A DNA stretch of 64,000 nucleotides, taken from positions 4,960,001-5,024,000 of the forward strand of contig NZ_CP054139.1 of NCBI RefSeq assembly GCF_013283875.1. The letters run 5' to 3'. The DNA comes from Mucilaginibacter mali (GTDB lineage Bacteria > Bacteroidota > Bacteroidia > Sphingobacteriales > Sphingobacteriaceae). The position numbers were made by a program, and so were the translations under genes. A model generated the notes under the pieces. It worked only from the letters and a program-made list of their open reading frames with translations, was not told the origin of the DNA and made no database searches. Positions 1 to 64,000 of the stretch are shown here, in pieces. The stretch's first letter is position 1. Each line of letters starts with the position of its first letter.

Positions 1-364
1 GTTTTTCCTCCTGGCGCACCTTGTCCAGCGGCCCCATTTCCAGTATGGCCTTAATATTATCTTCTACCGATAGCTTGCGAAATATAGATGCCTCCTGCGC
101 CAGGTAACCGATGCCCTTTTGGGCGCGGCGGTACATCGGGTCGCGGGTGATGATCTCGTCGTCCAGGTAAATATCGCCCTCGTTGGGTTTTATCAGGCCA
201 ACTATCATGTAAAACGATGTGGTTTTACCGGCACCGTTTGGCCCCAGCAAACCCACAATTTCGCCCTGCGATACGTTGAACGATACGTGGTTCACCACCG
301 TACGCTGCTTATACTTCTTTACTAAATTCTCGGCCCTTAAATTCAGCCTGGTCTGGTCGCTCAT
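1..364 (-). CDS. lptB: LPS export ABC transporter ATP-binding protein LptB (3' end outside window)
   Basis: About 121 N-terminal residues of an ABC ATPase are visible; the C-terminal half, with the signature motif and Walker B, lies beyond the window edge. The protein starts [18 protein letters not shown] and carries the Walker A motif GPNGAGKT near residues 41-48, followed by a Q-loop in YLAQEASIF. The segment between them ([16 protein letters not shown]) is typical of LptB. LptB powers transfer of lipopolysaccharide from the inner membrane through LptF/LptG towards the outer membrane, and acts on the cytoplasmic face. The gene reads away from recJ's end, with 83 bp holding two hairpins between them. 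Family is assigned with good confidence from the N-terminal half only. Confidence 0.9.
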
Positions 365-389
365 TGCTTTTTGTTATCTGTAAGCCCCA

Positions 390-450
390 CCCAAACCCTC
401 CCCTTTGGGGAGGGTTTGGGAATTAAGTCTCCCCCAAAGGGGGAGACTTA
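390..450. repeat. Two adjacent perfect palindromes between lptB and recJ
   Basis: The first hairpin has 14-bp arms at 390-403 and 407-420 with a 3-nt loop. The second has 12-bp arms at 424-435 and 439-450 with an AAA loop. The second arm contains the recJ stop codon (448-450), so it can act as a terminator for recJ on the minus strand. A related sequence (AGCCCCCTCTAAATCTCCCC) recurs at 14405, so this is a dispersed family. Confidence 0.8.
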
Positions 451-2151
451 GAGGGGGCTTCTTATTCCCTTTATATTTAACTGTATGCTGCGCTTTTCGC
501 GCCATACGTTTTCTTCTATGCTGTAGCATATCTCAAACGGCAAACCATTGTTTATGTTGTCCAGGTGTTCGGCCTGGCCAAAGGCAATGCAATCAAACAT
601 CGGTGATCCCGGTTGGTCGATAGTCATTTTGATATGCTGCCCGCCAACCAAACCGGCCTGCCCTTTAACATAAACGCTCCGGGTTAAGAATACCGGCGAC
701 ATATTCTCGGGACCGAAAGGCGCGAACTGCTGCAATATCCTGAAAAATTTCGGATCGATCTGCTTTAATTCTAATTCAGCATCTATGGGTATTTCGGGTA
801 TCAGTAACTCAGGCGGGATGGTGGCGCTTACCACTTCCTCAAAACGTTGGGCAAAGGCATCTACGTTTTCGGGCATCATGGTTAAGCCGGCCGCGTACTT
901 GTGGCCACCAAACTGTATCAGCAGATCGCTGCAGCCGCAAAGGGCCTCGTACAGATCGAAGCCGCGTACCGAACGTGCCGAACCCGCCACATGCCCGTTA
1001 GATCGGGTAAGCACAATGGTTGGCCGGTAATATTTCTCGGTCAGGCGCGATGCGACGATACCTATAACCCCTTTATGCCAACCCTCGTTATACACTACGG
1101 TAGATTTCCGGCCGATCAGGATCTCATCGTTATCTATCATGTTGAGGGCATCGCCGGTAATGGTCAGATCGTGCTCTTTGCGCTCCTGGTTTTTAATATT
1201 GATAAGGATACCCTTGGCCTTGGCATCATCTTCATGACAGGCGATAAGTAGTTCAACAGCGTGTTTGGCATCATCAATACGCCCGGCAGCATTAATACGC
1301 GGACCGATCAGAAAAACGATATCAGAGATACTGTAGGGCACCGTTTTCCCTGCCACACTCATCAGCGCCTTAACGCCGATGCAGGGGTTGGTATTGATCT
1401 GTTGCAGCCCATAATGTGCCAGCACCCGGTTCTCGCCGGTGATATGTACAATATCGCAGGCGATACTGATGGCCACCAAATCGAGATAGCAGGTAATCTC
1501 TTCAAAATCGATATCGTGCTTTTGGGCGTAGGCCTGTATCAGCTTAAAGCCAATACCACAACCCGAAAGTTCTTTATAAGGATAATCACATTGCGGGCGT
1601 TTGGGATCCAGCAGGGCCACAGCCGCGGGTAATTCATCAGCCGGCAAGTGGTGATCGCAGATGATAAAATCAACATCCAAAGTATTCGCGTACGCGATCT
1701 TATCAACCGATTTAATGCCGCAATCCAGCGCGATGATCAGCTTAAAGTCGTTTTGAGCGGCGTAATCGATGCCTTTGGTTGATATGCCGTAGCCCTCCAG
1801 GTAACGGTCGGGAATGTAATACTCCAGGTTTTTATAGCGCTTATGGAAAAAGCTGTACACCAGCGCTACCGATGTGGTGCCATCCACATCATAATCGCCA
1901 TAGATCAAGATCTTTTCGTTATTGTCAATGGCACGGTCTATCCTGTCGATGGCCTTTTCCATATCCGCCATCAGGAATGGATCGTGCAGGTGCTCCATCA
2001 GCGGGCGGAAAAAGTATTTGGCTTCATCAAAAGTTTGCACGCCGCGGTTTAGCAGCAGGGTGCTTAAAACGCTATCAATGCCCAAACCGGCAGCCAGTTG
2101 CTTTATTTTCTCTTCGTTATCGGTTTGTTTTATTGTCCAGCGTTTCTGCAT
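448..2151 (-). CDS. recJ: Single-stranded-DNA-specific exonuclease RecJ
   Basis: This 567-residue protein is a DHH-family 5'-3' exonuclease for single-stranded DNA, used in recombination and mismatch repair in the cytoplasm. Visible motifs are DYDVDG (about 86-91, metal binding), CDHH (about 165-168), GPRINAAGR (about 283-291) and the DHHA1-domain motif GGHKYAAG (about 415-422). Length matches the family. The reading frame stays open 19 codons upstream, but that part runs into a CACAAAG repeat; MQKRWTIKQ at 2151 fits the usual RecJ start. The last residues (GIRSPL) and the stop codon lie in a palindromic repeat, so the extreme C-terminus is probably repeat-derived. Confidence 0.95.
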   Translation of the reverse strand: MQKRWTIKQTDNEEKIKQLAAGLGIDSVLSTLLLNRGVQTFDEAKYFFRPLMEHLHDPFLMADMEKAIDRIDRAIDNNEKILIYGDYDVDGTTSVALVYSFFHKRYKNLEYYIPDRYLEGYGISTKGIDYAAQNDFKLIIALDCGIKSVDKIAYANTLDVDFIICDHHLPADELPAAVALLDPKRPQCDYPYKELSGCGIGFKLIQAYAQKHDIDFEEITCYLDLVAISIACDIVHITGENRVLAHYGLQQINTNPCIGVKALMSVAGKTVPYSISDIVFLIGPRINAAGRIDDAKHAVELLIACHEDDAKAKGILINIKNQERKEHDLTITGDALNMIDNDEILIGRKSTVVYNEGWHKGVIGIVASRLTEKYYRPTIVLTRSNGHVAGSARSVRGFDLYEALCGCSDLLIQFGGHKYAAGLTMMPENVDAFAQRFEEVVSATIPPELLIPEIPIDAELELKQIDPKFFRILQQFAPFGPENMSPVFLTRSVYVKGQAGLVGGQHIKMTIDQPGSPMFDCIAFGQAEHLDNINNGLPFEICYSIEENVWREKRSIQLNIKGIRSPL

Positions 2152-2171
2152 GCTTTTATATGGGGGCAATT

Positions 2172-2300
2172 GAACCACAAAGGGCGCAAAGATTTTCACA
2201 AAGATCACAAAGTAAAAAAATCTTACCTTATTTTAAATTATAAAAGCTTTGTGTGCCTTTGTGATTCTCCCTTTGTGTACTTTGTGGTTAATTCGCCACA
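2172..2300. repeat. CACAAAG-type long inverted repeat, copy 1
   Basis: Left arm starts AACCACAAAGGGCGCAAAG (2174 onward); right arm ends CTTTGTGTACTTTGTGGTTA (to about 2290). The arms are built from CACAAAG/CTTTGTG words and can pair over roughly 40 bp. Copies 2 and 3 are at 53155-53288 and 55529-55664. It separates the divergent recJ and MBL genes. Confidence 0.75.
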
Positions 2301-2345
2301 AAGTATATTTTACCTGTAACTGATGCTTTTCCCATCAGTGGTTAA

Positions 2346-2353
2346 TATCTTTG
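2346..2353 (+). promoter_or_regulatory. Bacteroidota -7 box for the MBL-fold gene
   Basis: TATCTTTG matches the TAnnTTTG consensus exactly and lies 40 nt before the ATG at 2393. A frame that opens with TTG at 2351 would start inside this box, which argues for 2393 as the true start. No clear -33 TTG is visible. Confidence 0.6.
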
Positions 2354-2392
2354 ACCCCAAAATTACATTCAAATATCGGGGAAAACGGCATT

Positions 2393-3163
2393 ATGGAAAT
2401 TTTTGTATTAGGTGAGGGTTCATATTCGGTTGACGCGACGAAGAAATTTATCCCGTTTGACCCGCAGATGGATAATTATAAAGACCGTCCGGCATCGCTG
2501 TTTATCCATGTAAACCCCTTTTTGGTAAAGATGGGTGATGACCTGATCTTACTGGATGCCGGCCTGGGTTATAAGGATACGCGCGACGAATTATGGCTGC
2601 ACCAGCATATCCGCAACGCCGGTTTCGAGCCAGATGAGGTAACACTGATATTGATGTCGCACCTGCATTATGATCATTCTGGCGGCTTGGTGGTCGAGCA
2701 ATTGGGCCGCTTTGAACCATCGTTCCCCAATGCACAATACGTGATACAAAAGGGTGAGTGGGAATTTGCCATCGCTGGTAAGTCCTCAAGCTATCACAAG
2801 GATATTTTTGAAGTACTGGAGCGGTCTGCCAAACTCACCTTTGTTGAGGGCAGCGGCGAGTTTAAGCCAGGTATGCGTTACGAACTGTCTGGCGGGCACT
2901 GCCCTTATCACCAGGTTTGGTGGTTAGATGACGGTCATGATAAATGCTTTTTCGGTGGCGATGAATTGCCCGAACCCGAACAACTGATCCGCCGTTTTAT
3001 TGCCAAATACGATTACGATGGCCGCAAAGCCATGCAACTGCGCGAGCAATACGGCAAGATAGCCGCCGCCGGGGGCTGGAAATGCCTGTTCTATCATGCT
3101 AAATCAAACGCGGTTGGTACCGTGCGCGAAGAGAACGATGGTTTTATTGTAACGCCGGTTTAG
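2393..3163 (+). CDS. MBL-fold metallo-hydrolase
   Basis: This 256-residue metallo-beta-lactamase-fold protein has the zinc-binding motif HLHYDH at about residues 90-95, preceded by DLILLDAGLG (strand plus Asp of the fold). Further metal-ligand candidates are His in SGGHCPYHQ and Asp in FFGGDE. The sequence resembles stand-alone quorum-quenching/AttM-like and related hydrolases, but the substrate cannot be read from the sequence. The start at 2393 is chosen because it follows a -7 box at 2346-2353 and because the upstream codons overlap that box. It is monocistronic and followed by hairpin repeats. Confidence 0.85.
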   Translation: MEIFVLGEGSYSVDATKKFIPFDPQMDNYKDRPASLFIHVNPFLVKMGDDLILLDAGLGYKDTRDELWLHQHIRNAGFEPDEVTLILMSHLHYDHSGGLVVEQLGRFEPSFPNAQYVIQKGEWEFAIAGKSSSYHKDIFEVLERSAKLTFVEGSGEFKPGMRYELSGGHCPYHQVWWLDDGHDKCFFGGDELPEPEQLIRRFIAKYDYDGRKAMQLREQYGKIAAAGGWKCLFYHAKSNAVGTVREENDGFIVTPV

Positions 3164-3178
3164 CTGGCAGATTTAATG

Positions 3179-3340
3179 TTGCTACCGATCCCTGCTCCGA
3201 TAGGAGCAAAATATCGGTAGCAATTCAATAAGGCAATCCACGCGTGCCGTTAGGTACGCTATATTCCGTACCTGACGGCACGGCAAATTCATTTTTACGG
3301 TTTTTTCTACCGATATATCACCCCGATGGGGTGCGTGCCT
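3179..3340. repeat. Cluster of three short hairpin repeats
   Basis: Three pairings are visible: TTGCTACCGAT with ATCGGTAGCAA (about 3179-3222), GTGCCGTTAGGTACG with CGTACCTGACGGCAC (about 3244-3282, 14 of 15 paired) and CACCCCGATGGGGTG near 3320. No coding potential is apparent in 3164-3408. Confidence 0.65.
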
Positions 3341-3408
3341 CCTTAAATTAGTTTAAAGAAACGGGATTGTTGCCTGAAATTAAGCGTGTTATCGATTGCA
3401 CAAACAGA

Positions 3409-3828
3409 TCAAAGCTTTTCGCCTTTTTCAAACAACTCGTTTATCTTTTCGATGTTGAGTGGCTTCGAAACAAAGTCGACCACCAGTGGGTAAGATTTTG
3501 CCTTGCTGATATCGTTACTGAAAACTGAAGAAGAGATAATAAAGATCTTGGTTTTGCCACCCGAATCGATCTTCAGGCGTTCGTATTCATCTAAAAACTC
3601 CCAGCCGTTCATTATCGGCATATTAATATCCAGCAAAATATAATCCGGTAGTTTAGATGGGTCGGTGGTATAAGTATCCCAAAGCTGATCAATGGCAAAA
3701 CGCCCGTTAAGGCAGGCTTTAATTTCGGTATTTAAAAGGGCCTTTTTAATCAGCTTAATGCTGATGAAATTATTGATCTCATCGTCATCAACCAATAGTA
3801 TACTAACAGGGCGGGGATTTAAGTTCAT
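3409..3828 (-). CDS. Stand-alone response-regulator receiver protein (CheY-like)
   Basis: The 139-residue protein is a single receiver domain. It shows the acidic pocket in LLVDDDE, the phospho-acceptor Asp in ILLDINMP, a Ser in IISSS (switch position) and the conserved Lys in VSKPL. There is no output domain, so it probably passes phosphate on or binds a partner. The frame opens with a TTG at 3852, but ATG at 3828 (MNLNPRPVSILLVDDDE) fits the domain edge better. No histidine kinase is adjacent. Proteins of this type (LLVDDDEINNFI, MNGWEFL) are common orphans in Bacteroidota; that is family knowledge, not seen here. Confidence 0.9.
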   Translation of the reverse strand: MNLNPRPVSILLVDDDEINNFISIKLIKKALLNTEIKACLNGRFAIDQLWDTYTTDPSKLPDYILLDINMPIMNGWEFLDEYERLKIDSGGKTKIFIISSSVFSNDISKAKSYPLVVDFVSKPLNIEKINELFEKGEKL

Positions 3829-4046
3829 ATCACTATGTATACGTTGCTGCAAATTAAAAAGTTTTATTCCCTAAAGTTTTAAATACAAAGCAAAAAAGAA
3901 AATGTTTTACTTCTGTATCTAAAAACCCGATATCAAATTTCCCACTCAAAGTTAGTAAAGCGCTACCATAAAATGTGCATCTGTATAGTAAATTGTTCAA
4001 TTGAATAAAAGAATTATATAAAGTGAAGATTTTTTGTCAAAAATAC

Positions 4047-4076
4047 TTGACTTTTGTAAAGTTTGTTTTACATTTG
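4047..4076 (+). promoter_or_regulatory. Complete Bacteroidota promoter for the membrane protein/HTH operon
   Basis: TTG at 4047-4049, a 19-nt spacer and TACATTTG at 4069-4076 match the sigma-ABfr consensus exactly. The ATG of the first gene follows at 4097, so the leader is about 15 nt. Confidence 0.75.
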
Positions 4077-4096
4077 GTAAATCAAACTTTACAATT

Positions 4097-4993
4097 ATGA
4101 AAACACGTTTTCTTTTTCCAGCATTCTTCAGGATAATTGGCTGCCTGATGGCTTTACCGGGCTTTGTTTTGGGCTACCTGGTGGTATATAAAAACTTCGA
4201 GATGCCCGGCTTCGGACTAAAAGTGCGCGAGCAAAGCACCTTTTTACAAGGTACATTCGAAAACTTCACCAACGAACTGGCCTTAACGCTGGTCATTGCC
4301 GGGCTTATGTTCATCGCTTTTTCGAAAGTGAAAAAGGAGGATGAAATGACCGGCAAGATCAGGCTGAATGCGCTGTACTGGGCTATCCCCGTAAATTATT
4401 TGTGGTACGCATTTTTTATAATCCTGTCGGCACTGAATATCCAAGTCAAATCGCCGGCCATCAACACCCTGCTCGATCCTTTTTCAAACGAGGATGGCTA
4501 TCTGGTATTTAACCTTTTTATGCCGCTGCTAATATTCATCGTGCGGTTTTATTACCTGCTTAGCCGCAATGCTAAGGGGCGCCCCGTTGCCGGGATACAC
4601 CTGCTGAAACATATGCCATTTAGCGCATTAGGCAAAGGGCTGTCGTTTATAATTACATTGCTGGTTATTATCAGCCAGGTATTTGTTAAGTCGGACCTAC
4701 TGGAAAGCATGTATTGGTTTTTGCCGCTCACGCTAATGATATGGGTATATGCTAAAGAAAAGGTAGAGGATGAATACATCAATCACCTGCGATTAGACGC
4801 TTTGCAAATAGCCGTGTACGCCAATTATGCCATCCTGCTGTTATCAAACTTTATGTTTTATGGGGTAAGCTTTTTGTTGATACAAATATTTAACCTGGCC
4901 ACTATCCCGTTGATTTTTATCATTCGCTTTCAGTATCGCTTGTACCGCCTGCGCCGCAGCGAAGCAAAAAGCCTGCTCACTTTAAGCTTATAA
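4097..4993 (+). CDS. Membrane protein with internal duplication, first gene of HTH operon
   Basis: A 298-residue multi-pass membrane protein of unknown function. It starts MKTRFLFPAFFRIIG, almost the same start as the next gene (MKTRFLFPYYFKFIG), so the two are paralogues. The protein appears to be two copies of a roughly 140-residue unit. Each unit has a cytoplasmic KVKKEDEMTGKIRLNAL- or KEKVEDEYINHLRLDAL-like loop and ends in an IVRFYYLL or IIRFQYRLYRLRR segment. A longer frame from 4034 is open, but the promoter at 4047-4076 rules it out. It forms an operon with 5014 and 5449. Similar proteins paired with small XRE regulators are familiar in Bacteroidota, but no function is known to me. 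Confidence 0.8.
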   Translation: MKTRFLFPAFFRIIGCLMALPGFVLGYLVVYKNFEMPGFGLKVREQSTFLQGTFENFTNELALTLVIAGLMFIAFSKVKKEDEMTGKIRLNALYWAIPVNYLWYAFFIILSALNIQVKSPAINTLLDPFSNEDGYLVFNLFMPLLIFIVRFYYLLSRNAKGRPVAGIHLLKHMPFSALGKGLSFIITLLVIISQVFVKSDLLESMYWFLPLTLMIWVYAKEKVEDEYINHLRLDALQIAVYANYAILLLSNFMFYGVSFLLIQIFNLATIPLIFIIRFQYRLYRLRRSEAKSLLTLSL

Positions 4994-5013
4994 ACCATTA
5001 ATATCCAAAATCC

Positions 5014-5436
5014 ATGAAAACCCGTTTCCTGTTTCCATATTATTTTAAGTTTATCGGCCTGGCGCTCATTGTTATTGTCCATTTTCCGCTTATACATCTG
5101 CTGCAACTGGCGAACATCCGCTTTGATGATAATAACAATGGACTGTTCAGCCATCATCACGTGTTTTTTATCCTGACTTATGTATTTATTCTGGTCAGCC
5201 TGCTGATGATCGCCTTTTCTAAAGAGAAGGTGGAGGACGAGCATATTTCGCAATTGCGGCTCGATTCTTTACAATGGGCTTTATACCTGAATTACCTGGT
5301 GCTGGTAGTGAGCCTTATATTTACCACCGGGATAGACGCGACAGATGTACTGCGCCTTAACCTGTGGGTGCCGCTGGTGTTCTTTATTATCCGCTTCCGC
5401 TGGGTGTTGTATCGTTTAAACCGTTCATTAAACTAA
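5014..5436 (+). CDS. Membrane protein, paralogue of upstream gene
   Basis: A 140-residue integral membrane protein with about four hydrophobic segments. It corresponds to a single unit of the duplicated upstream protein: MKTRFLFPYYFKFIG at the start, the charged loop FSKEKVEDEHISQLRLDSLQWALY in the middle (compare FSKVKKEDEMTGKIRLNALYWAIP upstream) and FFIIRFRWVLYRLNRSLN at the end. It lies 20 nt after the first gene and 12 nt before the HTH gene. Function unknown; a signal-sensing or anti-regulator role is only a guess from the operon. Confidence 0.8.
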   Translation: MKTRFLFPYYFKFIGLALIVIVHFPLIHLLQLANIRFDDNNNGLFSHHHVFFILTYVFILVSLLMIAFSKEKVEDEHISQLRLDSLQWALYLNYLVLVVSLIFTTGIDATDVLRLNLWVPLVFFIIRFRWVLYRLNRSLN

Positions 5437-5448
5437 ATTTGGCACGTC

Positions 5449-5649
5449 ATGATCAATAACATTCGCGTGGAGCGCGCCATAAAAAACATCACCCAGGCCG
5501 AATTAGCAGACCTGGTAAGCGTATCGCGCCAAACCATTAATACTATTGAGAGTAACCGCTACGTACCCTCAACCGTACTGGCCATGAAAATTGCCCGGGT
5601 GTTTGGAAAAGCGGTGGAGGAGATATTTACATTGGAGGAAGGGGACTGA
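5449..5649 (+). CDS. Small XRE/YozG-like helix-turn-helix regulator
   Basis: A 66-residue DNA-binding protein consisting only of an HTH_3 domain. ITQAELADLVSVSRQTINTIE holds the two helices, followed by SNRYVPSTVLAMKIARVFGKAVEEIF. It has no sensory domain. It is the third gene of the operon with two paralogous membrane proteins, an arrangement that suggests the membrane proteins are its targets or control it. The promoter upstream of the operon at 4047 has no obvious palindrome that I would call its operator. Confidence 0.9.
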   Translation: MINNIRVERAIKNITQAELADLVSVSRQTINTIESNRYVPSTVLAMKIARVFGKAVEEIFTLEEGD

Positions 5650-5675
5650 AACCCGGTTATTAATACCGAATGGTA

Positions 5676-5718
5676 AATGATAAATAATGATCGACTTTGT
5701 TATTTATTATTTATCATT
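5676..5718. repeat. AT-rich hairpin after the HTH operon
   Basis: AATGATAAATAAT at 5676-5688 pairs perfectly with ATTATTTATCATT at 5706-5718 (13 bp, 17-nt loop). It may end the operon transcript, though there is no clear U-run. Confidence 0.55.
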
Positions 5719-5753
5719 CGATATTCTAAATTTATCTTAAAAATAAGCGACTT

Positions 5754-6143
5754 ATGAAACAGCCCACCGCCTTTGCTCCTGTGCTTGCCGTTAAGAACGG
5801 CACCTACGATATCGATTTCTACAAAAACGCATTCGGCGCGGTAGAGACCATGCGCATTAATAACGACGACGGCAGCATGCACGTGGCCGAATTTATGATA
5901 GATGACGCCCTGTTTCACCTGCACGAGATCACGCAGTTTTCCAACACGGTAACACCGCTAAACGCGCATGGCGGTACGGTAACCATTGGTTTATTGGTAG
6001 ATGATGTGCACGCCGTTTTCGACCGTGCCGTTGCTGCCGGAGCAACCCCTACAATGCCCGTAACCGATTTTGAGTACGGTTGGCGACAAGGCGAATTTAT
6101 AGACCCATTCGGGCATAAATGGACAATTGAGCGGAAGTTGTAA
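5754..6143 (+). CDS. VOC-family (glyoxalase/PhnB-like) protein
   Basis: This 129-residue protein has one vicinal-oxygen-chelate fold made of two beta-alpha-beta-beta-beta units: FAPVLAVKNGTYDIDFYKNAFGA at the start and TVTIGLLVDDVHAVFDRAVAAGA in the second half. It ends FIDPFGHKWTIERKL, where Asp and Gly of DPFGH are typical. The PhnB-like subgroup (FYKNAFGA, DPFGHKW) includes enzymes and antibiotic-binding proteins of unknown substrate, so no specific function is claimed. Monocistronic. Confidence 0.85.
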   Translation: MKQPTAFAPVLAVKNGTYDIDFYKNAFGAVETMRINNDDGSMHVAEFMIDDALFHLHEITQFSNTVTPLNAHGGTVTIGLLVDDVHAVFDRAVAAGATPTMPVTDFEYGWRQGEFIDPFGHKWTIERKL

Positions 6144-6145
6144 TT

Positions 6146-6258
6146 AGTCCGGAAGACGGGAAGTCCGCAAGTCCGGAAGATGATCGTGCTTTTTGCGACG
6201 GTAAACTTTATTTCTTATTTGTCTTTCGGACTTCCCGTCTTCCGGACTTTCCGACTTC
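6146..6258. repeat. GTCCGGAAG-type inverted repeat, locus 1
   Basis: Left arm 6146-6171 begins AGTCCGGAAGACGGGAAG; right arm 6223-6248 is its reverse complement with 25 of 26 positions matched. Further partial units follow to 6258. The right arm is translated as the tail of the patatin-like protein. The same family occurs at 30594-30748, 44309-44435, 49303-49340 and 49583-49628. Confidence 0.85.
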
Positions 6259-7063
6259 CCTTCAACCCCGCCACCACGCCTTTCAGTATCTCGTTGCCCT
6301 TAATGGCTTTCAGGCCCTCTTCGTAACCGATCATATAAATTTCCTCGGCGCAGTCGGTATCGAAAACGCCGTAGCCGCCAAGCCCATGCGGTTCTATTAC
6401 AATATCGCACAAGCTTTTGTGCGTGTTTAAGCTGGCGTTGATGGCAATCATGGCCGCGCGGTCTATCATATTGCCGAAGGATTTGATCTCAGTAATTACC
6501 GGCAGGTGGTTGCACGAGGAACCGATGATGAGATCGCAATTGCCCACCAGCGGCTCAACCGGGAAGTTATTCAGGATGCCGCCATCGATATACATGTGGC
6601 CGTTAATTACAATGGGCTTAAATATGCCCGGTAAACAGCAGGAAGCCAATACGGCCAGGTCAAGCTCGCCATCGGTAAAGTAAACCAGCTTGCCCTCGCC
6701 CAGATCTACAGCGGCAATGGTGATGCGGGTGTTCAGCTTCTCGAAAGAGTTATGCGGGATATATTGGTTGATTAAAAAGCGGGCTTTTAATATCGACACC
6801 AACCCGCCTCCGCTCATTGCCGGGCGCAGCAATTTAAACAGCCGGGCTTCCCGTATCATCTGCAAAAAATCCTGCGGAGCGTAGCCGGCCGCGATAAAAG
6901 CCGCGCCGATAGCCCCCGCGCTGGTGCCCGAGATATGCGAAAATTGGATGCCATGATCGGTTAGCGCCTGTATCACCCCCAAATGCGATACGCCACGTAT
7001 ACCCCCGCCCGATAAGGCCAGGCCAATCTTCTTTGGTTTCTGCTGATCTGTATTAACGTCCAT
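6215..7063 (-). CDS. Patatin-like phospholipase (RssA/YchK type)
   Basis: This 282-residue protein is a patatin-fold serine acyl hydrolase with a Ser-Asp dyad. The oxyanion motif GGGIRG is at residues 19-24, the nucleophile Ser48 in GTSAG (46-50) and the catalytic Asp160 in DGG (160-162). It has no signal peptide, so it is probably cytoplasmic and acts on phospholipids or lysophospholipids. The last ~14 residues (GSRKVRKTGSPKDK) are translated from a palindromic GTCCGGAAG repeat and are unlikely to be functional; the conserved core ends just before. It is convergent with the VOC gene. Confidence 0.92.
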   Translation of the reverse strand: MDVNTDQQKPKKIGLALSGGGIRGVSHLGVIQALTDHGIQFSHISGTSAGAIGAAFIAAGYAPQDFLQMIREARLFKLLRPAMSGGGLVSILKARFLINQYIPHNSFEKLNTRITIAAVDLGEGKLVYFTDGELDLAVLASCCLPGIFKPIVINGHMYIDGGILNNFPVEPLVGNCDLIIGSSCNHLPVITEIKSFGNMIDRAAMIAINASLNTHKSLCDIVIEPHGLGGYGVFDTDCAEEIYMIGYEEGLKAIKGNEILKGVVAGLKGSRKVRKTGSPKDK

Positions 7064-7127
7064 ATTATTTTTGACGGTTTTAAAGTTAGAAAGTTTACCC
7101 GTTTAAACAACTAATTACTTATAGTAC

Positions 7128-7220
7128 GTCATGCCGAACTTGTTTCGGTATCTCATCTGATAAGTCATCATTGTGGTTATCAGACCTGCCTGTGGGATGC
7201 GGAAACAAGTTCGGTATGAC
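7128..7220. repeat. Inverted repeat GTCATGCCGAACTTG type
   Basis: GTCATGCCGAACTTGTTTCG... at 7128-7155 pairs with ...GAAACAAGTTCGGTATGAC at 7193-7220, with a few mismatches. It lies between the divergent patatin and trmD genes. Confidence 0.7.
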
Positions 7221-7262
7221 AGGTTGCTAAAAACTAATCTCTGATCTCTAATCACTAATCTT

Positions 7263-7270
7263 TACCTTTG
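7263..7270 (+). promoter_or_regulatory. -7 box directly before trmD
   Basis: TACCTTTG matches TAnnTTTG and ends only 4 nt before the ATG at 7275. If it is used, transcription starts at or next to the start codon, giving a leaderless or nearly leaderless mRNA. Confidence 0.6.
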
Positions 7271-7274
7271 CCCC

Positions 7275-7958
7275 ATGCGTTTTGATATCATTACCGTTTT
7301 GCCTGGCTTGCTGGAAAGCCCCTTCGCCCATTCTATTTTGCAGCGGGCGCAAAAAAAGGGCCTTGCCGAAATACACGTACATAACCTGCGCGATTACTCC
7401 ACCAACAAGCATAAAAGTGTGGACGATTACCCTTATGGCGGCGGCAGCGGCATGGTGATGATGATTGAGCCATTCGCAGCCTGTATTGAAAAGCTAAAAG
7501 CCGAACGCGATTACGATGAGGTGATATTTTTAACCCCGGATGGTGAGACCCTTAACCAGGGCATTGCCAATCAATTATCCATAAAGCAAAACTTTATTCT
7601 GCTGTGCGGGCATTACAAGGGTATCGATCAGCGGATCCGTGACCTGTTTGTTACCCGCGAGATCTCTATTGGAGATTATGTGCTTTCTGGCGGTGAACTA
7701 CCCGCGGCTATTTTGGTGGATGCTGTTGTGCGACTGATCCCGGGCGTACTATCCGACGAAACCTCGGCCTTGTCAGATTCCTTCCAGGATGATATGCTGG
7801 ATGCCCCCGTTTACACCCGTCCGGCTGATTGGCGCGGCAATAAGATCCCCGATATACTACTGAGCGGCAATACCCCCGAAATAGAAAAATGGCGCTTTGA
7901 ACAAGCCCTTGAACGCACCCGCCAGCGCCGGCCCGATCTGCTGGAAAGGGGGGAGTAA
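7275..7958 (+). CDS. trmD: tRNA (guanine-N1)-methyltransferase TrmD
   Basis: This 227-residue SPOUT-class enzyme uses S-adenosylmethionine to methylate N1 of G37 in tRNAs, which prevents frameshifting. It shows the family start [37 protein letters not shown] (about 52-66), the knotted SAM-binding segments [13 protein letters not shown] (109-121) and [14 protein letters not shown] (131-144), and the C-terminal [11 protein letters not shown]. Length and all motifs are normal. Here it is alone, not in the rpsP-rimM-trmD-rplS operon of many bacteria. Confidence 0.97.
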
Positions 7959-8121
7959 TTCAATAAATTGTCATACTATAGAGCCGGAAAGGAATGTGCG
8001 TGGGCGCGAAAGAGAACTATCTCTTGACCGGAGGGAAAAAATCTTATACGTGCGATGAGTAATGCGCAGACCTATCGCGCGTATAGGAGATTTCTCTCTA
8101 CGTTCGAAATGACAAGGTATT

Positions 8122-8502
8122 TTAGGAAAACACCCCCTGCATCTTAAAACTCACCACCCCATTGCTAAGCAACGATGCGTTAACCTGCAAGCCATCATCA
8201 ATAGCTTTATAAGTTAGCTTCAACTCCAATTCATCAACCATATTGGGGTCAACAGGGGCAATAAACTTCAGGTTAGCGGCTTTTTTTAGTTGATGATCAC
8301 CCGGCACGGCTTCGGCCAGGATCTCCTTAACCATTTGTAGCATGCATGCCCCCGGCACCACCGGCTGCCCGGGGAAATGCCCGCTGAATATGGTGTGACC
8401 AACATTTAATTGCAGCGATACTGTCACTGCATTATCGGCATGGGTTAAGTTAAGAATATGGTAGAAATGATCTTTCAGCATAAATTTAAACGTAGGTTCC
8501 AC
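8122..8502 (-). CDS. FabZ/hotdog-type 3-hydroxyacyl-ACP dehydratase of the polyene cluster
   Basis: A 126-residue hotdog-fold protein. The segment HTIFSGHFPGQPVVPGACML (about 36-55) contains the FabZ active-site His42 and the FPG-P-PG pattern; the acidic residue usual on the second helix is less clear. It probably dehydrates 3-hydroxyacyl-ACP intermediates, as ApeI/ApeP or FabZ do. It lies at the end of the ketosynthase cluster but is separated from it by an oppositely oriented LprI-like gene, so it needs its own promoter. ATG at 8481 (MLKDHFYH) is an alternative start. It runs tail to tail with trmD. Confidence 0.8.
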   Translation of the reverse strand: MEPTFKFMLKDHFYHILNLTHADNAVTVSLQLNVGHTIFSGHFPGQPVVPGACMLQMVKEILAEAVPGDHQLKKAANLKFIAPVDPNMVDELELKLTYKAIDDGLQVNASLLSNGVVSFKMQGVFS

Positions 8503-8535
8503 ATCTTATATTTGATGAATAAAAGACCTTAGAAA

Positions 8536-8949
8536 ATGAAAGCCATCAAAAATAACTTATCCAAATTTCTTTTCCTGATTTTAATTTCTTTACCTCTGCT
8601 TAAGTTGCATGCCCAAAGCCAGCAGGCAATGAATTTGCAGGCTGGCGAACGATATAAAAAGGCCGATAAAGAGTTAAATATGATCTATCAAAAGATACTT
8701 AAGGACTATTCATCGAAACCAACTTTCATAAAAAAGTTTGTTATAGCACAACGACTGTGGGTACAACTTAGGGATGCGGAATTGGCTGCCAAGTATCCTG
8801 AACCGGGTTTTTATGGGTCGGTTGAACTGATGTGTAAGGCCGCCTACCTGGAAAGCCTTACAAAAGATCGCATTAAGTTTTTAAAAGTGTGGATAGACGG
8901 TTTAGAAGAAGGCGATACCTGCATTGGTTCGGTAAAAACAAAGCCATAA
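8536..8949 (+). CDS. LprI/DUF1311-family secreted protein
   Basis: A 137-residue protein with an N-terminal signal peptide (hydrophobic FLFLILISLPLLKLHA, cleavage near AQS) and one LprI-like domain: YKKADKELNMIYQKIL, AQRLWVQLRDAE, GSVELMCKAAYLESLTKDRIKFL and a final EGDTCIGS, with two Cys that could form a disulfide. LprI proteins inhibit lysozyme in some species, but most members are untested. It reads against the flanking ketosynthase genes, with its ATG 34 bp from the dehydratase start (divergent) and its stop 2 bp from the next gene's stop (convergent), so it splits an otherwise continuous minus-strand cluster. Confidence 0.85.
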   Translation: MKAIKNNLSKFLFLILISLPLLKLHAQSQQAMNLQAGERYKKADKELNMIYQKILKDYSSKPTFIKKFVIAQRLWVQLRDAELAAKYPEPGFYGSVELMCKAAYLESLTKDRIKFLKVWIDGLEEGDTCIGSVKTKP

Positions 8950-8951
8950 GA

Positions 8952-10019
8952 TCAGCATGCCGACACCAGCATCAACGAGTGATATTTGTTTTGATAGCGA
9001 TTGTAGATCAACACTTTTTTAGGCGCGGTTATTACAACCTCTTTTTCGAACAATACCGCCGGAACAGTCTCCCGGTGGATGATATTTGCCGCCAGCCACA
9101 AGGCGAATGACGAAGAAGTCGGGTATTCGCCGCTGAGGTGCTTGTAGTTAACCGCTTCGGTTTGCGCAAATAAGCTGTCTTTTAGTTTATCGTATGGTTC
9201 GTCATTTTTAATGTCGCCATTCTTCCCGGTAATCAGCAGATCGATGTCGTCAACAGCTAATCCGTTTTCATTAAGAAATGCCCGGATAGGTTCTGTCGCT
9301 TCAAAAGTAATATCGGGGTTATAGAACGTTTTTAGCGCGGTCAGTTCGGCAAGGCATTTGTTGCCGGGTTGGTTGGCCAGTACAAAAAACGCCGCGCCCT
9401 CGCTGCCAATAGTGCCCTTCGATTTTTCTTTAAACAACTGAAGATTGCTTACCGGCCAGCGTTTATACAAGCCTAAACGGGTCAGTACCGTAAAGCTGGT
9501 GTCAATCATTTCATCAATCCCGCCCACCAAAACGTTTTGGGCTTCCCCCTCATTGATCAGCATCAGGGCATCCAGCAGGGCGTTCTCGAACGATACGCCC
9601 TTGTGCACAAAAGTATTATTGTAATTATGGCACTTCAGCATCAGGGCTATCTGCGCGGCCACCGTGTTATGGGTTGATTGGATAAAGGCCGTAGGCGGCA
9701 GCATCTCTTCCTGCATCTCGATAATGCGGGTGAGGAAGGTCACCGTATCTTCCATAATACCGAAGGCTGTACCGGTGATAATGGCATCGGGTTGCTCAAC
9801 ATTAGCTTTGTGCAGGCAATCCATAGCAGCGGCTACGCCCATTTTTATCACGTGGCTCATCCGGCGGATCAGCTTCGGGTCGATATAGGTTTTATAGTCG
9901 GGTTCGATGGCTTTCAGGCGGGTACCCAGGGATTCAACCACATCGGTTAAAAAGCCCTGGTCGCCAAAAGTATTTTGGGCCGATATAGCGGATGCCGAAC
10001 GGATATATGCTTTCATCAT
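8952..10019 (-). CDS. Degenerate beta-ketoacyl synthase (chain-length-factor type)
   Basis: A 355-residue thiolase-fold protein with ketosynthase architecture, but without the catalytic cysteine. Where active enzymes have TACSS, this one has STHNT, so His replaces Cys, as in the Ketoacyl-synt_2/chain-length-factor group. It keeps NVLVGGIDEM and IGSEGAAFFVLA. It probably forms a heterodimer with one of the active ketosynthases and sets chain length. Its ATG overlaps the stop codon of the preceding ketosynthase gene (ATGA), which predicts translational coupling. ATG at 10016 is the second possible start. Confidence 0.85.
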   Translation of the reverse strand: MMKAYIRSASAISAQNTFGDQGFLTDVVESLGTRLKAIEPDYKTYIDPKLIRRMSHVIKMGVAAAMDCLHKANVEQPDAIITGTAFGIMEDTVTFLTRIIEMQEEMLPPTAFIQSTHNTVAAQIALMLKCHNYNNTFVHKGVSFENALLDALMLINEGEAQNVLVGGIDEMIDTSFTVLTRLGLYKRWPVSNLQLFKEKSKGTIGSEGAAFFVLANQPGNKCLAELTALKTFYNPDITFEATEPIRAFLNENGLAVDDIDLLITGKNGDIKNDEPYDKLKDSLFAQTEAVNYKHLSGEYPTSSSFALWLAANIIHRETVPAVLFEKEVVITAPKKVLIYNRYQNKYHSLMLVSAC

Positions 10020-11215
10020 ACTTTCGAAAAAATTAATGATGTGCAATTGCCGCCGAACCCGAACGAGTTAGACATGACGTGATCTGTTGTTTGCCCCTCG
10101 CGGAAATGCGTTTCAGGTGGTACAGGCAATTCCTCCATCTGCGTTTTAAAACGCAGGTTGGGGTAAATGATACCATGTTTCACCGCCAGTGCCGAGAACA
10201 CCGCCTCGATGCCGCCGCTGGCACCCAGTGTATGCCCGGTGAACGATTTGGTAGAACTCATAGCCGGATAATGTGGATCGAACAGGCGGCGGATGGCCGT
10301 TCCCTCGGCACTATCGTTATTGGGTGTGCCCGTACCGTGTACATTGATATACTTAATATCCGTTGGCTGTAGTCCAGCTCTCTTTAACGCACCCTGCATG
10401 GCCATGTACGAACCTGTTCCATCGGGCGATGATGCCGTTTGGTGATAGGCATCGTTACTGTTATTATAGCCGCTTAGCTGGCAATACATTTCTTTATTTA
10501 AGGTTTTAGCCACCGCTTCGGATACCAGCACCACATAGCCAGCTCCCTCGCCCAGGTTAAGCCCCTCGCGGTTCTGGTCGAACGGGCGGCAGAACTCCTT
10601 ATCCAATATCATCAGCGTATTAAACCCGTTCAAAGTAAATTTAGTAAGCGCATCGGCACCACCGGCCACTACTACATCCAGCAGGCCATTGCGGATCAAC
10701 CTTGCTCCATAAAACACCGCGTTGGCCGATGAAGAACAGGCGGTGCTAAGCGTGGTCATAAAGCCGGTAATGCCCAACTCGTTGGCCACCGCTTCGGTAA
10801 TGCTGCCACACTCGTGGTCGTATACGTTACGTAGCTTGCCTTTGCTGTTATCTTTTAAAAAATCGATAAAAAAATCCTCGCTCCTGTCCATACCGCCAAC
10901 GGTATTGGCCGATACGAAACCGGTACGCCATTGCCCGATATTGGGAATAGCGGCATCGGCCAGGGCCTCACGCGCGGCCAGCAGACTTAATAAGGTGGTG
11001 CGACTGGCATCATGATCCAGCCCGGCTTTCTCCACCAGTTCGGCATTAGTCATTTTTACCTCGGCCACCGGCAAGATCCCCTTATGCGCCGAATCGAAAT
11101 GGGTGATATCGCCCATGCCTGCCTGCTCATTTTTAAACGCGCTGAGATGCTCCTGCACATTGTTGCCAATGGCCGATATTACGCCTGCGCCTGCTATATA
11201 AACCGGTGTGTTCAT
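10016..11215 (-). CDS. Beta-ketoacyl-ACP synthase (FabF-like), intact
   Basis: A 399-residue condensing enzyme with the full Cys-His-His triad: Cys in LSTACSSSANAV, His in INVHGTGTPNNDS and His in SFTGHTLGASGG, plus the C-terminal SNSFGFGGNCTSLIF. It would catalyse decarboxylative condensation of malonyl-ACP onto the growing aryl-polyene chain. Start MNTPVYIAGAGVISAIG at 11215 is chosen; ATG at 11227 is possible. An even longer open frame enters a dispersed inverted repeat and is not credible. The next gene downstream overlaps it by 4 bp. Confidence 0.93.
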   Translation of the reverse strand: MNTPVYIAGAGVISAIGNNVQEHLSAFKNEQAGMGDITHFDSAHKGILPVAEVKMTNAELVEKAGLDHDASRTTLLSLLAAREALADAAIPNIGQWRTGFVSANTVGGMDRSEDFFIDFLKDNSKGKLRNVYDHECGSITEAVANELGITGFMTTLSTACSSSANAVFYGARLIRNGLLDVVVAGGADALTKFTLNGFNTLMILDKEFCRPFDQNREGLNLGEGAGYVVLVSEAVAKTLNKEMYCQLSGYNNSNDAYHQTASSPDGTGSYMAMQGALKRAGLQPTDIKYINVHGTGTPNNDSAEGTAIRRLFDPHYPAMSSTKSFTGHTLGASGGIEAVFSALAVKHGIIYPNLRFKTQMEELPVPPETHFREGQTTDHVMSNSFGFGGNCTSLIFSKV

Positions 11216-11229
11216 TAATCTCTTCATCA

Positions 11230-11325
11230 CGTCATTGCGAGGAACGAAGCAATCTCTATGCACTAAGGTCGATAATACAAGTCGACTCTGCTAACTTAGA
11301 GATTGCTTCGTTCCTCGCAATGACG
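11230..11325. repeat. Perfect 27-bp inverted repeat (GTCATTGCGAGG type)
   Basis: Arms 11230-11256 and 11299-11325 are exact reverse complements (left arm starts CGTCATTGCGAGGAACGAAG), with a 42-nt centre. This is a widely dispersed bacterial repeat type; related sequences occur at about 16110, 49470 and 56180/56780. It sits inside the ketosynthase operon. Confidence 0.85.
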
Positions 11326-11336
11326 CGTCTAATTTG

Positions 11337-11936
11337 TTACTTTATATTTTCAACCGAGAACGCCACCGCGTTCTCCTTTTTAACTTTCTCTACCAAAAAC
11401 AATTTAGCCTCATATTCCGCCCCCAGCACATCTAACCAGCCACAAATGCAGGCTTGCAGGATATTATGATCAAGCAAATAACCCACCTGCTGCACCAGGA
11501 ACGCGGCATCGAAATTTGGCTGTACAAAAAAAGCATTTTCTCCTTTAAAATGATGACGGATGCAAATTTCTCCGGCAACAATATTTGGCAGCGTGTATAC
11601 AAATAGGGATGGACTAGGCACGCCCGCCATACTGGCTTGATAGCGCAGATCCATATCCAGGCTGCTGTTGGCATTCATTAATACGGTGCCTAGCTGTTCG
11701 GCGTGATAGTAATTTTTATCAAAACCCTGTAACAAAACCTCGGCGGCCAGCCAGCCCAGCTTACACAGGTTATCCATTTTATGAAATTTGGGATAGCTGT
11801 AATGAAAATGCTGGTAGGCCGATAGCAGGAAACTATCCACAGCCGAGGCATCGCCCGTGAACAGCGTTTCGCCATTTTGTACAACACGTTTATTGCTGAT
11901 GTTGCAGGTGCCGGTGATATATTTTTCTGCTGCCAT
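11337..11936 (-). CDS. Short ketosynthase-like protein lacking catalytic residues
   Basis: A 199-residue protein that resembles only the N-terminal half of a beta-ketoacyl synthase: KMDNLCKLGWLAAEVLL, FVYTLPNIVAGEICIRHHF at the position of the nucleophile motif, and ACICGWLDVLGAEYEAKLFLV as the core strand. No TACSS or histidine motifs are present. Such short KS-like proteins are recurrent in flexirubin/aryl-polyene loci, so I take it as a real gene and not a fragment. Its ATG shares one base with the preceding stop (TAATG). Function unknown; it may be a scaffold partner of the active ketosynthases. Confidence 0.75.
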   Translation of the reverse strand: MAAEKYITGTCNISNKRVVQNGETLFTGDASAVDSFLLSAYQHFHYSYPKFHKMDNLCKLGWLAAEVLLQGFDKNYYHAEQLGTVLMNANSSLDMDLRYQASMAGVPSPSLFVYTLPNIVAGEICIRHHFKGENAFFVQPNFDAAFLVQQVGYLLDHNILQACICGWLDVLGAEYEAKLFLVEKVKKENAVAFSVENIK

Positions 11937-13081
11937 TACTTGCTCAATATCATTGCCGCGTTGCACCCGCCAAATCCAGATGCTGTTTTCAACGCGCGTT
12001 TAACGGTAGTATTAATTATGGATGTAGCCACATTGATGGGTTGGCTTACCCCATTTTCGGCATAACCTAAGCTGGGGAAAATGATGCCTTGCTTAATGGC
12101 CTGCGCTGCGATAATAGACTCGATCAGACCCGCAGCGCCCAGCGTGTGGCCGTAATAACCTTTCAAACTATTTACCGGAACGTGTTGTAAACCGGCGTAG
12201 TGGATGGCGTTGGCTTCCATCTCGTCGTTATAGTTGGTAGCCGTGCCATGCGTCGATATATAACCCACATCGTGCGCGGTAATGCCGGCATCAAGCAAAG
12301 CTTTTTTAATAGCAAAGCCTAATTCGTGCCCAGTGCGCGATGGCCCTGAGATGTGGTTTGCATCGTTACTGATAGCGCCGCTGCTTACTTTTACATCATC
12401 GGAGTTTTGCTGGTGGATGGATAATATTACCGTAGCCGCGCCTTCGCCTAAATTAAGACCTGTACGGTCTTTATCAAAGGGTTTGCATATCGTACTGCTT
12501 AATGCCTGGAACGATTGAAAACCCGATAATACAAATTTCGATATTACATCAGCCCCAACAACAATGGCATTTTCATACTGCCCGCTTTGTAGCAGGCGCA
12601 TGCCTGCAAGGATAGCCATTACGCCCGATATGCAGGCATTGGAAATAACGATGGGCGCGTTCTTAAAGCCAAAATAATCGGCCGCTAATTGGGCCGACGT
12701 ATGCAGGGCGATACGCTTATTCAGTTCACCGGTATGTGGTTGGGTTTCCAGCAGGCTGATATTGCCTTTTGTTGAAGAGACAATTAATATCGTTTTTTCA
12801 TCAAGGTAACCCGACTTTAAATTTTTTATCGCATCTGCAATAGATGTAATTAATAATGATTCAAATCCTGTATAGCTTTTATCTATATTAAAACTAAGAT
12901 CGTCAAATAGTGATATATAAATAGATTCTGGATTTATATCCAAATGTTGATGCTTCACTACAGCAGATTCCCCCCTGGCTAAAGCTTCCATATTTTCGGC
13001 TGTAGTGCTGCCAATGGGCGACAGGATATTGTCGGCCACAATGAAAACATCGGGGATACTGCCGGGGTTGTTGATGATCAT
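11936..13081 (-). CDS. Beta-ketoacyl-ACP synthase (FabF-like), intact
   Basis: A 381-residue condensing enzyme with Cys in ISNACISGVMAI, His in YISTHGTATNYND and His in GYYGHTLGAAGLIES, so the triad is complete. The N-terminus IPDVFIVADNILSPIGSTTAEN is typical. It is one of two active ketosynthases in the cluster. Start 13081 (MIINNPGS) lies 8 nt after the stop of the upstream dehydratase; the open frame further upstream overlaps that gene and is not used. The next gene starts at its stop codon (1-nt overlap). Confidence 0.9.
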   Translation of the reverse strand: MIINNPGSIPDVFIVADNILSPIGSTTAENMEALARGESAVVKHQHLDINPESIYISLFDDLSFNIDKSYTGFESLLITSIADAIKNLKSGYLDEKTILIVSSTKGNISLLETQPHTGELNKRIALHTSAQLAADYFGFKNAPIVISNACISGVMAILAGMRLLQSGQYENAIVVGADVISKFVLSGFQSFQALSSTICKPFDKDRTGLNLGEGAATVILSIHQQNSDDVKVSSGAISNDANHISGPSRTGHELGFAIKKALLDAGITAHDVGYISTHGTATNYNDEMEANAIHYAGLQHVPVNSLKGYYGHTLGAAGLIESIIAAQAIKQGIIFPSLGYAENGVSQPINVATSIINTTVKRALKTASGFGGCNAAMILSK

Positions 13082-13089
13082 CGCTTGTT

Positions 13090-13515
13090 TTATTCGTCCG
13101 CGTTTAAAAATACCTTCATTTCGCAGCGGGCGCAAAGTTCATTTTTACACCACACCTGCCCCGAAATAACACTTACATTAAACACCTGGTTTTCTATTTT
13201 TATTTCGGTGGTTAGATCACTGTCGACAGGCGGTAAAAACAGCACCTCAAAGTCTTTCACCGCGCCGATATAGCCGCCCGCTACCGGCTTATTTTCAAGC
13301 GAAGCCAAATAGCCAACCCTTGCCGCAGCAGTTTGGGCGATATTTTCCATCAGGCCTCCCTCGCTGAACATGCCGCCAAACACCATGCAGTTGTCTGCCG
13401 CAATGGTAAACTTGCTGCGGGTAGTGGTTTCGTCTGTATAGGTCAGTTCGTCCACCATTACAAATGGCGGTGCCTGGGGTATCAGTTGCAATATATTTTG
13501 CGGGGCTAATTGCAT
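13090..13515 (-). CDS. Hotdog-fold dehydratase-like protein of the polyene cluster
   Basis: A 141-residue single-domain hotdog protein. It begins QNILQLIPQAPPFVMVDEL, the LIPQ-PPF-MVD pattern of ApeP/FabZ-like dehydratases, and has the central helix EGGLMENIAQTAAARVGYL, where Glu is a candidate catalytic residue. The usual GHFPG His motif is replaced by MVFGGMFSEGG, so activity may differ from FabZ. Expected role: dehydration of 3-hydroxyacyl-ACP intermediates. It is followed by a ketosynthase gene after 8 nt, and preceded by a 158-bp gap holding hairpin repeats. Confidence 0.78.
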   Translation of the reverse strand: MQLAPQNILQLIPQAPPFVMVDELTYTDETTTRSKFTIAADNCMVFGGMFSEGGLMENIAQTAAARVGYLASLENKPVAGGYIGAVKDFEVLFLPPVDSDLTTEIKIENQVFNVSVISGQVWCKNELCARCEMKVFLNADE

Positions 13516-13531
13516 TGTCTAAAAACAAAAC

Positions 13532-13661
13532 TCATTGCCGTTGGCTTTAGCCAACGGTGTGTAAAGTAACTAATATGGCTTTAGCCTAAACAGGGCGGGT
13601 GTTCGGCTAAAGCCTTGCCTTTTATCTATTGTGATCCGTTGGTTAAAACCAACGGCAATGA
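13532..13661. repeat. CCGTTGG hairpin repeat array
   Basis: Three nested palindromes: CCGTTGGCTTTAGCCAACGG (13539-13557 region), GGCTTTAGCC ... GGCTAAAGCC, and CCGTTGGTTAAAACCAACGG (near 13636-13655). The outer ends TCATTGCCGTTGG and CCAACGGCAATGA also pair. It lies between the ketoreductase and dehydratase genes of the cluster. Confidence 0.8.
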
Positions 13662-13673
13662 AAATAAATATCT

Positions 13674-14402
13674 TTAAGAATACAAACCGCCATTAACCGA
13701 CAGCACCTGCCCGGTAATATAACCGGCTTCGGGCGCGGCTAAAAACCCGGCGGCAAAAGCTACCTCTTCCGGTGTGCCAAAACGTTTGGTCGGGATAAGT
13801 CCGCGCAGTTCTTTTTCGTCAAGACCCTCGGTCATGTCGGTCTTGATAAAGCCCGGGGCCAGGGCGTTCACGGTGATACCCTGGCGGCCAACTTCCTGCG
13901 CCAGCGCCTTGGTAGCCCCAATAACCCCCGACTTAGCCGCCGAATAATTGGTTTGCCCGGCCAAGCCTTTCAATCCCGACAGGGAGACCACGTTAATAAT
14001 GCGGCCATACTTGCGTTGCAACATGCTGTTCAGCACCAGGCGGGTAACGTAAAAGAAACTGTCGAGGTTGGTTTTCATCACATGTTCCCACTGCTCTTCG
14101 GCCATCCAGGCCATCAAGCTGTCATCGCGGATACCGGCGTTATTCACCAATATATCTATATGCATATCTTCGTTGGTGTTTATCCAGTTACCCAGCACAT
14201 AGCCAATATTGTCTTTATCGGCCACATCAAAAGGCAGCAACTCGCCGTTACCGCCAGCCTCGCGCACAAGGGCTAAGGTTTTTTCGGCCTCGGCAATATT
14301 GCTTTTATAGTTAACCAGCACATAGTAGCCCATAGCGGCCATTTTTATACAAATGGCGCGGCCTATGCCACGCGATCCGCCGGTAATTAATGCGCACTTC
14401 AT
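13674..14402 (-). CDS. 3-oxoacyl-ACP reductase (FabG-type SDR)
   Basis: A 242-residue short-chain dehydrogenase. The NADPH-binding TGGSRGIG is at residues 7-14, NNAG in ILVNNAGIRDD, and the catalytic Ser-Tyr-Lys is formed by VVSLSG and YSAAK. The C-terminus GYITGQVLSVNGGLYS is FabG-like. It reduces 3-ketoacyl-ACP to 3-hydroxyacyl-ACP and is the ketoreductase of the polyene cluster by position, between the ammonia-lyase and dehydratase genes. A housekeeping fabG is expected elsewhere in the genome. Confidence 0.92.
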   Translation of the reverse strand: MKCALITGGSRGIGRAICIKMAAMGYYVLVNYKSNIAEAEKTLALVREAGGNGELLPFDVADKDNIGYVLGNWINTNEDMHIDILVNNAGIRDDSLMAWMAEEQWEHVMKTNLDSFFYVTRLVLNSMLQRKYGRIINVVSLSGLKGLAGQTNYSAAKSGVIGATKALAQEVGRQGITVNALAPGFIKTDMTEGLDEKELRGLIPTKRFGTPEEVAFAAGFLAAPEAGYITGQVLSVNGGLYS

Positions 14403-14404
14403 AT

Positions 14405-14437
14405 AGCCCCCTCTAAATCTCCCCCAGCAGGGGAGAC
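14405..14437. repeat. AGCCCCCTCTAAATCTCCCC palindromic repeat, second locus
   Basis: It shares AGCCCCCTCTAA-TCTCCCC with the reverse strand of the repeat at 424-460 and can form a short CTCCCC/GGGGAG hairpin (14418-14436). It sits at the junction of the ammonia-lyase and fabG-like genes. Confidence 0.65.
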
Positions 14438-14459
14438 GTTTTTTATTGGCATTGTTATT

Positions 14460-16004
14460 TTAAAACGGAATTACCAAACCGGTATTTTCCAAATACTCTT
14501 TTACTTTTTTAGCGTCCTTATATTTCGGCAGGTCTTCCACAAATTTCGGGAAGATCTGGCGCACGGCAGCATAAACTTCGTGCGATGCCGACGACAGTTT
14601 TTCCTGGCAACCCAGGTAGTCGATAGCCTGCAGGATGGTCATCAGTTGTATGCTCAGCACTTCGAACGAGTTATCGATCACTTTTTTGGTGATGAGCGCC
14701 GCGTTGGTGCCCATGCTCACAATGTCCTGGTTATCGTTATTGTTAGGGATGCTGTGTACATACATTGGGAACGATAGTGTTTGGTTCTCGGCCACGGTTG
14801 AGGTAGCGGTGAATTGCATGCCCTGCATCCCGAAGTTGAAGCCCAGTACACCCAAATTTACAAACGGCGGGAATTTTTGGTTAAGCTTGCTGTTCAGCAG
14901 GTAGTTCAACTGGCGTTCAGACAGCATTGATAATTTGGTGATGGCCGTTTTTAGCTTATCCATTTCCAGCGATACGTAATCGCCATGGAAGTTGCCGCCG
15001 TGGAAGATATTCTGGTTCTCGTGGTCTATCACCGGGTTATCGTTAACCGAGTTCAGTTCGTTCTCCAGCACATCCTGCGCGTAGTTAATGGTATCGTATA
15101 TCGGCCCCAAAACCTGCGTTACGCAGCGCAGCGAATAGTATTCCTGCACCTTATCTTCAAACACTTCCTGATCAAGGTTATCGGGGTTGTATAAATGCTC
15201 TGAACGATCACGGATCATTTTACTGTCCTTCAACACCTCACGCATCATCCCGGCTATCTTATTTTGCCCTTTATGGTGTTTTACCACGTTCAGTTCGAAC
15301 GAGTAATGGTCGTCGAACGCCTGCACCACCTCGTTGATCATGGCCGATAACATCACCGACCAGCTTAACAATTTTCGCGCGCGGATGATGTTCACCAAAC
15401 CGATACCCGTCATGGCCGAAGTACCGTTGATGATAGCCAAACCCTCACGGATGTGGATATTCAGCGGCTTGATGTTAAGGCGGCTGAAGATATCCATAGT
15501 AGGGTGCACTTCGCCCTCAAATATCACTTCCCCTTCGCCAATCAGCACCAGGCCTAAGTGGGCCAGCTGCACCAGATCGCCGCTGGCGCCTACGCCGCCG
15601 TGTTCAAAAATGCAGGGGGCAATATCGTTGTTAATTAAGGCTACCAGCAATTCTATCACATCGGTATGCACACCCGAATAGGCCTGCATAAAGCTGTTCA
15701 AACGGGCTATCATCAGCGCCTTTACCAAATGCGGGGCCATTAAATTGCTGCTGCCCGAAGCATGGCTGCGTATCAGGTTATATTGCAGTTGCAGGATATT
15801 ATCTTCGCTCACCTTGTATTGCGCCATTGGCCCAAAACCGGTGTTTATACCATATATCAGTTTGTTTGACGAGAACTGTTTAAGGAAGTTGAAATTGACA
15901 TCAACCTTTGCAAGCGCTGCACTATCGGCCGCTATTTGTTGCTTGTTGAATACGATCTCGGCAACATCGTTAAGGCTTAGCGCGCTTTGTCCAATTTGTA
16001 TCAC
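14460..16004 (-). CDS. Aromatic amino acid ammonia-lyase (probable tyrosine ammonia-lyase)
   Basis: This 514-residue enzyme of the HAL/PAL/TAL superfamily carries the Ala-Ser-Gly triad that forms the MIO electrophile (residues 140-142 in GGVGASGDLVQ), Tyr51 in YGINTGFGP and His81 in IRSHASG. At 425-427 it has NQD, as in PAL/TAL enzymes; histidine ammonia-lyases have a Glu in this position (NQED). Together with its place at the head of an aryl-polyene/flexirubin-like cluster, this suggests it makes 4-coumarate from tyrosine as the starter unit. Start is GTG at 16004; no better ATG is nearby. Specificity for tyrosine over phenylalanine is inferred. Confidence 0.88.
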   Translation of the reverse strand: MIQIGQSALSLNDVAEIVFNKQQIAADSAALAKVDVNFNFLKQFSSNKLIYGINTGFGPMAQYKVSEDNILQLQYNLIRSHASGSSNLMAPHLVKALMIARLNSFMQAYSGVHTDVIELLVALINNDIAPCIFEHGGVGASGDLVQLAHLGLVLIGEGEVIFEGEVHPTMDIFSRLNIKPLNIHIREGLAIINGTSAMTGIGLVNIIRARKLLSWSVMLSAMINEVVQAFDDHYSFELNVVKHHKGQNKIAGMMREVLKDSKMIRDRSEHLYNPDNLDQEVFEDKVQEYYSLRCVTQVLGPIYDTINYAQDVLENELNSVNDNPVIDHENQNIFHGGNFHGDYVSLEMDKLKTAITKLSMLSERQLNYLLNSKLNQKFPPFVNLGVLGFNFGMQGMQFTATSTVAENQTLSFPMYVHSIPNNNDNQDIVSMGTNAALITKKVIDNSFEVLSIQLMTILQAIDYLGCQEKLSSASHEVYAAVRQIFPKFVEDLPKYKDAKKVKEYLENTGLVIPF

Positions 16005-16531
16005 GGGCAGTATTATGTTTTTATTATGGATGATGAATAAGGGCTAAAAGTATAAAAAATGTAGCGGTTTTCAGGGTATTTGTTACACCCTTTCAACTCA
16101 CTATTTGTCATTGCGAGCGATAGCGCGGCAATCTCGTAGTGAGTAGGTCCATGCGCTTATGAATGTTTGTCTGCTCTTAGCCGCAGGGGCCAAGTTACTT
16201 TTTCTTGAAAAAAAGTAACCAAAATTCAAGACAGCGCTAATGCTTCCCTTCCGCACATAGCCTTTGCCCGCATCAGGCAAAACCACGGTACGCAAGAATT
16301 TGCCACAGCTCTCGCACCCACGATGCCAACGCTTCGGGCAAATCCGCTTCCCTTTTCCATCACACATAGCCAGCATTGTTTTGCCTGATCTTTCCGGAAG
16401 CAAACCGCTGTCGGATCACGGGAGATGGATCTGTGGCAGATACATACGAAACACCAAAAAACAGGGCGCTACGCCATCGCCTATCGCGATGAACATAACG
16501 CCCTGCCTCCTATAATGTTTTAACGGTACGC
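16005..16531. repeat. Gene-free stretch with dispersed repeats
   Basis: No credible gene. At 16110-16150 lies a GTCATTGCGAGCGATAGCG unit. From about 16173 to 16503 follows a longer block beginning CCGCAGGGGCCAAGTTACTT, with a 10-bp hairpin GTTACTTTTT/AAAAAGTAAC at 16194-16219 and ending in AACATAACGCCCTG. This block resembles a common ~300-bp intergenic repeat of Bacteroidota; that identification is from memory and unverified. Confidence 0.6.
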
Positions 16532-16951
16532 TTATGCGTAGGTTACATTCATGGTGATAGGTACACTTAGCGCTTTAGAGATGATGCAATTAGCTTTAGC
16601 GCCTTCGGCAATTTCTTTAAATTTTGCTTCGTCAACACCGTCAATAGCGCTGGCTTTTAGTTCCAGGTGAATGTTGGTGATGCTCAGGGCCTGCATATCC
16701 AGGTCAAGGATGGCATCGGTGGTCAGATCGCCGGGGGTGAAGCCTGCTTGAGATAAAGCCGCGCCTACCGCCATGGTGAAGCAACCGGCATGTGCGGCGG
16801 CTATCAGTTCTTCGGGGTTGGTGCCAATGCCATCGGCAAAGCGGGTCTTGAATGAATATTGGGTTTTGTTAAGCACGGTGCTTTGTGTGCTGATCTCGCC
16901 CTGACCGGCTTGCAGGGTACCGTTCCAATGTGCATTTGCTGTACGTTTCAT
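16532..16951 (-). CDS. OsmC-family peroxiredoxin
   Basis: A 139-residue OsmC/Ohr-fold protein. The peroxidatic and resolving cysteines are Cys57 in [12 protein letters not shown] and Cys122 in [11 protein letters not shown], which place it in the OsmC branch that reduces organic and inorganic peroxides. The N-terminal [17 protein letters not shown] is typical. It is cytoplasmic and monocistronic, preceded by the OYE gene on the same strand after 48 bp, so the two may share a transcript and an oxidative-stress role. Confidence 0.93.
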
Positions 16952-16999
16952 GGTGTGTTGTTTTTGTTGATGTATGATTTGAAAAATTATGTTCTTTAC

Positions 17000-18073
17000 T
17001 CATGCCCATTTAGCCCGTTCGTATTGTACCGGCCATTTAATATCGTAACCCAGCTCGTTAGCCGCGCGCAGCGGGAAATGTGGGTCACGCAGCATCTCGC
17101 GGGCAAATATAATTAGATCGGCTTGTTCTGCTTGCAGGATATCTTCGGCCTGCCATGCTTCGGTAATTAAACCTACGGCACCGGTAGCTATATCGGCACC
17201 ATGCTTCACCTCTTCGGCAAATGGCACCTGGTAACCCGGGCCGACAGGTATCTTAGTGCCGGCCGCATTGCCGCCGGTAGAGCAATCTATTAGGTCCACC
17301 CCTTTTTGCTTCAGCAATTTAGCCAATTCTACCGAATCTTCAACCGACCAGCCACCCTCAACCCACTCGGTGGCCGAGAGGCGAACGAACAACGGCAATT
17401 CATCTGGCCAAACCTGTTTTACTTCATCGATGATCTCTAACAGTAAACGAACGCGGTTTTCAAATTCACCGCCATATTCATCGGTGCGTTGATTGCTTAA
17501 TGGCGATAGGAATTGGTTAATTAAATAGCCATGCGCGCCGTGCAACTCTATCAGTTTAAAACCGGCTTTCAACGCCCGGGTAGTGGCAGCTTTAAAATCA
17601 GCCTTTACTTTTTCAATGCCTGCTTTATCCAGTTCAACAGGTGCTTCTTCGGATGTGGTAAAAGATATAGCGCTTGGCGCTACGCTCATCCAGCCGTTTG
17701 GTTGATCGGACGGTATTTGTTTGCTGCCATTCCAGGGTTCGGCATGACTGGCTTTACGACCAGCATGGGCCAACTGTATACCCGCTACGGCACCTTGCTC
17801 ATGAATAAAATCGGTTATCTCTTTTAGCTTTTCGATGTGCTCATCTTTATAAATGCCCAGATCGGCATAAGATATACGGCCCTCAGGCGATACGGCAGTA
17901 GCTTCGGTAATGATCAATCCAGCACCACCGGTAGCCATAGCGCCCAAATGCACTAAATGCCAGTTGTTGGCAAAACCATCGGTGCTGGAATATTGGCACA
18001 TGGGCGATACTACAATGCGGTTGCGTAGCTTAACGGATTTTATTTGGTAGGATGTGAATAGTAGCGGCGTCAT
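17000..18073 (-). CDS. YqjM-like NADH:flavin oxidoreductase (old yellow enzyme)
   Basis: A 357-residue TIM-barrel flavoenzyme. Cys26 in SPMCQYS, the thermophilic-like/YqjM class marker, His178 and His181 in ELHGAHGYLINQF, and the C-terminal FMN-binding ADLIIFAREMLRDP are all present. It reduces electrophilic alkenes such as alpha,beta-unsaturated carbonyls with NADPH and is often linked to oxidative or xenobiotic stress. The start MTPLLFTSYQIKSVKLRNRIV fits the family. It lies upstream of the OsmC gene on the same strand. Confidence 0.95.
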   Translation of the reverse strand: MTPLLFTSYQIKSVKLRNRIVVSPMCQYSSTDGFANNWHLVHLGAMATGGAGLIITEATAVSPEGRISYADLGIYKDEHIEKLKEITDFIHEQGAVAGIQLAHAGRKASHAEPWNGSKQIPSDQPNGWMSVAPSAISFTTSEEAPVELDKAGIEKVKADFKAATTRALKAGFKLIELHGAHGYLINQFLSPLSNQRTDEYGGEFENRVRLLLEIIDEVKQVWPDELPLFVRLSATEWVEGGWSVEDSVELAKLLKQKGVDLIDCSTGGNAAGTKIPVGPGYQVPFAEEVKHGADIATGAVGLITEAWQAEDILQAEQADLIIFAREMLRDPHFPLRAANELGYDIKWPVQYERAKWA

Positions 18074-18346
18074 GCGTCAAATGTAAGATTGTAACCTATA
18101 AGCGCTGGTTATCGTTTTGTCAAAATAAGGTTAATATGTGATTATGATATTAAGCGGACAAAAATGTATTTCATTTAGGATAGCTGAAGATGGTATTTAA
18201 AGCCCTTTATTAGTTTTAGCTGTCAAAAAAACTAACTGATAGTCAGGTGATAAGCAATAAATTTAATTTGGGGGCTTTACCTTTTGGCATGATAATGGTC
18301 TATTATTTAAACAAGTTTGAAAATAACAGACTAAAACTAAAAGGTT

Positions 18347-18700
18347 ATGAAAACGATAAAAACAATATTAGCAGCCCTGGTTTTAACCGTAGGTTCGCTT
18401 ACCATAGCAAATGCGCAAACCCGTTTCCATGTAAGTGTGAACACACCTGGTGTACATGTGAGCGCTGGCAATTATGTTCCATATCATCGTGTGTATTACA
18501 GCGAGCCGGTGGTATACAGCCCCCCGGTAGTGTACCGCGAGCCTGTTGTTTATCACCGTTATTACAGCCGCCCGGTGGTGTACCACAGGTATTATAGCCG
18601 CCCGGTAGTGTACCGCAGCTACGACAGGTACGATCGCCGCGACTTTTATCGTCATGATAACGGTCGTCATTTAGGTCAATGGAAACACGGCCGCCACTAA
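18347..18700 (+). CDS. Small secreted Tyr/Val/Pro-repeat protein
   Basis: A 117-residue protein with a clear signal peptide (MKTIKTILAALVLTVGSLTIANA, cleavage before QTRF). The mature part is low complexity: repeated PVVY units, including two near-identical SRPVVYHRYY copies, then an Arg/Asp/Tyr/His-rich tail RYDRRDFYRHDNGRH. No catalytic domain is recognisable; a cell-envelope or matrix role is possible. Two overlapping frames here are shadows caused by the repeats. It is followed directly by a strong terminator hairpin. Confidence 0.8.
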   Translation: MKTIKTILAALVLTVGSLTIANAQTRFHVSVNTPGVHVSAGNYVPYHRVYYSEPVVYSPPVVYREPVVYHRYYSRPVVYHRYYSRPVVYRSYDRYDRRDFYRHDNGRHLGQWKHGRH

Positions 18701-18708
18701 TATAAAAA

Positions 18709-18760
18709 TTATACAAAAACAAAACGCCCCGAATTATCGGGGCGTTTTGTTTTTGTATAA
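18709..18760. terminator. 24-bp perfect hairpin, bidirectional terminator
   Basis: Arms 18709-18732 and 18737-18760 are exact complements around AACGCCCCGA/TCGGGGCGTT, with a 4-nt loop. AT-rich outer arms supply A- and U-runs on both strands, so it can end both the secreted-protein gene (+) and asnS (-). Confidence 0.9.
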
Positions 18761-18792
18761 TCAAGATAATCCTAAAATCCTTAAAACAAGGT

Positions 18793-20232
18793 CTAAAACT
18801 CCGCGTTCTTCGGGAACCTTGGGAAAGGTATCACATCCCTGATGTTACCCATACCGGTAACAAACAGCACCAAACGCTCGAAACCTAAGCCGAAACCCGC
18901 GTGCGGGCAAGTGCCGAAGCGGCGGGTATCCAGGTACCACCACAGTTCATCCTTAGGGATACCCAGTTCGTCCATACGTTGTTCCAGTCTATCTAAACGT
19001 TCCTCACGTTGCGAACCGCCTACTATTTCGCCAATGCCGGGAAACAGGATATCCATAGCGGCCACGGTTTTGCCGTCCTCGTTCTGGCGCATGTAGAATG
19101 ATTTGATCTCTTTCGGGTAATCGGTCAGGATCACCGGTTTTTTAAAGTGCTTTTCAACCAGGTAACGTTCGTGTTCCGATTGCAGGTCGGCGCCCCAGCC
19201 TTCTATCAAGTACTGGAACTTTTTCTTTTTATTGTGCGATGAATCGCGCAGGATATCGATAGCCTCGGTATAAGTGATACGCATAAAGTCGTTATCCAAA
19301 CAAAATTGCAGCTTATCCAGCAGGCTCATTTCAGAGCGTTCGTTCTGCGGCTTTTGCTTTTCTTCATCAGCCAGGCGCTGGCTTAAAAACTCCAGGTCTT
19401 CCTTGTTTTTATCCAAAGCATAGCTGATCACGTATTTCAGCATCCCCTCGGCCAAATCGGCGTTATCCTGCAGATCGTAAAAAGCCATTTCCGGCTCTAT
19501 CATCCAAAACTCGGCCAGGTGGCGGGTGGTGTTAGAGTTTTCGGCACGGAAAGTTGGGCCGAAGGTATAGATATCGCTCAGGGCCATCGCACCAAGCTCA
19601 CCTTCTAACTGACCTGATACTGTTAAGTTAGTAGAGCGGCCGAAGAAATCTTGTTTGTAATCGATCTCGCCGGTTTCTGTCCTTGGGATATTGTTCAGGT
19701 CGAAGTTGGTGACGTGGAAAGTCTCGCCCGCGCCTTCGGCATCGCTTGCGGTAATAACCGGGGTGTGCAGGTAAACAAAACCTTTCTCCTGTAAAAACTG
19801 GTGGATAGCGAACGACAGCGTATTCCGCACACGGAATATCGCCCCAAAAGTATTGGTACGGAAACGCAGGTGTGCCTTTTCACGCAAAAACTCCAAACTC
19901 GGGCGGTTTTTTAATTGCAGCGGATAAGCGTCCGGATCACAATCGCCCAGTACCTCGATAGTGGTCGCGGGTATCTCTACCGATTGTCCCTGGCCTAACG
20001 ATACGGTTAAAATACCGGTAACGCTGATGGCCGCGCCAACAGTAATACGTTTTAGCAGGGTAGGGTCGGTGTTCTCAAAATCAACAACTATCTGGATGTT
20101 ATTATTGGTAGAACCATCATTTAAAGCGATAAACCTATTTTGACGGAAGGCGCGTACCCATCCCTTAACAGTTACTTCGGTACCGGTTTGTGTGCCGGTC
20201 AACAGTGCTTTAATTTTAGTTCTCGAACTCAT
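18793..20232 (-). CDS. asnS: Asparaginyl-tRNA synthetase
   Basis: A 479-residue class IIb aminoacyl-tRNA synthetase. It has an N-terminal OB-fold anticodon-binding domain ([20 protein letters not shown], about 24-43), motif 2 in [22 protein letters not shown] and motif 3 in [16 protein letters not shown] near the C-terminus. The [12 protein letters not shown] signature and ending [15 protein letters not shown] are AsnRS-specific. ATG at 20232 ([11 protein letters not shown]) is chosen over an upstream in-frame codon because a -7 box (TATTTTTG, minus strand, 20252-20259) precedes it. Confidence 0.96.
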
Positions 20233-20251
20233 TATAAAAATATTTTGAGCC

Positions 20252-20259
20252 CAAAAATA
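20252..20259 (-). promoter_or_regulatory. -7 box of asnS
   Basis: On the minus strand TATTTTTG fits TAnnTTTG and lies 19 nt before the start at 20232. It overlaps the first codons of the longer open frame, which supports the shorter start. Confidence 0.5.
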
Positions 20260-20262
20260 CAA

Positions 20263-20748
20263 TTATTTAGCTAACTGTATTTTGAAAGTTCCGCTGTTGA
20301 AGCCAAAATTTATCGGATATGCCTGGTTATCCCAATATCGCGACGATTTTATAAAGTTCATTACAAAATCTCCCGTAATGGTTTTGCTGTCTTGTTCATA
20401 GGTGTGGATGTTCAATACGCTTTCGTTGCCGGGTTCGGCAATGTACTCCACCACTACCGCGTCGCCGCCAATTGTTTTGTAATATTTTAATTGCTGGCCG
20501 GTAAGCACGTATCTACCCGTGCCATTAAACTTTATCCTTACCAACAAATTCTCTTCTTTGCCTTGCCCCACCAGCGTAAGCGAATCGTTAATAACCTGTG
20601 CCAGCGGTGCTGTAAGGTCCCATTCAGTGATGCCGCTTTTTACATGAATGAAGTTGGCGGTTGGCGGTGTACAGCACATTCGTTTGTTACATGAGCCAAC
20701 TATTAAGCCGATTATTACGATAATGCTTAGGCGTAATTTATTTTTCAT
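20263..20748 (-). CDS. Small lipoprotein of unknown function
   Basis: A 161-residue protein with a lipoprotein signal: MKNKLRLSIIVIIGLIVGSC, with the lipobox GLIVGSC giving lipidated Cys20. The mature part begins NKRMCCTPPTANF and is otherwise a soluble, strand-rich domain with no motif I recognise. It is 30 bp upstream of asnS on the same strand. Confidence 0.8.
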   Translation of the reverse strand: MKNKLRLSIIVIIGLIVGSCNKRMCCTPPTANFIHVKSGITEWDLTAPLAQVINDSLTLVGQGKEENLLVRIKFNGTGRYVLTGQQLKYYKTIGGDAVVVEYIAEPGNESVLNIHTYEQDSKTITGDFVMNFIKSSRYWDNQAYPINFGFNSGTFKIQLAK

Positions 20749-20822
20749 AACATGCGTTTAATTAGCGTTACGTGTAATGCCGTTAAGATGCTACTAATTG
20801 ATCAAATTAAAAAATAATGGCC

Positions 20823-20830
20823 TAAGTTTG
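20823..20830 (+). promoter_or_regulatory. -7 box of the EamA gene
   Basis: TAAGTTTG fits TAnnTTTG and ends 8 nt before the ATG at 20839. A TTG at 20798-20800 gives a 22-nt spacer, slightly long. Confidence 0.5.
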
Positions 20831-20838
20831 CCCGGAAT

Positions 20839-21702
20839 ATGAATCCCAAACTTAGTCTCGTCATCGGCATTATCTGCATCGCGTTCTCGGCCATATTTGT
20901 AAAGCTGGCCGGGGTGGCGCCGGTTACGGCGGCGTTTTACCGTATTGCTATTGCCTGGGCGCTGCTGCTGCCCTGGTGCCTCATCAAGCGTAAAACCATT
21001 ATTGCCCGTACCGATATGTGGATAGCGCTGCTGGCCGGCGTGGTCTTCGCTTCGGATGTGGCGGTATGGAATATGTCGATACTAAAGATCAGCGCTACGG
21101 TATCAACCCTGCTGGCTAACCTGGCCCCGGTTTGGGTGGGCTTGATCAGTTTTATCTTCCTGCGCAAGCGTTCGGGCCTGCCATTTTGGGCGGGTACGGC
21201 GGTAGCTATTTTAGGCATGCTGATACTGGTAGGTTACCAGGATTTGGTTGGTTTGCAATTTAATATCGGTATACCGCTGGCCATAGCCGCCAGCATTTTA
21301 TACGCTATTTATATCCTGCTTACTAAAAATGTATTGCAGCGCACCGATACCCTCACCTTTATGTTTTACAATATGCTGGGCGCGGCGGTATTTTTGCTGC
21401 TGGTTAATTTAATACAGGGCGCTCCGCTAACTAATTTCCCGGCTGCTACCTGGGGCTATTTTATCGGGATGGGTTTAATATGCCAGCTTGCGGGATGGAT
21501 CACCATTAACTATGCCATCAGCCTTTTGCCGGCTACTAAAACATCGGTAGCCTTGCTGGGGCAAACGGTGGTAACGGCTTTAATAGCGGCGATAATGCTG
21601 CACGAAAAATTGCAGGTGAAAGAGATAGTTGGATGTATGGTAGTATTGGCCGGTATTGCTATTACATTTATTAAAAAAGCCGACGGTGTAACAACCGGAT
21701 AA
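20839..21702 (+). CDS. EamA/DMT-superfamily transporter
   Basis: A 287-residue integral membrane protein with about ten transmembrane helices and two EamA repeats: LVIGIICIAFSAIFVKLAG at the start and GIPLAIAASILYAIYILLTK at the second repeat. It likely exports a metabolite, or takes part in drug/metabolite transport; the substrate is unknown. TAAGTTTG at 20823-20830 (TTG at 20798-20800) is its likely promoter, 9 nt before the ATG. Confidence 0.88.
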   Translation: MNPKLSLVIGIICIAFSAIFVKLAGVAPVTAAFYRIAIAWALLLPWCLIKRKTIIARTDMWIALLAGVVFASDVAVWNMSILKISATVSTLLANLAPVWVGLISFIFLRKRSGLPFWAGTAVAILGMLILVGYQDLVGLQFNIGIPLAIAASILYAIYILLTKNVLQRTDTLTFMFYNMLGAAVFLLLVNLIQGAPLTNFPAATWGYFIGMGLICQLAGWITINYAISLLPATKTSVALLGQTVVTALIAAIMLHEKLQVKEIVGCMVVLAGIAITFIKKADGVTTG

Positions 21703-21761
21703 TTGTAGTTTTGACGGGTATTTAAGTTCGAATAAATACCATCTTACGGCCCCGTTACCTT

Positions 21762-21790
21762 TTGCACTTCCGGACTTTCTTCTACCTTTG
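21762..21790 (+). promoter_or_regulatory. Promoter of the threonine-dehydrogenase-like gene
   Basis: TTG at 21762-21764, 18-nt spacer and TACCTTTG at 21783-21790. The ATG follows at 21814. Confidence 0.6.
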
Positions 21791-21813
21791 TCCATCAAAA
21801 TCGGGACAAACAA

Positions 21814-22764
21814 ATGAGCGAAAAAATATTGGTAATTGGTGCCAACGGACAAATAGGCACCGAATTGGTTAACACCCTCCGAACGATTCACGGAGCGGCA
21901 CAGGTTATTGCTTCAGACATTAACGACCCGGCTTATGCCATTCGCAATAGCGGGCCGTTTGAGTTTGTGAACGTGCTGGATAAGGATAACCTGCACCATA
22001 TTTTTGATAAACACCGCCCTACCCAGGTTTACCTGCTTGCCGCCATCCTATCGGCCGTGGGTGAACAAAAACCCAAAATGGCCTGGGATCTGAACATGAC
22101 CGGCCTGATCCAGGTGCTTGATCTCGCGGTAGAGTTTAACGTAGCTAAAGTTTTCTGGCCAAGCAGTATCGCTGTTTTCGGGCCGCACTCGCCACAGTAT
22201 AATACGCCGCAATATTGTGTGATGGATCCTAACACGGTTTACGGTTTCAGCAAGCTGGCCGGCGAACGCTGGTGCGAATATTACCATGCTAAACACGGGC
22301 TTGATGTGCGCAGTTTGCGTTACCCGGGCCTCATCGGCTGGCGTGCAAACCCGGGCGGCGGCACTACCGATTACGCCGTACATATTTTTCACGAAGCGCT
22401 GAAAACCGGTAAGTATCAAAGCTTCCTGTCATCTGAAACAGCCCTGCCAATGATGTATATGGACGATGCCATCCGTGCCACGCTATCCCTGATGGATGCC
22501 CCGGCCGATCAATTGACCATTCGCAGCAGTTATAACCTGGCTGGCTTGAGTTTTACCCCGTGCCAGCTGGCTAATGAAATTAAAAACCACTTGCCGGGTT
22601 TCGAGATAAGTTATGCCGATAACGACCCGCGCCAGGCTATCGCCGACAGCTGGCCAAAATCGATAGACGATAGCCAGGCCACCGCCGACTGGGGCTGGAA
22701 ACTGGAATACGATCTGCCAAAAATGGTAGCCGATATGCTGGTGAACCTGAAGAACGTTATTTAA
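21814..22764 (+). CDS. NAD-dependent epimerase/dehydratase family, L-threonine 3-dehydrogenase type
   Basis: A 316-residue extended SDR. It has the Rossmann motif GANGQIGTEL (8-17), LAAILSAVGE, WPSSIAVFGP, and the catalytic YGFSK. The segment RYPGLIGWRANPGGGTTDYAV is characteristic of SDR-type L-threonine dehydrogenases known from Flavobacterium and Cupriavidus. These oxidise L-threonine to 2-amino-3-ketobutyrate with NAD+. The reaction is inferred from family resemblance; no glyA or kbl gene is adjacent. Confidence 0.85.
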   Translation: MSEKILVIGANGQIGTELVNTLRTIHGAAQVIASDINDPAYAIRNSGPFEFVNVLDKDNLHHIFDKHRPTQVYLLAAILSAVGEQKPKMAWDLNMTGLIQVLDLAVEFNVAKVFWPSSIAVFGPHSPQYNTPQYCVMDPNTVYGFSKLAGERWCEYYHAKHGLDVRSLRYPGLIGWRANPGGGTTDYAVHIFHEALKTGKYQSFLSSETALPMMYMDDAIRATLSLMDAPADQLTIRSSYNLAGLSFTPCQLANEIKNHLPGFEISYADNDPRQAIADSWPKSIDDSQATADWGWKLEYDLPKMVADMLVNLKNVI

Positions 22765-22812
22765 GTGAAAAGCAGAAAGGTTAAAGCCAAAGGCTTTATA
22801 CCGAACAAATAG

Positions 22813-22820
22813 TATATTTG
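22813..22820 (+). promoter_or_regulatory. -7 box of the YebC gene
   Basis: TATATTTG is an exact TAnnTTTG match, 50 nt before the ATG at 22871. No clear -33 TTG is seen. Confidence 0.5.
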
Positions 22821-22870
22821 CGGTTGCATGGGCCATGATCAATGAACCATCAACCATGAACTAAAGAAAA

Positions 22871-23596
22871 ATGGGAAGAGCATTCGAATTCCGTAAAGAG
22901 AGAAAGTTTAAGCGCTGGGCCAAAATGGCGGTGCAGTTTACCCGTTTGGGTAAGGAAATTGTAATGGCGGTTAAAGCCGGCGGCGGCGACCCGACCACCA
23001 ACTCGCGCCTGCGCACAGCCGTGCAGAACGCCAAGGCTGTTAACATGCCTAAAGATCGTGTAGAGGCGGCCATAAAACGCGCTACCAACCGCGACGAGAA
23101 AGATTACGAAGAACTGGTATACGAAGGTTACGCGCCGCATGGCGTGGCTGTATTGGTAGAGACCGCTACCGATAACACCAACCGTACCGTTGCCAACGTA
23201 CGCAGCTATTTTACCAAAGTAGGCGGCGCGCTGGGCAAAACCGGTTCGCTTGATTTTATATTTACCCGCAAGGCGGTATTCACCTTCGAGCCGGGCGAGC
23301 GCGACCTGGAAGAACTGGAGTTTGAACTGATAGACGCCGGCCTGGAAGACCTGTTTGTGGAAGCCGACGAGAACGGTAACGATATTGCCGTTATCCACAC
23401 CGCTTTTGAAGATTTTGGCAAAATGCAGAAAATGCTGGAAGAACTTGGTATCGAAACCAAATCGGCCAAGCTGGAGCGTATCCCGCAATCGTTCCACGAA
23501 GTGAGCGAAGACCAGGTGGCCGATATCATGAAACTGATAGACAAACTGGAAGAGGACGACGATGTGCAGGCTGTTTACCATAACATGGCCGAGTAA
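22871..23596 (+). CDS. YebC/PmpR (TACO1) family protein
   Basis: A 241-residue protein with the family hallmarks MGRAFEFRKERKFKRWAKMA, GGGDPTTNSRLRTAVQNAKAVNMPKDRVE, YEGYAPHGVAVLVE and a C-terminal DLEELEFELIDAGLEDL. Family members are transcription regulators or, as TACO1-like factors, help ribosomes through difficult sequences. Which applies here cannot be told from sequence. It is the last conserved gene before a stretch of insertion sequences. Confidence 0.93.
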   Translation: MGRAFEFRKERKFKRWAKMAVQFTRLGKEIVMAVKAGGGDPTTNSRLRTAVQNAKAVNMPKDRVEAAIKRATNRDEKDYEELVYEGYAPHGVAVLVETATDNTNRTVANVRSYFTKVGGALGKTGSLDFIFTRKAVFTFEPGERDLEELEFELIDAGLEDLFVEADENGNDIAVIHTAFEDFGKMQKMLEELGIETKSAKLERIPQSFHEVSEDQVADIMKLIDKLEEDDDVQAVYHNMAE

Positions 23597-23624
23597 GCAC
23601 AGCATCGAACCAAATAGACTCCTC

Positions 23625-23665
23625 GTCCTGAAATAAGGTAATTATCTTTTAAATTCTTTCAGGAC
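23625..23665. repeat. Short inverted repeat after the YebC gene
   Basis: GTCCTGAAA and TTTCAGGAC form a 9-bp stem with a 23-nt loop. It may be the YebC terminator. Confidence 0.45.
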
Positions 23666-23685
23666 AAGACACATAGAAAAACAAA

Positions 23686-25492
23686 GAGGAGGCCGTATCA
23701 TAAATCAAATGATGCGGTCTTTATTTTTTTAGCCTAATAGCTGAATTTGGTATTGAGTTTCTATGGAATTTTTTGAGGGGGAGGGGGTAGCTTTCTTGGG
23801 CGAACCTGAGTGGTAAAACGACTCATTTAAGCCGCTTTTTTCCTTAGATTTTGTGCGATTGCAACTAAACCCCATTCTATTTCTACTTTTTCCTTGCCGC
23901 GGAGCATAAACCGTTTAAAGCCATGGTTCTGCTTAATATTACCAAATACAGGTTCTACATCAAAGCAGCGTTTCTTTCGCCGTTGTATGCCTTCTTCACT
24001 GTTTAACAGCTCGTGCGCCTTTTGTTTCAGGCGGTTCAGGTTTTCATTGATTTCAATGATCCGATTCCCTTTTGATTTATGGCAAATACCGTTCAGCGGA
24101 CAGTTAGCGCAGTTAACTGCCTGGTATCTTTTTACCGTTTGTTCAAACTCCGTGCTTGTTTTTCTTTTACTTGTTCCGATGAAATTCATTTGCTGGCCCA
24201 TCGGGCAGATGTAACAATCTTTCTCCTGGTTGTAAAAAAGCTTATTTGCTGCAAAAGGGTGCTTGTTGTTGTGATTCTCATTTTGTTCCTTATCGAACAT
24301 CCCATACTTTACAAAGGCGATTGTTCCTTTTTGTTCCAACCGCGTGTAGTTCTCCTCGGAGCCATATCCGGCATCGGCTGTAAGCACTTGCGGTGCTTTG
24401 CCAAAGCTGACTTCATGCTGCGCTAAATGAGCACTTAATGTATTGGTGTCTGTGGTGTTGGAGTGAATGGTGTAATTGACAATGAACTGGTTGGATGTGG
24501 ATATCTGAACATTATACCCCGGTTTTAACTGGCCGTTTTTCATGTGGTCTTCCTTCATCCGCATGAATGTGGCATCCGTATCGGTCTTGGAATAGCTGTT
24601 GCGTTCACCCAGCAGAGCTTCCTGCTGCTCATAGCGGGCAATGGCCTGCGGGTAATGTTTGCTGATATACCGCAGCTTGCTTTTGACCTGTTTGGAAACA
24701 TCCTCACGCGAGGAAAGCTTCTCATTGAGTTTATCTACTGCGGCATTGACCTTTTCACTGTCAATAACAGTAAAGTCAGGCGGATCAGGCAGCCTGTCTT
24801 CTTCTTTTGCTACGCTTTGGGCATAGTCCCATATCTCTGACAGCTGCTTTTTCATCTTTTCCTTATTGGTCTGAATCGCTTTCTTCCAGACAAAGGTATA
24901 CCGGTTTGCATTCGCCTCTATCTTTGTCCCGTCCGTATTCACTTCTTCAATACTGAGCAGGCCTTCCTCTGCCAAAAGTTTCACCACATCTTCGAACACA
25001 TCACGCAGCGCATGCTTCAAACGTACGCCCCGGAAACGGTTGATCGTATTATGATCAGGATAGTTCATCGAACTCAGCCACATCAGGTAAACGCTTTCCC
25101 GGCAGGCTGCTGCCAGCTTTCGGCTGGAGTAGGTGTTGGTTACATACCCATATACCAGCACCTTTAACAACATTTGCGGGTGATAGCTTGAACTCCCGCG
25201 GATATGATAAGCTTTCAGCAATGGTTCCAGATAGAGCCTGTCGATCACATCGTTAACTACACGCACCGGGTGCGATGCCGGAACTAATTCGTCAAGTGTC
25301 GGAGGAATAGCCATCAACTGCCGTTGCTGGTAGGGCTTGAATACAGGTCTTTTAGAGGACATACTACGCTACTTTCGATACATAAATATATGAAAATCAG
25401 ATTATTATATCAAATAAATACCCCTCTTTATTCCAATAAATTATGCACAAATAAAAAAGAGGCCATACCATGATTTATGATACAGCCTCCTC
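23686..25492 (-). mobile_element. IS1182-type insertion sequence A
   Basis: The 1.8-kb element has terminal inverted repeats GAGGAGGCCGTATCATAAAT... (23686-23707) and the reverse complement ending at 25492 (25471-25492), with 21 of 22 positions identical. Similarity continues loosely inward to GGTCTTTATTTTTT on the left and GGCCTCTTTTTTATT on the right. The inner left end also forms a hairpin plus U-run that could stop readthrough. No target-site duplication is visible at the edges. The transposase gene is intact. Confidence 0.85.
23827..25362 (-). CDS. IS1182-family transposase (element A)
   Basis: A 511-residue DDE transposase with an N-terminal DUF772-type region (PHPVRVVNDVIDRLYLEPLLK-like, MLLKVLVYGYVTNTYSSRKLA), the first acidic motif in EEVNTDGTKIEA, a second in VLTADAGYGSEE, and a DDE_Tnp_1_6-type C-terminus with a cysteine cluster (CYICPMG, NCANCPLNGICH) and VEPVFGNIKQNHGFKRF, where Glu completes the triad. 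There is no frameshift or stop, so it may be active. Confidence 0.93.
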   Translation of the reverse strand: MSSKRPVFKPYQQRQLMAIPPTLDELVPASHPVRVVNDVIDRLYLEPLLKAYHIRGSSSYHPQMLLKVLVYGYVTNTYSSRKLAAACRESVYLMWLSSMNYPDHNTINRFRGVRLKHALRDVFEDVVKLLAEEGLLSIEEVNTDGTKIEANANRYTFVWKKAIQTNKEKMKKQLSEIWDYAQSVAKEEDRLPDPPDFTVIDSEKVNAAVDKLNEKLSSREDVSKQVKSKLRYISKHYPQAIARYEQQEALLGERNSYSKTDTDATFMRMKEDHMKNGQLKPGYNVQISTSNQFIVNYTIHSNTTDTNTLSAHLAQHEVSFGKAPQVLTADAGYGSEENYTRLEQKGTIAFVKYGMFDKEQNENHNNKHPFAANKLFYNQEKDCYICPMGQQMNFIGTSKRKTSTEFEQTVKRYQAVNCANCPLNGICHKSKGNRIIEINENLNRLKQKAHELLNSEEGIQRRKKRCFDVEPVFGNIKQNHGFKRFMLRGKEKVEIEWGLVAIAQNLRKKAA

Positions 25493-25594
25493 CCATGTAG
25501 AGCGAACAGGCGAAATGTCGAACTTTTTGGATGACCTTAAAGCCATCCATGATTTCAAACAAATCGGCACCCTCAATAATATTCATCAAACCAG
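25493..25594. other. About 100-bp remnant between two insertion sequences
   Basis: This is host or foreign DNA trapped between the two elements. It is open on both strands (for example FLDDLKAIHDFKQIGTLNNIHQTS on +), but no conserved domain is recognisable and both frames run into IS ends. It is probably a scrap of a disrupted gene. Confidence 0.4.
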
Positions 25595-25662
25595 TCTCTC
25601 CGCTACCGCAAGCGTCCTCGTGGCTGTTGCACAACTAACGGATATTTTTTGGATAATATTAT

Positions 25663-25691
25663 GTTAAGATATTGTTTTTTAGTATCTTAAC
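25663..25691 (+). promoter_or_regulatory. Hairpin directly before the transposase start
   Basis: GTTAAGATA (25663-25671) pairs with TATCTTAAC (25683-25691), ending 2 nt before the transposase ATG at 25694. It could mask translation of readthrough transcripts, as is known for several IS families; here this is inference. Confidence 0.45.
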
Positions 25692-25693
25692 GC

Positions 25694-27094
25694 ATGCAAG
25701 GGAAGAAACATTATCAGGAGAAGTTTTTCACTAACTTTCAATTATCCGACCGTGTTCCGGCTGACAATATTTATAGAAAACTAAAGGATATTTTAGATCT
25801 GCGTTTTCTATATGAGGCGACAGCGAAGTATTACGGAAAAGACGGGCAGAAAAGTATAGACCCGGTCGTTTTCTTCAAGTTGTTACTTGTCGGTTACCTG
25901 GAGAACCAGCCCAGCGACAGGCGTATAGTCAATATGGCTGCTATGAGACTGGATATCCTTTACTTTATCGGATATGATATTGATGAGGAACTGCCATGGC
26001 ATTCTACATTAAGCCGAACACGCCAGCTTTACGATGAGGACGTATTTAATACCTTGTTCAAACAGGTATTAAAGCAGTGTATTGATAAAGGTATGTTAAC
26101 AGGAAAAAGGCAGGCTGTTGACAGCGTATATGTTAAGGCCAATGCGGCAATGGATAGCATCAGGGAAAAAGCCATCATGGATGATGCCGTGGACTTTACC
26201 CGTCAACTGAAGGAAGAGGACAGCAGCGATGACAGGCCCGACAGGCCTGAAAAACCTACGAACACAGCCCCAAAGCGTAATAATGCAACCCGTGCCAGCA
26301 CGACCGATCCTGATGCGCGAATGTCTGTAAAACCCGGTAAAATAACCCGTTTGAATTACCTGGGGCAGCTTAGTGTAGATACCGGCAGTTATATCATTAC
26401 AAGCATCGGTGCATTTCATGCGGACAAGAAGGACAGCCAGTGCCTTGAGGCGGTGCTTGACAAGATAGACAGCAATATAAAAGGATATGGATTAACGACC
26501 GAAGAGATCATTGCAGACGCTAATTACAGTAGCTCATCCGCATTGGAAACCCTAATCTCAAGGGGAATCACCGGATATATCCCTAACACCGGCACTTATA
26601 AACAGGAGCGTACCGGGTTTACCTATGATGAGGATAACGACCGTTACCTTTGCGATCAGGGCAACGCGCTAAAGTTCATTGGATATAAGGAGCACCACGG
26701 TATATCAAAGACTTATATGAGTAAACGATCCGACTGTAAGAACTGTCCTGCTCGCAAAACATGCATTGGTAAGGCATCCTATAAAACGCTGACCAATTCT
26801 TTGAAAAGGCCATTGTTCGATGAAATGCATAAACGGATGAGCGAGTCTTATGGCAGGCAAATGATGATTGTGCGTCAAAGTACAGTCGAGCCTGTCATTG
26901 GAAACCTTATCGAATACCTTGGTATGCGGAAAGTTAACACTATCGGGATCAAACTGGCTAATAAGTGTATGATAATGGCTGGTATCGCTTACAATCTTAA
27001 AAAGCTCCTGAAATATGGAATTAATGGTTCATGGCAGGCATTAATAATGCTTTATGGTAAGCCGGATTATAGTATAGCAAACATTATTACTTAA
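25694..27094 (+). CDS. IS1182-family transposase (element B)
   Basis: A 466-residue DDE transposase. It starts MQGKKHYQEKFFTNFQLSDRV, has the DUF772 region SIDPVVFFKLLLVGYLENQPSDRR, first Asp in QAVDSVYVKANA, second in EEIIADANYSS, a cysteine cluster (DCKNCPARKTCIGK) and Glu in STVEPVIGNLIEYLGMRKV. It differs strongly from the transposase of element A, so the two are separate lineages. The reading frame is intact. Confidence 0.93.
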   Translation: MQGKKHYQEKFFTNFQLSDRVPADNIYRKLKDILDLRFLYEATAKYYGKDGQKSIDPVVFFKLLLVGYLENQPSDRRIVNMAAMRLDILYFIGYDIDEELPWHSTLSRTRQLYDEDVFNTLFKQVLKQCIDKGMLTGKRQAVDSVYVKANAAMDSIREKAIMDDAVDFTRQLKEEDSSDDRPDRPEKPTNTAPKRNNATRASTTDPDARMSVKPGKITRLNYLGQLSVDTGSYIITSIGAFHADKKDSQCLEAVLDKIDSNIKGYGLTTEEIIADANYSSSSALETLISRGITGYIPNTGTYKQERTGFTYDEDNDRYLCDQGNALKFIGYKEHHGISKTYMSKRSDCKNCPARKTCIGKASYKTLTNSLKRPLFDEMHKRMSESYGRQMMIVRQSTVEPVIGNLIEYLGMRKVNTIGIKLANKCMIMAGIAYNLKKLLKYGINGSWQALIMLYGKPDYSIANIIT

Positions 27095-27249
27095 AATTGA
27101 TCATGGCTTGCTACAAGCCATGATCTTAAAATATCAATGCAATAAGCTCGTTGTGCAACAGCCACGGGGACGCTTGCGCCAGCGGGGGGGGGAGACATTG
27201 TGCCTATGTGTAATAATTGCAAAGTAATGTTAGAGAAGAAATAAATAAA

Positions 27250-27693
27250 ATGATTACAGAAATTGAACAAGAAACATCAGATTTTGATTGGTTTTTTACA
27301 AATGGGATCAATGTTGGCTGCGTGTCATCGGGTGGAGGAAGATTACCTTTAACAATATCTAGATCATGGGAGAATTTTGAATTTATGGCTGATTTCTTTC
27401 GTGATTTACCGCCCAATAGTGATTTTATTATTAACCCACAACTGAAGGAAATTAGGCGGAATCTAAAAATAACAGACAGATATTTTAGCAGTTTTATATA
27501 TCTGGCTGAAAGAGGAATCTTTACTTACGACAAAACAATATTGAACAATTTCGAGGACACCAACTATCATTTAGTCACTGCACCAGTGCAGCCAATAATG
27601 CTGAACGAACTACCTCGAAATATTTCAGATATTATATTAAAAACAGAAACTACTGATCTCCATAAAATTCATATTCGATCTATGATTTTTTAG
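27250..27693 (+). CDS. AT-rich orphan gene, unknown function
   Basis: A 147-residue protein starting MITEIEQETSDFDWFF. An upstream TTG at 27217 is possible but weaker. It has no signal peptide, membrane segment or recognised motif; notable stretches are CVSSGGGRLPLTISRSWENF and LPPNSDFIINPQLKEI. Base composition is clearly more AT-rich than the surrounding core genes. It lies between insertion sequence B and a tRNA gene, which suggests recent acquisition. Its acidic, single-domain look would fit an immunity protein of a toxin system, but nothing proves it. Confidence 0.6.
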   Translation: MITEIEQETSDFDWFFTNGINVGCVSSGGGRLPLTISRSWENFEFMADFFRDLPPNSDFIINPQLKEIRRNLKITDRYFSSFIYLAERGIFTYDKTILNNFEDTNYHLVTAPVQPIMLNELPRNISDIILKTETTDLHKIHIRSMIF

Positions 27694-27881
27694 ACCAGCT
27701 CTTCTTAGTCGGTAATGTATCAAAATAGTTGGTAGTTATTTAGCTGTTTGAAAATCAACGCTATCGCTTTGATGGCATATTTAAATTTCTTAAAAGCGGG
27801 TGATACTAAGGTATCATGCGTTCAGGCCTAGCCAAGTGTTGGGCTTTTTTATTTCAGTCGGAGGGTAAACCGATAATTTCT

Positions 27882-27975
27882 CCGCGTTAGGGATAGGAGT
27901 GGATACCGGCCAATGTGGCTAAGGCCTGCAGGGGCATGAACGGATAGCCTGGGCCGGAGGCAACGCCCCAATTAA
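27882..27975 (+). repeat. 92-bp dispersed repeat, copy 1
   Basis: It starts CCGCGTTAGGGATAGGAG and ends GGCAACGCCCCAATTA. It matches 63002-63093 at roughly four of five positions, in the same orientation. Blocks GGATACCGGCC, GTGGCTAAGGCCTG, CGGATAGC and GGCAACGCC are conserved, and GGCC pairs suggest structure. Confidence 0.75.
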
Positions 27976-28264
27976 GGCCCTAAGTATGACGCATTGCGCT
28001 TTCTCAAATAAGCAACATTATTCACATACTATTGAACAAATAAAAAGCCTAAATAATAGTTAGATTTAATTCGACCTTTTCCAGTTGATATACTTTGGAG
28101 GCTTAATCAAGCTTATTACTCATTTCGTAACGACCTAGTGAAAAATAAAACCAGTTAACAAGACCGGTTTAAATTGATAATAAATTAAATACTCAGCACC
28201 GAAACTGTTCTAAGTCGTCCGAAAAGGTTCGATTTAATCTACCCCTATAATCTCCCCTGAAAAC

Positions 28265-28300
28265 GAAAAAAGCCAATAATCATGAGTAATTATTGACTTT
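28265..28300 (-). terminator. Terminator of tRNA-Arg
   Basis: On the minus strand AGTCAATAAT and ATTATTGGCT form a 10-bp stem (with G-U pairs) followed by six U residues, immediately after the tRNA 3' end. Confidence 0.75.
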
Positions 28301-28301
28301 T

Positions 28302-28376
28302 TGGTAGCCCCGACGGGAATCGAACCCATATCTAAAGTTTAGGAAACTTCTATTCTATCCGTTGAACTACAGGGCC
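28302..28376 (-). tRNA. tRNA-Arg (anticodon CCT)
   Basis: Read on the minus strand, the 75-nt sequence begins GGCCCTGTAGTTCAACGG and ends GGGTTCGATTCCCGTCGGGGCTACCA-like, folding as a cloverleaf. Acceptor GGCCCTG pairs with CGGGGCT (one G-U at the end and one inside), the anticodon loop is TTCCTAA between GAAGT and ACTTT, the T-loop is TTCGATT, and CCA is encoded. Anticodon CCT reads AGG (Arg). Its 3' end faces the insertion-sequence region, making it a possible integration hotspot. Confidence 0.93.
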
Positions 28377-28499
28377 ATGTTGAATGTGCAATTGAGCGGA
28401 TGTGCAGATCTGCAAATTCTTATACAGTGTGCAAAGGTGCAAATTATCGGCGATTTAGCAAAAAACATTTGCACATCCGCACACTTGCATATCTCATAT

Positions 28500-30566
28500 T
28501 TACCTGATCACCGATCCATTGTGCATTCCTTCACCCGGCGATACAAAGGTGAGCTTACCTTCGGCATTCTCGGCCATCAGGATCATTCCCTGCGACAGGA
28601 TGCCTTTTATCTCTCTTGGCTCAAGGTTAACCAGTATGCTAACCTGGCGGCCAACAATGGCTTCCGGTTCAAAATGCTCGGCAATGCCCGATACTACCGT
28701 GCGCTGGTCGATACCGGTATCAATGCTTAGCTTCATCAGCTTTTTGGTCTTGGCTACTTTTTCAGCTGCGAGGATGGTACCTACGCGGATATCCATGGTA
28801 GCAAAACTTTCATAGTTGATGGCTTCTTTTGCCGGTGCAATTTCAGGCGCGGGTGCAGCTTCGGTAACAGCTTGTTTTTTGGCAGCCAGTTTAGCCAGCT
28901 GCTTTTCTATCGCTTCGTCCTCCACTTTCTCAAACAGCAGGCTTGCCGGGTTCAACTGATGACCATCGGCAAATACGGCTTCCTCATCGTAAGCAATGCT
29001 GTCTTTATGCCAGTTAAGCATACCTAATATTTTTTTGGCTGTAGTTGGCAAGAACGGTTGCAACGCGCAAGCGATATGCGCTATCAGCACCAGGCTATTG
29101 TGCAGCGCTTCGCGGGCTGCGGCTTCGTCGGTTTTGATGCTCTTCCATGGTTCTTTTTCGGTGAGGTAGCGGTTACCCAACCGGGCCATATCCATAGCGG
29201 CCTGTAAACCCTGGCGGAATTTATAGGCATCCAAACTTTTGCCTATCTCATCGTACAAATTACCTATTTCGGTATCCAGACCGGCATCGCTTAGCTTAGC
29301 GCCTCCCTGCACTTTACCGTCGAAGAACTTGTGCATCAGTATCATCACCCGGTTCACAAAGTTACCAAGTATAGCCACCAACTCGTTATTTACACGGGCC
29401 TGGTAATCTTTCCAGGTAAACTCGCTGTCGCTCGTTTCAGGTAATATAGATGTTAGTACGTAGCGCAATTCATCCTGCTTGCCGGGGAACTCTTCCAGAT
29501 ATTCGTGCAGCCAAACCGCGTGGTTGCGACTGGTGGATAGCTTATCGCCCTCCAGGTTCAAAAACTCGTTGGCCGGTACGTTCTGCGGCAAAATGTATTC
29601 GCCGTGAGCGTGCAATATCGAAGGGAAAATGATGCAGTGGAAAACGATATTATCCTTACCTATAAAGTGCAGCAGGCAGGCATCATCGGCCTCGTCGGCT
29701 TGCTTTTTCCAGTATAGCTGCCAGTCCTTGCCATTATCCTCGGCCCATTGTTTGGTGGCCGATATATAACCTATCGGCGCATCCATCCAAACGTATAGCT
29801 TTTTGCCTTTGGCCTCTTCCAGCGGAACATCGATACCCCAATCCAAATCGCGCGTCATCGAGCGTGGTTGCAAGCCCGATTTTAGCCACGATATACATTG
29901 TCCGTAAACATTCACCTTCCAGTCGCCTTCTTTGGTGGCTATCCAGCTTTCCAGCCAGGGCTGGTATTTATCTAACGGCAAATACCAGTGTTTGGTTGGT
30001 TTTAATATAGGTGTTTTGCCGCTCAGGGTCGATACCGGGTTGATCAGGTCGGTAGGGTTTAGCGAGGTACCGCAGCGCTCGCATTGGTCGCCGTAGGCAT
30101 TGGGGTTGCTGCAATTGGGGCAGGTACCGGTAATGTAACGGTCGGCCAAAAACTGTTGGTAATCCTCGTCGAAATATTGCTCTGAGAATTTCTCCACAAA
30201 CTCACCTTTCTCGTACAGGTTCAGGAAAAACTCCTGCGATAAGTCGTGATGTATGGCCGATGAGGTTCGGTGATAAATATCAAACCCGATGCCGAATTGC
30301 TCAAAGCTGTCTTTTATCTGGGCATGATATTTATCGATAATAGCCTGCGGGGTAGTGCCTTCTTTTTTGGCCTTGATGGTGATGGCGGCGCCATGCTCGT
30401 CGGACCCGCAGATGTAAACAACATCCTTTTTCTTTAGGCGCAGGTAGCGTACAAAAATATCGGCTGGTATATAGGCGCCGGCCAGGTGACCAATATGCAA
30501 TGGCCCGTTGGCATAAGGCAGCGCCGATGTTATAGTATATCTTTTATAATGATCAATTTGCGACAT
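28500..30566 (-). CDS. metG: Methionyl-tRNA synthetase with C-terminal tRNA-binding domain
   Basis: A 688-residue class I synthetase. It has ALPYANGPLHIGHLAG with the HIGH motif near residue 20, a zinc knuckle CPNCSNPNAYGDQCERCG (four Cys), the KMSKS-equivalent DKLSTSRNHAVW, an alpha-helical anticodon-binding domain, and a C-terminal EMAP/Trbp111-like OB domain (FATMDIRVGTILAAEKV to the end). The open frame extends far upstream into a GTCCGGAAG repeat; ATG at 30566 (MSQIDHYKRYTITSALPYA) is the right start, supported by a -7 box at 30574-30581. Confidence 0.97.
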   Translation of the reverse strand: MSQIDHYKRYTITSALPYANGPLHIGHLAGAYIPADIFVRYLRLKKKDVVYICGSDEHGAAITIKAKKEGTTPQAIIDKYHAQIKDSFEQFGIGFDIYHRTSSAIHHDLSQEFFLNLYEKGEFVEKFSEQYFDEDYQQFLADRYITGTCPNCSNPNAYGDQCERCGTSLNPTDLINPVSTLSGKTPILKPTKHWYLPLDKYQPWLESWIATKEGDWKVNVYGQCISWLKSGLQPRSMTRDLDWGIDVPLEEAKGKKLYVWMDAPIGYISATKQWAEDNGKDWQLYWKKQADEADDACLLHFIGKDNIVFHCIIFPSILHAHGEYILPQNVPANEFLNLEGDKLSTSRNHAVWLHEYLEEFPGKQDELRYVLTSILPETSDSEFTWKDYQARVNNELVAILGNFVNRVMILMHKFFDGKVQGGAKLSDAGLDTEIGNLYDEIGKSLDAYKFRQGLQAAMDMARLGNRYLTEKEPWKSIKTDEAAAREALHNSLVLIAHIACALQPFLPTTAKKILGMLNWHKDSIAYDEEAVFADGHQLNPASLLFEKVEDEAIEKQLAKLAAKKQAVTEAAPAPEIAPAKEAINYESFATMDIRVGTILAAEKVAKTKKLMKLSIDTGIDQRTVVSGIAEHFEPEAIVGRQVSILVNLEPREIKGILSQGMILMAENAEGKLTFVSPGEGMHNGSVIR

Positions 30567-30573
30567 AGTGGGG

Positions 30574-30581
30574 CAAAGATA
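30574..30581 (-). promoter_or_regulatory. -7 box directly before metG
   Basis: On the minus strand TATCTTTG fits TAnnTTTG and ends 7 nt before the ATG at 30566, predicting a very short leader. Confidence 0.6.
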
Positions 30582-30593
30582 CCTATTAGTCGG

Positions 30594-30748
30594 GAAAGTC
30601 CGAAAGTCCGGGAGACGGAAAGATGCGGGCGAAGACGGCACGTTTGGAATGACTGTCACAAAAAACTTCCGGACTTCCCGACTTACGGTTTTCCGGACTT
30701 TCTTATATTTGAACTTCCGGACTTTCCGACTCACGGTCTTTCCGGACC
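30594..30748. repeat. GTCCGGAAG-type inverted repeat, locus 2
   Basis: Left units such as GAAAGTCCGAAAGTCCGGGAGACG lie at 30594-30616, and right units such as ACTTCCGGACTTCCCGACTT lie at 30662-30748, in inverse orientation and in at least three copies. It fills the region between the divergent metG and LD-carboxypeptidase genes. Confidence 0.8.
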
Positions 30749-30752
30749 ATCT

Positions 30753-31643
30753 ATGATCCCATATCTTAAAAAAGGCGATAAAATAGCCATTACCTGCCCA
30801 GCCAAAAAACTGCCACGGCCAATGACCGAAGCCGTAAAAGTACTTGAAGGCTGGGGCCTTGAAGTAGTGCAGGGCGAAACCCTGCTGGCCAGTTATCACC
30901 AGTTTGCCGGCGATGATGAACTGCGCGCTAAAGATCTGCAACGTTTTATTGACGATGACAGTATCAAAGCCATCATCGCGGCCCGTGGTGGTTATGGCAC
31001 TATCCGCATTGTGGATATGGTTGATTATAGCCGCCTGGCAACAAACCCCAAATGGATAATTGGCTTTAGCGACATTACTGTTTTGCACAGCCACCTGCAT
31101 ACTAATTATGGTTTACAGACCATCCACGGGCAAATGCCCGTAAATGTACCCGACGCGTCATCGCAATCGCTTATATCGCTTAAAAAGGCCCTGTTTGGCC
31201 AGGAGGTTACTTACCGTTTTAAATCGTATAGTGCTAACCGGCCCGGCGAAGCTACCGCGCCTGTTATTGGCGGTAACCTCAGTTTACTTATCGCTATGCT
31301 GGGTTCGGCGTCGGATATGGATTATAATGGTAAAATATTATTCCTGGAGGATGTTGGCGAATACCTGTATTCGATAGACCGGATGATGTATACCCTGAAA
31401 AGGGCAGGTAAGCTGGATAACCTGGCCGGCTTAATTGTTGGCGGCTTTACCGAATTAAAGGATAACGACATCCCTTTTGGCTTTAGCGTACCGGATATAG
31501 TGATGAACCTGGTGAGCGAATTTAACTACCCGGTATGTTTCGATTTTCCCGCCGGGCATATTCCCGATAACCATGCGATAATTTTCGGAAAGCACCTACA
31601 TTTAAATATTGAAGATTATAACGTAACTGCATCATACATTTAA
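30753..31643 (+). CDS. LD-carboxypeptidase (peptidase family S66)
   Basis: A 296-residue serine peptidase. The triad is visible as Ser106 in IIGFSDIT, Glu199 in LFLEDVGE and His269 in FPAGHIPDN, and ARGGYG is at 77-82. S66 enzymes cleave the L-D peptide bond of murein tetrapeptides in recycling (LdcA) or remove acyl groups from microcin C analogues (MccF). The LdcA role is the default guess. The start MIPYLKKGDKIAITCPAK is typical; an upstream open frame only reads through the repeat. DoxX follows 19 bp downstream. Confidence 0.92.
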   Translation: MIPYLKKGDKIAITCPAKKLPRPMTEAVKVLEGWGLEVVQGETLLASYHQFAGDDELRAKDLQRFIDDDSIKAIIAARGGYGTIRIVDMVDYSRLATNPKWIIGFSDITVLHSHLHTNYGLQTIHGQMPVNVPDASSQSLISLKKALFGQEVTYRFKSYSANRPGEATAPVIGGNLSLLIAMLGSASDMDYNGKILFLEDVGEYLYSIDRMMYTLKRAGKLDNLAGLIVGGFTELKDNDIPFGFSVPDIVMNLVSEFNYPVCFDFPAGHIPDNHAIIFGKHLHLNIEDYNVTASYI

Positions 31644-31662
31644 TTAAAACAGCATCACACCT

Positions 31663-32070
31663 ATGGCATTATTTGACAAACTGGGCAATTACCGCAATTT
31701 TGGGTTACTTGTTATCCGTGTAGGGTTAGGCATTATGTTCGTTTATCATGGCCTGCCTAAATTAGAGGGGGGCGTGGATACCTGGAAAGGCTTGGGTATG
31801 GCTATGAAAAACGTAGGTATCACATTTTTGCCCGCCGTATGGGGCTTTCTTTCGGCCGCTACCGAAACTATTGGCGGCGCGTTGCTGGTTCTTGGTCTTG
31901 TATTCAGGCCGGTTTGCCTGTTGCTGCTTATTAACCTGGTTATTGCCGCCCTGTTCCATATTAACAAAGGCGATGGCCTGATGGGCGCATCACATGCTAT
32001 TGAGGACGCTATTATGTTTGCCGGCCTGCTATTTTTAGGCCCGGGTAAGTATAGTGTAGATAAAAAATAA
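31663..32070 (+). CDS. DoxX-family membrane protein
   Basis: A 135-residue protein with four transmembrane helices. The first (GLLVIRVGLGIMFVYHGLPKLEGG) carries the conserved Arg and HGLPK of DoxX proteins; GFLSAATETIGGALLVLGL and AIEDAIMFAGLLFLGPG are also typical. DoxX relatives are part of thiosulfate:quinone oxidoreductase or redox-stress membrane complexes, but most are uncharacterised. It is probably co-transcribed with the LD-carboxypeptidase. Confidence 0.9.
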   Translation: MALFDKLGNYRNFGLLVIRVGLGIMFVYHGLPKLEGGVDTWKGLGMAMKNVGITFLPAVWGFLSAATETIGGALLVLGLVFRPVCLLLLINLVIAALFHINKGDGLMGASHAIEDAIMFAGLLFLGPGKYSVDKK

Positions 32071-32188
32071 CAAAAGGGACTATATCAAAAGTCGAGTTTT
32101 TAAAGAATGCGAACAACTTAAATTGCACACACTATTGCGTTATTATTTTTGACACAATGTGTTCATAAGTCCAGTAATTTATTCTCTG

Positions 32189-33325
32189 TTATTTTACTTT
32201 GGCCATAACAGTACTTTCCAGGTTGTGCGCGTTAAGTGCTTTGGCTATCACTTTACCGTCGGGACCAACTAAAAAATTAAACGGTATACTATCTATTTTC
32301 ATTGTTTGTACGGCTGTGCCCTTCCACATAGCCACATCAATTAACTGCGGCCAGGTGTATTGGTTAGCAAAAACCATCTTGCTCCAATCTTCCTTTTCGC
32401 TATCAATGGCTACGCTCACAACCTTTATTTTCCCAGGAATTTTCTCCAGGAGGTTTCTTTCGGCTTCTTTAAAAGGCAGGCATTGAGTACACCAACTCGA
32501 CCAAAAATCAATTAAATAGTAACTACCATTGTACGATGATGTGTTAATAGTAAAACCATTTTGATCGGGCAGGGTAATGGCCGGCAGCTTATCCCCAACC
32601 TCGTACTCCTCTTCATAGATCTTCATTGTGGCCAGTTCATCATTTTTTAATTTCTGAATAGCCGGATATTTAGGGAAACGCGCGGCGCTTTTTAAAATAA
32701 AGGCTTTTAGTTTGGCCCTGTCAGCCCCAAATTCAATACTATAATATGCCAAAAGAAATACTGCCGGGCTGCGCACCGTATCGGCAAACTTTAAGCTGTA
32801 ATCAAAATATGCAGAGAGCGATTGGTTTAACGCATTTTTAACGCTATCCAGTTTGGCTTTGGATGCACCTGCCTTAAGCAAGCTATCGCTGACGCGGCTT
32901 ATTTGCCTGCCGCTTTCGGCCATGTTTATCCTATCGGTTAAAAATTTATTTAATACGGCTGTTGCAGGCGATCCCTTGGACTTAAATACGGGAGACATGA
33001 AGTTAGCGTCTATTGCTATCGTTCCCGAATCGGCCACGAACAAATAACTGCCCTTATTCATTTTTTTTGACCGAATTTTATATATCGCTTCATCACTTAT
33101 CGGCACATGCCATACTACCTGTTGCTGGTTATTAACAATTATCGCCGAATCGATCTTTTTTGATGGATTATCCTCAAACGGCGCGCTTTCAAGGTATATT
33201 GTATCGCCGTATACTGTTAATGCTTTTACGTCAACGGTTTTACCCGGCTTTTCCTTGCGGCAGCTACATAGCAGGGCTGCAAATATCCCCACAGTTAAAA
33301 ACAGAACCTTGATCTTACTCATCAT
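32189..33325 (-). CDS. TlpA-like thioredoxin-fold lipoprotein
   Basis: A 378-residue protein with a lipoprotein signal (ALLCSC, lipidated Cys near position 20-22), an N-terminal DUF4369-like region (residues about 30-240) and a C-terminal AhpC/TSA-Redoxin domain with the active site WCTQC (Cys279, Cys282). It is probably outer-membrane or periplasm anchored and acts in thiol-disulfide exchange. It lies downstream of the SusCD operon on the same strand, but a strong hairpin (33334-33380) separates them. Confidence 0.9.
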   Translation of the reverse strand: MMSKIKVLFLTVGIFAALLCSCRKEKPGKTVDVKALTVYGDTIYLESAPFEDNPSKKIDSAIIVNNQQQVVWHVPISDEAIYKIRSKKMNKGSYLFVADSGTIAIDANFMSPVFKSKGSPATAVLNKFLTDRINMAESGRQISRVSDSLLKAGASKAKLDSVKNALNQSLSAYFDYSLKFADTVRSPAVFLLAYYSIEFGADRAKLKAFILKSAARFPKYPAIQKLKNDELATMKIYEEEYEVGDKLPAITLPDQNGFTINTSSYNGSYYLIDFWSSWCTQCLPFKEAERNLLEKIPGKIKVVSVAIDSEKEDWSKMVFANQYTWPQLIDVAMWKGTAVQTMKIDSIPFNFLVGPDGKVIAKALNAHNLESTVMAKVK

Positions 33326-33333
33326 ATAAAATG

Positions 33334-33380
33334 CTAATAAGCAAAAAAGCTACTATAACAGTAGCTTTTTTGCTTATTAG
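33334..33380 (-). terminator. 21-bp perfect hairpin ending the SusCD operon
   Basis: Arms 33334-33354 and 33360-33380 are exact complements (CTAATAAGCAAAAAAGCTAC on the left) around a 5-nt loop. It starts 14 bp after the stop of the DUF1735 gene and 9 bp before the TlpA-like start, so it also marks the latter's 5' leader. Confidence 0.85.
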
Positions 33381-33393
33381 ATGGTTAAACTAA

Positions 33394-34419
33394 TTAGTTA
33401 GCCCTAACACTTTTCTCATATACCTGGCGGGTAAAGGTATTTTGCCCATTACCACCCGTTTGATAACCAACGTGCAAATAGAACGTTTTGCTTGCTGCAT
33501 CATAGGTGTTGTTATAGGTTGACTGTACCCAGGGTGCAGTACCCGGGCGAGCCGAATTACCGATTGTACCAGTATAAGGAATATTACCTGGGTTATCAGC
33601 GGTCATGAAGCCGGAAGCCGGAATTGCAGGTGTAGCACCCAGTGGAACATAGTTAGACAGTGTTGAACCGTTAATATCAAACTGGTATTGGTAACCATTT
33701 GCACCCAAATCGCCAAACTCTTTATACGAAGTATTTAAACCAGCTGAATAAAAGTGTTGGGTTTTAGATATCGCGCGCTCGCTGCCGGCAGTTGGGTGGA
33801 ACAGGAAACCAGTGGTAGTATAATCTGCATCGTACGCGTTTTTAGCATTTACCACGTAAATAACTGTACCGTAATTGCCGCTAACCGTACCCGAAGAAAC
33901 CGAAGTGATACTAAGTGGTAACCAATAGTTCTTAGCCAAATTAAACTGATCTGTTTTCAGGGTTATTGTTACTGTTGCCGAACGTTGCCCTTTAGGGATA
34001 ACTACAGATGCTGGCATTGTATACAATGTGGTCGGCATTAGAGGGTTCGGGTTGTTAGCTTCAACGTAACCCGTAGCACCATAAGCAGGTGTACCTGTGT
34101 TAATTGAATACTTGCTTACATAAGCCGCATAAGCCGCTGTGCTGGCAGACAAGTTTACAGTAATATCTGCCGGTGCCGGATCGGTGCCGGTATAATCTAC
34201 CTTTAAATTCATTGTAACCGACGAGGCGATACCGAATGAACGCCCGTAAGTACGGTAAATATTAGTGGCTGCATTGGTAGGTGGGTCCTGAATAGTTGCT
34301 GTTTCCCACTCAACAACCGGTGGTGAAGCGCCAGGGCCCAGGTTAACTGCATTATCTTTTATGCATGCGGTAAAACTAACCGTCGCTGCCATCATCATTA
34401 TTAAACTAATTCTTTTCAT
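33394..34419 (-). CDS. DUF1735-type lipoprotein of the SusCD operon
   Basis: A 341-residue secreted lipoprotein (MKRISLIMMMAATVSFTAC, lipobox SFTAC). The N-terminal half fits DUF1735: VTMNLKVDYTGTDPAPADITVNL, VVIPKGQRSATVTITLKTDQFNLAKNYWLPLSITS and GNYGTVIYVVNAKN. The C-terminal part GFLFHPTAGSERAI to the end may bind ligand. Proteins in this third place of Sus operons are usually surface glycan-binding (SusE/F-like) lipoproteins. The substrate is not known. Gap to SusD is 30 bp. Confidence 0.85.
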   Translation of the reverse strand: MKRISLIMMMAATVSFTACIKDNAVNLGPGASPPVVEWETATIQDPPTNAATNIYRTYGRSFGIASSVTMNLKVDYTGTDPAPADITVNLSASTAAYAAYVSKYSINTGTPAYGATGYVEANNPNPLMPTTLYTMPASVVIPKGQRSATVTITLKTDQFNLAKNYWLPLSITSVSSGTVSGNYGTVIYVVNAKNAYDADYTTTGFLFHPTAGSERAISKTQHFYSAGLNTSYKEFGDLGANGYQYQFDINGSTLSNYVPLGATPAIPASGFMTADNPGNIPYTGTIGNSARPGTAPWVQSTYNNTYDAASKTFYLHVGYQTGGNGQNTFTRQVYEKSVRAN

Positions 34420-34449
34420 CTCTTTATTTTCTTTAAAATGATTTTAATA

Positions 34450-36162
34450 TTAATTCTTAGGCCTTGCATCCCAGAATATCAGCGTGGTGTTGGCATCAAC
34501 AGCAGGCACATTGGCTTTGTTGTAAGATGTTTCGCTGGCCGGATAGATCACACGACCGGCTAAACCGTCCGATCTTGGAGTGGTTATCGTAGCTGGGGCA
34601 GGTGCAAAACTAAATACAGGATCGGCAGAACCAGCTGTTTGAGACGGAGGAATAGAAACAGGGTACAATGTTCTCCTGTATTCGTTCCAGCCTTCATCGT
34701 TATTGATCATATTAAGCGCAATATATTTTTGCGTAATAATAGCTTCCAGCCTTTGTGCATCTGTAGTGGCCAAAGTATAGTTTGTTAAGTAAGCTTTTGT
34801 AATACCAGCGTTAGCAGCTTTATAAGCAGTAACCTGAGTAGCAGGAACACCGGCTGAAGCGTTAACCACTTCGGTGTGGTCCTTGTCTAAATAAGCAAAT
34901 GAAGCGGTAAGGCCACTATCAAACAATGCGGCTGGTGTACCGGTGATCAAACCGATCATAGCGGCTTCAGCCTGCAGGTAATAGCTTTCAGCAGCGGTGA
35001 TCAGCGGAATGCCCTGGTCAAAGCCTTTCAATACACCATAGCCATTAGCAGAGGTACCGGTTGGCGCACCGCCACCGCTAACCCCTACATACCAGGCACT
35101 TGCGGGCGGCGTAGTAGGTAACAACGCGGAATTGGTGCTTTGAAAGCCCAGCTGGTTGGCATAAGTATACGCCCTGTATATCAGCTTACCACGGCCATCA
35201 TCCGTCAGTTTATTGCCATTGTAAAAACCCATCACAAATTTTGTGGCCAGGTAGCTGGGAGTATTAGCAACACCGGCGTTTGTATAGGCAAAACCATTCC
35301 AGAATGGGTTTTGCTTACCGCTTTGCTGCAGGTAACCAGGGTTTACCATTACATCGGCCGCTATAAAATTGGCAGTAGTTAACGATGCCATTGAAGCTTT
35401 GAAGCTATTAAACGTAGCAACATCGGCCTTTTGGATACGTATCAATGCCCTCAATTTAATGGTATTGGCAAATTTGATCCAATTGGTCATATCAAAACCA
35501 TTTTTCAGCGCATCCGAATTATAGCTTAATTTGTTGTTGGTAGTATTGGTACTGTAAACCATAAGATCGATAGGACCGTTGGAGTTAGCAGCAATGCTTT
35601 TAGTAGTTGGTGTGGGAGCGCTGTTCATTACAGCAATAGCCGCATCAAGTTCGGTTATACAAGCTTTATATACGTCCTGTCCCTTGTCGTAAACCGGGGT
35701 AAGGTTACCGGCACCTTTCAAAGCCTGGCTATACGGCACATCGCCGTAAGCATCTACCAGCCTTAAAAAATCAAAAGATTTCATTACGCGTGCAACAGCG
35801 TTAAAGTATTTGAGGTCGCCGGTAGGTGTTGTATTATCTATAACAAACTGGTAATCTGACAGGTTATCAAATGTGCCTGTCCATAGTCCATTAAAATCGC
35901 CCGCGTTGAACACAAATGTCCAAAAGTTACCATAACCGCCCACACCGCCAGAGTTAGCGATGTAGCCGCCAAGGTCGCCACCATAGGTATGGCTAAAGCT
36001 ATAGGTAAGCGATCCTGTGGCAACAAGGGCCTGTGGCAATATCAGATCGGGCGCGGCAGCCGTTAAGCTGTTGGGACTGGTATTGATATCCAGATACTTT
36101 TTACACGAAGTAGTGGAAGCTACCAGCCCTAAAAAAATGAGTGTTTTAAATATTTTTTTCAT
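34450..36162 (-). CDS. SusD/RagB-family outer-membrane lipoprotein
   Basis: A 570-residue surface lipoprotein of the SusD-like type. It starts MKKIFKTLIFLGLVASTTSCKKYLDINTSPN, the usual signal plus KKYLDINTSPN marker. It has FDFLRLVDAYGDVPYSQAL, LIRIQKADVATFN and the C-terminal ITQKYIALNMINNDEGWNEYRRT. SusD caps the SusC channel and binds the substrate before import. It lies 13 bp after SusC. The ligand (glycan, peptide or other) cannot be inferred, as no glycosidase is in the window. Confidence 0.95.
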   Translation of the reverse strand: MKKIFKTLIFLGLVASTTSCKKYLDINTSPNSLTAAAPDLILPQALVATGSLTYSFSHTYGGDLGGYIANSGGVGGYGNFWTFVFNAGDFNGLWTGTFDNLSDYQFVIDNTTPTGDLKYFNAVARVMKSFDFLRLVDAYGDVPYSQALKGAGNLTPVYDKGQDVYKACITELDAAIAVMNSAPTPTTKSIAANSNGPIDLMVYSTNTTNNKLSYNSDALKNGFDMTNWIKFANTIKLRALIRIQKADVATFNSFKASMASLTTANFIAADVMVNPGYLQQSGKQNPFWNGFAYTNAGVANTPSYLATKFVMGFYNGNKLTDDGRGKLIYRAYTYANQLGFQSTNSALLPTTPPASAWYVGVSGGGAPTGTSANGYGVLKGFDQGIPLITAAESYYLQAEAAMIGLITGTPAALFDSGLTASFAYLDKDHTEVVNASAGVPATQVTAYKAANAGITKAYLTNYTLATTDAQRLEAIITQKYIALNMINNDEGWNEYRRTLYPVSIPPSQTAGSADPVFSFAPAPATITTPRSDGLAGRVIYPASETSYNKANVPAVDANTTLIFWDARPKN

Positions 36163-36175
36163 GTCTCTCTTTCAA

Positions 36176-39100
36176 TTAAAAAGTTAAAGATAAGGTAGCG
36201 CCATAATAGCGTGTTGGCGGCGTATTGCTGATAGAGCTAACACCAACACCGTTTCCGCTCGATCCGAAGTCAGGGTCGGTATAAAGGTTAGATTTTGGCA
36301 ACCATATCAATAAGTTACGGCCTTGTAAGCTAACTGTTGCACCTTTAACATATTTTTGACGACCTATCAATGATTTTGGAAGATCCCAGGTTAGGTTAGC
36401 CTCACGCAGTTTCCAGTAAGCACCATTGTAAATATAGTTGGTGGTGATACCGGTGTTGTAGGTACTGCTGCTCCAGAAAGCAACGCCACCATCAGCAACG
36501 GTAATGTTGGTGTTAGGCAGGTAGTTACCAGAACCAGCCGGATCCAGGTAAGATGAGTTAGGGATAACGAAACGCTCGCGGTTGTAGAAAGCGGTACGTG
36601 CACCAGCACCCGAGAAATCGAAACTGGTAGTTGTGCTGCTTTGTACAATATAACCACCACGGTACTCGCCAACAGCGCTTAAACGCAGTGATTTATAACG
36701 CAATTCGAAGTTAGTACCTATGCGGCGTTTAGCCGAGGTGTTTCCTAATATAATGGTTGATGACGCGCTTTGCGAAGGGTAACCAGATTGAGCGTTAACA
36801 ATGATACGGCCCTGAGGGTCGCGGGCATAATCGCGGCCTTCCAAAGTTGGGTAGGTTGAACCAGGGATAGCCCAGTTGCCGTTGCCCACGTCTAATTGCG
36901 ATAAACCTACCGGCAACGAAATTACTTTGTTATCGTTCCATACAAAGTTAGCGCCTAAGGTTAATTGCCAGCCGGTAGTTGATTTAATTGGCACAACACT
37001 TAAGCTCGATTCGATACCTTGGGCATCAAGTTCACCAGTGTTAAGCTTGTAGCCTGTAAAACCGGTGGTACCCGATATACTAACGGTTACTGTTTGGTTA
37101 GTAGAAGCTGTTTTGTAATACGTAACACTTGCGCTGATACGGCCATTATACAGGTCGGCATCGGCACCAAACTCAACACCTTTTGTGGTTTCAGGCTTCA
37201 GGCTTGGAGATACCAGGTTGTCGCCTTGAGTATAACCAGGGCCCGCATAAGGGAAACCGGAAGCCGAGCTGAACGTTGGCGTTAAGCCATACGCGCCAAT
37301 ATTCACGTTACCCACTTTAGATACACCAGCCCTGATCTTTAGGCTTGATAACACTTTGTTGTTTTTCATCCAGTCGAAAGCTTCTGTCGGGATGAAAGAA
37401 ACGTCGGCAGCAGGATAAAAGAACGAGCGGTTCTCTGGGGCCAGTACCGAAACCCAGTCGTTACGACCGGTAACGTGTAAGTTCAGATAGCCTTTGTAAC
37501 CTACGTTAAACACACCGTAAAGCGCTTGCTGGCGGGTCATCGACAAGCTTTGGCTACCATTAAGGTTAGGCACTGTACGCTGACCTACGTTGTATAAGCC
37601 CGGTTGTAATAAGCCGGTAACGTTAACGTCTTCATCGTTGTTTTTATTTTGCCTAAGCTGGCCACCAGCAGTTAAGGTAACACTAAAGTCTTTGATCTGC
37701 TTTTTAAAGGTTGCGTATGCATCGGTTGTAAGCTGTATGGCCGATGTCATCGAATCATCAACCTGGCCTACCTGGTCCTGAGTTTTTACAGTACCGGCAC
37801 CTTCGCCGTAGTTAACCAGGCTTTTGGTATAAGCGGTCAGCGAATACTTACCAATTGTACTGCGGGTATTACCATTGCTTGAGGTTATACCGGTACGCGA
37901 GGTAAAGCTAAGGAAGCTAAACGGATCCCATTTTAACTCCATAGTACCAATAATATAGTTATTATTAGTTACCTGGCGCTGATTTGCCGCTGTAAAATAT
38001 GGGTTGGCGTAGTAAAAGTTATAATAACCATCAATAGTAGCGAACTTGTTGTTGATATAATCTTTGTAGTCAGTTACCACAACCTGGCCGGGAGTTTGCA
38101 TCAGCTGATCGTACATGGTACCTGTAGCCGAAGTGATGTCGTAGTGGTTCTGAACGTAGTTGGTTGTAAAGCTTAAAGAAACCTTGTTAGCCAACTGGCG
38201 GGTACCGTTAGCGCGGATAGATACACGATTGTATTTATCGCCCGGGGTAGTACCTTTTGTATTGTAATACTGGCCGGCAACATAGGTTGAACCTTTGTCA
38301 TCACCAGACTGTACACTAAAGTCAGATTGTTTGTTTATACCGGTTTCCCAAAACTTATACTTACTGTCATTGTAAGCGTAAGGAACAGTTTGGATGCTGC
38401 CATCCTGCAGTGGGAAACCCAGGATCACTGGTTTGCCATCGAATGCAGGGCCGTACTGCTGGTTTTCTGTTTCAAGATAGCGCTGGATATCAATATCAGT
38501 ACCCGAACCGAAACCAGTTTGCACTTTTGGATAGTAGCTAACGTGCTCGGCGCTAACTGTTTGAGAAGCCCTTACCTGTGCAGCACCTTTTTTACCTTTT
38601 TTGGTAGTGATAATTACCGCACCGTTAGAAGCGTCTGAACCGTAAAGAGCAGCACCACCGGCACCGTTCAACACCTGGATATCGTCGATATCCTCTGGGT
38701 TGATGTTACCTAATAATGAAGCAGGCACGATAACGTTATCCAACACGATCAGCGCGTTGTTGTTACCGGTTAATGAACGGTAACCGCGCATTACCAACGT
38801 TACAGTTGGGTTAACGCCACCGCTCACGATGTTTACCTGTAAACCAGCTACCTTGCCCGCTAAAGCAGCGCCAACGTTGGCGGCTTTACCTGCAACAAGT
38901 TGCTCTGGCTTAACCTGGGTAGTAGCGTAACCTTGCGAACCTTTGGTTACGGCCAAACCACCCGCGGTAACAACCACCTCGCTAAGTTCCCTTGTGTTGG
39001 AACCCAGGATAGCGTTGACAGTGTTGTTGCCACCGATGTTAAGGGTTTGAGATTCGAAACCCACAAACGAGAATGTAAGGGTTTTTGCCGAAGCCGGTAC

Positions 39101-39295
39101 ACCAGCCAGGGTGAATTTACCACTTGCATTTGTTTGGGTACCTACGTTAGTCCCCGTTACTTTAACTGTTACACCAGGAAGCGGGAGCCCGTCGTCCTTT
39201 GCTGTAACCGTACCAGTAACTGTTCTGTTTTGTGCAAAAACCTGGCTGGCACACAGCATCAGGAAGCACAAACTTGCTAGTAAAAGTTTTTTCAT
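36176..39295 (-). CDS. SusC/RagA-family TonB-linked outer-membrane transporter
   Basis: A 1039-residue TonB-dependent channel. It has a signal peptide (to QVFAQ), a CarboxypepD_reg-like domain (RTVTGTVTAKDDGLPLPGVTV, about 24-105), a plug with the SusC signatures VTLVMRGYRSLTGNNNALIVLD and DIQVLNGAGGAALYGSDASNGAVIITTKKGKKG (about 165-240), and a long beta-barrel ending in TRYYGATLSLTF. With the next gene (SusD) it imports a ligand across the outer membrane. Length and domains are normal. The promoter is not clear; the nearest candidate on the minus strand, TACTTTTA, is imperfect. Confidence 0.96.
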   Translation of the reverse strand: MKKLLLASLCFLMLCASQVFAQNRTVTGTVTAKDDGLPLPGVTVKVTGTNVGTQTNASGKFTLAGVPASAKTLTFSFVGFESQTLNIGGNNTVNAILGSNTRELSEVVVTAGGLAVTKGSQGYATTQVKPEQLVAGKAANVGAALAGKVAGLQVNIVSGGVNPTVTLVMRGYRSLTGNNNALIVLDNVIVPASLLGNINPEDIDDIQVLNGAGGAALYGSDASNGAVIITTKKGKKGAAQVRASQTVSAEHVSYYPKVQTGFGSGTDIDIQRYLETENQQYGPAFDGKPVILGFPLQDGSIQTVPYAYNDSKYKFWETGINKQSDFSVQSGDDKGSTYVAGQYYNTKGTTPGDKYNRVSIRANGTRQLANKVSLSFTTNYVQNHYDITSATGTMYDQLMQTPGQVVVTDYKDYINNKFATIDGYYNFYYANPYFTAANQRQVTNNNYIIGTMELKWDPFSFLSFTSRTGITSSNGNTRSTIGKYSLTAYTKSLVNYGEGAGTVKTQDQVGQVDDSMTSAIQLTTDAYATFKKQIKDFSVTLTAGGQLRQNKNNDEDVNVTGLLQPGLYNVGQRTVPNLNGSQSLSMTRQQALYGVFNVGYKGYLNLHVTGRNDWVSVLAPENRSFFYPAADVSFIPTEAFDWMKNNKVLSSLKIRAGVSKVGNVNIGAYGLTPTFSSASGFPYAGPGYTQGDNLVSPSLKPETTKGVEFGADADLYNGRISASVTYYKTASTNQTVTVSISGTTGFTGYKLNTGELDAQGIESSLSVVPIKSTTGWQLTLGANFVWNDNKVISLPVGLSQLDVGNGNWAIPGSTYPTLEGRDYARDPQGRIIVNAQSGYPSQSASSTIILGNTSAKRRIGTNFELRYKSLRLSAVGEYRGGYIVQSSTTTSFDFSGAGARTAFYNRERFVIPNSSYLDPAGSGNYLPNTNITVADGGVAFWSSSTYNTGITTNYIYNGAYWKLREANLTWDLPKSLIGRQKYVKGATVSLQGRNLLIWLPKSNLYTDPDFGSSGNGVGVSSISNTPPTRYYGATLSLTF

Positions 39296-39444
39296 TTCGT
39301 TAATAATAAGATCAGTTAATAGTTAATTAATCATAAAAGTAGTGTTAACTTCTTTAAAAGAGAAATTTTTTGTTAAAAAATGTTAAAAAATCACCCAAAC
39401 AAATGTTGATAACTAATAAATGAAAATATTTTTAGTACTATGTA

Positions 39445-39476
39445 TTGCATAATACAATCTTTTACATATATCTTTG
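39445..39476 (+). promoter_or_regulatory. Promoter of the PadR-PspC operon
   Basis: TTG at 39445-39447, 21-nt spacer and TATCTTTG at 39469-39476; the ATG at 39481 is only 4 nt further. The transcript is probably leaderless. Confidence 0.6.
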
Positions 39477-39480
39477 CATT

Positions 39481-39825
39481 ATGATTGTAGAAAACACACA
39501 AACCCAAATGCGGAAAGGAATACTGGAGTATTGCATACTTTCCATCATAGCAAAGGGCGAGATATACGCTTCAGACATAATCGCTGAGCTAAAAAAAGCC
39601 CAACTGCTTGTAGTTGAGGGGACTCTGTATCCCCTCCTTACCCGTTTAAAAAATAACGGACTGCTTACCTATAACTGGGTCGAGTCGGTTTCGGGGCCGC
39701 CGCGCAAGTATTACAGCCTGAGCGACGAAGGCCGTAACGTACTTTCCCAGCTGGACACCACCTGGCAGGAACTGGCTTTTGCCGTACAAACATCTATCGA
39801 AGGACGAAACACCCCTAACGCTTAA
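39481..39825 (+). CDS. PadR-family transcriptional regulator
   Basis: A 114-residue winged-helix protein: MRKGILEYCILSIIAKGEIYASDIIAELKKA, LLVVEGTLYPLLTRLKNNGLLTYNWVES, SGPPRKYYSLSDEGRNVL. These are standard PadR hallmarks. It starts the operon with a PspC membrane protein, 14 bp away, a pairing common in Bacteroidota in which PadR probably represses its own operon. Start at 39481 is preferred over a TTG at 39445 that lies within the promoter. Confidence 0.93.
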   Translation: MIVENTQTQMRKGILEYCILSIIAKGEIYASDIIAELKKAQLLVVEGTLYPLLTRLKNNGLLTYNWVESVSGPPRKYYSLSDEGRNVLSQLDTTWQELAFAVQTSIEGRNTPNA

Positions 39826-39839
39826 ACATCAACAACATC

Positions 39840-41483
39840 ATGAATAAAACTATCATCATAAATATAAACGGCATCGTTTTCCACATTGAAGAGGATGCTT
39901 ACGAAGTGCTTAAAGCATACATGACGGATGTAAAGCGTCATTTTATGGACTCGGCCGACAGCCTGGAGATCACCACCGATATCGAAAACCGCCTGGCTGA
40001 AATGTTTAACGAAATACTGGCCCGCGAAAACAAGCAGGTAATTGTTGAACAGGATGTGCAGGCCGTTATTGGCCAGATGGGTACTGTAGAGGATTTTGCC
40101 TCGGCCGATGAGGATGATGCCGCGCCCGCCGGGCAGCCGTTTGCCTACGCTACCGAAAGCCGTCGCCTGTTCCGCGATCCGGACGACCACCTGGCTGCCG
40201 GTGTTTGCGCGGGCATTGCCAATTACTTCGATATCCAATCGGTTTGGGTGCGTTTAGCATTCGCCATCGCGTTCTGCTTCTTTGGCACAGGCTTGTTCCT
40301 ATACATTATTTTATGGATCGTGGTACCCAAAGCTGCTACCCGAGCCGACCGTATGGCCATGAAAGGCGAGAAACTGGACCTGCAAGGTTTCAAACGCAAT
40401 TTTGAATACGAGTTGAAAGGCGTTCAGGGCCATATGAATAACCTGCAGGCCGAAGCAAAACCATTAATATACAAGACCCGCGATTTTGCCGGCGATTTTT
40501 TTGATCACTTGCGCAGTTTTCTTAATGGGGCCGGTAAAGTATTAGTCAAGCTGTTAGGCGTATGTATTATGCTGACCTGCCTTGGTTTTACCATCGCCCT
40601 GCTTGTGGCTTTGTTTACTTATTTTGCTTACGGGCACGATAATATCTCGCATCTGTTCCCATTCAATATCGTAAACCGTGAATACAGCGTGGTATTTATG
40701 ACCTGCGGCTTCCTGTTGTTAGCCCTGCCATTAATTGGCATTATGATACTGGCATCGCGTATGGTATTCAACCGCGGGCATATCAATCCATCAGTTGGTT
40801 ACACTTTATTAGTGTGCTGGATAGCATCGATATTTGTAGTGATCTATTATAGTGTGCAGATGGCCGCCGAGTTTAAATCGGGCGGTAAACTAAGCCAAAC
40901 TGTAAACATTAAGCCATCGGCCAATAATACCTACTACTTAAAACTGAACAATGTAAGGCACCTAAGTCCGGAAGACAGCGCCCGTCTGGATGCAAAGCAC
41001 AGTTTTGCCGGAAAGATCATTCTTGACGATGAAAACGACTTTAACGACGAGATGGAAGATAACGGCCTGCGTAATGTTGCCATCACCATCGAGCGAAGCG
41101 ATGTACCACAGCCGGTATTGGTAGAATCATTCAGCGCGCGCGGCCGTACCAAGGTCGACGCTTTATTAAATGCACGCGACGTAAGCTACCAGTTTGTGCA
41201 GACCGACAGCGTTTTAACCTTCGACCGCCATATGCAGCGCCTGGGCAAAGGCCCATATCGCGGCCAGGAAGTTAGGCTGATATTAAAGGTACCGGTAAAC
41301 GCCAAACTGGTAATTGACCGCGACCTTGACCGCTACCTGGATGGCGTAAGCATTTACGATTGCCAAACCGACAACAAGCAGGATCATGATATCCCGGCCA
41401 TGTTCATTATGAAAAATACCGGCCTAGAGTGTAAAGTAGATACCATGGTTATCAAAACCGACACCGTTGTTGTGAAAAAATGA
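39840..41483 (+). CDS. PspC-domain envelope-stress membrane protein
   Basis: A 547-residue membrane protein. Residues 1-90 form a conserved soluble N-terminus (MNKTIIININGIVFHIEEDAYEVLKAYM), residues about 107-165 are a PspC domain (RRLFRDPDDHLAAGVCAGIANYF then two hydrophobic segments), then further helices near 235-350 and a C-terminal extracytoplasmic part (about 360-547). PspC domains occur in phage-shock and envelope-stress systems. The long C-terminus with DUF2807-like or strand-rich character is common in this Bacteroidota variant. It is co-transcribed with PadR. Confidence 0.88.
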   Translation: MNKTIIININGIVFHIEEDAYEVLKAYMTDVKRHFMDSADSLEITTDIENRLAEMFNEILARENKQVIVEQDVQAVIGQMGTVEDFASADEDDAAPAGQPFAYATESRRLFRDPDDHLAAGVCAGIANYFDIQSVWVRLAFAIAFCFFGTGLFLYIILWIVVPKAATRADRMAMKGEKLDLQGFKRNFEYELKGVQGHMNNLQAEAKPLIYKTRDFAGDFFDHLRSFLNGAGKVLVKLLGVCIMLTCLGFTIALLVALFTYFAYGHDNISHLFPFNIVNREYSVVFMTCGFLLLALPLIGIMILASRMVFNRGHINPSVGYTLLVCWIASIFVVIYYSVQMAAEFKSGGKLSQTVNIKPSANNTYYLKLNNVRHLSPEDSARLDAKHSFAGKIILDDENDFNDEMEDNGLRNVAITIERSDVPQPVLVESFSARGRTKVDALLNARDVSYQFVQTDSVLTFDRHMQRLGKGPYRGQEVRLILKVPVNAKLVIDRDLDRYLDGVSIYDCQTDNKQDHDIPAMFIMKNTGLECKVDTMVIKTDTVVVKK

Positions 41484-41671
41484 AAACCTTTGTAAGATAT
41501 ATAACCCTGCTGCTGGTCAGCGGGGTTATTATTCCCTTTTGCATTTCATTAAACTTGTTTAAAACAGGCTCAAATGCTTATAAAAATACTATGCGGCATA
41601 GTGTCCCCTATCACTCGATAACCGCTATGGTATTAGCCAAAATATTGCCGGTTTTACATTTTTTTCAATAA
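41480..41671 (+). CDS. Small membrane peptide overlapping the PspC gene
   Basis: A 63-residue frame whose ATG overlaps the PspC stop (ATGA, 41480-41483), suggesting translational coupling. It has a positively charged start and a hydrophobic segment (MKTFVRYITLLLVSGVIIPFCISL), consistent with a single membrane helix or signal. No family recognised. Its reality rests mainly on the overlap. Confidence 0.5.
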   Translation: MKTFVRYITLLLVSGVIIPFCISLNLFKTGSNAYKNTMRHSVPYHSITAMVLAKILPVLHFFQ

Positions 41672-41846
41672 TGATGTAACCTTAGCGCCTATTTAAGCAT
41701 CTTACTACTAAAACCCGGTTACGGCTATAAGTGCCGGTTCATTAAGTTTTATTAACGCATTTTTTAAAAAGACAAAAAATCTTTAACAGGATAACTATTG
41801 CCCAAATTTTACATACACATATACCATAAACACCAATCCCAAGATC

Positions 41847-44303
41847 ATGAAACTGCTAACTAAAAAAATATATTACCTATACCTGCTGCTGTTACCGGTA
41901 TTGCCGGCAACCGGTTTTGCCCAGGCGCCCAAGCCAACGGCAAAAATTACCGGCAGTATAGTTAACGCTGAAAATAAGCCCGTTGAATTTGCCACCATCA
42001 GCCTGCTGCGCGCCAAAGATTCGGCCGTGGTAAAAGGCGCTTTGGGCACCGAAGCCGGCACGTACACTTTAGATAAGGTTGCGCCCGGCACTTACCTGGT
42101 AAAAACCACAACTGTTGGCTATAACAAAGGCTTGAGCAAACCCATCAGCGTTACGCCGGCTACTACAACCATTACCGTACCCGCTATTACCATGCAGTCA
42201 TCCGCAAAAGCGCTGAGTACAGTAAACATCCAAACCAGCAAACCACTGCTCGAACGCAAACTTGACCGGACCGTAATGAACGTAGAGAACAGCGTATTGG
42301 CAGCCGGCAACAACGCTTTGGATATATTGGAACGCGCCCCGGGTGTAAGCCTTGATAAGGACGACAACATTAGCCTGAACGGCAAAGGTGGCGTTACCGT
42401 AATGATAAACGATAAATTAACCTACCTGTCGTCGGCCCAGCTGGCTACCTTGCTGCGATCTACCGATGGCAATAACATCGCTACCATCGAAATCATTACT
42501 AACCCATCGGCCAAGTACGATGCATCGGGCAACTCGGGTATCATCAACATCAAACTAAAAAAGAACCGCCAGGTGGGTACCAGCGGCACGTTTACCACAG
42601 GTGCAGGCTATGGCGCATTTTGGAAGGATAACGAAAGCCTGTCCTTAAACCACAAGCAAGGCAAACTGAATGTGTATACCAACATCAGCCATAATGATGA
42701 GAAGCGCGAGAACAACATCGGTATCAGGCGTGTAGTGCAGCAATCGGCCGGAAACACTTACTTTAACCAGGATACCAGGCTGATATCGCCAAATCATTAT
42801 AACAATTACCGCTTGGGGGCCGATTACGACCTGTCGAAAAAGAACACCATTGGCTTTGTTGTTAACGGCTATACCAATTGGGAAAGCGACAGTAGCAGCA
42901 GCTTTACCCACATCGGCAAAACCATAGCGGCTACCGACTCATCGTTACGCAGCAACTCGCAAAGTTTACAGCATTATACCAATTTTGCCGCCAACTTAAA
43001 CGACCGCTGGCAGATAGATACCCTTGGCCAGGAATTGAGCGTGGATTTGGATTACTCGCGCTTTAACAACCATGTGGATGCTAATTATTTAAACAGTGTA
43101 TTTTTTGCAAACGGCTCGTTAAAACAAGCCGAATATTTACGCAACCAAACCCCATCAACCATTGATATCCGTACCGCCAAGGCCGATTATACTTACCCTA
43201 TATCTAAAACCTTAAGGTTTGAAGCCGGAGCCAAATTCAGTAATGTAAAAACCGATAACAACCTTATCGCGCAGATCCGTGATGCATCAGGTATTTATGT
43301 AAATGATGCCAACCGCACCAATCACTTTATCTACCAGGAAAAAATTGACGCGGGATATATGAACCTGGGCAAAAGCTATAAAAATACATCGATGCAAATT
43401 GGTGTAAGGGCCGAGTATACCACATCAAACGGGTACCTGGTGAACAGCCCTGCTGTGGTAAGGCATTATTTAAACTTTTTCCCAAGCTTGTTTATCAACC
43501 ATAGCATCAACAAAAAGAACGATATTGGCTTCTCGTACAGTCGCCGTATCGACCGCCCGGATTACAGCAGCCTTAACCCCTTTGTATTTTATTTAGATAA
43601 GTATACTTACGAGCAGGGCAACCCTTTCCTGAGGCCGCAATATACCAACGCGTTTGAGGTTAATTACAGCTGGAATAAAACCATTAACGTAGCGGTAAAT
43701 TATAGCCATACTACCGATGTGATCAACCAGATAGTTTTAACCGATACGCTTAAAAAGGCATCGTTCCAAACTAATTTAAACTTGCAGCAGCAAGATTCGT
43801 ACAGTATGAATATCAGTTCGCCTTACACCGTTACCAAATGGTGGACCGGTAATGCCAACTTAAACATGTTTTACAATAAGTTTAAATCTGACGGATTGTT
43901 AGGCGCTAACCTAAACGATGGTTCATTTGCCTACCAGGCACGTGCCACACAAAGCCTTACTTTTATTAAAGGTTACCGCATAGAAATTACCGGTGTATAC
44001 CGCTCGCCTGCTACAAGAGGCATATTTAATATGAGGGAACAATACGCTGCCGATGCCGGCATCAGCCATAGCTTTGCCAATAAAAAGGCCAACATAAAGC
44101 TGGCCATGAACGATATATTTAACACCCGCGTAAACAATGTAACCAGCATGTACCAATCGGTAAACCTGGCCGTACACCAAAAGAACGAGACCCGCGTTAC
44201 CCGTTTAACCTTTACCTATAATTTTGGCAATAACAAAATAAAAGCCCGCCAGCACCAAACCGGTGCGGATGATGAAAAGAGCAGAGCAGGGGGTGGGAAC
44301 TAA
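41847..44303 (+). CDS. Outer-membrane beta-barrel family protein (TonB-receptor-like)
   Basis: An 818-residue outer-membrane protein. It has a signal peptide (to GFAQA), a CarboxypepD_reg-like domain (AKITGSIVNAENKPVEFATISLLRAKDS, about 32-115), a plug-like domain (LERKLDRTVMNVENSVLAAGNNALDILERAPGV, about 140-240) and a beta-barrel of the OMP_b-brl_3 type with the SYSRRIDRPDYSSLNPF segment. There is no SusD partner, so it belongs to the single-gene receptor group, whose substrates are mostly unknown. It follows the PadR-PspC operon after 175 bp and may be separate. Confidence 0.9.
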   Translation: MKLLTKKIYYLYLLLLPVLPATGFAQAPKPTAKITGSIVNAENKPVEFATISLLRAKDSAVVKGALGTEAGTYTLDKVAPGTYLVKTTTVGYNKGLSKPISVTPATTTITVPAITMQSSAKALSTVNIQTSKPLLERKLDRTVMNVENSVLAAGNNALDILERAPGVSLDKDDNISLNGKGGVTVMINDKLTYLSSAQLATLLRSTDGNNIATIEIITNPSAKYDASGNSGIINIKLKKNRQVGTSGTFTTGAGYGAFWKDNESLSLNHKQGKLNVYTNISHNDEKRENNIGIRRVVQQSAGNTYFNQDTRLISPNHYNNYRLGADYDLSKKNTIGFVVNGYTNWESDSSSSFTHIGKTIAATDSSLRSNSQSLQHYTNFAANLNDRWQIDTLGQELSVDLDYSRFNNHVDANYLNSVFFANGSLKQAEYLRNQTPSTIDIRTAKADYTYPISKTLRFEAGAKFSNVKTDNNLIAQIRDASGIYVNDANRTNHFIYQEKIDAGYMNLGKSYKNTSMQIGVRAEYTTSNGYLVNSPAVVRHYLNFFPSLFINHSINKKNDIGFSYSRRIDRPDYSSLNPFVFYLDKYTYEQGNPFLRPQYTNAFEVNYSWNKTINVAVNYSHTTDVINQIVLTDTLKKASFQTNLNLQQQDSYSMNISSPYTVTKWWTGNANLNMFYNKFKSDGLLGANLNDGSFAYQARATQSLTFIKGYRIEITGVYRSPATRGIFNMREQYAADAGISHSFANKKANIKLAMNDIFNTRVNNVTSMYQSVNLAVHQKNETRVTRLTFTYNFGNNKIKARQHQTGADDEKSRAGGGN

Positions 44304-44308
44304 TTCAG

Positions 44309-44435
44309 TCCGAAAGTAGGGAAAGACCGGAAGTCGGAAAGATTAACAGTAAAAACAAAGGCGCTTCGATCATCTCGAAGCGCCTTTGTTACTTATATCT
44401 TCCGGTCTTTCCCTACTTTCGGACCTCCCGACCTC
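44309..44435. repeat. GTCCGAAAG-type inverted repeat, locus 3, around a terminator
   Basis: Left arm 44309-44335 (starts GTCCGAAAGTAGGGAAAGAC) is matched perfectly over about 26 bp by the right arm (44399-44427, reverse complement). The terminator at 44354-44390 lies in the centre. Confidence 0.85.
44354..44390. terminator. 16-bp hairpin between convergent genes
   Basis: AACAAAGGCGCTTCGA (44354-44369) and TCGAAGCGCCTTTGTT (44375-44390) pair perfectly with a 5-nt loop; it can serve both converging transcripts. Confidence 0.85.
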
Positions 44436-44437
44436 TA

Positions 44438-46936
44438 TTAATTCCCCACCATAAACACCGCGTTACTGAACAGTAGCTTACCATTCTCCCAAAACTCGCG
44501 GAACAGCGGATCATCAACCATATACACCACGCTACCCCGGCCCATGTTTTGTACACCCAGCAGCATGCCGTCGGCAATTTTTTCCTTGCTTTTTTGGCCA
44601 ACGAAGCCTGCTATGTAGCCATCCTTTTTAATGGTGCCTACGTTCCAACCGTTATCGCCCAGGTATTCGTAAATATTGTCGTCCAGCTTCAGGTCGTAGT
44701 AGAAGTTAGGCAGGCCAAAGCCCAGCGGGTGAGTATTATCCAGTTTAAGGCGATAGATGGCTCCCGGCACGCTTGATCGCAGGGCTTCGTGGTCGCGTTC
44801 GCCATAGATACGCACTTCGGTTACCTTTTTAGGCTTATCGTCCTTGTCGTCTTTCTTATCTTTAGACCGGATGGCAAATCCCTTCTTTTCGTCCAGGCGA
44901 CTGATCGCGTCGCCCATTACGATCAGCTTACCGCCATCACGCACCCAGCTTTGCATTTTATCCGACGGAAAATCGGCATAGTTGCCATCCGGCACGATCA
45001 GCACATCTACATCCGAGAATTTGATACGGCCGATATCCTGGTATCGTACAATAGTAACCGGGTAACCGATCTGCTGCTCAAAAAAGTGCCAGATCTCGCC
45101 CATCGCCTCCGAATTAGTGCCCTCGTTACTCAACAACACCACTCGTGGCTTGGTGATAAAATGTACCTCCTTGGATCCGATATCCGCCCCCTTATCTACA
45201 AAGCCCGACGACAGCGGCACCAGCTTGCGGCCAAACATATTAGCCGTTTCAATTACCGCCTTATCAAAATCCGGCCGGTTATTGCCCGCCTTGGTAATAA
45301 TGAGGGATCCGGCACTGAACTTCTTGCCTCCGGTCTCGAACGCGTTCTCGGCATAACGCACCCGGATATTCTTCTTCAGCAGGGCCGCCAAAAACTTCAC
45401 ATCTTCTACCGATTGCCACCCGCCTACGTAGGCGTAAGCCTTGGTCAGGTCCATCGGCCCATCGGCCGGGCGGGTGTAAGCTTCCGTCCCCTTTACCGAT
45501 TCGCGCAGGCCATAAGCCTTTAAGCCATAAGCATAAGGCAGCGACCAAGCCGTAATATCATAGGTATTACTATCGGCCACAAAGGTTTTGGGTTCAAACA
45601 ATACATTCAGCAGCACCGATTTGGGTTGCGATGTATTGATCACCATATCATCATTATTGATGTTAAACGATTCATTCTTCGCCGTGAAATAATTATAGGC
45701 GTTCAGCACCGGCTTGTTTAAACCGAACGAGTACTGAATGCTGTTCCTGTCCAGCAGTTTGGCCAGTGCCGTCAGTTTATCCTTATTCTCGTTCTTCACC
45801 ACGTAGGTTTTATACTCGCCCGATGGATTAGTGCGGCTGTCATCGTAAAACTTCTTGAACTCGGCCAGCACCTTCGCAGCATTCATTGATGCTACCTCTA
45901 CCGTGCTTAAACTATTGGAGTGGTGATGCGCTATCCTGTCGGCCAGCGTCAAGGTATCGCCGCTTTTGGTAAGGATGGATAAACCGCCGCCAATACCACC
46001 CTGCTCATAGGTCATCCCGATAGAGCCGTTATACAGTGGGTAAGTATCGCCATACGATGGGTAAAGCAGATCAAACTCTTCGCGGGTAAAATACATCCAG
46101 CCGTTCTGATCAAAGTATTTGGCGTTGTTTTTCCCGATGGTGGTTTGAAACTCGCGCTGCCAGTTGGTAATGGCCTTGTGGAAAGGTTCGGCAGCCGGCG
46201 CGAAATAGTACGGACTGTTATAACCCTGCTCATGAAAGTCCACATGGATCTGCGGCAGCCATTGGTTAAACAAGCCCACACGTGCCTGTGTCTCCTTTTG
46301 CACCTGCCAGGCCCAGTCGCGGTTCAGATCGAAGTAATAGTGATTTACACGACCGCCCGGCCAGGGTTCGGTATGCTCGCGCGAGGCAGTGTTAGGGTCG
46401 GCAGTGATATCGCCAACCTGGTTATAGTAATTTACATAGCGGTCGCGGCCGTCCGGGTTAAGGCAGGGGTCGATAGCGATCACCGTATTTTTAAGCCATG
46501 CGCTGGTGCGGGTGTTTGATGGGTCGGCCAGGTCGAACAAGGTTTGCATAGCCGCTTCGCTTGATGATGGCTCATTACCGTGCACGTTATAACTCAGCCA
46601 CACAATAACCGGCGGGTTGCTGATAACGGGGCTTTTATCCAATCCGGCCAAACTCAGGTTGTATTTGCGGATGGCATCCAGCCGGTTAATATTCTCTTCC
46701 GACCCGATGAACATGGTTATCAGCGGGCGCCCCTCGTTAGTGGTGCCGTATTGCAGCAGCTTTACGTTTTTTGATGTCGCCGCCACATAGCGGAAATACT
46801 CGGCAATGCGCGAGTGGAACGTAAAATGTGTGCCCAGCTTATACCCCAAAAAATCGGACGGGGATTGCAGCGTTTGGGCGTAGGCACCTGCGTAAACTGT
46901 TATAAATAAGAGGAGTGAGAGTAATTTTTTAACCAT
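44438..46936 (-). CDS. Zinc carboxypeptidase (M14 family), secreted
   Basis: An 832-residue secreted enzyme (signal MVKKLLSLLLFITVYAGAYA). The zinc ligands are His119 and Glu122 in YNVHGNEPSS and His234 in HVDFHEQGYN, and the catalytic Glu is likely in IGMTYEQGG. It has the substrate-binding CLNPDGRDRYVNYY motif. After the peptidase domain (about 30-370), the C-terminal part holds a GATase-like segment (FSDVDVLIVPDGNYADFPSDKMQSWVRDGGKLIVMGDA). Such large two-domain M14 peptidases are common in Bacteroidota; the peptide substrate is unknown. Confidence 0.93.
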   Translation of the reverse strand: MVKKLLSLLLFITVYAGAYAQTLQSPSDFLGYKLGTHFTFHSRIAEYFRYVAATSKNVKLLQYGTTNEGRPLITMFIGSEENINRLDAIRKYNLSLAGLDKSPVISNPPVIVWLSYNVHGNEPSSSEAAMQTLFDLADPSNTRTSAWLKNTVIAIDPCLNPDGRDRYVNYYNQVGDITADPNTASREHTEPWPGGRVNHYYFDLNRDWAWQVQKETQARVGLFNQWLPQIHVDFHEQGYNSPYYFAPAAEPFHKAITNWQREFQTTIGKNNAKYFDQNGWMYFTREEFDLLYPSYGDTYPLYNGSIGMTYEQGGIGGGLSILTKSGDTLTLADRIAHHHSNSLSTVEVASMNAAKVLAEFKKFYDDSRTNPSGEYKTYVVKNENKDKLTALAKLLDRNSIQYSFGLNKPVLNAYNYFTAKNESFNINNDDMVINTSQPKSVLLNVLFEPKTFVADSNTYDITAWSLPYAYGLKAYGLRESVKGTEAYTRPADGPMDLTKAYAYVGGWQSVEDVKFLAALLKKNIRVRYAENAFETGGKKFSAGSLIITKAGNNRPDFDKAVIETANMFGRKLVPLSSGFVDKGADIGSKEVHFITKPRVVLLSNEGTNSEAMGEIWHFFEQQIGYPVTIVRYQDIGRIKFSDVDVLIVPDGNYADFPSDKMQSWVRDGGKLIVMGDAISRLDEKKGFAIRSKDKKDDKDDKPKKVTEVRIYGERDHEALRSSVPGAIYRLKLDNTHPLGFGLPNFYYDLKLDDNIYEYLGDNGWNVGTIKKDGYIAGFVGQKSKEKIADGMLLGVQNMGRGSVVYMVDDPLFREFWENGKLLFSNAVFMVGN

Positions 46937-46995
46937 ATGTAAAGGCTAATTTAATAACAATTATTTAAGAGTTGTTATAAGTCAAGGAAATTGTA

Positions 46996-47070
46996 GAGCC
47001 AGATAATTATCTGGCTCCTATACTTATTGCATTGGCTTTGCAACCGGGAGATAGATAATTATCTGTCTCT
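46996..47070. repeat. Two AT-rich palindromes before recQ
   Basis: A perfect 22-bp palindrome lies at 46996-47017 (core AGATAATTATCT). A second near-palindrome, AGATAGATAATTATCTGTCT, lies at about 47049-47069. Both share AGATAATTATCT and may be a dispersed element or protein-binding sites between divergent genes. Confidence 0.65.
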
Positions 47071-47148
47071 ACATTGAAGCCGCGCGGGCTATGCGCTTTA
47101 CAATAAAATCTGCACCTTTGTACATAAAACAACATCTAAACCCCTGAT

Positions 47149-49296
47149 ATGACACCCGCCCAGGCCCTCCAGAAATATTATGGTTACAGCGAATTTCGCC
47201 ACCAGCAGGAGGCCATTATTAATCAAATAATGAGTGGCGGCGACGCCATGGTGCTGATGCCAACAGGCGGGGGCAAATCGCTCTGTTACCAGTTACCGGC
47301 AGTCCTGTTGCCGGGCTTAACCATCGTTATATCGCCGTTGATAGCCCTGATGAAGGACCAGGTTGACGCGCTGAATGTTACCGGCATCCCGGCGGCCTAC
47401 TTAAACTCTACCCAAAGCAGCGGCGAGCAGCAGGATATCGTTAACCGCTTAAAAGCCGGGCAGATCAAACTACTGTATTTGGCACCCGAGCGCCTGTTTA
47501 AATCAGAAAGCCGCTTAACCGATTTCTTGAAGTCGCTTAAAGTTTCGCTCATTGCTATTGACGAGGCGCACTGTATATCGCACTGGGGGCATGATTTCCG
47601 TCCCGAATATTTGATGCTGGCCGGATTGAAAGACGCGTTCCGCGATATCCCGGTGATTGCCCTTACCGCCACTGCCGATCAGCTTACGCGTAAGGATATT
47701 TTAGAGAAGCTGGCACTGTATAACCCGGCGCAGTTCGTATCATCATTCAACCGGGCCAATATCAGCTATACCGTAGCCCCTAAAAAGAACAGCCTGAATC
47801 AGTTGCTGGCTTTTTTAGATGAGCGAAAGGATGATTCGGGCATTATCTACTGTTTGTCGCGGCAATCAACCGAGGACCTGGCCGCTCAATTGCGGAATGA
47901 GGGCTTCCTTGCCGAAGCCTACCATGCCGGATTAACTACCGAAACAAAGGCCCGGAACCAGGAGGCATTCCTGCGCGATGAGGTGCGTATTATTGTGGCG
48001 ACCATCGCCTTTGGCATGGGCATCAATAAATCAAACGTGCGCTACGTGGTACATGCCGATCTGCCAAAAAACATTGAAGGTTATTACCAGGAGACCGGTC
48101 GCGCGGGGCGGGATGGGCTTCCATCAGAGGCTTTGCTGTTTTACTCGCCGGGCGATGCCTTTAAGCTGCAAAAATTTGCCCGGGTAGAAGACAACGAAGA
48201 GCAAAGCCGCATTATGCTGAAAAAGCTGGACGATATGGTAAAATACTGCCAGTTGAACACCTGCCGCCGCAAATACCTGCTCAATTATTTTAACGAGGAT
48301 TTTCCCGATACCTGCGGCAGTTGCGATGTATGCTTAACCGGCCGCCAAACCTTTGATGGTACGCTAATAGCCCAAAAGGCGCTGTCGGCCGTAGCACGTT
48401 TAAAGGAGCGCTTCGGCAGCGGCTATGTGATCGATCTGCTGCGGGGTGCCAACAGTGCTAAACTGCGCGATGAGCACAAGCACCTAAAAACCTACGGTGC
48501 CGGGGCCGATATCAGCAAGGCCGATTGGCAGCGTTACCTGCGCGAATTGGTAATACTCGATTATCTGCAAGTATCGGACGGGGCTTATCCCGTTTTAATG
48601 CTCACCGGTAAAAGCGATGCAGTGTTGAAAGGACAGGAAAAAGTAGAGTTGACCCTATCGCAAACCACCGAAGAAGTGCGCCATCACGAAGCCTTACCTC
48701 ATGAGGCATCTTTGTTGCAAAAATTAAAAGAGATCCGCACCCGCATTGCCCGTGCCGAAAACGTACCTCCGTATATTATCCTGTCGGATGCCTCCCTGCT
48801 GGAACTGGCCACCTACCTGCCGCAAAGCATGGACGAGCTGAAGTATATCTCGGGCTTTGGCGAAGTAAAGCTGGCCCGATATGGCGAGGCTTTTTTAACC
48901 GCTGTGGTAAATTACTGCAACGAAATGGGCTTAGCATCCAAGATAAGTAGCCGCCCAACCAAACGCGAACGTAAGGAGCGCAAGCCCAGATCGCCCCTGG
49001 CAAATGGCACCAGGCAGGAAAGCTTTAACATGTATAAGGCCGGGAACAGCATTGATGAAATTGCCGCCCTGCGCGAGCTATCGGCCACCACCATCCAAAG
49101 CCATCTTGCCCACTTTATCCAAACCGGCGAGTTGGATGTAACCGAATTGGTGGCCCCCGAAAAAATGCCGGCGATACAGGATGCTGTTGAAAGTTACGGT
49201 CAGCAGCAACTATCGCCCTTGAAAGAGGTTTTGGGCGAAGATTACAGTTACGCGGAAATAAAGGCGGTGAACGCGTGGATGAATAGAGAGGGGTAA
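47149..49296 (+). CDS. recQ: ATP-dependent DNA helicase RecQ
   Basis: A 715-residue 3'-5' helicase. It shows motif 0 FRHQQEAI (16-23), Walker A MPTGGGKSLCYQLP (37-50), DEAH box IDEAHCISHWGHDFRPEY (137-154), motif VI QETGRAGRDGLPSEAL, a zinc-binding cluster (CQLNTCRRKYLLNYF, TCGSCDVC), a winged-helix RQC region, an HRDC domain (about 535-605) and a C-terminal HTH extension (RQESFNMYKAGNSIDEIAALRELSATTIQSHL). It functions in recombination repair and replication restart. Confidence 0.97.
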   Translation: MTPAQALQKYYGYSEFRHQQEAIINQIMSGGDAMVLMPTGGGKSLCYQLPAVLLPGLTIVISPLIALMKDQVDALNVTGIPAAYLNSTQSSGEQQDIVNRLKAGQIKLLYLAPERLFKSESRLTDFLKSLKVSLIAIDEAHCISHWGHDFRPEYLMLAGLKDAFRDIPVIALTATADQLTRKDILEKLALYNPAQFVSSFNRANISYTVAPKKNSLNQLLAFLDERKDDSGIIYCLSRQSTEDLAAQLRNEGFLAEAYHAGLTTETKARNQEAFLRDEVRIIVATIAFGMGINKSNVRYVVHADLPKNIEGYYQETGRAGRDGLPSEALLFYSPGDAFKLQKFARVEDNEEQSRIMLKKLDDMVKYCQLNTCRRKYLLNYFNEDFPDTCGSCDVCLTGRQTFDGTLIAQKALSAVARLKERFGSGYVIDLLRGANSAKLRDEHKHLKTYGAGADISKADWQRYLRELVILDYLQVSDGAYPVLMLTGKSDAVLKGQEKVELTLSQTTEEVRHHEALPHEASLLQKLKEIRTRIARAENVPPYIILSDASLLELATYLPQSMDELKYISGFGEVKLARYGEAFLTAVVNYCNEMGLASKISSRPTKRERKERKPRSPLANGTRQESFNMYKAGNSIDEIAALRELSATTIQSHLAHFIQTGELDVTELVAPEKMPAIQDAVESYGQQQLSPLKEVLGEDYSYAEIKAVNAWMNREG

Positions 49297-49638
49297 AAAA
49301 GTCCGGAATTCCGCGTAAGTCGGAAAGGCCGGAAGTTTCCGCCTTTGTCATTACTGTAAGCGTAGCGACGCGGGCAACCGGCCAACGGGTGTTCATTAAT
49401 ACCTTAAAGAATAATTAAATACATTAATAATCTCATAGGCAAGTCCTCGTTGTTTGTCCTATGGGATTGCCACGCTATCGTTCGCAATGACAACGGGTTT
49501 TGGTAGCGATGGGTTTGAAACTCATCGCTACGGAATGTACATTAAAACCTATCCTCACTCCTGATTGTATTTTTATCTTGCACCCTAAAAAAATCTTTCG
49601 GACTTTCGGTCTTGCCGACTTTCGGACTGAAAAACACC
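49297..49638. repeat. Gene-free stretch with four repeat units
   Basis: No gene. It contains GTCCGGAAG-family units at 49303-49340 and 49583-49628, a GTCATT..../...CGCAATGAC pair at about 49349 and 49467-49493, and a 9-bp hairpin GTAGCGATG/CATCGCTAC near 49503-49531. Upstream codons in frame with murF run into the last repeat unit, which is why the murF start is placed at 49639. Confidence 0.7.
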
Positions 49639-50946
49639 ATGACTACAACCCAACAACTATATCAGCATTACCTGCAACACCCCGTTATCAGTACCGATAC
49701 CCGGAAGATAGCCCCCGGCGGCCTGTTTTTTGCTCTTAAAGGCGATAAGTTTGATGCCAATACTTTCGCTAATCAAGCTATTGGAGCAGGGGCCGCCTTT
49801 GCAATTATCGATAACCCTGAATACCAATTGGGCGATCAGTATTTATTGGTTGATGATGTATTACTGGCCTTGCAGGACCTGGCCAGGCACCATCGCCGCC
49901 AGCTGAATATCCCCTTTATTGGATTGACCGGCTCTAACGGAAAAACCACCACTAAGGAACTCATCAACGCCGTGTTATCGCAGCAGTTCAATACGCTGGC
50001 TACGCAGGGCAATTTAAATAACCACATCGGGGTGCCGCTTACCGTGCTCAGCATCAACAACAGTCACCAAGTAGCGGTGATAGAAATGGGCGCCAATCAC
50101 CAAAAGGAAATTGAATTGCTTTGCAGCATCTCGCAACCCAGCCACGGACTGATCACCAATGTAGGCCGCGCACATTTAGAGGGTTTCGGTGGCGTTGAGG
50201 GCGTAAAAAAAGGCAAGGGCGAATTATATGATTACCTGCAAAACACCAACGGTGTAGCCTTTATCAACGGTAAAGATCCGGTTTTACAGGAGATGCAATC
50301 GGCCCGGACTTTAAATAATAAGATATTTTACGGCGGCGGCGATAACCCGCTCATCACCGGTGAGTTGATTGCCAACGCGCCATACCTGGCATTGACGTGG
50401 ACCAACAATCAAACTCAACAAAGCAGCAACGTAGATTCGCAGTTAACTGGTGAATACAATTTGGATAACATACTGGTAGCTATCTGCATCGGCACTTATT
50501 TTAATTTAAGCACCGGGCAGATCAACGCCGGGGTATCTGGATATCAGCCTAAAAATAACCGCTCTCAACTGATGCAAACTGCCAGCAATACCCTGGTGTG
50601 CGATTATTATAATGCCAACCCCAGCAGCATGGCAGTGGCTATAGATAATATCAGCCAGTTAAAGGCCAACAAAAAGGTATTGATACTGGGTGATATGTTT
50701 GAACTGGGCGATGATTCGCCGGCTGAACACGCGGAGGTTATCAAAAAGGCGATGGCCGCGGATGTAAATGAAAGGATATTTATTGGCGAGTCGTTCTATC
50801 ATCAAAAAGACGCAATTCATGCCATTTTCTACCGCACGGCCGAGGATGCGATCACCGGCTTAAAAGCCGATCCGATACAGAATGCTACTGTGCTAATTAA
50901 AGGCTCGCGCGGGATGGCGCTGGAAAGGTTGGTGGAGTTATTATAA
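49639..50946 (+). CDS. murF: UDP-N-acetylmuramoyl-tripeptide--D-alanyl-D-alanine ligase
   Basis: A 435-residue Mur ligase that adds D-Ala-D-Ala to the peptidoglycan precursor in the cytoplasm. It has the N-terminal substrate domain STDTRKIAPGGLFFALKG (18-35, the Ser-Asp-Ser/Thr-R motif of MurE/MurF), the ATP-binding GLTGSNGKTTTKEL (95-108), NLNNHIGVPLT, EMGANHQKEI and DYYNANPSSM (typical MurF). The start MTTTQQLYQHY is taken; upstream in-frame residues come from a repeat. Here it is not in a dcw cluster. Confidence 0.95.
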   Translation: MTTTQQLYQHYLQHPVISTDTRKIAPGGLFFALKGDKFDANTFANQAIGAGAAFAIIDNPEYQLGDQYLLVDDVLLALQDLARHHRRQLNIPFIGLTGSNGKTTTKELINAVLSQQFNTLATQGNLNNHIGVPLTVLSINNSHQVAVIEMGANHQKEIELLCSISQPSHGLITNVGRAHLEGFGGVEGVKKGKGELYDYLQNTNGVAFINGKDPVLQEMQSARTLNNKIFYGGGDNPLITGELIANAPYLALTWTNNQTQQSSNVDSQLTGEYNLDNILVAICIGTYFNLSTGQINAGVSGYQPKNNRSQLMQTASNTLVCDYYNANPSSMAVAIDNISQLKANKKVLILGDMFELGDDSPAEHAEVIKKAMAADVNERIFIGESFYHQKDAIHAIFYRTAEDAITGLKADPIQNATVLIKGSRGMALERLVELL

Positions 50947-51039
50947 TGTCCGAACCGTTGATTTTTCTGATTACGTTGATTTCGCTGATACTTTGCAGGT
51001 AAAATCAACGTGATCAGAAAAATCATCCTGAATCCACGG

Positions 51040-51231
51040 TCAGGCTTTCTTCGCAGCTGTTTTCACCACCGGCTTCGCCTTTAACAACGCCGCGCGACTG
51101 GTTTTTTTGCAGCAAGCACCACCCATGGTACATTTCTTTTCAGTTTTTTTGCCTTTGTCCTTATCGGCGGCGAAGCTGCCGATGGTGCTTACCGATACGG
51201 CAACTAACATCATTAATGCTATTTTTCTCAT
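51040..51231 (-). CDS. Small secreted Lys/Ala/Cys-rich protein
   Basis: A 63-residue protein with a signal peptide (MRKIALMMLVAVSVSTIGSFA) and a short basic mature part DKDKGKKTEKKCTMGGACCKKTSRAALLKAKP, with three cysteines followed by Ala-Lys-rich sequence. Its ATG overlaps the stop codon of the phosphatidylserine decarboxylase gene by 4 bp, so the two are translationally coupled. Function unknown; the Cys could bind metal. Confidence 0.7.
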   Translation of the reverse strand: MRKIALMMLVAVSVSTIGSFAADKDKGKKTEKKCTMGGACCKKTSRAALLKAKPVVKTAAKKA

Positions 51232-52076
51232 GGCTTTTTTGGTTTTGCTTTTGTGGCAGGGGCCGGCTTTTTGGCGGCGGTCTTTTCTGCGGTGGTTGGT
51301 GCTTCTGGGTGTTCTATCACCAAAGTTTCCTTTGGCGCTTCAGCCGGTGCTTCATCATCGGCGTGGGTAGCGTTGGGTACTTTTTCAGCAGCCTTTTGCA
51401 GTTTTGATGCTGATGGTGTTGGCAACTCAGCTAATATGGTGCGGCCACCTTTTACCACCTGGTTCAGTTCTACCTTAATGGTTGAACCCAGGGGCAGGAA
51501 CAGATCCACCCTCGACCCAAATTTAATAAAGCCAAACTGATCGCCCTGGGCTACCTTGTCGCCCTCTTTTACATACCATACTATACGGCGGGCCAAGGCA
51601 CCGGCTATCTGGCGAAACAATACAGGTACACCCGCGCTATTCTCGGTTACGATGGTGGTACGCTCGTTCTCGGTTGATGATTTTGGGTGCCAGGCCACCA
51701 AATACTTGCCCGGGTGATATTTAAAATATTTCACCACACCGGCTATGGGGTTGCGGTTTACGTGCACGTTAACAGGCGACATAAATACCGACAACTGGAT
51801 GCGGCGATCTTTTAAATACTCCGTCTCATCTGCCTCTTCAATTACCACCACCTTACCATCTGCAGGGCAAATCACCATCTTTTCATCGCGGGTCAGTTCA
51901 AATTTCGGGCTGCGGAAAAACTGCAAGATGATGACGAACAGGAAGAACGACAGGATATAGATAAACCATTTAAAATAAACGGCATCGGGTAAATAGAATT
52001 GCACCAGCGCGTTCAGCACAAAGATAAACAGTATGCATATCGCCATGGAGGTGTAGCCTTCTTTATGAAAAGTCAT
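51228..52076 (-). CDS. psd: Phosphatidylserine decarboxylase family protein
   Basis: A 282-residue membrane-bound proenzyme that converts phosphatidylserine to phosphatidylethanolamine. It has two hydrophobic segments near the N-terminus, the PADGKVVVIEE motif, FMSPVNVHVNRNPIAG and the self-cleavage site in IKFGSRVDLFLP, where the Gly-Ser pair yields the pyruvoyl group. The core (~220 residues) matches the short PSD type. It carries an extra C-terminal tail of about 60 residues rich in Ala, Pro, Glu and Lys (APAEAPKETLVIEHPEAPTT...), which is unusual. It is located beside cdsA, which fits phospholipid synthesis. Confidence 0.93.
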   Translation of the reverse strand: MTFHKEGYTSMAICILFIFVLNALVQFYLPDAVYFKWFIYILSFFLFVIILQFFRSPKFELTRDEKMVICPADGKVVVIEEADETEYLKDRRIQLSVFMSPVNVHVNRNPIAGVVKYFKYHPGKYLVAWHPKSSTENERTTIVTENSAGVPVLFRQIAGALARRIVWYVKEGDKVAQGDQFGFIKFGSRVDLFLPLGSTIKVELNQVVKGGRTILAELPTPSASKLQKAAEKVPNATHADDEAPAEAPKETLVIEHPEAPTTAEKTAAKKPAPATKAKPKKP

Positions 52077-52176
52077 ATATAGATATCAGGTAATTAATTT
52101 AACGCAAAGTTAGTAATTTGAATTAATGTATGTTGGATAATAACATAATTGGTTTAAGGCTAATTTTAGCTTACGA

Positions 52177-52322
52177 GTATACTCACCCCGACTTCGCTAT
52201 GCTGGTCGACCCTCTCTTTGCTACGCAAAAAGAAGGAAGGAGCAATATCAGATGATCCCATCCCCTCTTTCCGCGTAGCGGAGAGAGGGTGGTCGGGCGT
52301 AGCCACGACCGGGTGAGTACAA
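52177..52322. repeat. Inverted repeat between psd and cdsA
   Basis: TACTCACCCCGACTTCGC (about 52179) and CACGACCGGGTGAGTAC (to 52320) form the outer arms; inner arms are CCCTCTCTTTGCTACGC and GCGTAGCGGAGAGAGGG. No gene in 52077-52338. Confidence 0.7.
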
Positions 52323-52338
52323 CCGCTATGTAGGGGCT

Positions 52339-53142
52339 CTACGTCGCCATAAAATACAAATAGCTATAAACAATAGGCGCGGCAATCAGCAGCCCATCAA
52401 ACCTATCCAGCAAGCCACCATGCCCCGGCAGTATCCCGCCCGAATCCTTTACGTTAATGCTGCGCTTAAACATCGATTCCACCAAATCGCCAAGGGTGCC
52501 GAAGCAGGAGATCAGTATCGCCATGGAGATCCATTGCTTCCACTCTATCTCGGTATAGTAAATACTGAGGATATAGCCCGCCAATGCTGCAATTAATAAA
52601 CCACCGAAAAAGCCCTCCACTGTTTTCTTGGGCGAATGGCGCTCGAATAATTTTGTACGGCCAAAAGCACGCCCGGTTAAATAAGCGCCGGTATCATTGC
52701 TCCATAACATCACAAAAAAGCCCAATGGCAGGTGAAAGTTAAAATCACCGTTTACATAAGCCATGGCGTGGAAAAACGTGAAAGGCATCACCGTAAACAT
52801 CAGCCCCAAAATGGTAAAGGCGATGTTTTGGAACGGCGTGGTTGATTTTTTAAACAACTCCTGTATAAAAACAGCGCTTAGTGTAACCGGTATTAAAAAC
52901 AGCACCGGCTGTACAATATGGGTATTAGCGGTATAAGCAAAGGCGATGTAAATGAGCGCGCCATTGATCAGCCCGGCAACGTAATTGGGCTGGTAGCCAC
53001 TTTTTTTGATCAATCCGTAAAACTCAAACTGGCAGAACAATCCCAGCAACAGGTAAAACGCGCCGAACGAGTAATGCCCTGTAAGCAACGAGGCCAGCAT
53101 TACAATAATAAAGAATACACCGGTTATGGTACGTGTTTTCAT
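52339..53142 (-). CDS. cdsA: Phosphatidate cytidylyltransferase
   Basis: A 267-residue membrane enzyme that makes CDP-diacylglycerol from phosphatidate and CTP. It has about seven transmembrane helices and the C-terminal family signature SPKKTVEGFFGGLL ... CFGTLGDLVESMFKRSINVKDSGGILPGHGGLLDRFDGL (about 175-255), including Asp residues that bind metal. It lies upstream of psd on the same strand, separated by a repeat of 262 bp. The product feeds phosphatidylserine and so the Psd reaction. Confidence 0.95.
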   Translation of the reverse strand: MKTRTITGVFFIIVMLASLLTGHYSFGAFYLLLGLFCQFEFYGLIKKSGYQPNYVAGLINGALIYIAFAYTANTHIVQPVLFLIPVTLSAVFIQELFKKSTTPFQNIAFTILGLMFTVMPFTFFHAMAYVNGDFNFHLPLGFFVMLWSNDTGAYLTGRAFGRTKLFERHSPKKTVEGFFGGLLIAALAGYILSIYYTEIEWKQWISMAILISCFGTLGDLVESMFKRSINVKDSGGILPGHGGLLDRFDGLLIAAPIVYSYLYFMAT

Positions 53143-53154
53143 CTAACGGAAGAT

Positions 53155-53288
53155 TTAACCACAAAGTTCACAAAGTTTTTCACTAAGGGCACAAAGGGTT
53201 TTTATTGATAAGTATTTTATAATTAATTATTGTTAATCAAGGGCTTTGTGGCCCTTAGTGGCTTCTGTCTTTGTGCCCTTTGTGGTTA
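53155..53288. repeat. CACAAAG-type long inverted repeat, copy 2
   Basis: It begins TTAACCACAAAGTTCACAAAG and ends CTTTGTGCCCTTTGTGGTTAA; inner words GGGCACAAAG/CTTTGTGGCCC also pair. It is followed by ATTGCCAC, as copy 3 is. Confidence 0.75.
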
Positions 53289-53306
53289 AATTGCCACTAT
53301 GAACAA

Positions 53307-53531
53307 CTATATCTCTCCAAAAGGCTTTATCTCATTCAACACCATGATCTCTATCGCCTGCCCAAAGTTATCTTTATGAATGTAAACATCAATATGCCCG
53401 AATGTCCGGTGCGACGAATCCATCTGGTTCATCAGTACGGCGTCGATACCGTTCTCTACCATGGCCTGCTTTAAAATTTCGGCCTGGTAAAAATTAGTCG
53501 ATGTGAACAGCTTGATCCAGTTCTTCTCCAT
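53307..53531 (-). CDS. DUF2007-type small protein
   Basis: A 74-residue protein, MEKNWIKLFTSTNFYQAEILKQAMVENGIDAVLMNQMDSS, with the pattern of DUF2007/putative signal-transducing proteins that carry a ferredoxin-like fold. Its ATG lies 38 bp inside the preceding CPBP protease gene, in another frame, so the two overlap and are probably translationally coupled. Function unknown. Confidence 0.85.
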   Translation of the reverse strand: MEKNWIKLFTSTNFYQAEILKQAMVENGIDAVLMNQMDSSHRTFGHIDVYIHKDNFGQAIEIMVLNEIKPFGEI

Positions 53532-54465
53532 TATCGGTGGCAAGGTGTTTATCAATAGTTATTTTACGGAACAGCAGCATTACCCCAACTGCGGCAATTG
53601 CACACACCACGTATACCCACATTTGGCTAAACATAGGCGTATTGCTGTCGGGGTCGGCAGCTATCAGTTTGCGCTGGTAGAGGTAATAACCCACTACGGA
53701 TATACTATTGTTTAAGCAATGCAGCAAAACCGACGGCCAGATGCTGCCGCTCCAGGCAAAAACATAACCCAGCGCCGCGCCTAATAAAAAGCGGGGCACA
53801 AAGCCTAAAAACTCAAAATGAATAAAGCTGAAGATAAAGGCGGTTATCCAAACGGTAGCGTGTACGTTCTTCGTCCAGCGCATAAAAATAGTTTGCATGC
53901 ATCCGCGGAAAAAGAACTCTTCGGAGAGGGCCGGCAAGATCCCGACGATGAAGACACTCAATAACAGGTCGCCGGTGTTTTTCATATCCAGCACCATCTT
54001 CACCACGGCTTCATTTTGCTTTTCGGCATCGCGGATCCACTTTTCAAGGCCCTGTAAACCAGCTGGCAATGTCATTTTTTGGTTAAAATACGCGGTGATA
54101 TCAATTACCGGCAGCATAAAAACCATAATAGCTACAGTTACCAAAAATAGCACCGGCGGAACATAAGTACGGGTGCGGAAATAACGCTGTGGCTCGCCAG
54201 AAATGAATTGCGCGAACACCACCGCCGACACAAAAAAGGTAAACAAAGTATTGCCCAAACCCAAAAAAATGCGGAATGCGCCAAGAAAATGCGGGTCGCC
54301 GTTGTCGGTCATAGTGATCACCGGCATCACCATCGCGCTGCCGTATATCACCCTTATCACTACCAGGCTTATCAGTACACCTAATATAGCGCAGCCAAAG
54401 GCCAGCAGTACCAGGTAAAGCAGGTGTTGCCAGGGGCGGATGCGCATGTAAGCGGGTGTGGTCAT
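53494..54465 (-). CDS. CPBP-family intramembrane metalloprotease
   Basis: A 323-residue membrane protein with about eight helices. The CPBP (Abi/CAAX-like) motifs are visible: the glutamate pair with Arg in SEEFFFRGCMQTIF, FSFIHFEFLGFVPRFLLGAALGYVFAWSGSIW (His) and VLLHCLNNSIS (His, Asn). Members cleave prenylated or other membrane substrates or act as bacteriocin-immunity proteins. No substrate is indicated. It overlaps the DUF2007 gene by 38 bp. Confidence 0.92.
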   Translation of the reverse strand: MTTPAYMRIRPWQHLLYLVLLAFGCAILGVLISLVVIRVIYGSAMVMPVITMTDNGDPHFLGAFRIFLGLGNTLFTFFVSAVVFAQFISGEPQRYFRTRTYVPPVLFLVTVAIMVFMLPVIDITAYFNQKMTLPAGLQGLEKWIRDAEKQNEAVVKMVLDMKNTGDLLLSVFIVGILPALSEEFFFRGCMQTIFMRWTKNVHATVWITAFIFSFIHFEFLGFVPRFLLGAALGYVFAWSGSIWPSVLLHCLNNSISVVGYYLYQRKLIAADPDSNTPMFSQMWVYVVCAIAAVGVMLLFRKITIDKHLATDNGEELDQAVHID

Positions 54466-54485
54466 AAATTTTGCTTTTAAATTAG

Positions 54486-54493
54486 TAAATTTG
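54486..54493 (+). promoter_or_regulatory. -7 box of dusB
   Basis: TAAATTTG fits TAnnTTTG; the ATG is at 54511, 17 nt further on. A TTG (54471-54473) lies too close to be a -33 element. Confidence 0.5.
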
Positions 54494-54510
54494 CAGCGTT
54501 AAAGATAAGG

Positions 54511-55503
54511 ATGTCTGTACAAATAGGAAATATTGATTTAGGTGAATTCCCGCTGTTGCTGGCGCCGATGGAGGATGTGAGCGATCCGCCATTCCGTTAC
54601 GTGTGCAAACAGAACGGGGCCGACATGATGTATACCGAGTTTATCAGCAGCGAGGGCCTCATCCGTGATGCCGCCAAAAGCCGCCAAAAGTTGGACATTT
54701 TCGAGTACGAGCGCCCGATAGGCATCCAGATCTTCGGCAGCGATATCGACCACATGCGCGAAGCTACCGAAATTGCCACTTTAGCCAAGCCCGACCTGAT
54801 GGACATTAACTACGGTTGCCCCGTAAAACAGGTGGCCTGCCGTGGCGCTGGTGCCAGCCTTTTGCAGGATATTGACAAAATGGTGGCCATGACCAGCGCC
54901 GTGGTAAAAGCAACCCACCTGCCGGTAACCGTTAAAACCCGCCTTGGCTGGGATGATAATACCAAAAATGTTTACGAAGTAGCCGAACGCCTGCAGGATG
55001 TGGGCATACAGGCGCTTACCATACATGGCCGCACCCGCTCACAGATGTACAAGGGCGAAGCCGATTGGCGTTTGATCCGGGATATTCGCAAGAACCCGCG
55101 CATTAAGATCCCCATCTTCGGTAACGGCGACATCGATAGCCCCGAAAAAGCGGCTGCCTGGCGGATGGAGTACGAGGTGGATGGCATGATGATCGGTCGC
55201 GCCGCTATTGGTTACCCCTGGATCTTCCGCGAAATAAAGCACTACTTTAATACCGGCGAATTTTTAGCGCCGCCAACCATTGCCGAGCGCGTAGACGTTT
55301 GCCGCGCACACCTGGATAAATCGGTACAATGGAAAGGGCCGCGCACGGGTATCTTTGAGATGCGCCGCCACTACAGCAACTACTTTAAAGGGGTAGACCA
55401 TTTTAAGGAGTTCAGGATGAAGCTGGTATCGGTACAAACCGTTGAAGAAGTGCACGAACTGCTGGACGAGGTGGTTGATCACTACAGCGCGATAATGGCC
55501 TAA
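54511..55503 (+). CDS. dusB: tRNA-dihydrouridine synthase (DusB type)
   Basis: A 330-residue FMN enzyme that reduces specific uridines in tRNA to dihydrouridine. It shows PLLLAPMEDVSDPPFRYVCKQNGADMMYTEFISSEGL (about 14-50), the catalytic Cys103 in DINYGCPVKQVACRGAGASLL, KTRLGWDD, TIHGRTRSQMYKGEADW, GNGDI and DGMMIGRAAIGYPWIF. Length is as expected for DusB. Confidence 0.95.
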   Translation: MSVQIGNIDLGEFPLLLAPMEDVSDPPFRYVCKQNGADMMYTEFISSEGLIRDAAKSRQKLDIFEYERPIGIQIFGSDIDHMREATEIATLAKPDLMDINYGCPVKQVACRGAGASLLQDIDKMVAMTSAVVKATHLPVTVKTRLGWDDNTKNVYEVAERLQDVGIQALTIHGRTRSQMYKGEADWRLIRDIRKNPRIKIPIFGNGDIDSPEKAAAWRMEYEVDGMMIGRAAIGYPWIFREIKHYFNTGEFLAPPTIAERVDVCRAHLDKSVQWKGPRTGIFEMRRHYSNYFKGVDHFKEFRMKLVSVQTVEEVHELLDEVVDHYSAIMA

Positions 55504-55528
55504 GCACCATTATTTGCATGGTGATGGT

Positions 55529-55664
55529 TTAACCACAAAGACCACCAAGGGAGAAATCACAAAGAACACAAAGGTTTTTCTTTTCATTTTACTTACACAA
55601 AGCTTTATTTCGTGATAGTTTTTCTTTGTGCCCTTTGTGAAAATCTTTGTGCGCTTTGTGGTTA
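55529..55664. repeat. CACAAAG-type long inverted repeat, copy 3
   Basis: It starts TTAACCACAAAGACCACC and ends GTGCGCTTTGTGGTTAA, followed by ATTGCCAC. The remainder of 55504-55773 holds only the apaG promoter. Confidence 0.75.
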
Positions 55665-55721
55665 AATTGCCACTACCACCCACCGCCAATTGTTAAAATT
55701 TGCCCCTATTTTACAAATGGC

Positions 55722-55751
55722 TTGGTTTTTGATTACCTATTTATATATTTG
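55722..55751 (+). promoter_or_regulatory. Complete Bacteroidota promoter of apaG
   Basis: TTG (55722-55724), 19-nt spacer, TATATTTG (55744-55751); the ATG is at 55774. Confidence 0.75.
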
Positions 55752-55773
55752 AAAAAAACAGCAGGTTTGTACC

Positions 55774-56160
55774 ATGACAACAGCTATTACCGACGGCGTA
55801 AAAATTACGGTAGAGACTCAGTATCAGCCTGAATACTCTAACCCGGCTAACGAGCATTTTATGTTTGCCTACCGCATCAGTATCGAAAATGTGGGTAGCC
55901 ATGCTGTGCAGTTACTGCGCCGCCACTGGCATATTTTTGATAGCAACAGCACCCACCGCCAGGTGGAGGGAGAAGGCGTAGTTGGTGTACAACCCATCAT
56001 CGAACCCGGCCAAAGCCACGAATATATCTCCGGTTGCAACCTTAAAACCGACATGGGCAGCATGAAGGGCGAATACCAAATGGTGCGCCTGATGGATAAC
56101 ACCCTGTTTAAAGTTACTATCCCTGAGTTTTATTTGGTGGCATCGTATAAAATGAACTAA
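55774..56160 (+). CDS. apaG: ApaG-family protein
   Basis: A 128-residue single-domain protein of fibronectin-like fold: VKITVETQYQPEYSNPANEHFMFAYRISIENVGSHAVQLLRRHWHIFDSN, VEGEGVVGVQPIIEPGQSHEYISGCNLKTDMGSMKGEYQMV. This matches ApaG closely. It was linked to Co2+/Mg2+ resistance in enterobacteria, and the same fold occurs in eukaryotic F-box proteins; the true biochemical role is not settled. It has its own promoter. Confidence 0.95.
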   Translation: MTTAITDGVKITVETQYQPEYSNPANEHFMFAYRISIENVGSHAVQLLRRHWHIFDSNSTHRQVEGEGVVGVQPIIEPGQSHEYISGCNLKTDMGSMKGEYQMVRLMDNTLFKVTIPEFYLVASYKMN

Positions 56161-56179
56161 GGCCGCCCATCCCCTTGTC

Positions 56180-56850
56180 GTCATTCTGGAGCGACAGCGA
56201 AGAATCCCCGATAAGCAGGGCGGATATGCACAGTTTTGGATCTTTCGCTATTGATCAGGATGACGGCTTTCCTTTTCCAATATCTTTATATACCGATAAG
56301 CCAACCCCAACGGAATTATCCCTCCCACCCCGAACGAACAATCTATCAACCGCCAAAATACCGGGATCTGCCGGATAGGCCCCGCGATAAATGCCAGCGG
56401 AACGATAGCCACGCAGGCGATCATACCAAACTGTATTACCCAAATGTTCTTCACCGGGTCTTTCAACGGACCAATGAATACGATCGCTAACATCACATGC
56501 GCGAATGCCAGCCAGTCGGTGCCATAACTTAGGTAAGGATAGTGCTGATTAACCACGTGCAGGATGTTGTAGATCTGTGTTATCCATTGTTGCAATACAG
56601 TGGGGGCCCAAGTTAAATGGTCTTTTATCCAGCCCAGTTCGGTTTCCAGCGGAAAAGCGGTGATACCGCTTAAGGCAAGCCCGGCGATGACGATCCAGAT
56701 GCATATCCGGATGCGATGTTGTAGTTGGGGTGTGGTTAGGGTTTTCATGGTTGTTTACTTTAATGCGTCATGGGTAGCGATAGCGAAACATCCAAAACTG
56801 TGCATATCCGCCCTGCTTATCGGGGATTCTTCGCTATCGCTCACAATGAC
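56180..56850. repeat. ~71-bp inverted repeats flanking one membrane-protein gene
   Basis: The left copy 56180-56251 and the right copy 56780-56850 are reverse complements with only about four differences. Both contain GTCATT, GCGAAGAATCCCCGATAAGC and GGCGGATATGCACAGTTTTGG. The enclosed gene stops 3-4 bp inside the left copy. Such matching outer repeats make the unit look like a small mobile module, but no transposase is present. Confidence 0.75.
56248..56748 (-). CDS. Four-helix membrane protein of unknown function
   Basis: A 166-residue integral membrane protein with hydrophobic stretches near 12-32 (ICIWIVIAGLALSGITAF), 80-95, 103-125 and 135-152. There is a motif YLSYGTDWLAFAHVMLAIVFIGPLKDPVKNIWVIQFG with a His that could bind a ligand. 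No family recognised. It is enclosed by ~71-bp inverted repeats and its last residues (ESRHPDQ) come from the left one. The nearby SRPBCC operon is separate (112 bp gap plus repeat). Confidence 0.75.
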   Translation of the reverse strand: MKTLTTPQLQHRIRICIWIVIAGLALSGITAFPLETELGWIKDHLTWAPTVLQQWITQIYNILHVVNQHYPYLSYGTDWLAFAHVMLAIVFIGPLKDPVKNIWVIQFGMIACVAIVPLAFIAGPIRQIPVFWRLIDCSFGVGGIIPLGLAYRYIKILEKESRHPDQ

Positions 56851-56859
56851 GGTGTTAGT

Positions 56860-57318
56860 TTATATTGCATTTGCCTCCGCCGCGGCCCGGATCTCCTCGT
56901 TACGCATTAACAGCAACCGCGATAAATAACCGCGCATCAGCAAGCTATCTACAAATCGCCCCAGCACACCCAACGGCGATTCAAACTCGAAGTAATCGCT
57001 CATCAGCGTATAATCGCCTATTTGTTGAAAAGTGTGCTGATGCTTCAGGGTTTTGAACGGACCCTTCACCTGCTCGTCGGTAAAGGAGGTAGCGTAGCGC
57101 AACTCGGTGATCTTGCTGGTCATTTGCATAGTGATGCCGAAGTGCCTGCCCTGCCAGGTAACGGTTTCGTCGAGACCGATGAGACCATCGGTTGTCCCGG
57201 CTACAGCTTTTTCGCCGGTATGCTGCATCGATTGCTTGTGCAGATCTATGCTGCGGGCCAAATCGAAACATACCTGTACCGGGGCTTTTATTTTGGTAAT
57301 GAGTTTAATGAGTGTCAT
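56860..57318 (-). CDS. SRPBCC-family ligand-binding protein, last gene of GbsR operon
   Basis: A 152-residue START/SRPBCC-fold protein: MTLIKLITKIKAPVQVCFDLARSIDLHKQSM at the start, GLDETVTWQGRHFGITMQMTSKITEL and a final long helix GRFVDSLLMRGYLSRLLLMRNEEIRAAAE. Proteins of this pattern (annotated as cell-division inhibitor-like or 'SRPBCC') bind hydrophobic molecules. It starts 4 bp inside the preceding gene (ATGA). It is the sixth and final gene of the module from 61017. Confidence 0.85.
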   Translation of the reverse strand: MTLIKLITKIKAPVQVCFDLARSIDLHKQSMQHTGEKAVAGTTDGLIGLDETVTWQGRHFGITMQMTSKITELRYATSFTDEQVKGPFKTLKHQHTFQQIGDYTLMSDYFEFESPLGVLGRFVDSLLMRGYLSRLLLMRNEEIRAAAEANAI

Positions 57319-58271
57319 GATCCTGTTTCGGCGCGCTGTTTAATTACCTGTAAAATATTGTTCTGGATATCGCTCATGATCCAGCCCGCCCACCACGAGG
57401 CGTAGAAGTTAAAAGTGGTGGTCAGTTTAAAATGGCTGTATAAATGCAGGCGGTACGTGCCCTTTCCTGTTTGTTGTAAAATATAGGTGCCGTTCAGTAC
57501 GTCGAAATAATCACCGCCTATGACCACATGTTTATCCATTGTGGTCGAGGGAATTTCGTAAGGGTTGGCCTTGATGGAAAAATCCATACGGCGCTGGTCT
57601 TCGTAACGCAGTACCTCTTCGTGAAACACCAGGCCCTTGTCAAATATAGCCTTGCGGTATGCGCCAACGCCATTATAATTCAGTTCGGCACGGATGGGGC
57701 GCGGGAAGCCCAGCGTGCGGGTGAGCCAGCCTTTATCCTGTTGTTGGTTGATGGCTTTTACACGCGTTACATTATCCCAGATCTGCGCCTTGTCCTTGGC
57801 TTTAATATCGATATAGGTATAAGCCTCATATCTGCCGGGAATGGCTCCTATCATATGTTCGATAGGTGACAAAAAGAGCGGCAGCAATACCAGTATGGAA
57901 ACATAGGTTTTTTCGCGGTCGTGTTTTCTGATCTTAAAATATCCGGCTGTTAAGCCCCCGGCTGTAGAAGCCAAAAGAAACAAGGGTAAAGCCATCAGGA
58001 TGCAGGCCCAGCCTTCGAACGCGAAAAGCAAAGTTGCCAGTAAGAATACCCCAACAGCAACCCAGGGTGCAAATATGCGGTAATTTAGACTCCGCACTTT
58101 TTCAATATCCGACAGATAAATCACAAGCGCCCCCACGCCAAATGGTAATCCAAATAAAAACGAGATGGACATTACGGTGTACAAATTTTCAGGCGCCGTA
58201 GTGAATAAGGTATAGATAAGGAACGCGGCAAACGCGATCAAAAATATTTTGAAGATAACAGGGCTTTTCAT
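57315..58271 (-). CDS. Membrane protein with C-terminal SRPBCC-like domain
   Basis: A 318-residue protein. About five transmembrane helices occupy residues 1-150 (including FLFGLPFGVGALVIYLSD, WACILMALPLFLLASTAGG), and a soluble domain from about 155 to 318 with IPGRYEAYTYIDIKAKDKAQIWDNVTRVKAI resembles an SRPBCC ligand-binding fold. Family name unknown to me. It is the fifth gene of the operon, 9 bp after the TIGR01777 epimerase and overlapping the next by 4 bp. Confidence 0.78.
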   Translation of the reverse strand: MKSPVIFKIFLIAFAAFLIYTLFTTAPENLYTVMSISFLFGLPFGVGALVIYLSDIEKVRSLNYRIFAPWVAVGVFLLATLLFAFEGWACILMALPLFLLASTAGGLTAGYFKIRKHDREKTYVSILVLLPLFLSPIEHMIGAIPGRYEAYTYIDIKAKDKAQIWDNVTRVKAINQQQDKGWLTRTLGFPRPIRAELNYNGVGAYRKAIFDKGLVFHEEVLRYEDQRRMDFSIKANPYEIPSTTMDKHVVIGGDYFDVLNGTYILQQTGKGTYRLHLYSHFKLTTTFNFYASWWAGWIMSDIQNNILQVIKQRAETGS

Positions 58272-58280
58272 AACAGTTTA

Positions 58281-59198
58281 TTATTTAAGGCAGTTTATAA
58301 TAGCATCCTCCACATTCGGATACCTAAATTCAAAACCCGCATCCAGCAGGCGTTGGGGCATTACCCAGCGGCTTTTTAATATCAGTTCGGTTTCGGTACC
58401 GATGATGGCGGCGCCCACTTCCAACAGCCACTTTGGGGCGGGCAAACCGATAGGCATGCCGCAGGCCTTGCGGATAACGCGCATCATGTCTGCGTTTTTA
58501 ACCGGGTTTGGTGCAACGCAGTTAAACGCGCCGTTTGCTTCGGGATTATCTAACAGCCACTCTACCGCGCGGGCCACATCCTGCTCGTATATCCAGTTTA
58601 CATATTGCTCGCCATCGCCCTGTTTGCCGCCCAAACCAAACTTTACCAAGTTATACAGGCGCGGGAATACGGCACTCTCCTTGCCCAGCACAATGCCAAT
58701 GCGCAGGGCTATTTTGCGGGTAGCCGGTAGTTCGGTCTCAAAAAATGTATGCTCCCAGGCTTTGCATACCTCAACAGAGAAGCCCTCGCCGATATCGCCG
58801 GTCAGCTCATCCTGCGGGCGGTCTTCAGCGTGGCGATAGATGGTTGCAGATGAACTGTTGATCCAAATCCTGGGCGGATTTTCCATTTCGGTCACTACCC
58901 TATTCAGCAGGGCGGTAGGGATCAGCCTTGAATCAAAGATCTCCTGCTTATTCTTTTCGGTATAGCGGCAGTTCACGTTTTTGCCACATAAATTCACCAA
59001 TAGATCGGCACCGGTTAATTGCGCCACCCAATCTCCAGCGGTTTTCCCGTCCCAAACCACCGTTTTAATATTCCCTTTAGGGGATACGGGGCGGCGGGCC
59101 AGGATGATGATCTCGGCGGCAAGTGTTTTAAAATGTTCGGCCAATACGGTGCCCAGGTAACCATTGCCGCCAGCAAGCACTATTTTTTGGTATTTCAT
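58281..59198 (-). CDS. TIGR01777-family NAD(P)-dependent epimerase (SDR39U1 type)
   Basis: A 305-residue extended SDR with the Rossmann motif VLAGGNGYLGTVLAEHF (about 6-22), LVNLCGKNVNCRY, RIWINSSSATIYRH, a C-terminal DUF1731-like segment (GLPAPKWLLEVGAAIIGTETELILKSRWVMPQRLLDAGFEFRYP). This is the family of YfcH/SDR39U1. The substrate is unknown. ATG at 59198 is used, one nucleotide after the preceding stop. It is the fourth gene of the GbsR operon. Confidence 0.9.
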   Translation of the reverse strand: MKYQKIVLAGGNGYLGTVLAEHFKTLAAEIIILARRPVSPKGNIKTVVWDGKTAGDWVAQLTGADLLVNLCGKNVNCRYTEKNKQEIFDSRLIPTALLNRVVTEMENPPRIWINSSSATIYRHAEDRPQDELTGDIGEGFSVEVCKAWEHTFFETELPATRKIALRIGIVLGKESAVFPRLYNLVKFGLGGKQGDGEQYVNWIYEQDVARAVEWLLDNPEANGAFNCVAPNPVKNADMMRVIRKACGMPIGLPAPKWLLEVGAAIIGTETELILKSRWVMPQRLLDAGFEFRYPNVEDAIINCLK

Positions 59199-59199
59199 T

Positions 59200-60018
59200 T
59201 TAGTTGAGATAAAGGATAAGGAATAAAAGCGCCACACGATACGCCATCCAGGTGACAGTGAGCAGCCAGCCTAAGCTAAGTAATTTTGTACGGCGGATGT
59301 GCTCTAAAAACATCAGCCCGGCCACTGCTAAAAACCAAAGCATATTGATAAAGGGGGCAACGGCCACAAACTTGCCAAGTAACAGCATGGGCAGCAACAA
59401 CAACGCCCCGCCAAAGGAAATGCTCATCATATTGCCCAAATAATCCCAGCGTTTGGCGGGTTTGTACAGGCTGACGATGATCCCCTGGAAAAGCACCTGT
59501 CCGCTACAGATCATATACTCGCGATAGGGTTTGCCTATAGCAACCAGCGGGCTTAAGTGACCGGCGTAATGGGTCAGGATAAAGCCAACAGTCAGGCTAG
59601 TCAAGGCCAAATAAAGCAGGCGATAGAACAAGCTGAACGTTGGCTGTATGGCGTTTTCATCAACCTTGGCCGGGATAATTACCTTACGGTTGTAAGAGAT
59701 AAAGGCGTAAACCTTGCTCATCAACCAGATGAACGGCCTGAAGCCAAACAGCGGACCGAACACCGGAAAGGCATTACCGATCACCTTAAACAAGCTTTTT
59801 ATGCCGTAATTCACCTCGCCCGTTTGGGTGTTTACCAGCGCTATTTCGTTCACCGCGCGCTGCCTGTCCACCAGTGGACAAGCGCCGGCCAGTACCTGCT
59901 GGTAAGGCGCACGACCGTTTTTATCGAGCATGCCGGTGGCTATAAAAGCGCGGCTATAGATATCGCACATGGGGCATTCGGCATCGTAAAGGATGGTGTA
60001 TCCGGCTAAAGTTTTCAT
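59200..60018 (-). CDS. DCC/DUF393 redox domain fused to a membrane region
   Basis: A 272-residue protein. The N-terminal domain (1-~120) has ILYDAECPMCDIYSRAF with a CxxC pair, the mark of the DCC1/DUF393 thiol-disulfide oxidoreductase-like family. The rest (about 130-272) contains roughly five transmembrane helices (FSLFYRLLYLALTSLTVGFIL, FGGALLLLPMLLLGKFVAV, NMLWFLAVAGLMFL). Fusion of the two parts in one gene is a notable point. Third gene of the operon. Confidence 0.82.
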   Translation of the reverse strand: MKTLAGYTILYDAECPMCDIYSRAFIATGMLDKNGRAPYQQVLAGACPLVDRQRAVNEIALVNTQTGEVNYGIKSLFKVIGNAFPVFGPLFGFRPFIWLMSKVYAFISYNRKVIIPAKVDENAIQPTFSLFYRLLYLALTSLTVGFILTHYAGHLSPLVAIGKPYREYMICSGQVLFQGIIVSLYKPAKRWDYLGNMMSISFGGALLLLPMLLLGKFVAVAPFINMLWFLAVAGLMFLEHIRRTKLLSLGWLLTVTWMAYRVALLFLILYLN

Positions 60019-60057
60019 TTTTTTTGAGGTGAAAGATGAAAGGGAAAAGGCTAAAGG

Positions 60058-60432
60058 TTATTCTGTCGCGGTGTTATTGGCTTTGTTTAACTGGGCACGG
60101 TTGCGCAGCTTAAAAAAGATGGTGAGGTTTAAAAAGTGCATAGCACCCAGTATCAGGATAATATAGCCCAGCTTGCGGCTTAATACCTCTACCACGGTTT
60201 GCAGGTTTACAATGGCATCCACCTCTTTTAAGGCCAAACTCATGTAGCCAATGTTTACCAGGTAGAAGCCAACCACCAGCAGCTTGTTTACAGAGTCGGC
60301 CAGGGGTGTATTGCCATGGAAGATATCCACCAAAAATATGCGGCCGTTGTTAAACAAAACCCGGGCAACCCAAACGGTTAGGGCAATGCTGATCATCAAA
60401 TAAAACGCGTAGGTTAAAATGAAGTAGTTCAT
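60058..60432 (-). CDS. Small membrane protein, second gene of GbsR operon
   Basis: A 124-residue protein with about three transmembrane helices: MNYFILTYAFYLMISIALTVWVARVLF, VNKLLVVGFYLVNIGYMSLAL and KLGYIILILGAMHFLNLTIFF, with the motif NNGRIFLVDIFHGNTPLADSVN between the first two. No known family. A copy of the presumed GbsR operator lies 43-62 bp upstream of its start, so it may head a second transcript. 39 bp separate it from the DUF393 gene. Confidence 0.78.
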   Translation of the reverse strand: MNYFILTYAFYLMISIALTVWVARVLFNNGRIFLVDIFHGNTPLADSVNKLLVVGFYLVNIGYMSLALKEVDAIVNLQTVVEVLSRKLGYIILILGAMHFLNLTIFFKLRNRAQLNKANNTATE

Positions 60433-60474
60433 GATGTTTGTGTTTAAGTGCATGTTATTATTGTTTATTTTGTA

Positions 60475-60494
60475 TTTTCAATAAAAATTGAAAG
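60475..60494. promoter_or_regulatory. Candidate GbsR operator, copy 2
   Basis: TTTTCAATAAAAATTGAAAG is a near palindrome. Aligned with the reverse complement of copy 1 it matches at 17 of 20 positions. It lies upstream of the second operon gene. Confidence 0.55.
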
Positions 60495-60510
60495 ATTTTG
60501 ATAAATTTTT

Positions 60511-61017
60511 TTATTTAAACATTTTAAAGATAGAACCCCAAAACCAGTTCTCTTCTGCTTTCAGCATGGTCTCTAAAGTACGGTTCACGTTTTTGGCCAA
60601 TTTGTTAATATCCGTTACCGATGTATTAAAGGTTTTATAGTCCGGGTCTTTCATATCGCCCTTTACGGTTTGCAGTTCGTTCAATAATTTAATAATGGGA
60701 TCCAGCTCACGCTTTTTGCGTTCCTGCGCTACCTGACGGGCAATAGCCCAGGTATCCTTATCGGCAAAAAAGTATTCCTTGCGTTCGCCGGCACGGTGCT
60801 GTTTTTCTATCAGGCCCCAGCTGATCAGGTCGCGCAAGGTCATGTTGGCATTACCGCGGGAGATCTTCAGCTGCTCCATAATTTCTTCGGTGGTCAGCGC
60901 TTCGGGACTGATCAGCAGCAGGGCGTGTACCTGGGCCATGGTGCGGTTAATGCCCCACTCGCTCCCCAGTTTGCCCCAGGCTTCAATAAACTTCAACTTT
61001 GCTTCTGCCAGTTCCAT
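60511..61017 (-). CDS. GbsR/MarR-family transcriptional regulator
   Basis: A 168-residue winged-helix repressor-like protein: KFIEAWGKLGSEWGINRTMAQVHALLLIS, TEEIMEQLKISRGNANMTLRDLISWGLI (helix-turn-helix) and the wing HRAGERKEYFFADKD, then a C-terminal helical region. GbsR proteins control osmoprotectant genes in Bacillus; related Bacteroidota regulators control other operons. It is the first gene of the six-gene module and has a palindrome over its own -33 element, consistent with autoregulation. Confidence 0.9.
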   Translation of the reverse strand: MELAEAKLKFIEAWGKLGSEWGINRTMAQVHALLLISPEALTTEEIMEQLKISRGNANMTLRDLISWGLIEKQHRAGERKEYFFADKDTWAIARQVAQERKKRELDPIIKLLNELQTVKGDMKDPDYKTFNTSVTDINKLAKNVNRTLETMLKAEENWFWGSIFKMFK

Positions 61018-61021
61018 AGAA

Positions 61022-61051
61022 CAAATGTAAATACTATTTTTAAACTTTCAA
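61022..61051 (-). promoter_or_regulatory. Promoter of the GbsR operon
   Basis: On the minus strand: TTG at 61051-61049, 19-nt spacer, TACATTTG at 61029-61022, start codon 4 nt beyond. The operator palindrome (61045-61064) covers the TTG. Confidence 0.75.
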
Positions 61052-61064
61052 AATTTATTGAAAG
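61045..61064. promoter_or_regulatory. Candidate GbsR operator, copy 1
   Basis: CTTTCAAAATTTATTGAAAG reads as an imperfect palindrome (ACTTTCAA/TTGAAAGT arms). It overlaps the -33 box of the GbsR gene, as expected for repression. It also lies between this gene and the divergent deacetylase gene and could affect both. Confidence 0.65.
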
Positions 61065-61207
61065 TTTATTTAAATACATAGTGGCTGCGGGCTGTATGCG
61101 GCCAAAAACTGATAGCGAAGTCCTGGTTCAGATACTTCTTGCATTAAACGTCATTAATACCCAGGCAAATCAAAAACATTATTTAGGTTTGTTTTATTTG
61201 CAACATC

Positions 61208-62200
61208 ATGAAGTCGTCTATAAGATATATTATACTTTTCCTGCTGCTTTCTAACGCCTGCTTAGTACGGGCGCAGGCGGCTTATCACCATATTAAAAAC
61301 TATAAAGCTTATTACGGCTGGGCGCATGCCTATCCGCAGGATAAAATGGTTTTGCGCCGCTTTGAGGACGGCAACAAAACTTACTACCTGCTGGTAAACC
61401 CGCTAACGATGGAGACCGAGGTGAACGACAGCGACATCTATAAAATAAAACCGATGAACATAGCCGAAGCCCGCGCCTTTTTTAAAAGCACGCCCTATCA
61501 AAAAGCTTTAGCCAAGGCCGAAAAGCAATCGGTAATGATACAGGACGCGGGCATTGAGCGGGGCATGCCTAAAGAGGCGGGCATCAGCTTAACAGCCGAC
61601 CTATGTCCATCGCACCGGCCGCTGGATAAGGTGATATTTACCGATATTTTTAACGGGTTGGGCAAGGTGGAGCGGCCTGTGCCTATAGCCCTTTCGGTAA
61701 CCGGCGTCTGGATGCGCCAGCACCCGCAGGACCTGGAATGGCTAAAACAAATGGAAGCCAAACGCGAGATCTATATCACCTGGATCAACCACTCGTACAA
61801 CCACCGGGTAAGCGCCAGTCGCCCGCTGAAGGAAAATTTTTTGCTGGAACCCGGCACCGATATGAGCTACGAAGTACTGGAAACCGAACAGGCCATGCTG
61901 CGCAACGGGTTGCTGCCCTCGGTGTTTTTCCGTTTCCCCGGCCTGGTATCCGACCAGCAACTGGTGAACCGCGTAACCGATTTCGGCCTCATTCCTATCG
62001 GTACCGATGCCTGGCTGGCCAAGGGACAACAACCCCAGGCCGGCAGCATTGTGCTGATACATGGCAATGGCAATGAGCCGGTAGGCGTAAAGGATTTTAT
62101 TAAGCTGCTACAATCAAAAACGCAGGCCATAGCCAATAAGCAATGGCTGCTTTATGATTTGCGGGAGAGTGTGGATGAGGAGTTTGGGGAGGTGAGGTAG
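61208..62200 (+). CDS. Polysaccharide-deacetylase-like secreted protein
   Basis: A 330-residue protein with a signal peptide (MKSSIRYIILFLLLSNACLVRAQA). The NodB-fold motifs are present though degenerate: SLTADLCPSHRP (first Asp), WINHSYNHRVS (HxxxH, metal ligands), FFRFPG and GSIVLIHGNGNE. NodB-family enzymes remove acetyl groups from chitin, peptidoglycan or xylan. Here the motif 1 differs from the usual TFDDG, so activity and substrate are uncertain. It is divergent from the GbsR gene. Confidence 0.82.
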   Translation: MKSSIRYIILFLLLSNACLVRAQAAYHHIKNYKAYYGWAHAYPQDKMVLRRFEDGNKTYYLLVNPLTMETEVNDSDIYKIKPMNIAEARAFFKSTPYQKALAKAEKQSVMIQDAGIERGMPKEAGISLTADLCPSHRPLDKVIFTDIFNGLGKVERPVPIALSVTGVWMRQHPQDLEWLKQMEAKREIYITWINHSYNHRVSASRPLKENFLLEPGTDMSYEVLETEQAMLRNGLLPSVFFRFPGLVSDQQLVNRVTDFGLIPIGTDAWLAKGQQPQAGSIVLIHGNGNEPVGVKDFIKLLQSKTQAIANKQWLLYDLRESVDEEFGEVR

Positions 62201-62248
62201 GGGTTGGAGTGAACTAAATTGTCTCAAACGACAACCTTAAAAAACCAG

Positions 62249-62256
62249 TATATTTG
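62249..62256 (+). promoter_or_regulatory. -7 box of the lipoprotein gene
   Basis: TATATTTG fits TAnnTTTG; the ATG is at 62274. Confidence 0.5.
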
Positions 62257-62273
62257 CGTAACAACCTTACGCT

Positions 62274-62942
62274 ATGAAACCTTCATTTTGTGTTTATTTG
62301 ATTGTATTTTACTTATTTGTTAATGCATGTAGCAATCCTCAATCGCATTCCGGTATAAGTCAAGCTAAAAAAGCACCGGCAACAAAAGTCGATACCACTA
62401 AATCTTTTAAAATAGCAAATACCTGGGTAACTCCGAAACCCTCGCTTGATTTTAACGCCCTTAATAAATTTGCAGGCGACACACTTGATTTGGTAGTTTG
62501 CGGGAAGTACGTTTATGAACCTTTTGGCGGCATTAAAAGCAAAAAGGATTTTAAATCAAGCCTATTGAGCAGTTTTTTGGTGATTAATAGAATGGAAAGA
62601 GAAGATTCGGGCACATTCGAATTTAATAGCCTGCGACACAACAAGAGTAAACTGCTCTTCTTTTTTGATACAGATCCCGAGGCATCAGCGCATTCATCTG
62701 TTTTTAAAGGAGAAATATACGATGCGGATGTGCATTTTGTAAACGGGATAAAAATCGGAATGCCTACTGCGAATTTCTATAATACATTATTTGATTATTT
62801 TCCAGTTGAATTGATCTCAAATTACCACGTTGTTGTTCTTGAATCGTGTGTTCAGGATATCATTCATACCTATACTTTTAAAAACGGGAAATTAGAATCG
62901 GTAAAGTTTGCTAATGATAGTTATTGGAAGGTGGATTATTAA
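62274..62942 (+). CDS. Lipoprotein of unknown function
   Basis: A 222-residue lipoprotein: MKPSFCVYLIVFYLFVNACSN with lipobox FVNAC (Cys19). The mature part has KIANTWVTPKPSLDFNALNKFAGDTLDLVVCGKYVYEPFGGIKS and IYDADVHFVNGIKIGMPTANFYNTLFDYFP, without a known motif. It is AT-richer than nearby genes. Its promoter (-7 box at 62249) suggests single-gene transcription. Confidence 0.75.
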   Translation: MKPSFCVYLIVFYLFVNACSNPQSHSGISQAKKAPATKVDTTKSFKIANTWVTPKPSLDFNALNKFAGDTLDLVVCGKYVYEPFGGIKSKKDFKSSLLSSFLVINRMEREDSGTFEFNSLRHNKSKLLFFFDTDPEASAHSSVFKGEIYDADVHFVNGIKIGMPTANFYNTLFDYFPVELISNYHVVVLESCVQDIIHTYTFKNGKLESVKFANDSYWKVDY

Positions 62943-63001
62943 ATAGAATAAATGCCCTTCCGCTGGCGCACGCCTGTGGCGTGTGCCCCGTATACCCTTC
63001 C

Positions 63002-63093
63002 CCGCGTTAGTGATAGGAGCGGATACCGGCCCTGTGGCTAAGGCCTGAAGGCGTATGAGCGGATAGCACGGGCCGCAGGCAACGCCATAATTA
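63002..63093 (+). repeat. 92-bp dispersed repeat, copy 2
   Basis: It starts CCGCGTTAGTGATAGGAGCG and ends GGCAACGCCATAATTA. It matches copy 1 at 27882-27975 with about 80 percent identity in the same orientation. Confidence 0.75.
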
Positions 63094-63241
63094 GTTTAAA
63101 TCAGGATTTCCCGGATTTTAGAATTCACAGAATTTATTTTACAGGTATCATTCTGTCCATTCGTTAATTCTGAAAATTCTGATTCAGACCATCGCTTCCC
63201 CTAAAATCCTATTAATCTGTTTAATCATGGTTCAGAATTAT

Positions 63242-63249
63242 TATTTTTG
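63242..63249 (+). promoter_or_regulatory. -7 box of glnS
   Basis: TATTTTTG fits TAnnTTTG and ends 6 nt before the ATG at 63256, giving a very short leader. Confidence 0.5.
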
Positions 63250-63255
63250 CCGGGT

Positions 63256-64000
63256 ATGAGCGAAGAAAGATCATTAAATTTTTTAGAAGAGATAGTTGAA
63301 GAAGACATTGCCAGCGGCAAACATGGTGGCCGGGTGCTTACCCGTTTCCCGCCCGAGCCTAATGGCTACCTGCATATAGGGCACGCCAAATCCATCTGCC
63401 TTAACTTTGGGCTGGCGCAAAAATATAACGGTAAAACCAACCTGCGTTTTGATGATACCAACCCGGTAAAAGAGGACGTGGAATATGTAGACAGCATTAA
63501 AGAAGACGTAAAATGGCTGGGCTTTGAATGGGCCGAGGAATTGTACGCGTCCGACTATTTCGACAAGCTATATGAGTTGGCCGTAACGCTGATCAAAGCC
63601 GGTCTGGCTTACGTAGACGATAGCACCGCCGAGGAAATTGCCGCGCAAAAAGGTACGCCTACCGAACCGGGTACGCCCAACCAATACCGCAGTCGTACCG
63701 TTGAAGAAAACCTGCAACTGTTTGCCGATATGAAAGCGGGCAAATATCCCGACGGCGCCAAAGTATTGCGCGCCAAAGTAGACCTGGCCGCGCCCAACAT
63801 GCACCTGCGCGACCCGCTGATGTACCGCATTAAACACGCGCATCACCACCGCACCGGCGATGCCTGGTGCATATACCCCATGTATGATTTTGCCCACGGC
63901 CAAAGCGATGCCATTGAGCAGATCACCCACTCGATCTGTACGCTGGAGTTTATTCCGCACCGCGACCTGTATAACTGGTTCATCGAAAAACTGAACCTGT
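63256..64000 (+). CDS. glnS: Glutaminyl-tRNA synthetase (5' part; continues past window)
   Basis: About 248 N-terminal residues of a class I synthetase that charges tRNA-Gln. It shows [21 protein letters not shown] with HIGH near residue 40, [51 protein letters not shown], and [19 protein letters not shown]. The pattern [11 protein letters not shown] separates GlnRS from GltX. The catalytic KMSKS loop and the anticodon domain lie beyond the window end. Confidence 0.96.

Follow-up and report, generated by a model that had tools for sequence, protein, structure and literature searches.

GbsR and OpuAR of Bacillus are MarR-type regulators of osmoprotectant genes, and for the Bacteroidetes members of their family a 2018 survey reached, in the sections available, no consistent gene context (PMC6207618). 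The same sections describe CydE, a GbsR-type protein that represses the cytochrome bd genes and for which sulfate is the reported inducer (PMC6207618). A further MarR-type protein, CrtR of Corynebacterium glutamicum, is described in excerpts of its report as a self-repressing regulator released by isoprenoid pyrophosphates (PMC5401885), and in light regulons of the LitR type SDR and fatty-acid modifying genes were reported, in the passages available, near a photolyase gene (PMC9758184).

The locus described here lies in a window of 64,000 nucleotides from the chromosome of the soil-type bacterium Mucilaginibacter mali; the window's own numbering is used for the locus throughout. Its regulator belongs to the same family as GbsR and OpuAR and has a candidate site at its own promoter, but the genes behind it are of membrane and lipid type instead of osmoprotectant genes. 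CydE is likewise GbsR-type and controls a membrane redox function (PMC6207618, in the same sections), although no cytochrome bd family was found among the proteins scanned at the locus. CrtR is comparable by mode of action: as far as those excerpts go, it represses a lipid-type operon from a site over the promoter and is released by a pathway metabolite; it controls carotenoid genes, none of which was seen in the module. As SDR genes do in the LitR regulons, a TIGR01777 gene stands beside a photolyase gene, but this paralogue is elsewhere in the genome; the module contains no photolyase and its regulator is of the MarR/GbsR type, not a MerR-type LitR, as a previous reading of the sequence alone had correctly remarked. 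The module protein itself scores above the cut-off of the TIGR01777 family, to which YfcH, SDR39U1 and ThyD-like proteins belong.

Results

Gene content of the locus

An ORF check of the window found six reading frames at 56860-61017, all on the minus strand, with the gaps of 78, 39, 1, 9 and -4 bp given in the sequence-only reading. The first of these values takes 60432, the second ATG of the second gene, as its start, in agreement with most of the aligned relatives, and becomes 57 bp with the longest ORF (60453). The first gene, gbsR (60511-61017), encodes a regulator of 168 aa without cysteine and is followed by a gene for a small membrane protein (60058-60453; 131 aa, or 124 aa from the second ATG) that had no Pfam match at E 1. 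Behind them lie genes for a protein of 272 aa in which a DCC-like thioredoxin-fold domain is fused to a helical membrane domain (59200-60018), a TIGR01777 SDR-type oxidoreductase of 305 aa (58281-59198), a protein of 318 aa with membrane helices and an SRPBCC domain (57315-58271) and an SRPBCC protein of 152 aa (56860-57318). A seventh gene, for a membrane protein of 166 aa (56248-56748, minus strand), recurs in the module.

Profile scores bore out the family calls made from the sequence for the regulator, the oxidoreductase and the SRPBCC protein. The regulator reached 33.4 bits with MarR_2 (cut-off 27), matched CudC of NCBIfam at E 8.3e-11, yet far under the CudC cut-off, and its profile aligned with MJ223 (1ku9) over positions 3-149 (E 1.1e-24), covering both the winged-helix head and the C-terminal part; 1ku9 is also the template used for models of GbsR. 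The oxidoreductase matched TIGR01777 over its full length (1-292 of 292) with 259.3 bits against a cut-off of 207.35, is one of two paralogues above that cut-off in the genome, and has 3oh8 and 4b4o as nearest solved chains. The 152-aa protein scored 25.9 with PF03364 (threshold 23.4), and the SRPBCC alignment gave no match to solved structures at E 0.1. The 318-aa protein had no sequence-profile match of its own to SRPBCC; in a structure model its residues 144-318 adopt the SRPBCC fold (Z 14.5, rmsd 3.2, 145 residues aligned to 4xrw), in agreement with its previous description as a membrane SRPBCC-like protein.

The description of the 272-aa protein as a DUF393 redox-membrane fusion held in part. 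The motif D-x2-C-x2-C, a hallmark of the DCC1-like family, is invariant in all 26 aligned rows, but the score with PF04134 (23.0) lies under the gathering threshold of 27.8, and the protein is therefore named only DCC-like. Foldseek gave no match at E <= 0.001, and as the membrane half resembled only unrelated helical proteins in the fold comparison (VIA, Z <= 6.8), the fold search was uninformative.

Conservation of the module

The six genes and the gene for the 166-aa protein form a conserved module. Among 80 loci selected for holding a DCC gene (L009-L088), in which the frequency of that gene consequently proves nothing, gbsR, DCC and TIGR01777 genes occurred together on the same strand in 73. 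In a draw of 296 genomes across the phylum the DCC gene was present in 21, all of which had a GbsR match, compared with 93 of the 296 overall, and in 19 of the 21 the match lay within about 7 kb of the DCC gene. Surroundings were fetched for 70 of the 93 GbsR genomes, the window included; in 7 of the 20 fetched GbsR loci without a DCC gene the rest of the module was missing as well, and two of the 7 were at contig ends. The proposal of a GbsR-headed module of membrane and lipid-type families was thus upheld by the neighbourhood comparison, in which gene order, far from being conserved nowhere, recurs in many genomes, so that the grouping is more than chance. Distances between module proteins were correlated as well (Mantel r 0.87-0.90), which may only mirror shared descent.

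Gene content differs from lineage to lineage. Of 115 distinct module-type loci, 18 carry the 166-aa gene on the strand of the module, a protein of the DUF2071 family is added in some lineages, and eight of the Chryseobacterium-type loci include a fatty-acid desaturase (FA_desaturase, 65.2 bits vs 29.7). In one genome (G014) gbsR and the DCC-TIGR01777 pair are on separate contigs, each with a palindrome of the kind described below.

A palindrome at the gbsR promoter and inside the locus

Two candidate operators of the form TTTCAA-N6-TTGAAA were found in the locus, the first at the gbsR promoter (61046-61063) and the second ahead of the gene for the 131-aa protein (60476-60493), the latter without a clear -7 box. 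At the former, a candidate -7 box on the minus strand, TACATTTG (61022-61029), is separated by 16 bp from the operator and by 4 bp from the gbsR ATG behind it; it was sought as TAnnTTTG, which we take to be the -7 box consensus. When four pairs of duplicate regulator proteins were merged and the sister and remote types (L235-L249) excluded, 115 distinct gbsR genes of the module type remained, of which 112 had 11 or 12 of the 12 arm bases upstream, the palindrome being absent from three, and in 103 of the 112 TAnnTTTG followed 15-17 bp downstream. With duplicates unmerged, TAnnTTTG occurred anywhere in 60 bp in 4% of shuffled sequence, and 80 of 97 loci had an exact palindrome close to gbsR, where shuffles gave an expectation of 0.005.

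The sites are scarce. Across 15 chosen genomes the strict pattern was found at 14 places in 11 genomes and was absent from four, whereas the reversed-pattern control gave none; 13 of the places were in module loci and one was at a distant gene pair of the M. mali genome, which had no strict site beyond the module and this pair. The draw of 296 genomes gave 21 strict sites, one of which lies inside an ORF and may be due to chance; no GbsR match is listed for its genome (G196). With up to three mismatches the M. mali genome had 34 sites, not more than the 37 of the control, and with two mismatches 23 genomes showed many more places outside the module, 9 of the genomes also having a control match on the forward strand and 14 having none. 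Two relaxed sites of the M. mali genome were discarded, that at 3868129 (two mismatches; probably chance), behind which no gene start follows closely in the ORF list, and that at 1524623 (three mismatches), with no ORF of at least 100 aa starting just behind.

The distant pair, at 3.07 Mb of the genome, consists of a small membrane gene and an MBOAT_2 acyltransferase gene (PF13813, 43.3 bits; threshold 25) with the same palindrome ahead. Such pairs are rare, being present in 5 of 61 genomes of the family with M. mali counted; in three of the four relatives that have one (G004, G011 and G025) it is inside the module operon, and in the fourth (G007) it is found by itself, with no exact palindrome. 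Because of the conservation upstream of gbsR, the small number of sites and the position of the pair in the operon of relatives, the palindrome is very likely a genuine operator and the acyltransferase very likely a part of the regulon. The two palindromes of the locus imply that the regulator and the genes downstream may be controlled separately, and given the internal one it is uncertain whether all six genes would form a single operon. Taken from gene content, conservation, the palindrome with its placement and the scarcity of sites, this regulatory anatomy is well supported.

The same palindrome at menaquinone genes

Thirty chosen genomes were searched for menF, and all 26 that matched at E 1e-30 were scored. 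TTTCAA-N6-TTGAAA precedes menF, a gene for menaquinone synthesis located in a menF-D-H-B operon, in all 18 genomes of the families f23 and f42. Their sister GbsR has a recognition segment, ISRGNANMNL[RH] in each of the 18, that differs little from the ISRGNANMTLR of the module regulator. A strict scan of the 30 genomes gave 26 places in 23 genomes, 17 of them at menF; the remainder were at gbsR-dxs pairs (two), at rhodopsin, polyprenyl synthetase and aldehyde-dehydrogenase-like genes (one each) and at four places to which no gene was assigned (two each in G105 and G176).

It is possible, if tentative, that GbsR proteins of Bacteroidota answer isoprenoid-quinone status and that menaquinone, or a prenyl lipid related to it, is modified by the module. 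The menF sites, the recognition segment of the sister GbsR, the sites at gbsR-dxs pairs and at a polyprenyl synthetase and a rhodopsin gene, and the repression of cytochrome bd by CydE (PMC6207618, in the sections available) are in line with this, but binding of the sister regulator at menF is deduced from motif and helix, the palindrome is missing at 9 of 11 counted gbsR genes of the sister subfamily, in the f21 genome that was checked the helix is almost identical yet menF has no palindrome, and the strict sites of M. mali are confined to the module and the MBOAT_2 pair. The wider view, of one sensor family for isoprenoid quinones (menaquinone) with one operator, which would control menFDHB in one lineage and in that of M. 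mali a membrane pathway modifying or acylating menaquinone or a related prenyl lipid, is more doubtful still; the pathway meant there comprises the DCC, TIGR01777, SRPBCC, MBOAT_2 and desaturase proteins.

Light, oxidative stress and osmotic stress

The sequence-only reading had linked these families to loci induced by light or oxidative stress, so that the module would be a GbsR counterpart of the LitR regulons. The other TIGR01777 gene of the genome, not the module copy, does overlap a photolyase gene, and one strict palindrome precedes a rhodopsin gene (in G335), but a homologue of the M. mali photolyase was found at only one of 143 loci examined, and the regulator showed nothing above cut-off except winged-helix types, with no light-sensing domain, and has no cysteine, which speaks against a thiol switch within it. 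The recurrence of TIGR01777, DUF393 and SRPBCC in LitR regulons found no confirmation either, DCC, TIGR01777 and SRPBCC being unnamed in the passages of the LitR and ChrR literature available. Control by light or oxidative stress is therefore without support and improbable.

Even less probable is a module for osmotic stress, with a regulator that senses choline or glycine betaine as GbsR and OpuAR do. Membership of the GbsR family would suit it, but no family for osmolyte synthesis or uptake was present among the proteins scanned from the module and its neighbourhood. The osmotic-stress members have an aromatic choline cage close to the linker. GbsR groups outside osmotic stress differ at this cage according to the available part of the survey (PMC6207618). 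With neither glycine-betaine synthesis nor Opu transport families among those proteins, this explanation was dropped.

Discussion

The results point, with a probability of roughly 60%, to a self-contained regulon repressed by a GbsR-type protein and serving a pathway that modifies envelope lipids or isoprenoid lipids. For this regulon we infer binding, repression, ligand and inducer, substrate, chemistry and reaction order. A dimer of the regulator would bind TTTCAA-N6-TTGAAA where it covers the -33 element of the gbsR promoter, and again before the membrane and enzyme genes, keeping them off, repression being read from the position of the sites; what releases it would probably be a small ligand, and neither light nor a thiol switch within the regulator. 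Once induced, the proteins would act at the membrane, where the SRPBCC proteins may bind a hydrophobic substrate, while a nicotinamide-dependent step may fall to the TIGR01777 SDR and a thiol/disulfide or reductive step to the DCC-membrane protein. The MBOAT_2 acyltransferase, acting in trans here and from within the operon in some relatives, would add an acyl group, and in some lineages the desaturase and the DUF2071 protein would extend the pathway. Membership of the TIGR01777, DCC and SRPBCC families says little about chemistry. The earlier proposal of membrane or lipid modification gains partial support, from the acyltransferase gene with the same palindrome and the desaturase in the Chryseobacterium-type loci.

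Neither a GbsR module of this kind nor a link between GbsR and menaquinone was found in a literature search at the level of titles and abstract openings, which covered few of the subscription journals. The analysis gives one Bacteroidetes GbsR subfamily a concrete regulon, a candidate operator and a promoter layout, and places the poorly understood TIGR01777, DCC and DUF2071 families alongside lipid enzymes in a common gene module. The sister subfamily gains a candidate target, the menaquinone operon, and the palindrome at menF in other genomes hints at what this unexplained GbsR family may control.

Conservation and composition of the module

The sequence-only reading had described six same-strand genes at 56860-61017, separated by 78, 39, 1, 9 and -4 bp, and all six were confirmed on the minus strand with these gaps. 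The host genome is a single contig of 6.04 Mb and, to judge by the relatives of its DCC-like protein, probably belongs to Sphingobacteriaceae. The DCC-like protein (model pLDDT 82.6), with its closest named relatives in Mucilaginibacter and Pedobacter, scored below the Pfam threshold; nonetheless, its D-x2-C-x2-C motif was invariant in 26/26 aligned rows. An SRPBCC domain in the 318-aa protein was visible only through its modelled fold (residues 144-318; mean pLDDT 71.1, 14 sequences), the model matching 4xrw with Z 14.5 and rmsd 3.2 over 145 aligned residues, and through a match below threshold in a relative. The regulator contains no cysteine, and its conserved C-terminus is aromatic and basic. 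For the TIGR01777 protein the nearest solved chains were 3oh8 and 4b4o; near 3.78 Mb of the same genome (L120:3943-6160), a photolyase gene begins inside the paralogous TIGR01777 gene. On the plus strand, a 330-aa ORF divergent from gbsR and with a hydrophobic N-terminus (61208-62200) had no Pfam match, and a 222-aa ORF with a lipoprotein-like start (62274-62942) had neither a Pfam nor an NCBIfam match.

When one genome per species was scanned with the DCC protein, 116 relatives were obtained, and the best 80 of the 116 loci were kept. By tblastn in these DCC-selected loci, regulator and TIGR01777 genes occurred together with the DCC gene, all on one strand, in 73/80 (regulator in 75, TIGR01777 gene in 78). 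The 152-aa SRPBCC gene was found in 45/80, the 131-aa gene in 20, the 166-aa gene (56248-56748 in the window) in 15 and the 318-aa gene in 13. Extra same-strand genes were inserted in Chryseobacterium-type loci: some of these loci had a fatty-acid desaturase, and the other insertions were genes for a DUF2071 protein and small membrane proteins and tandem copies of the 131-aa gene.

Of 296 evenly drawn Bacteroidota genomes, 21 had the DCC protein, all of them with a GbsR match (21/21 vs. 93/296 overall) and 19 with the two genes within about 7 kb. Among 20 fetched GbsR loci without a DCC gene, 13 had one or more of the other module families and seven had none, two of the latter lying at contig ends.

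A survey of GbsR genes left 73 of 179 without deduced function, mainly in Euryarchaeota and Bacteroidetes (PMC6207618); CrtR (PMC5401885) is the closest working analogue. The proposed recurrence of TIGR01777, DCC and SRPBCC families in LitR regulons could not be confirmed: the portions consulted of papers on LitR and on blue light in Vibrio (PMC9758184, PMC5241685) mention photolyases, lipid enzymes and an SDR but none of these three.

A candidate operator at the gbsR promoter

The palindrome TTTCAA-N6-TTGAAA matches the gbsR promoter (61046-61063) and the region before the 131-aa gene (60476-60493); in most relatives it is confined to gbsR. Among 115 distinct module-type regulator loci, it was exact in 93, had one arm base changed in 19 and was absent from three. 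TAnnTTTG followed 15-17 bp downstream in 103 of the 112 palindrome-bearing loci, compared with 4% for its occurrence anywhere in 60 bp of shuffled sequence. Bacteroidota promoters have TAnnTTTG as their -7 box and, at -33, the element TTG; thus, the right palindrome arm would overlie the -33 element, a repressor layout. In the window only 4 bp separate the candidate -7 box from the gbsR ATG, which suggests a leaderless message. A clear -7 box was not found at the second palindrome.

When the host genome was scanned with the palindrome plus flanks, gbsR alone matched without mismatches, 3073300 alone with one, and the site before the second gene and 3868129 with two. About 25 bp beyond the end of site 3073300 begins a 143-aa membrane gene, with an MBOAT_2 gene behind it. 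In G011 and G025 this same pair sits inside the operon, with the TIGR01777 gene on one side and the SRPBCC gene on the other; in G004 it comes after the SRPBCC gene plus one further gene. Therefore, a blind operator scan retrieved genes that are operon members in some relatives. Such pairs are uncommon (5/61 family genomes, own genome counted), and in G007 the pair stands alone without an exact palindrome. The DCC-TIGR01777 pair of G014 is on a different contig from gbsR, and a site is present at each. Across 15 chosen genomes the strict pattern occurred at 14 places in 11 genomes, 13 being module loci and one the MBOAT_2 pair (control, 0). A regulator-profile search of the host genome gave a single match; the regulator therefore looks local rather than global.

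A sister subfamily and menaquinone genes

In the 296 genomes the strict operator occurred 21 times, once per genome (control, 0): 11 sites lay directly upstream of module-type gbsR and six at a chorismate-binding enzyme, which is isochorismate synthase, the first gene of a menF-menD-menH-menB operon in G319. The remaining sites, one each, preceded a rhodopsin gene adjoined by a Brp/Blh beta-carotene dioxygenase gene (G335, L267:8003-10039), a polyprenyl synthetase gene immediately behind the palindrome (G273, L266:8003-9051) and an aldehyde-dehydrogenase-like gene (G081, L263), or lay inside an ORF in a genome for which no GbsR match was listed.

Twenty-six genomes with a related enzyme were scored, palindrome positions being measured from the longest-ORF start. 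An exact palindrome was present at menF in 18/18 genomes of families f23 and f42, from 52 bp before to 6 bp after the start (L268:6003-10829, where menF heads a menF-D-H-B operon; L270-L284, L286, L287 and L289), and in 0/2 f21 genomes and 0/6 others. The sister GbsR of each of these 18 genomes reads ISRGNANMNL[RH] (ISRGNANMTLR in the window's regulator), and its gene is accompanied by a yraN-like gene, with no module family within about 5 kb. Against a menaquinone link count the f21 genome checked, whose GbsR reads ISRGNANMNVR yet whose menF lacks the palindrome, and the sister gbsR genes, mostly without a palindrome of their own (9/11 counted). A literature search for GbsR with menaquinone found no such regulation in the titles and abstract openings of the eight papers listed. 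In G325 and G181 (L220, L221), operator and gbsR are followed directly by dxs, an isoprenoid-precursor gene.

Proposed role

Judging from the site position, the natural reading is that a GbsR dimer would repress its own gene, and, speculatively, the aromatic, basic C-terminus could contact lipid. The module proteins would fit a hydrophobic substrate at the membrane, with the SRPBCC proteins as putative carriers or cyclases, the TIGR01777 protein possibly performing an SDR step, the DCC-like protein a thiol/disulfide step, MBOAT_2 acyl transfer and the desaturase desaturation; at the level of sequence, phospholipid, fatty acid, carotenoid and quinone are all candidate substrate classes. The observations on the sister subfamily suggest that Bacteroidota GbsR proteins may be tied to isoprenoid or quinone metabolism.
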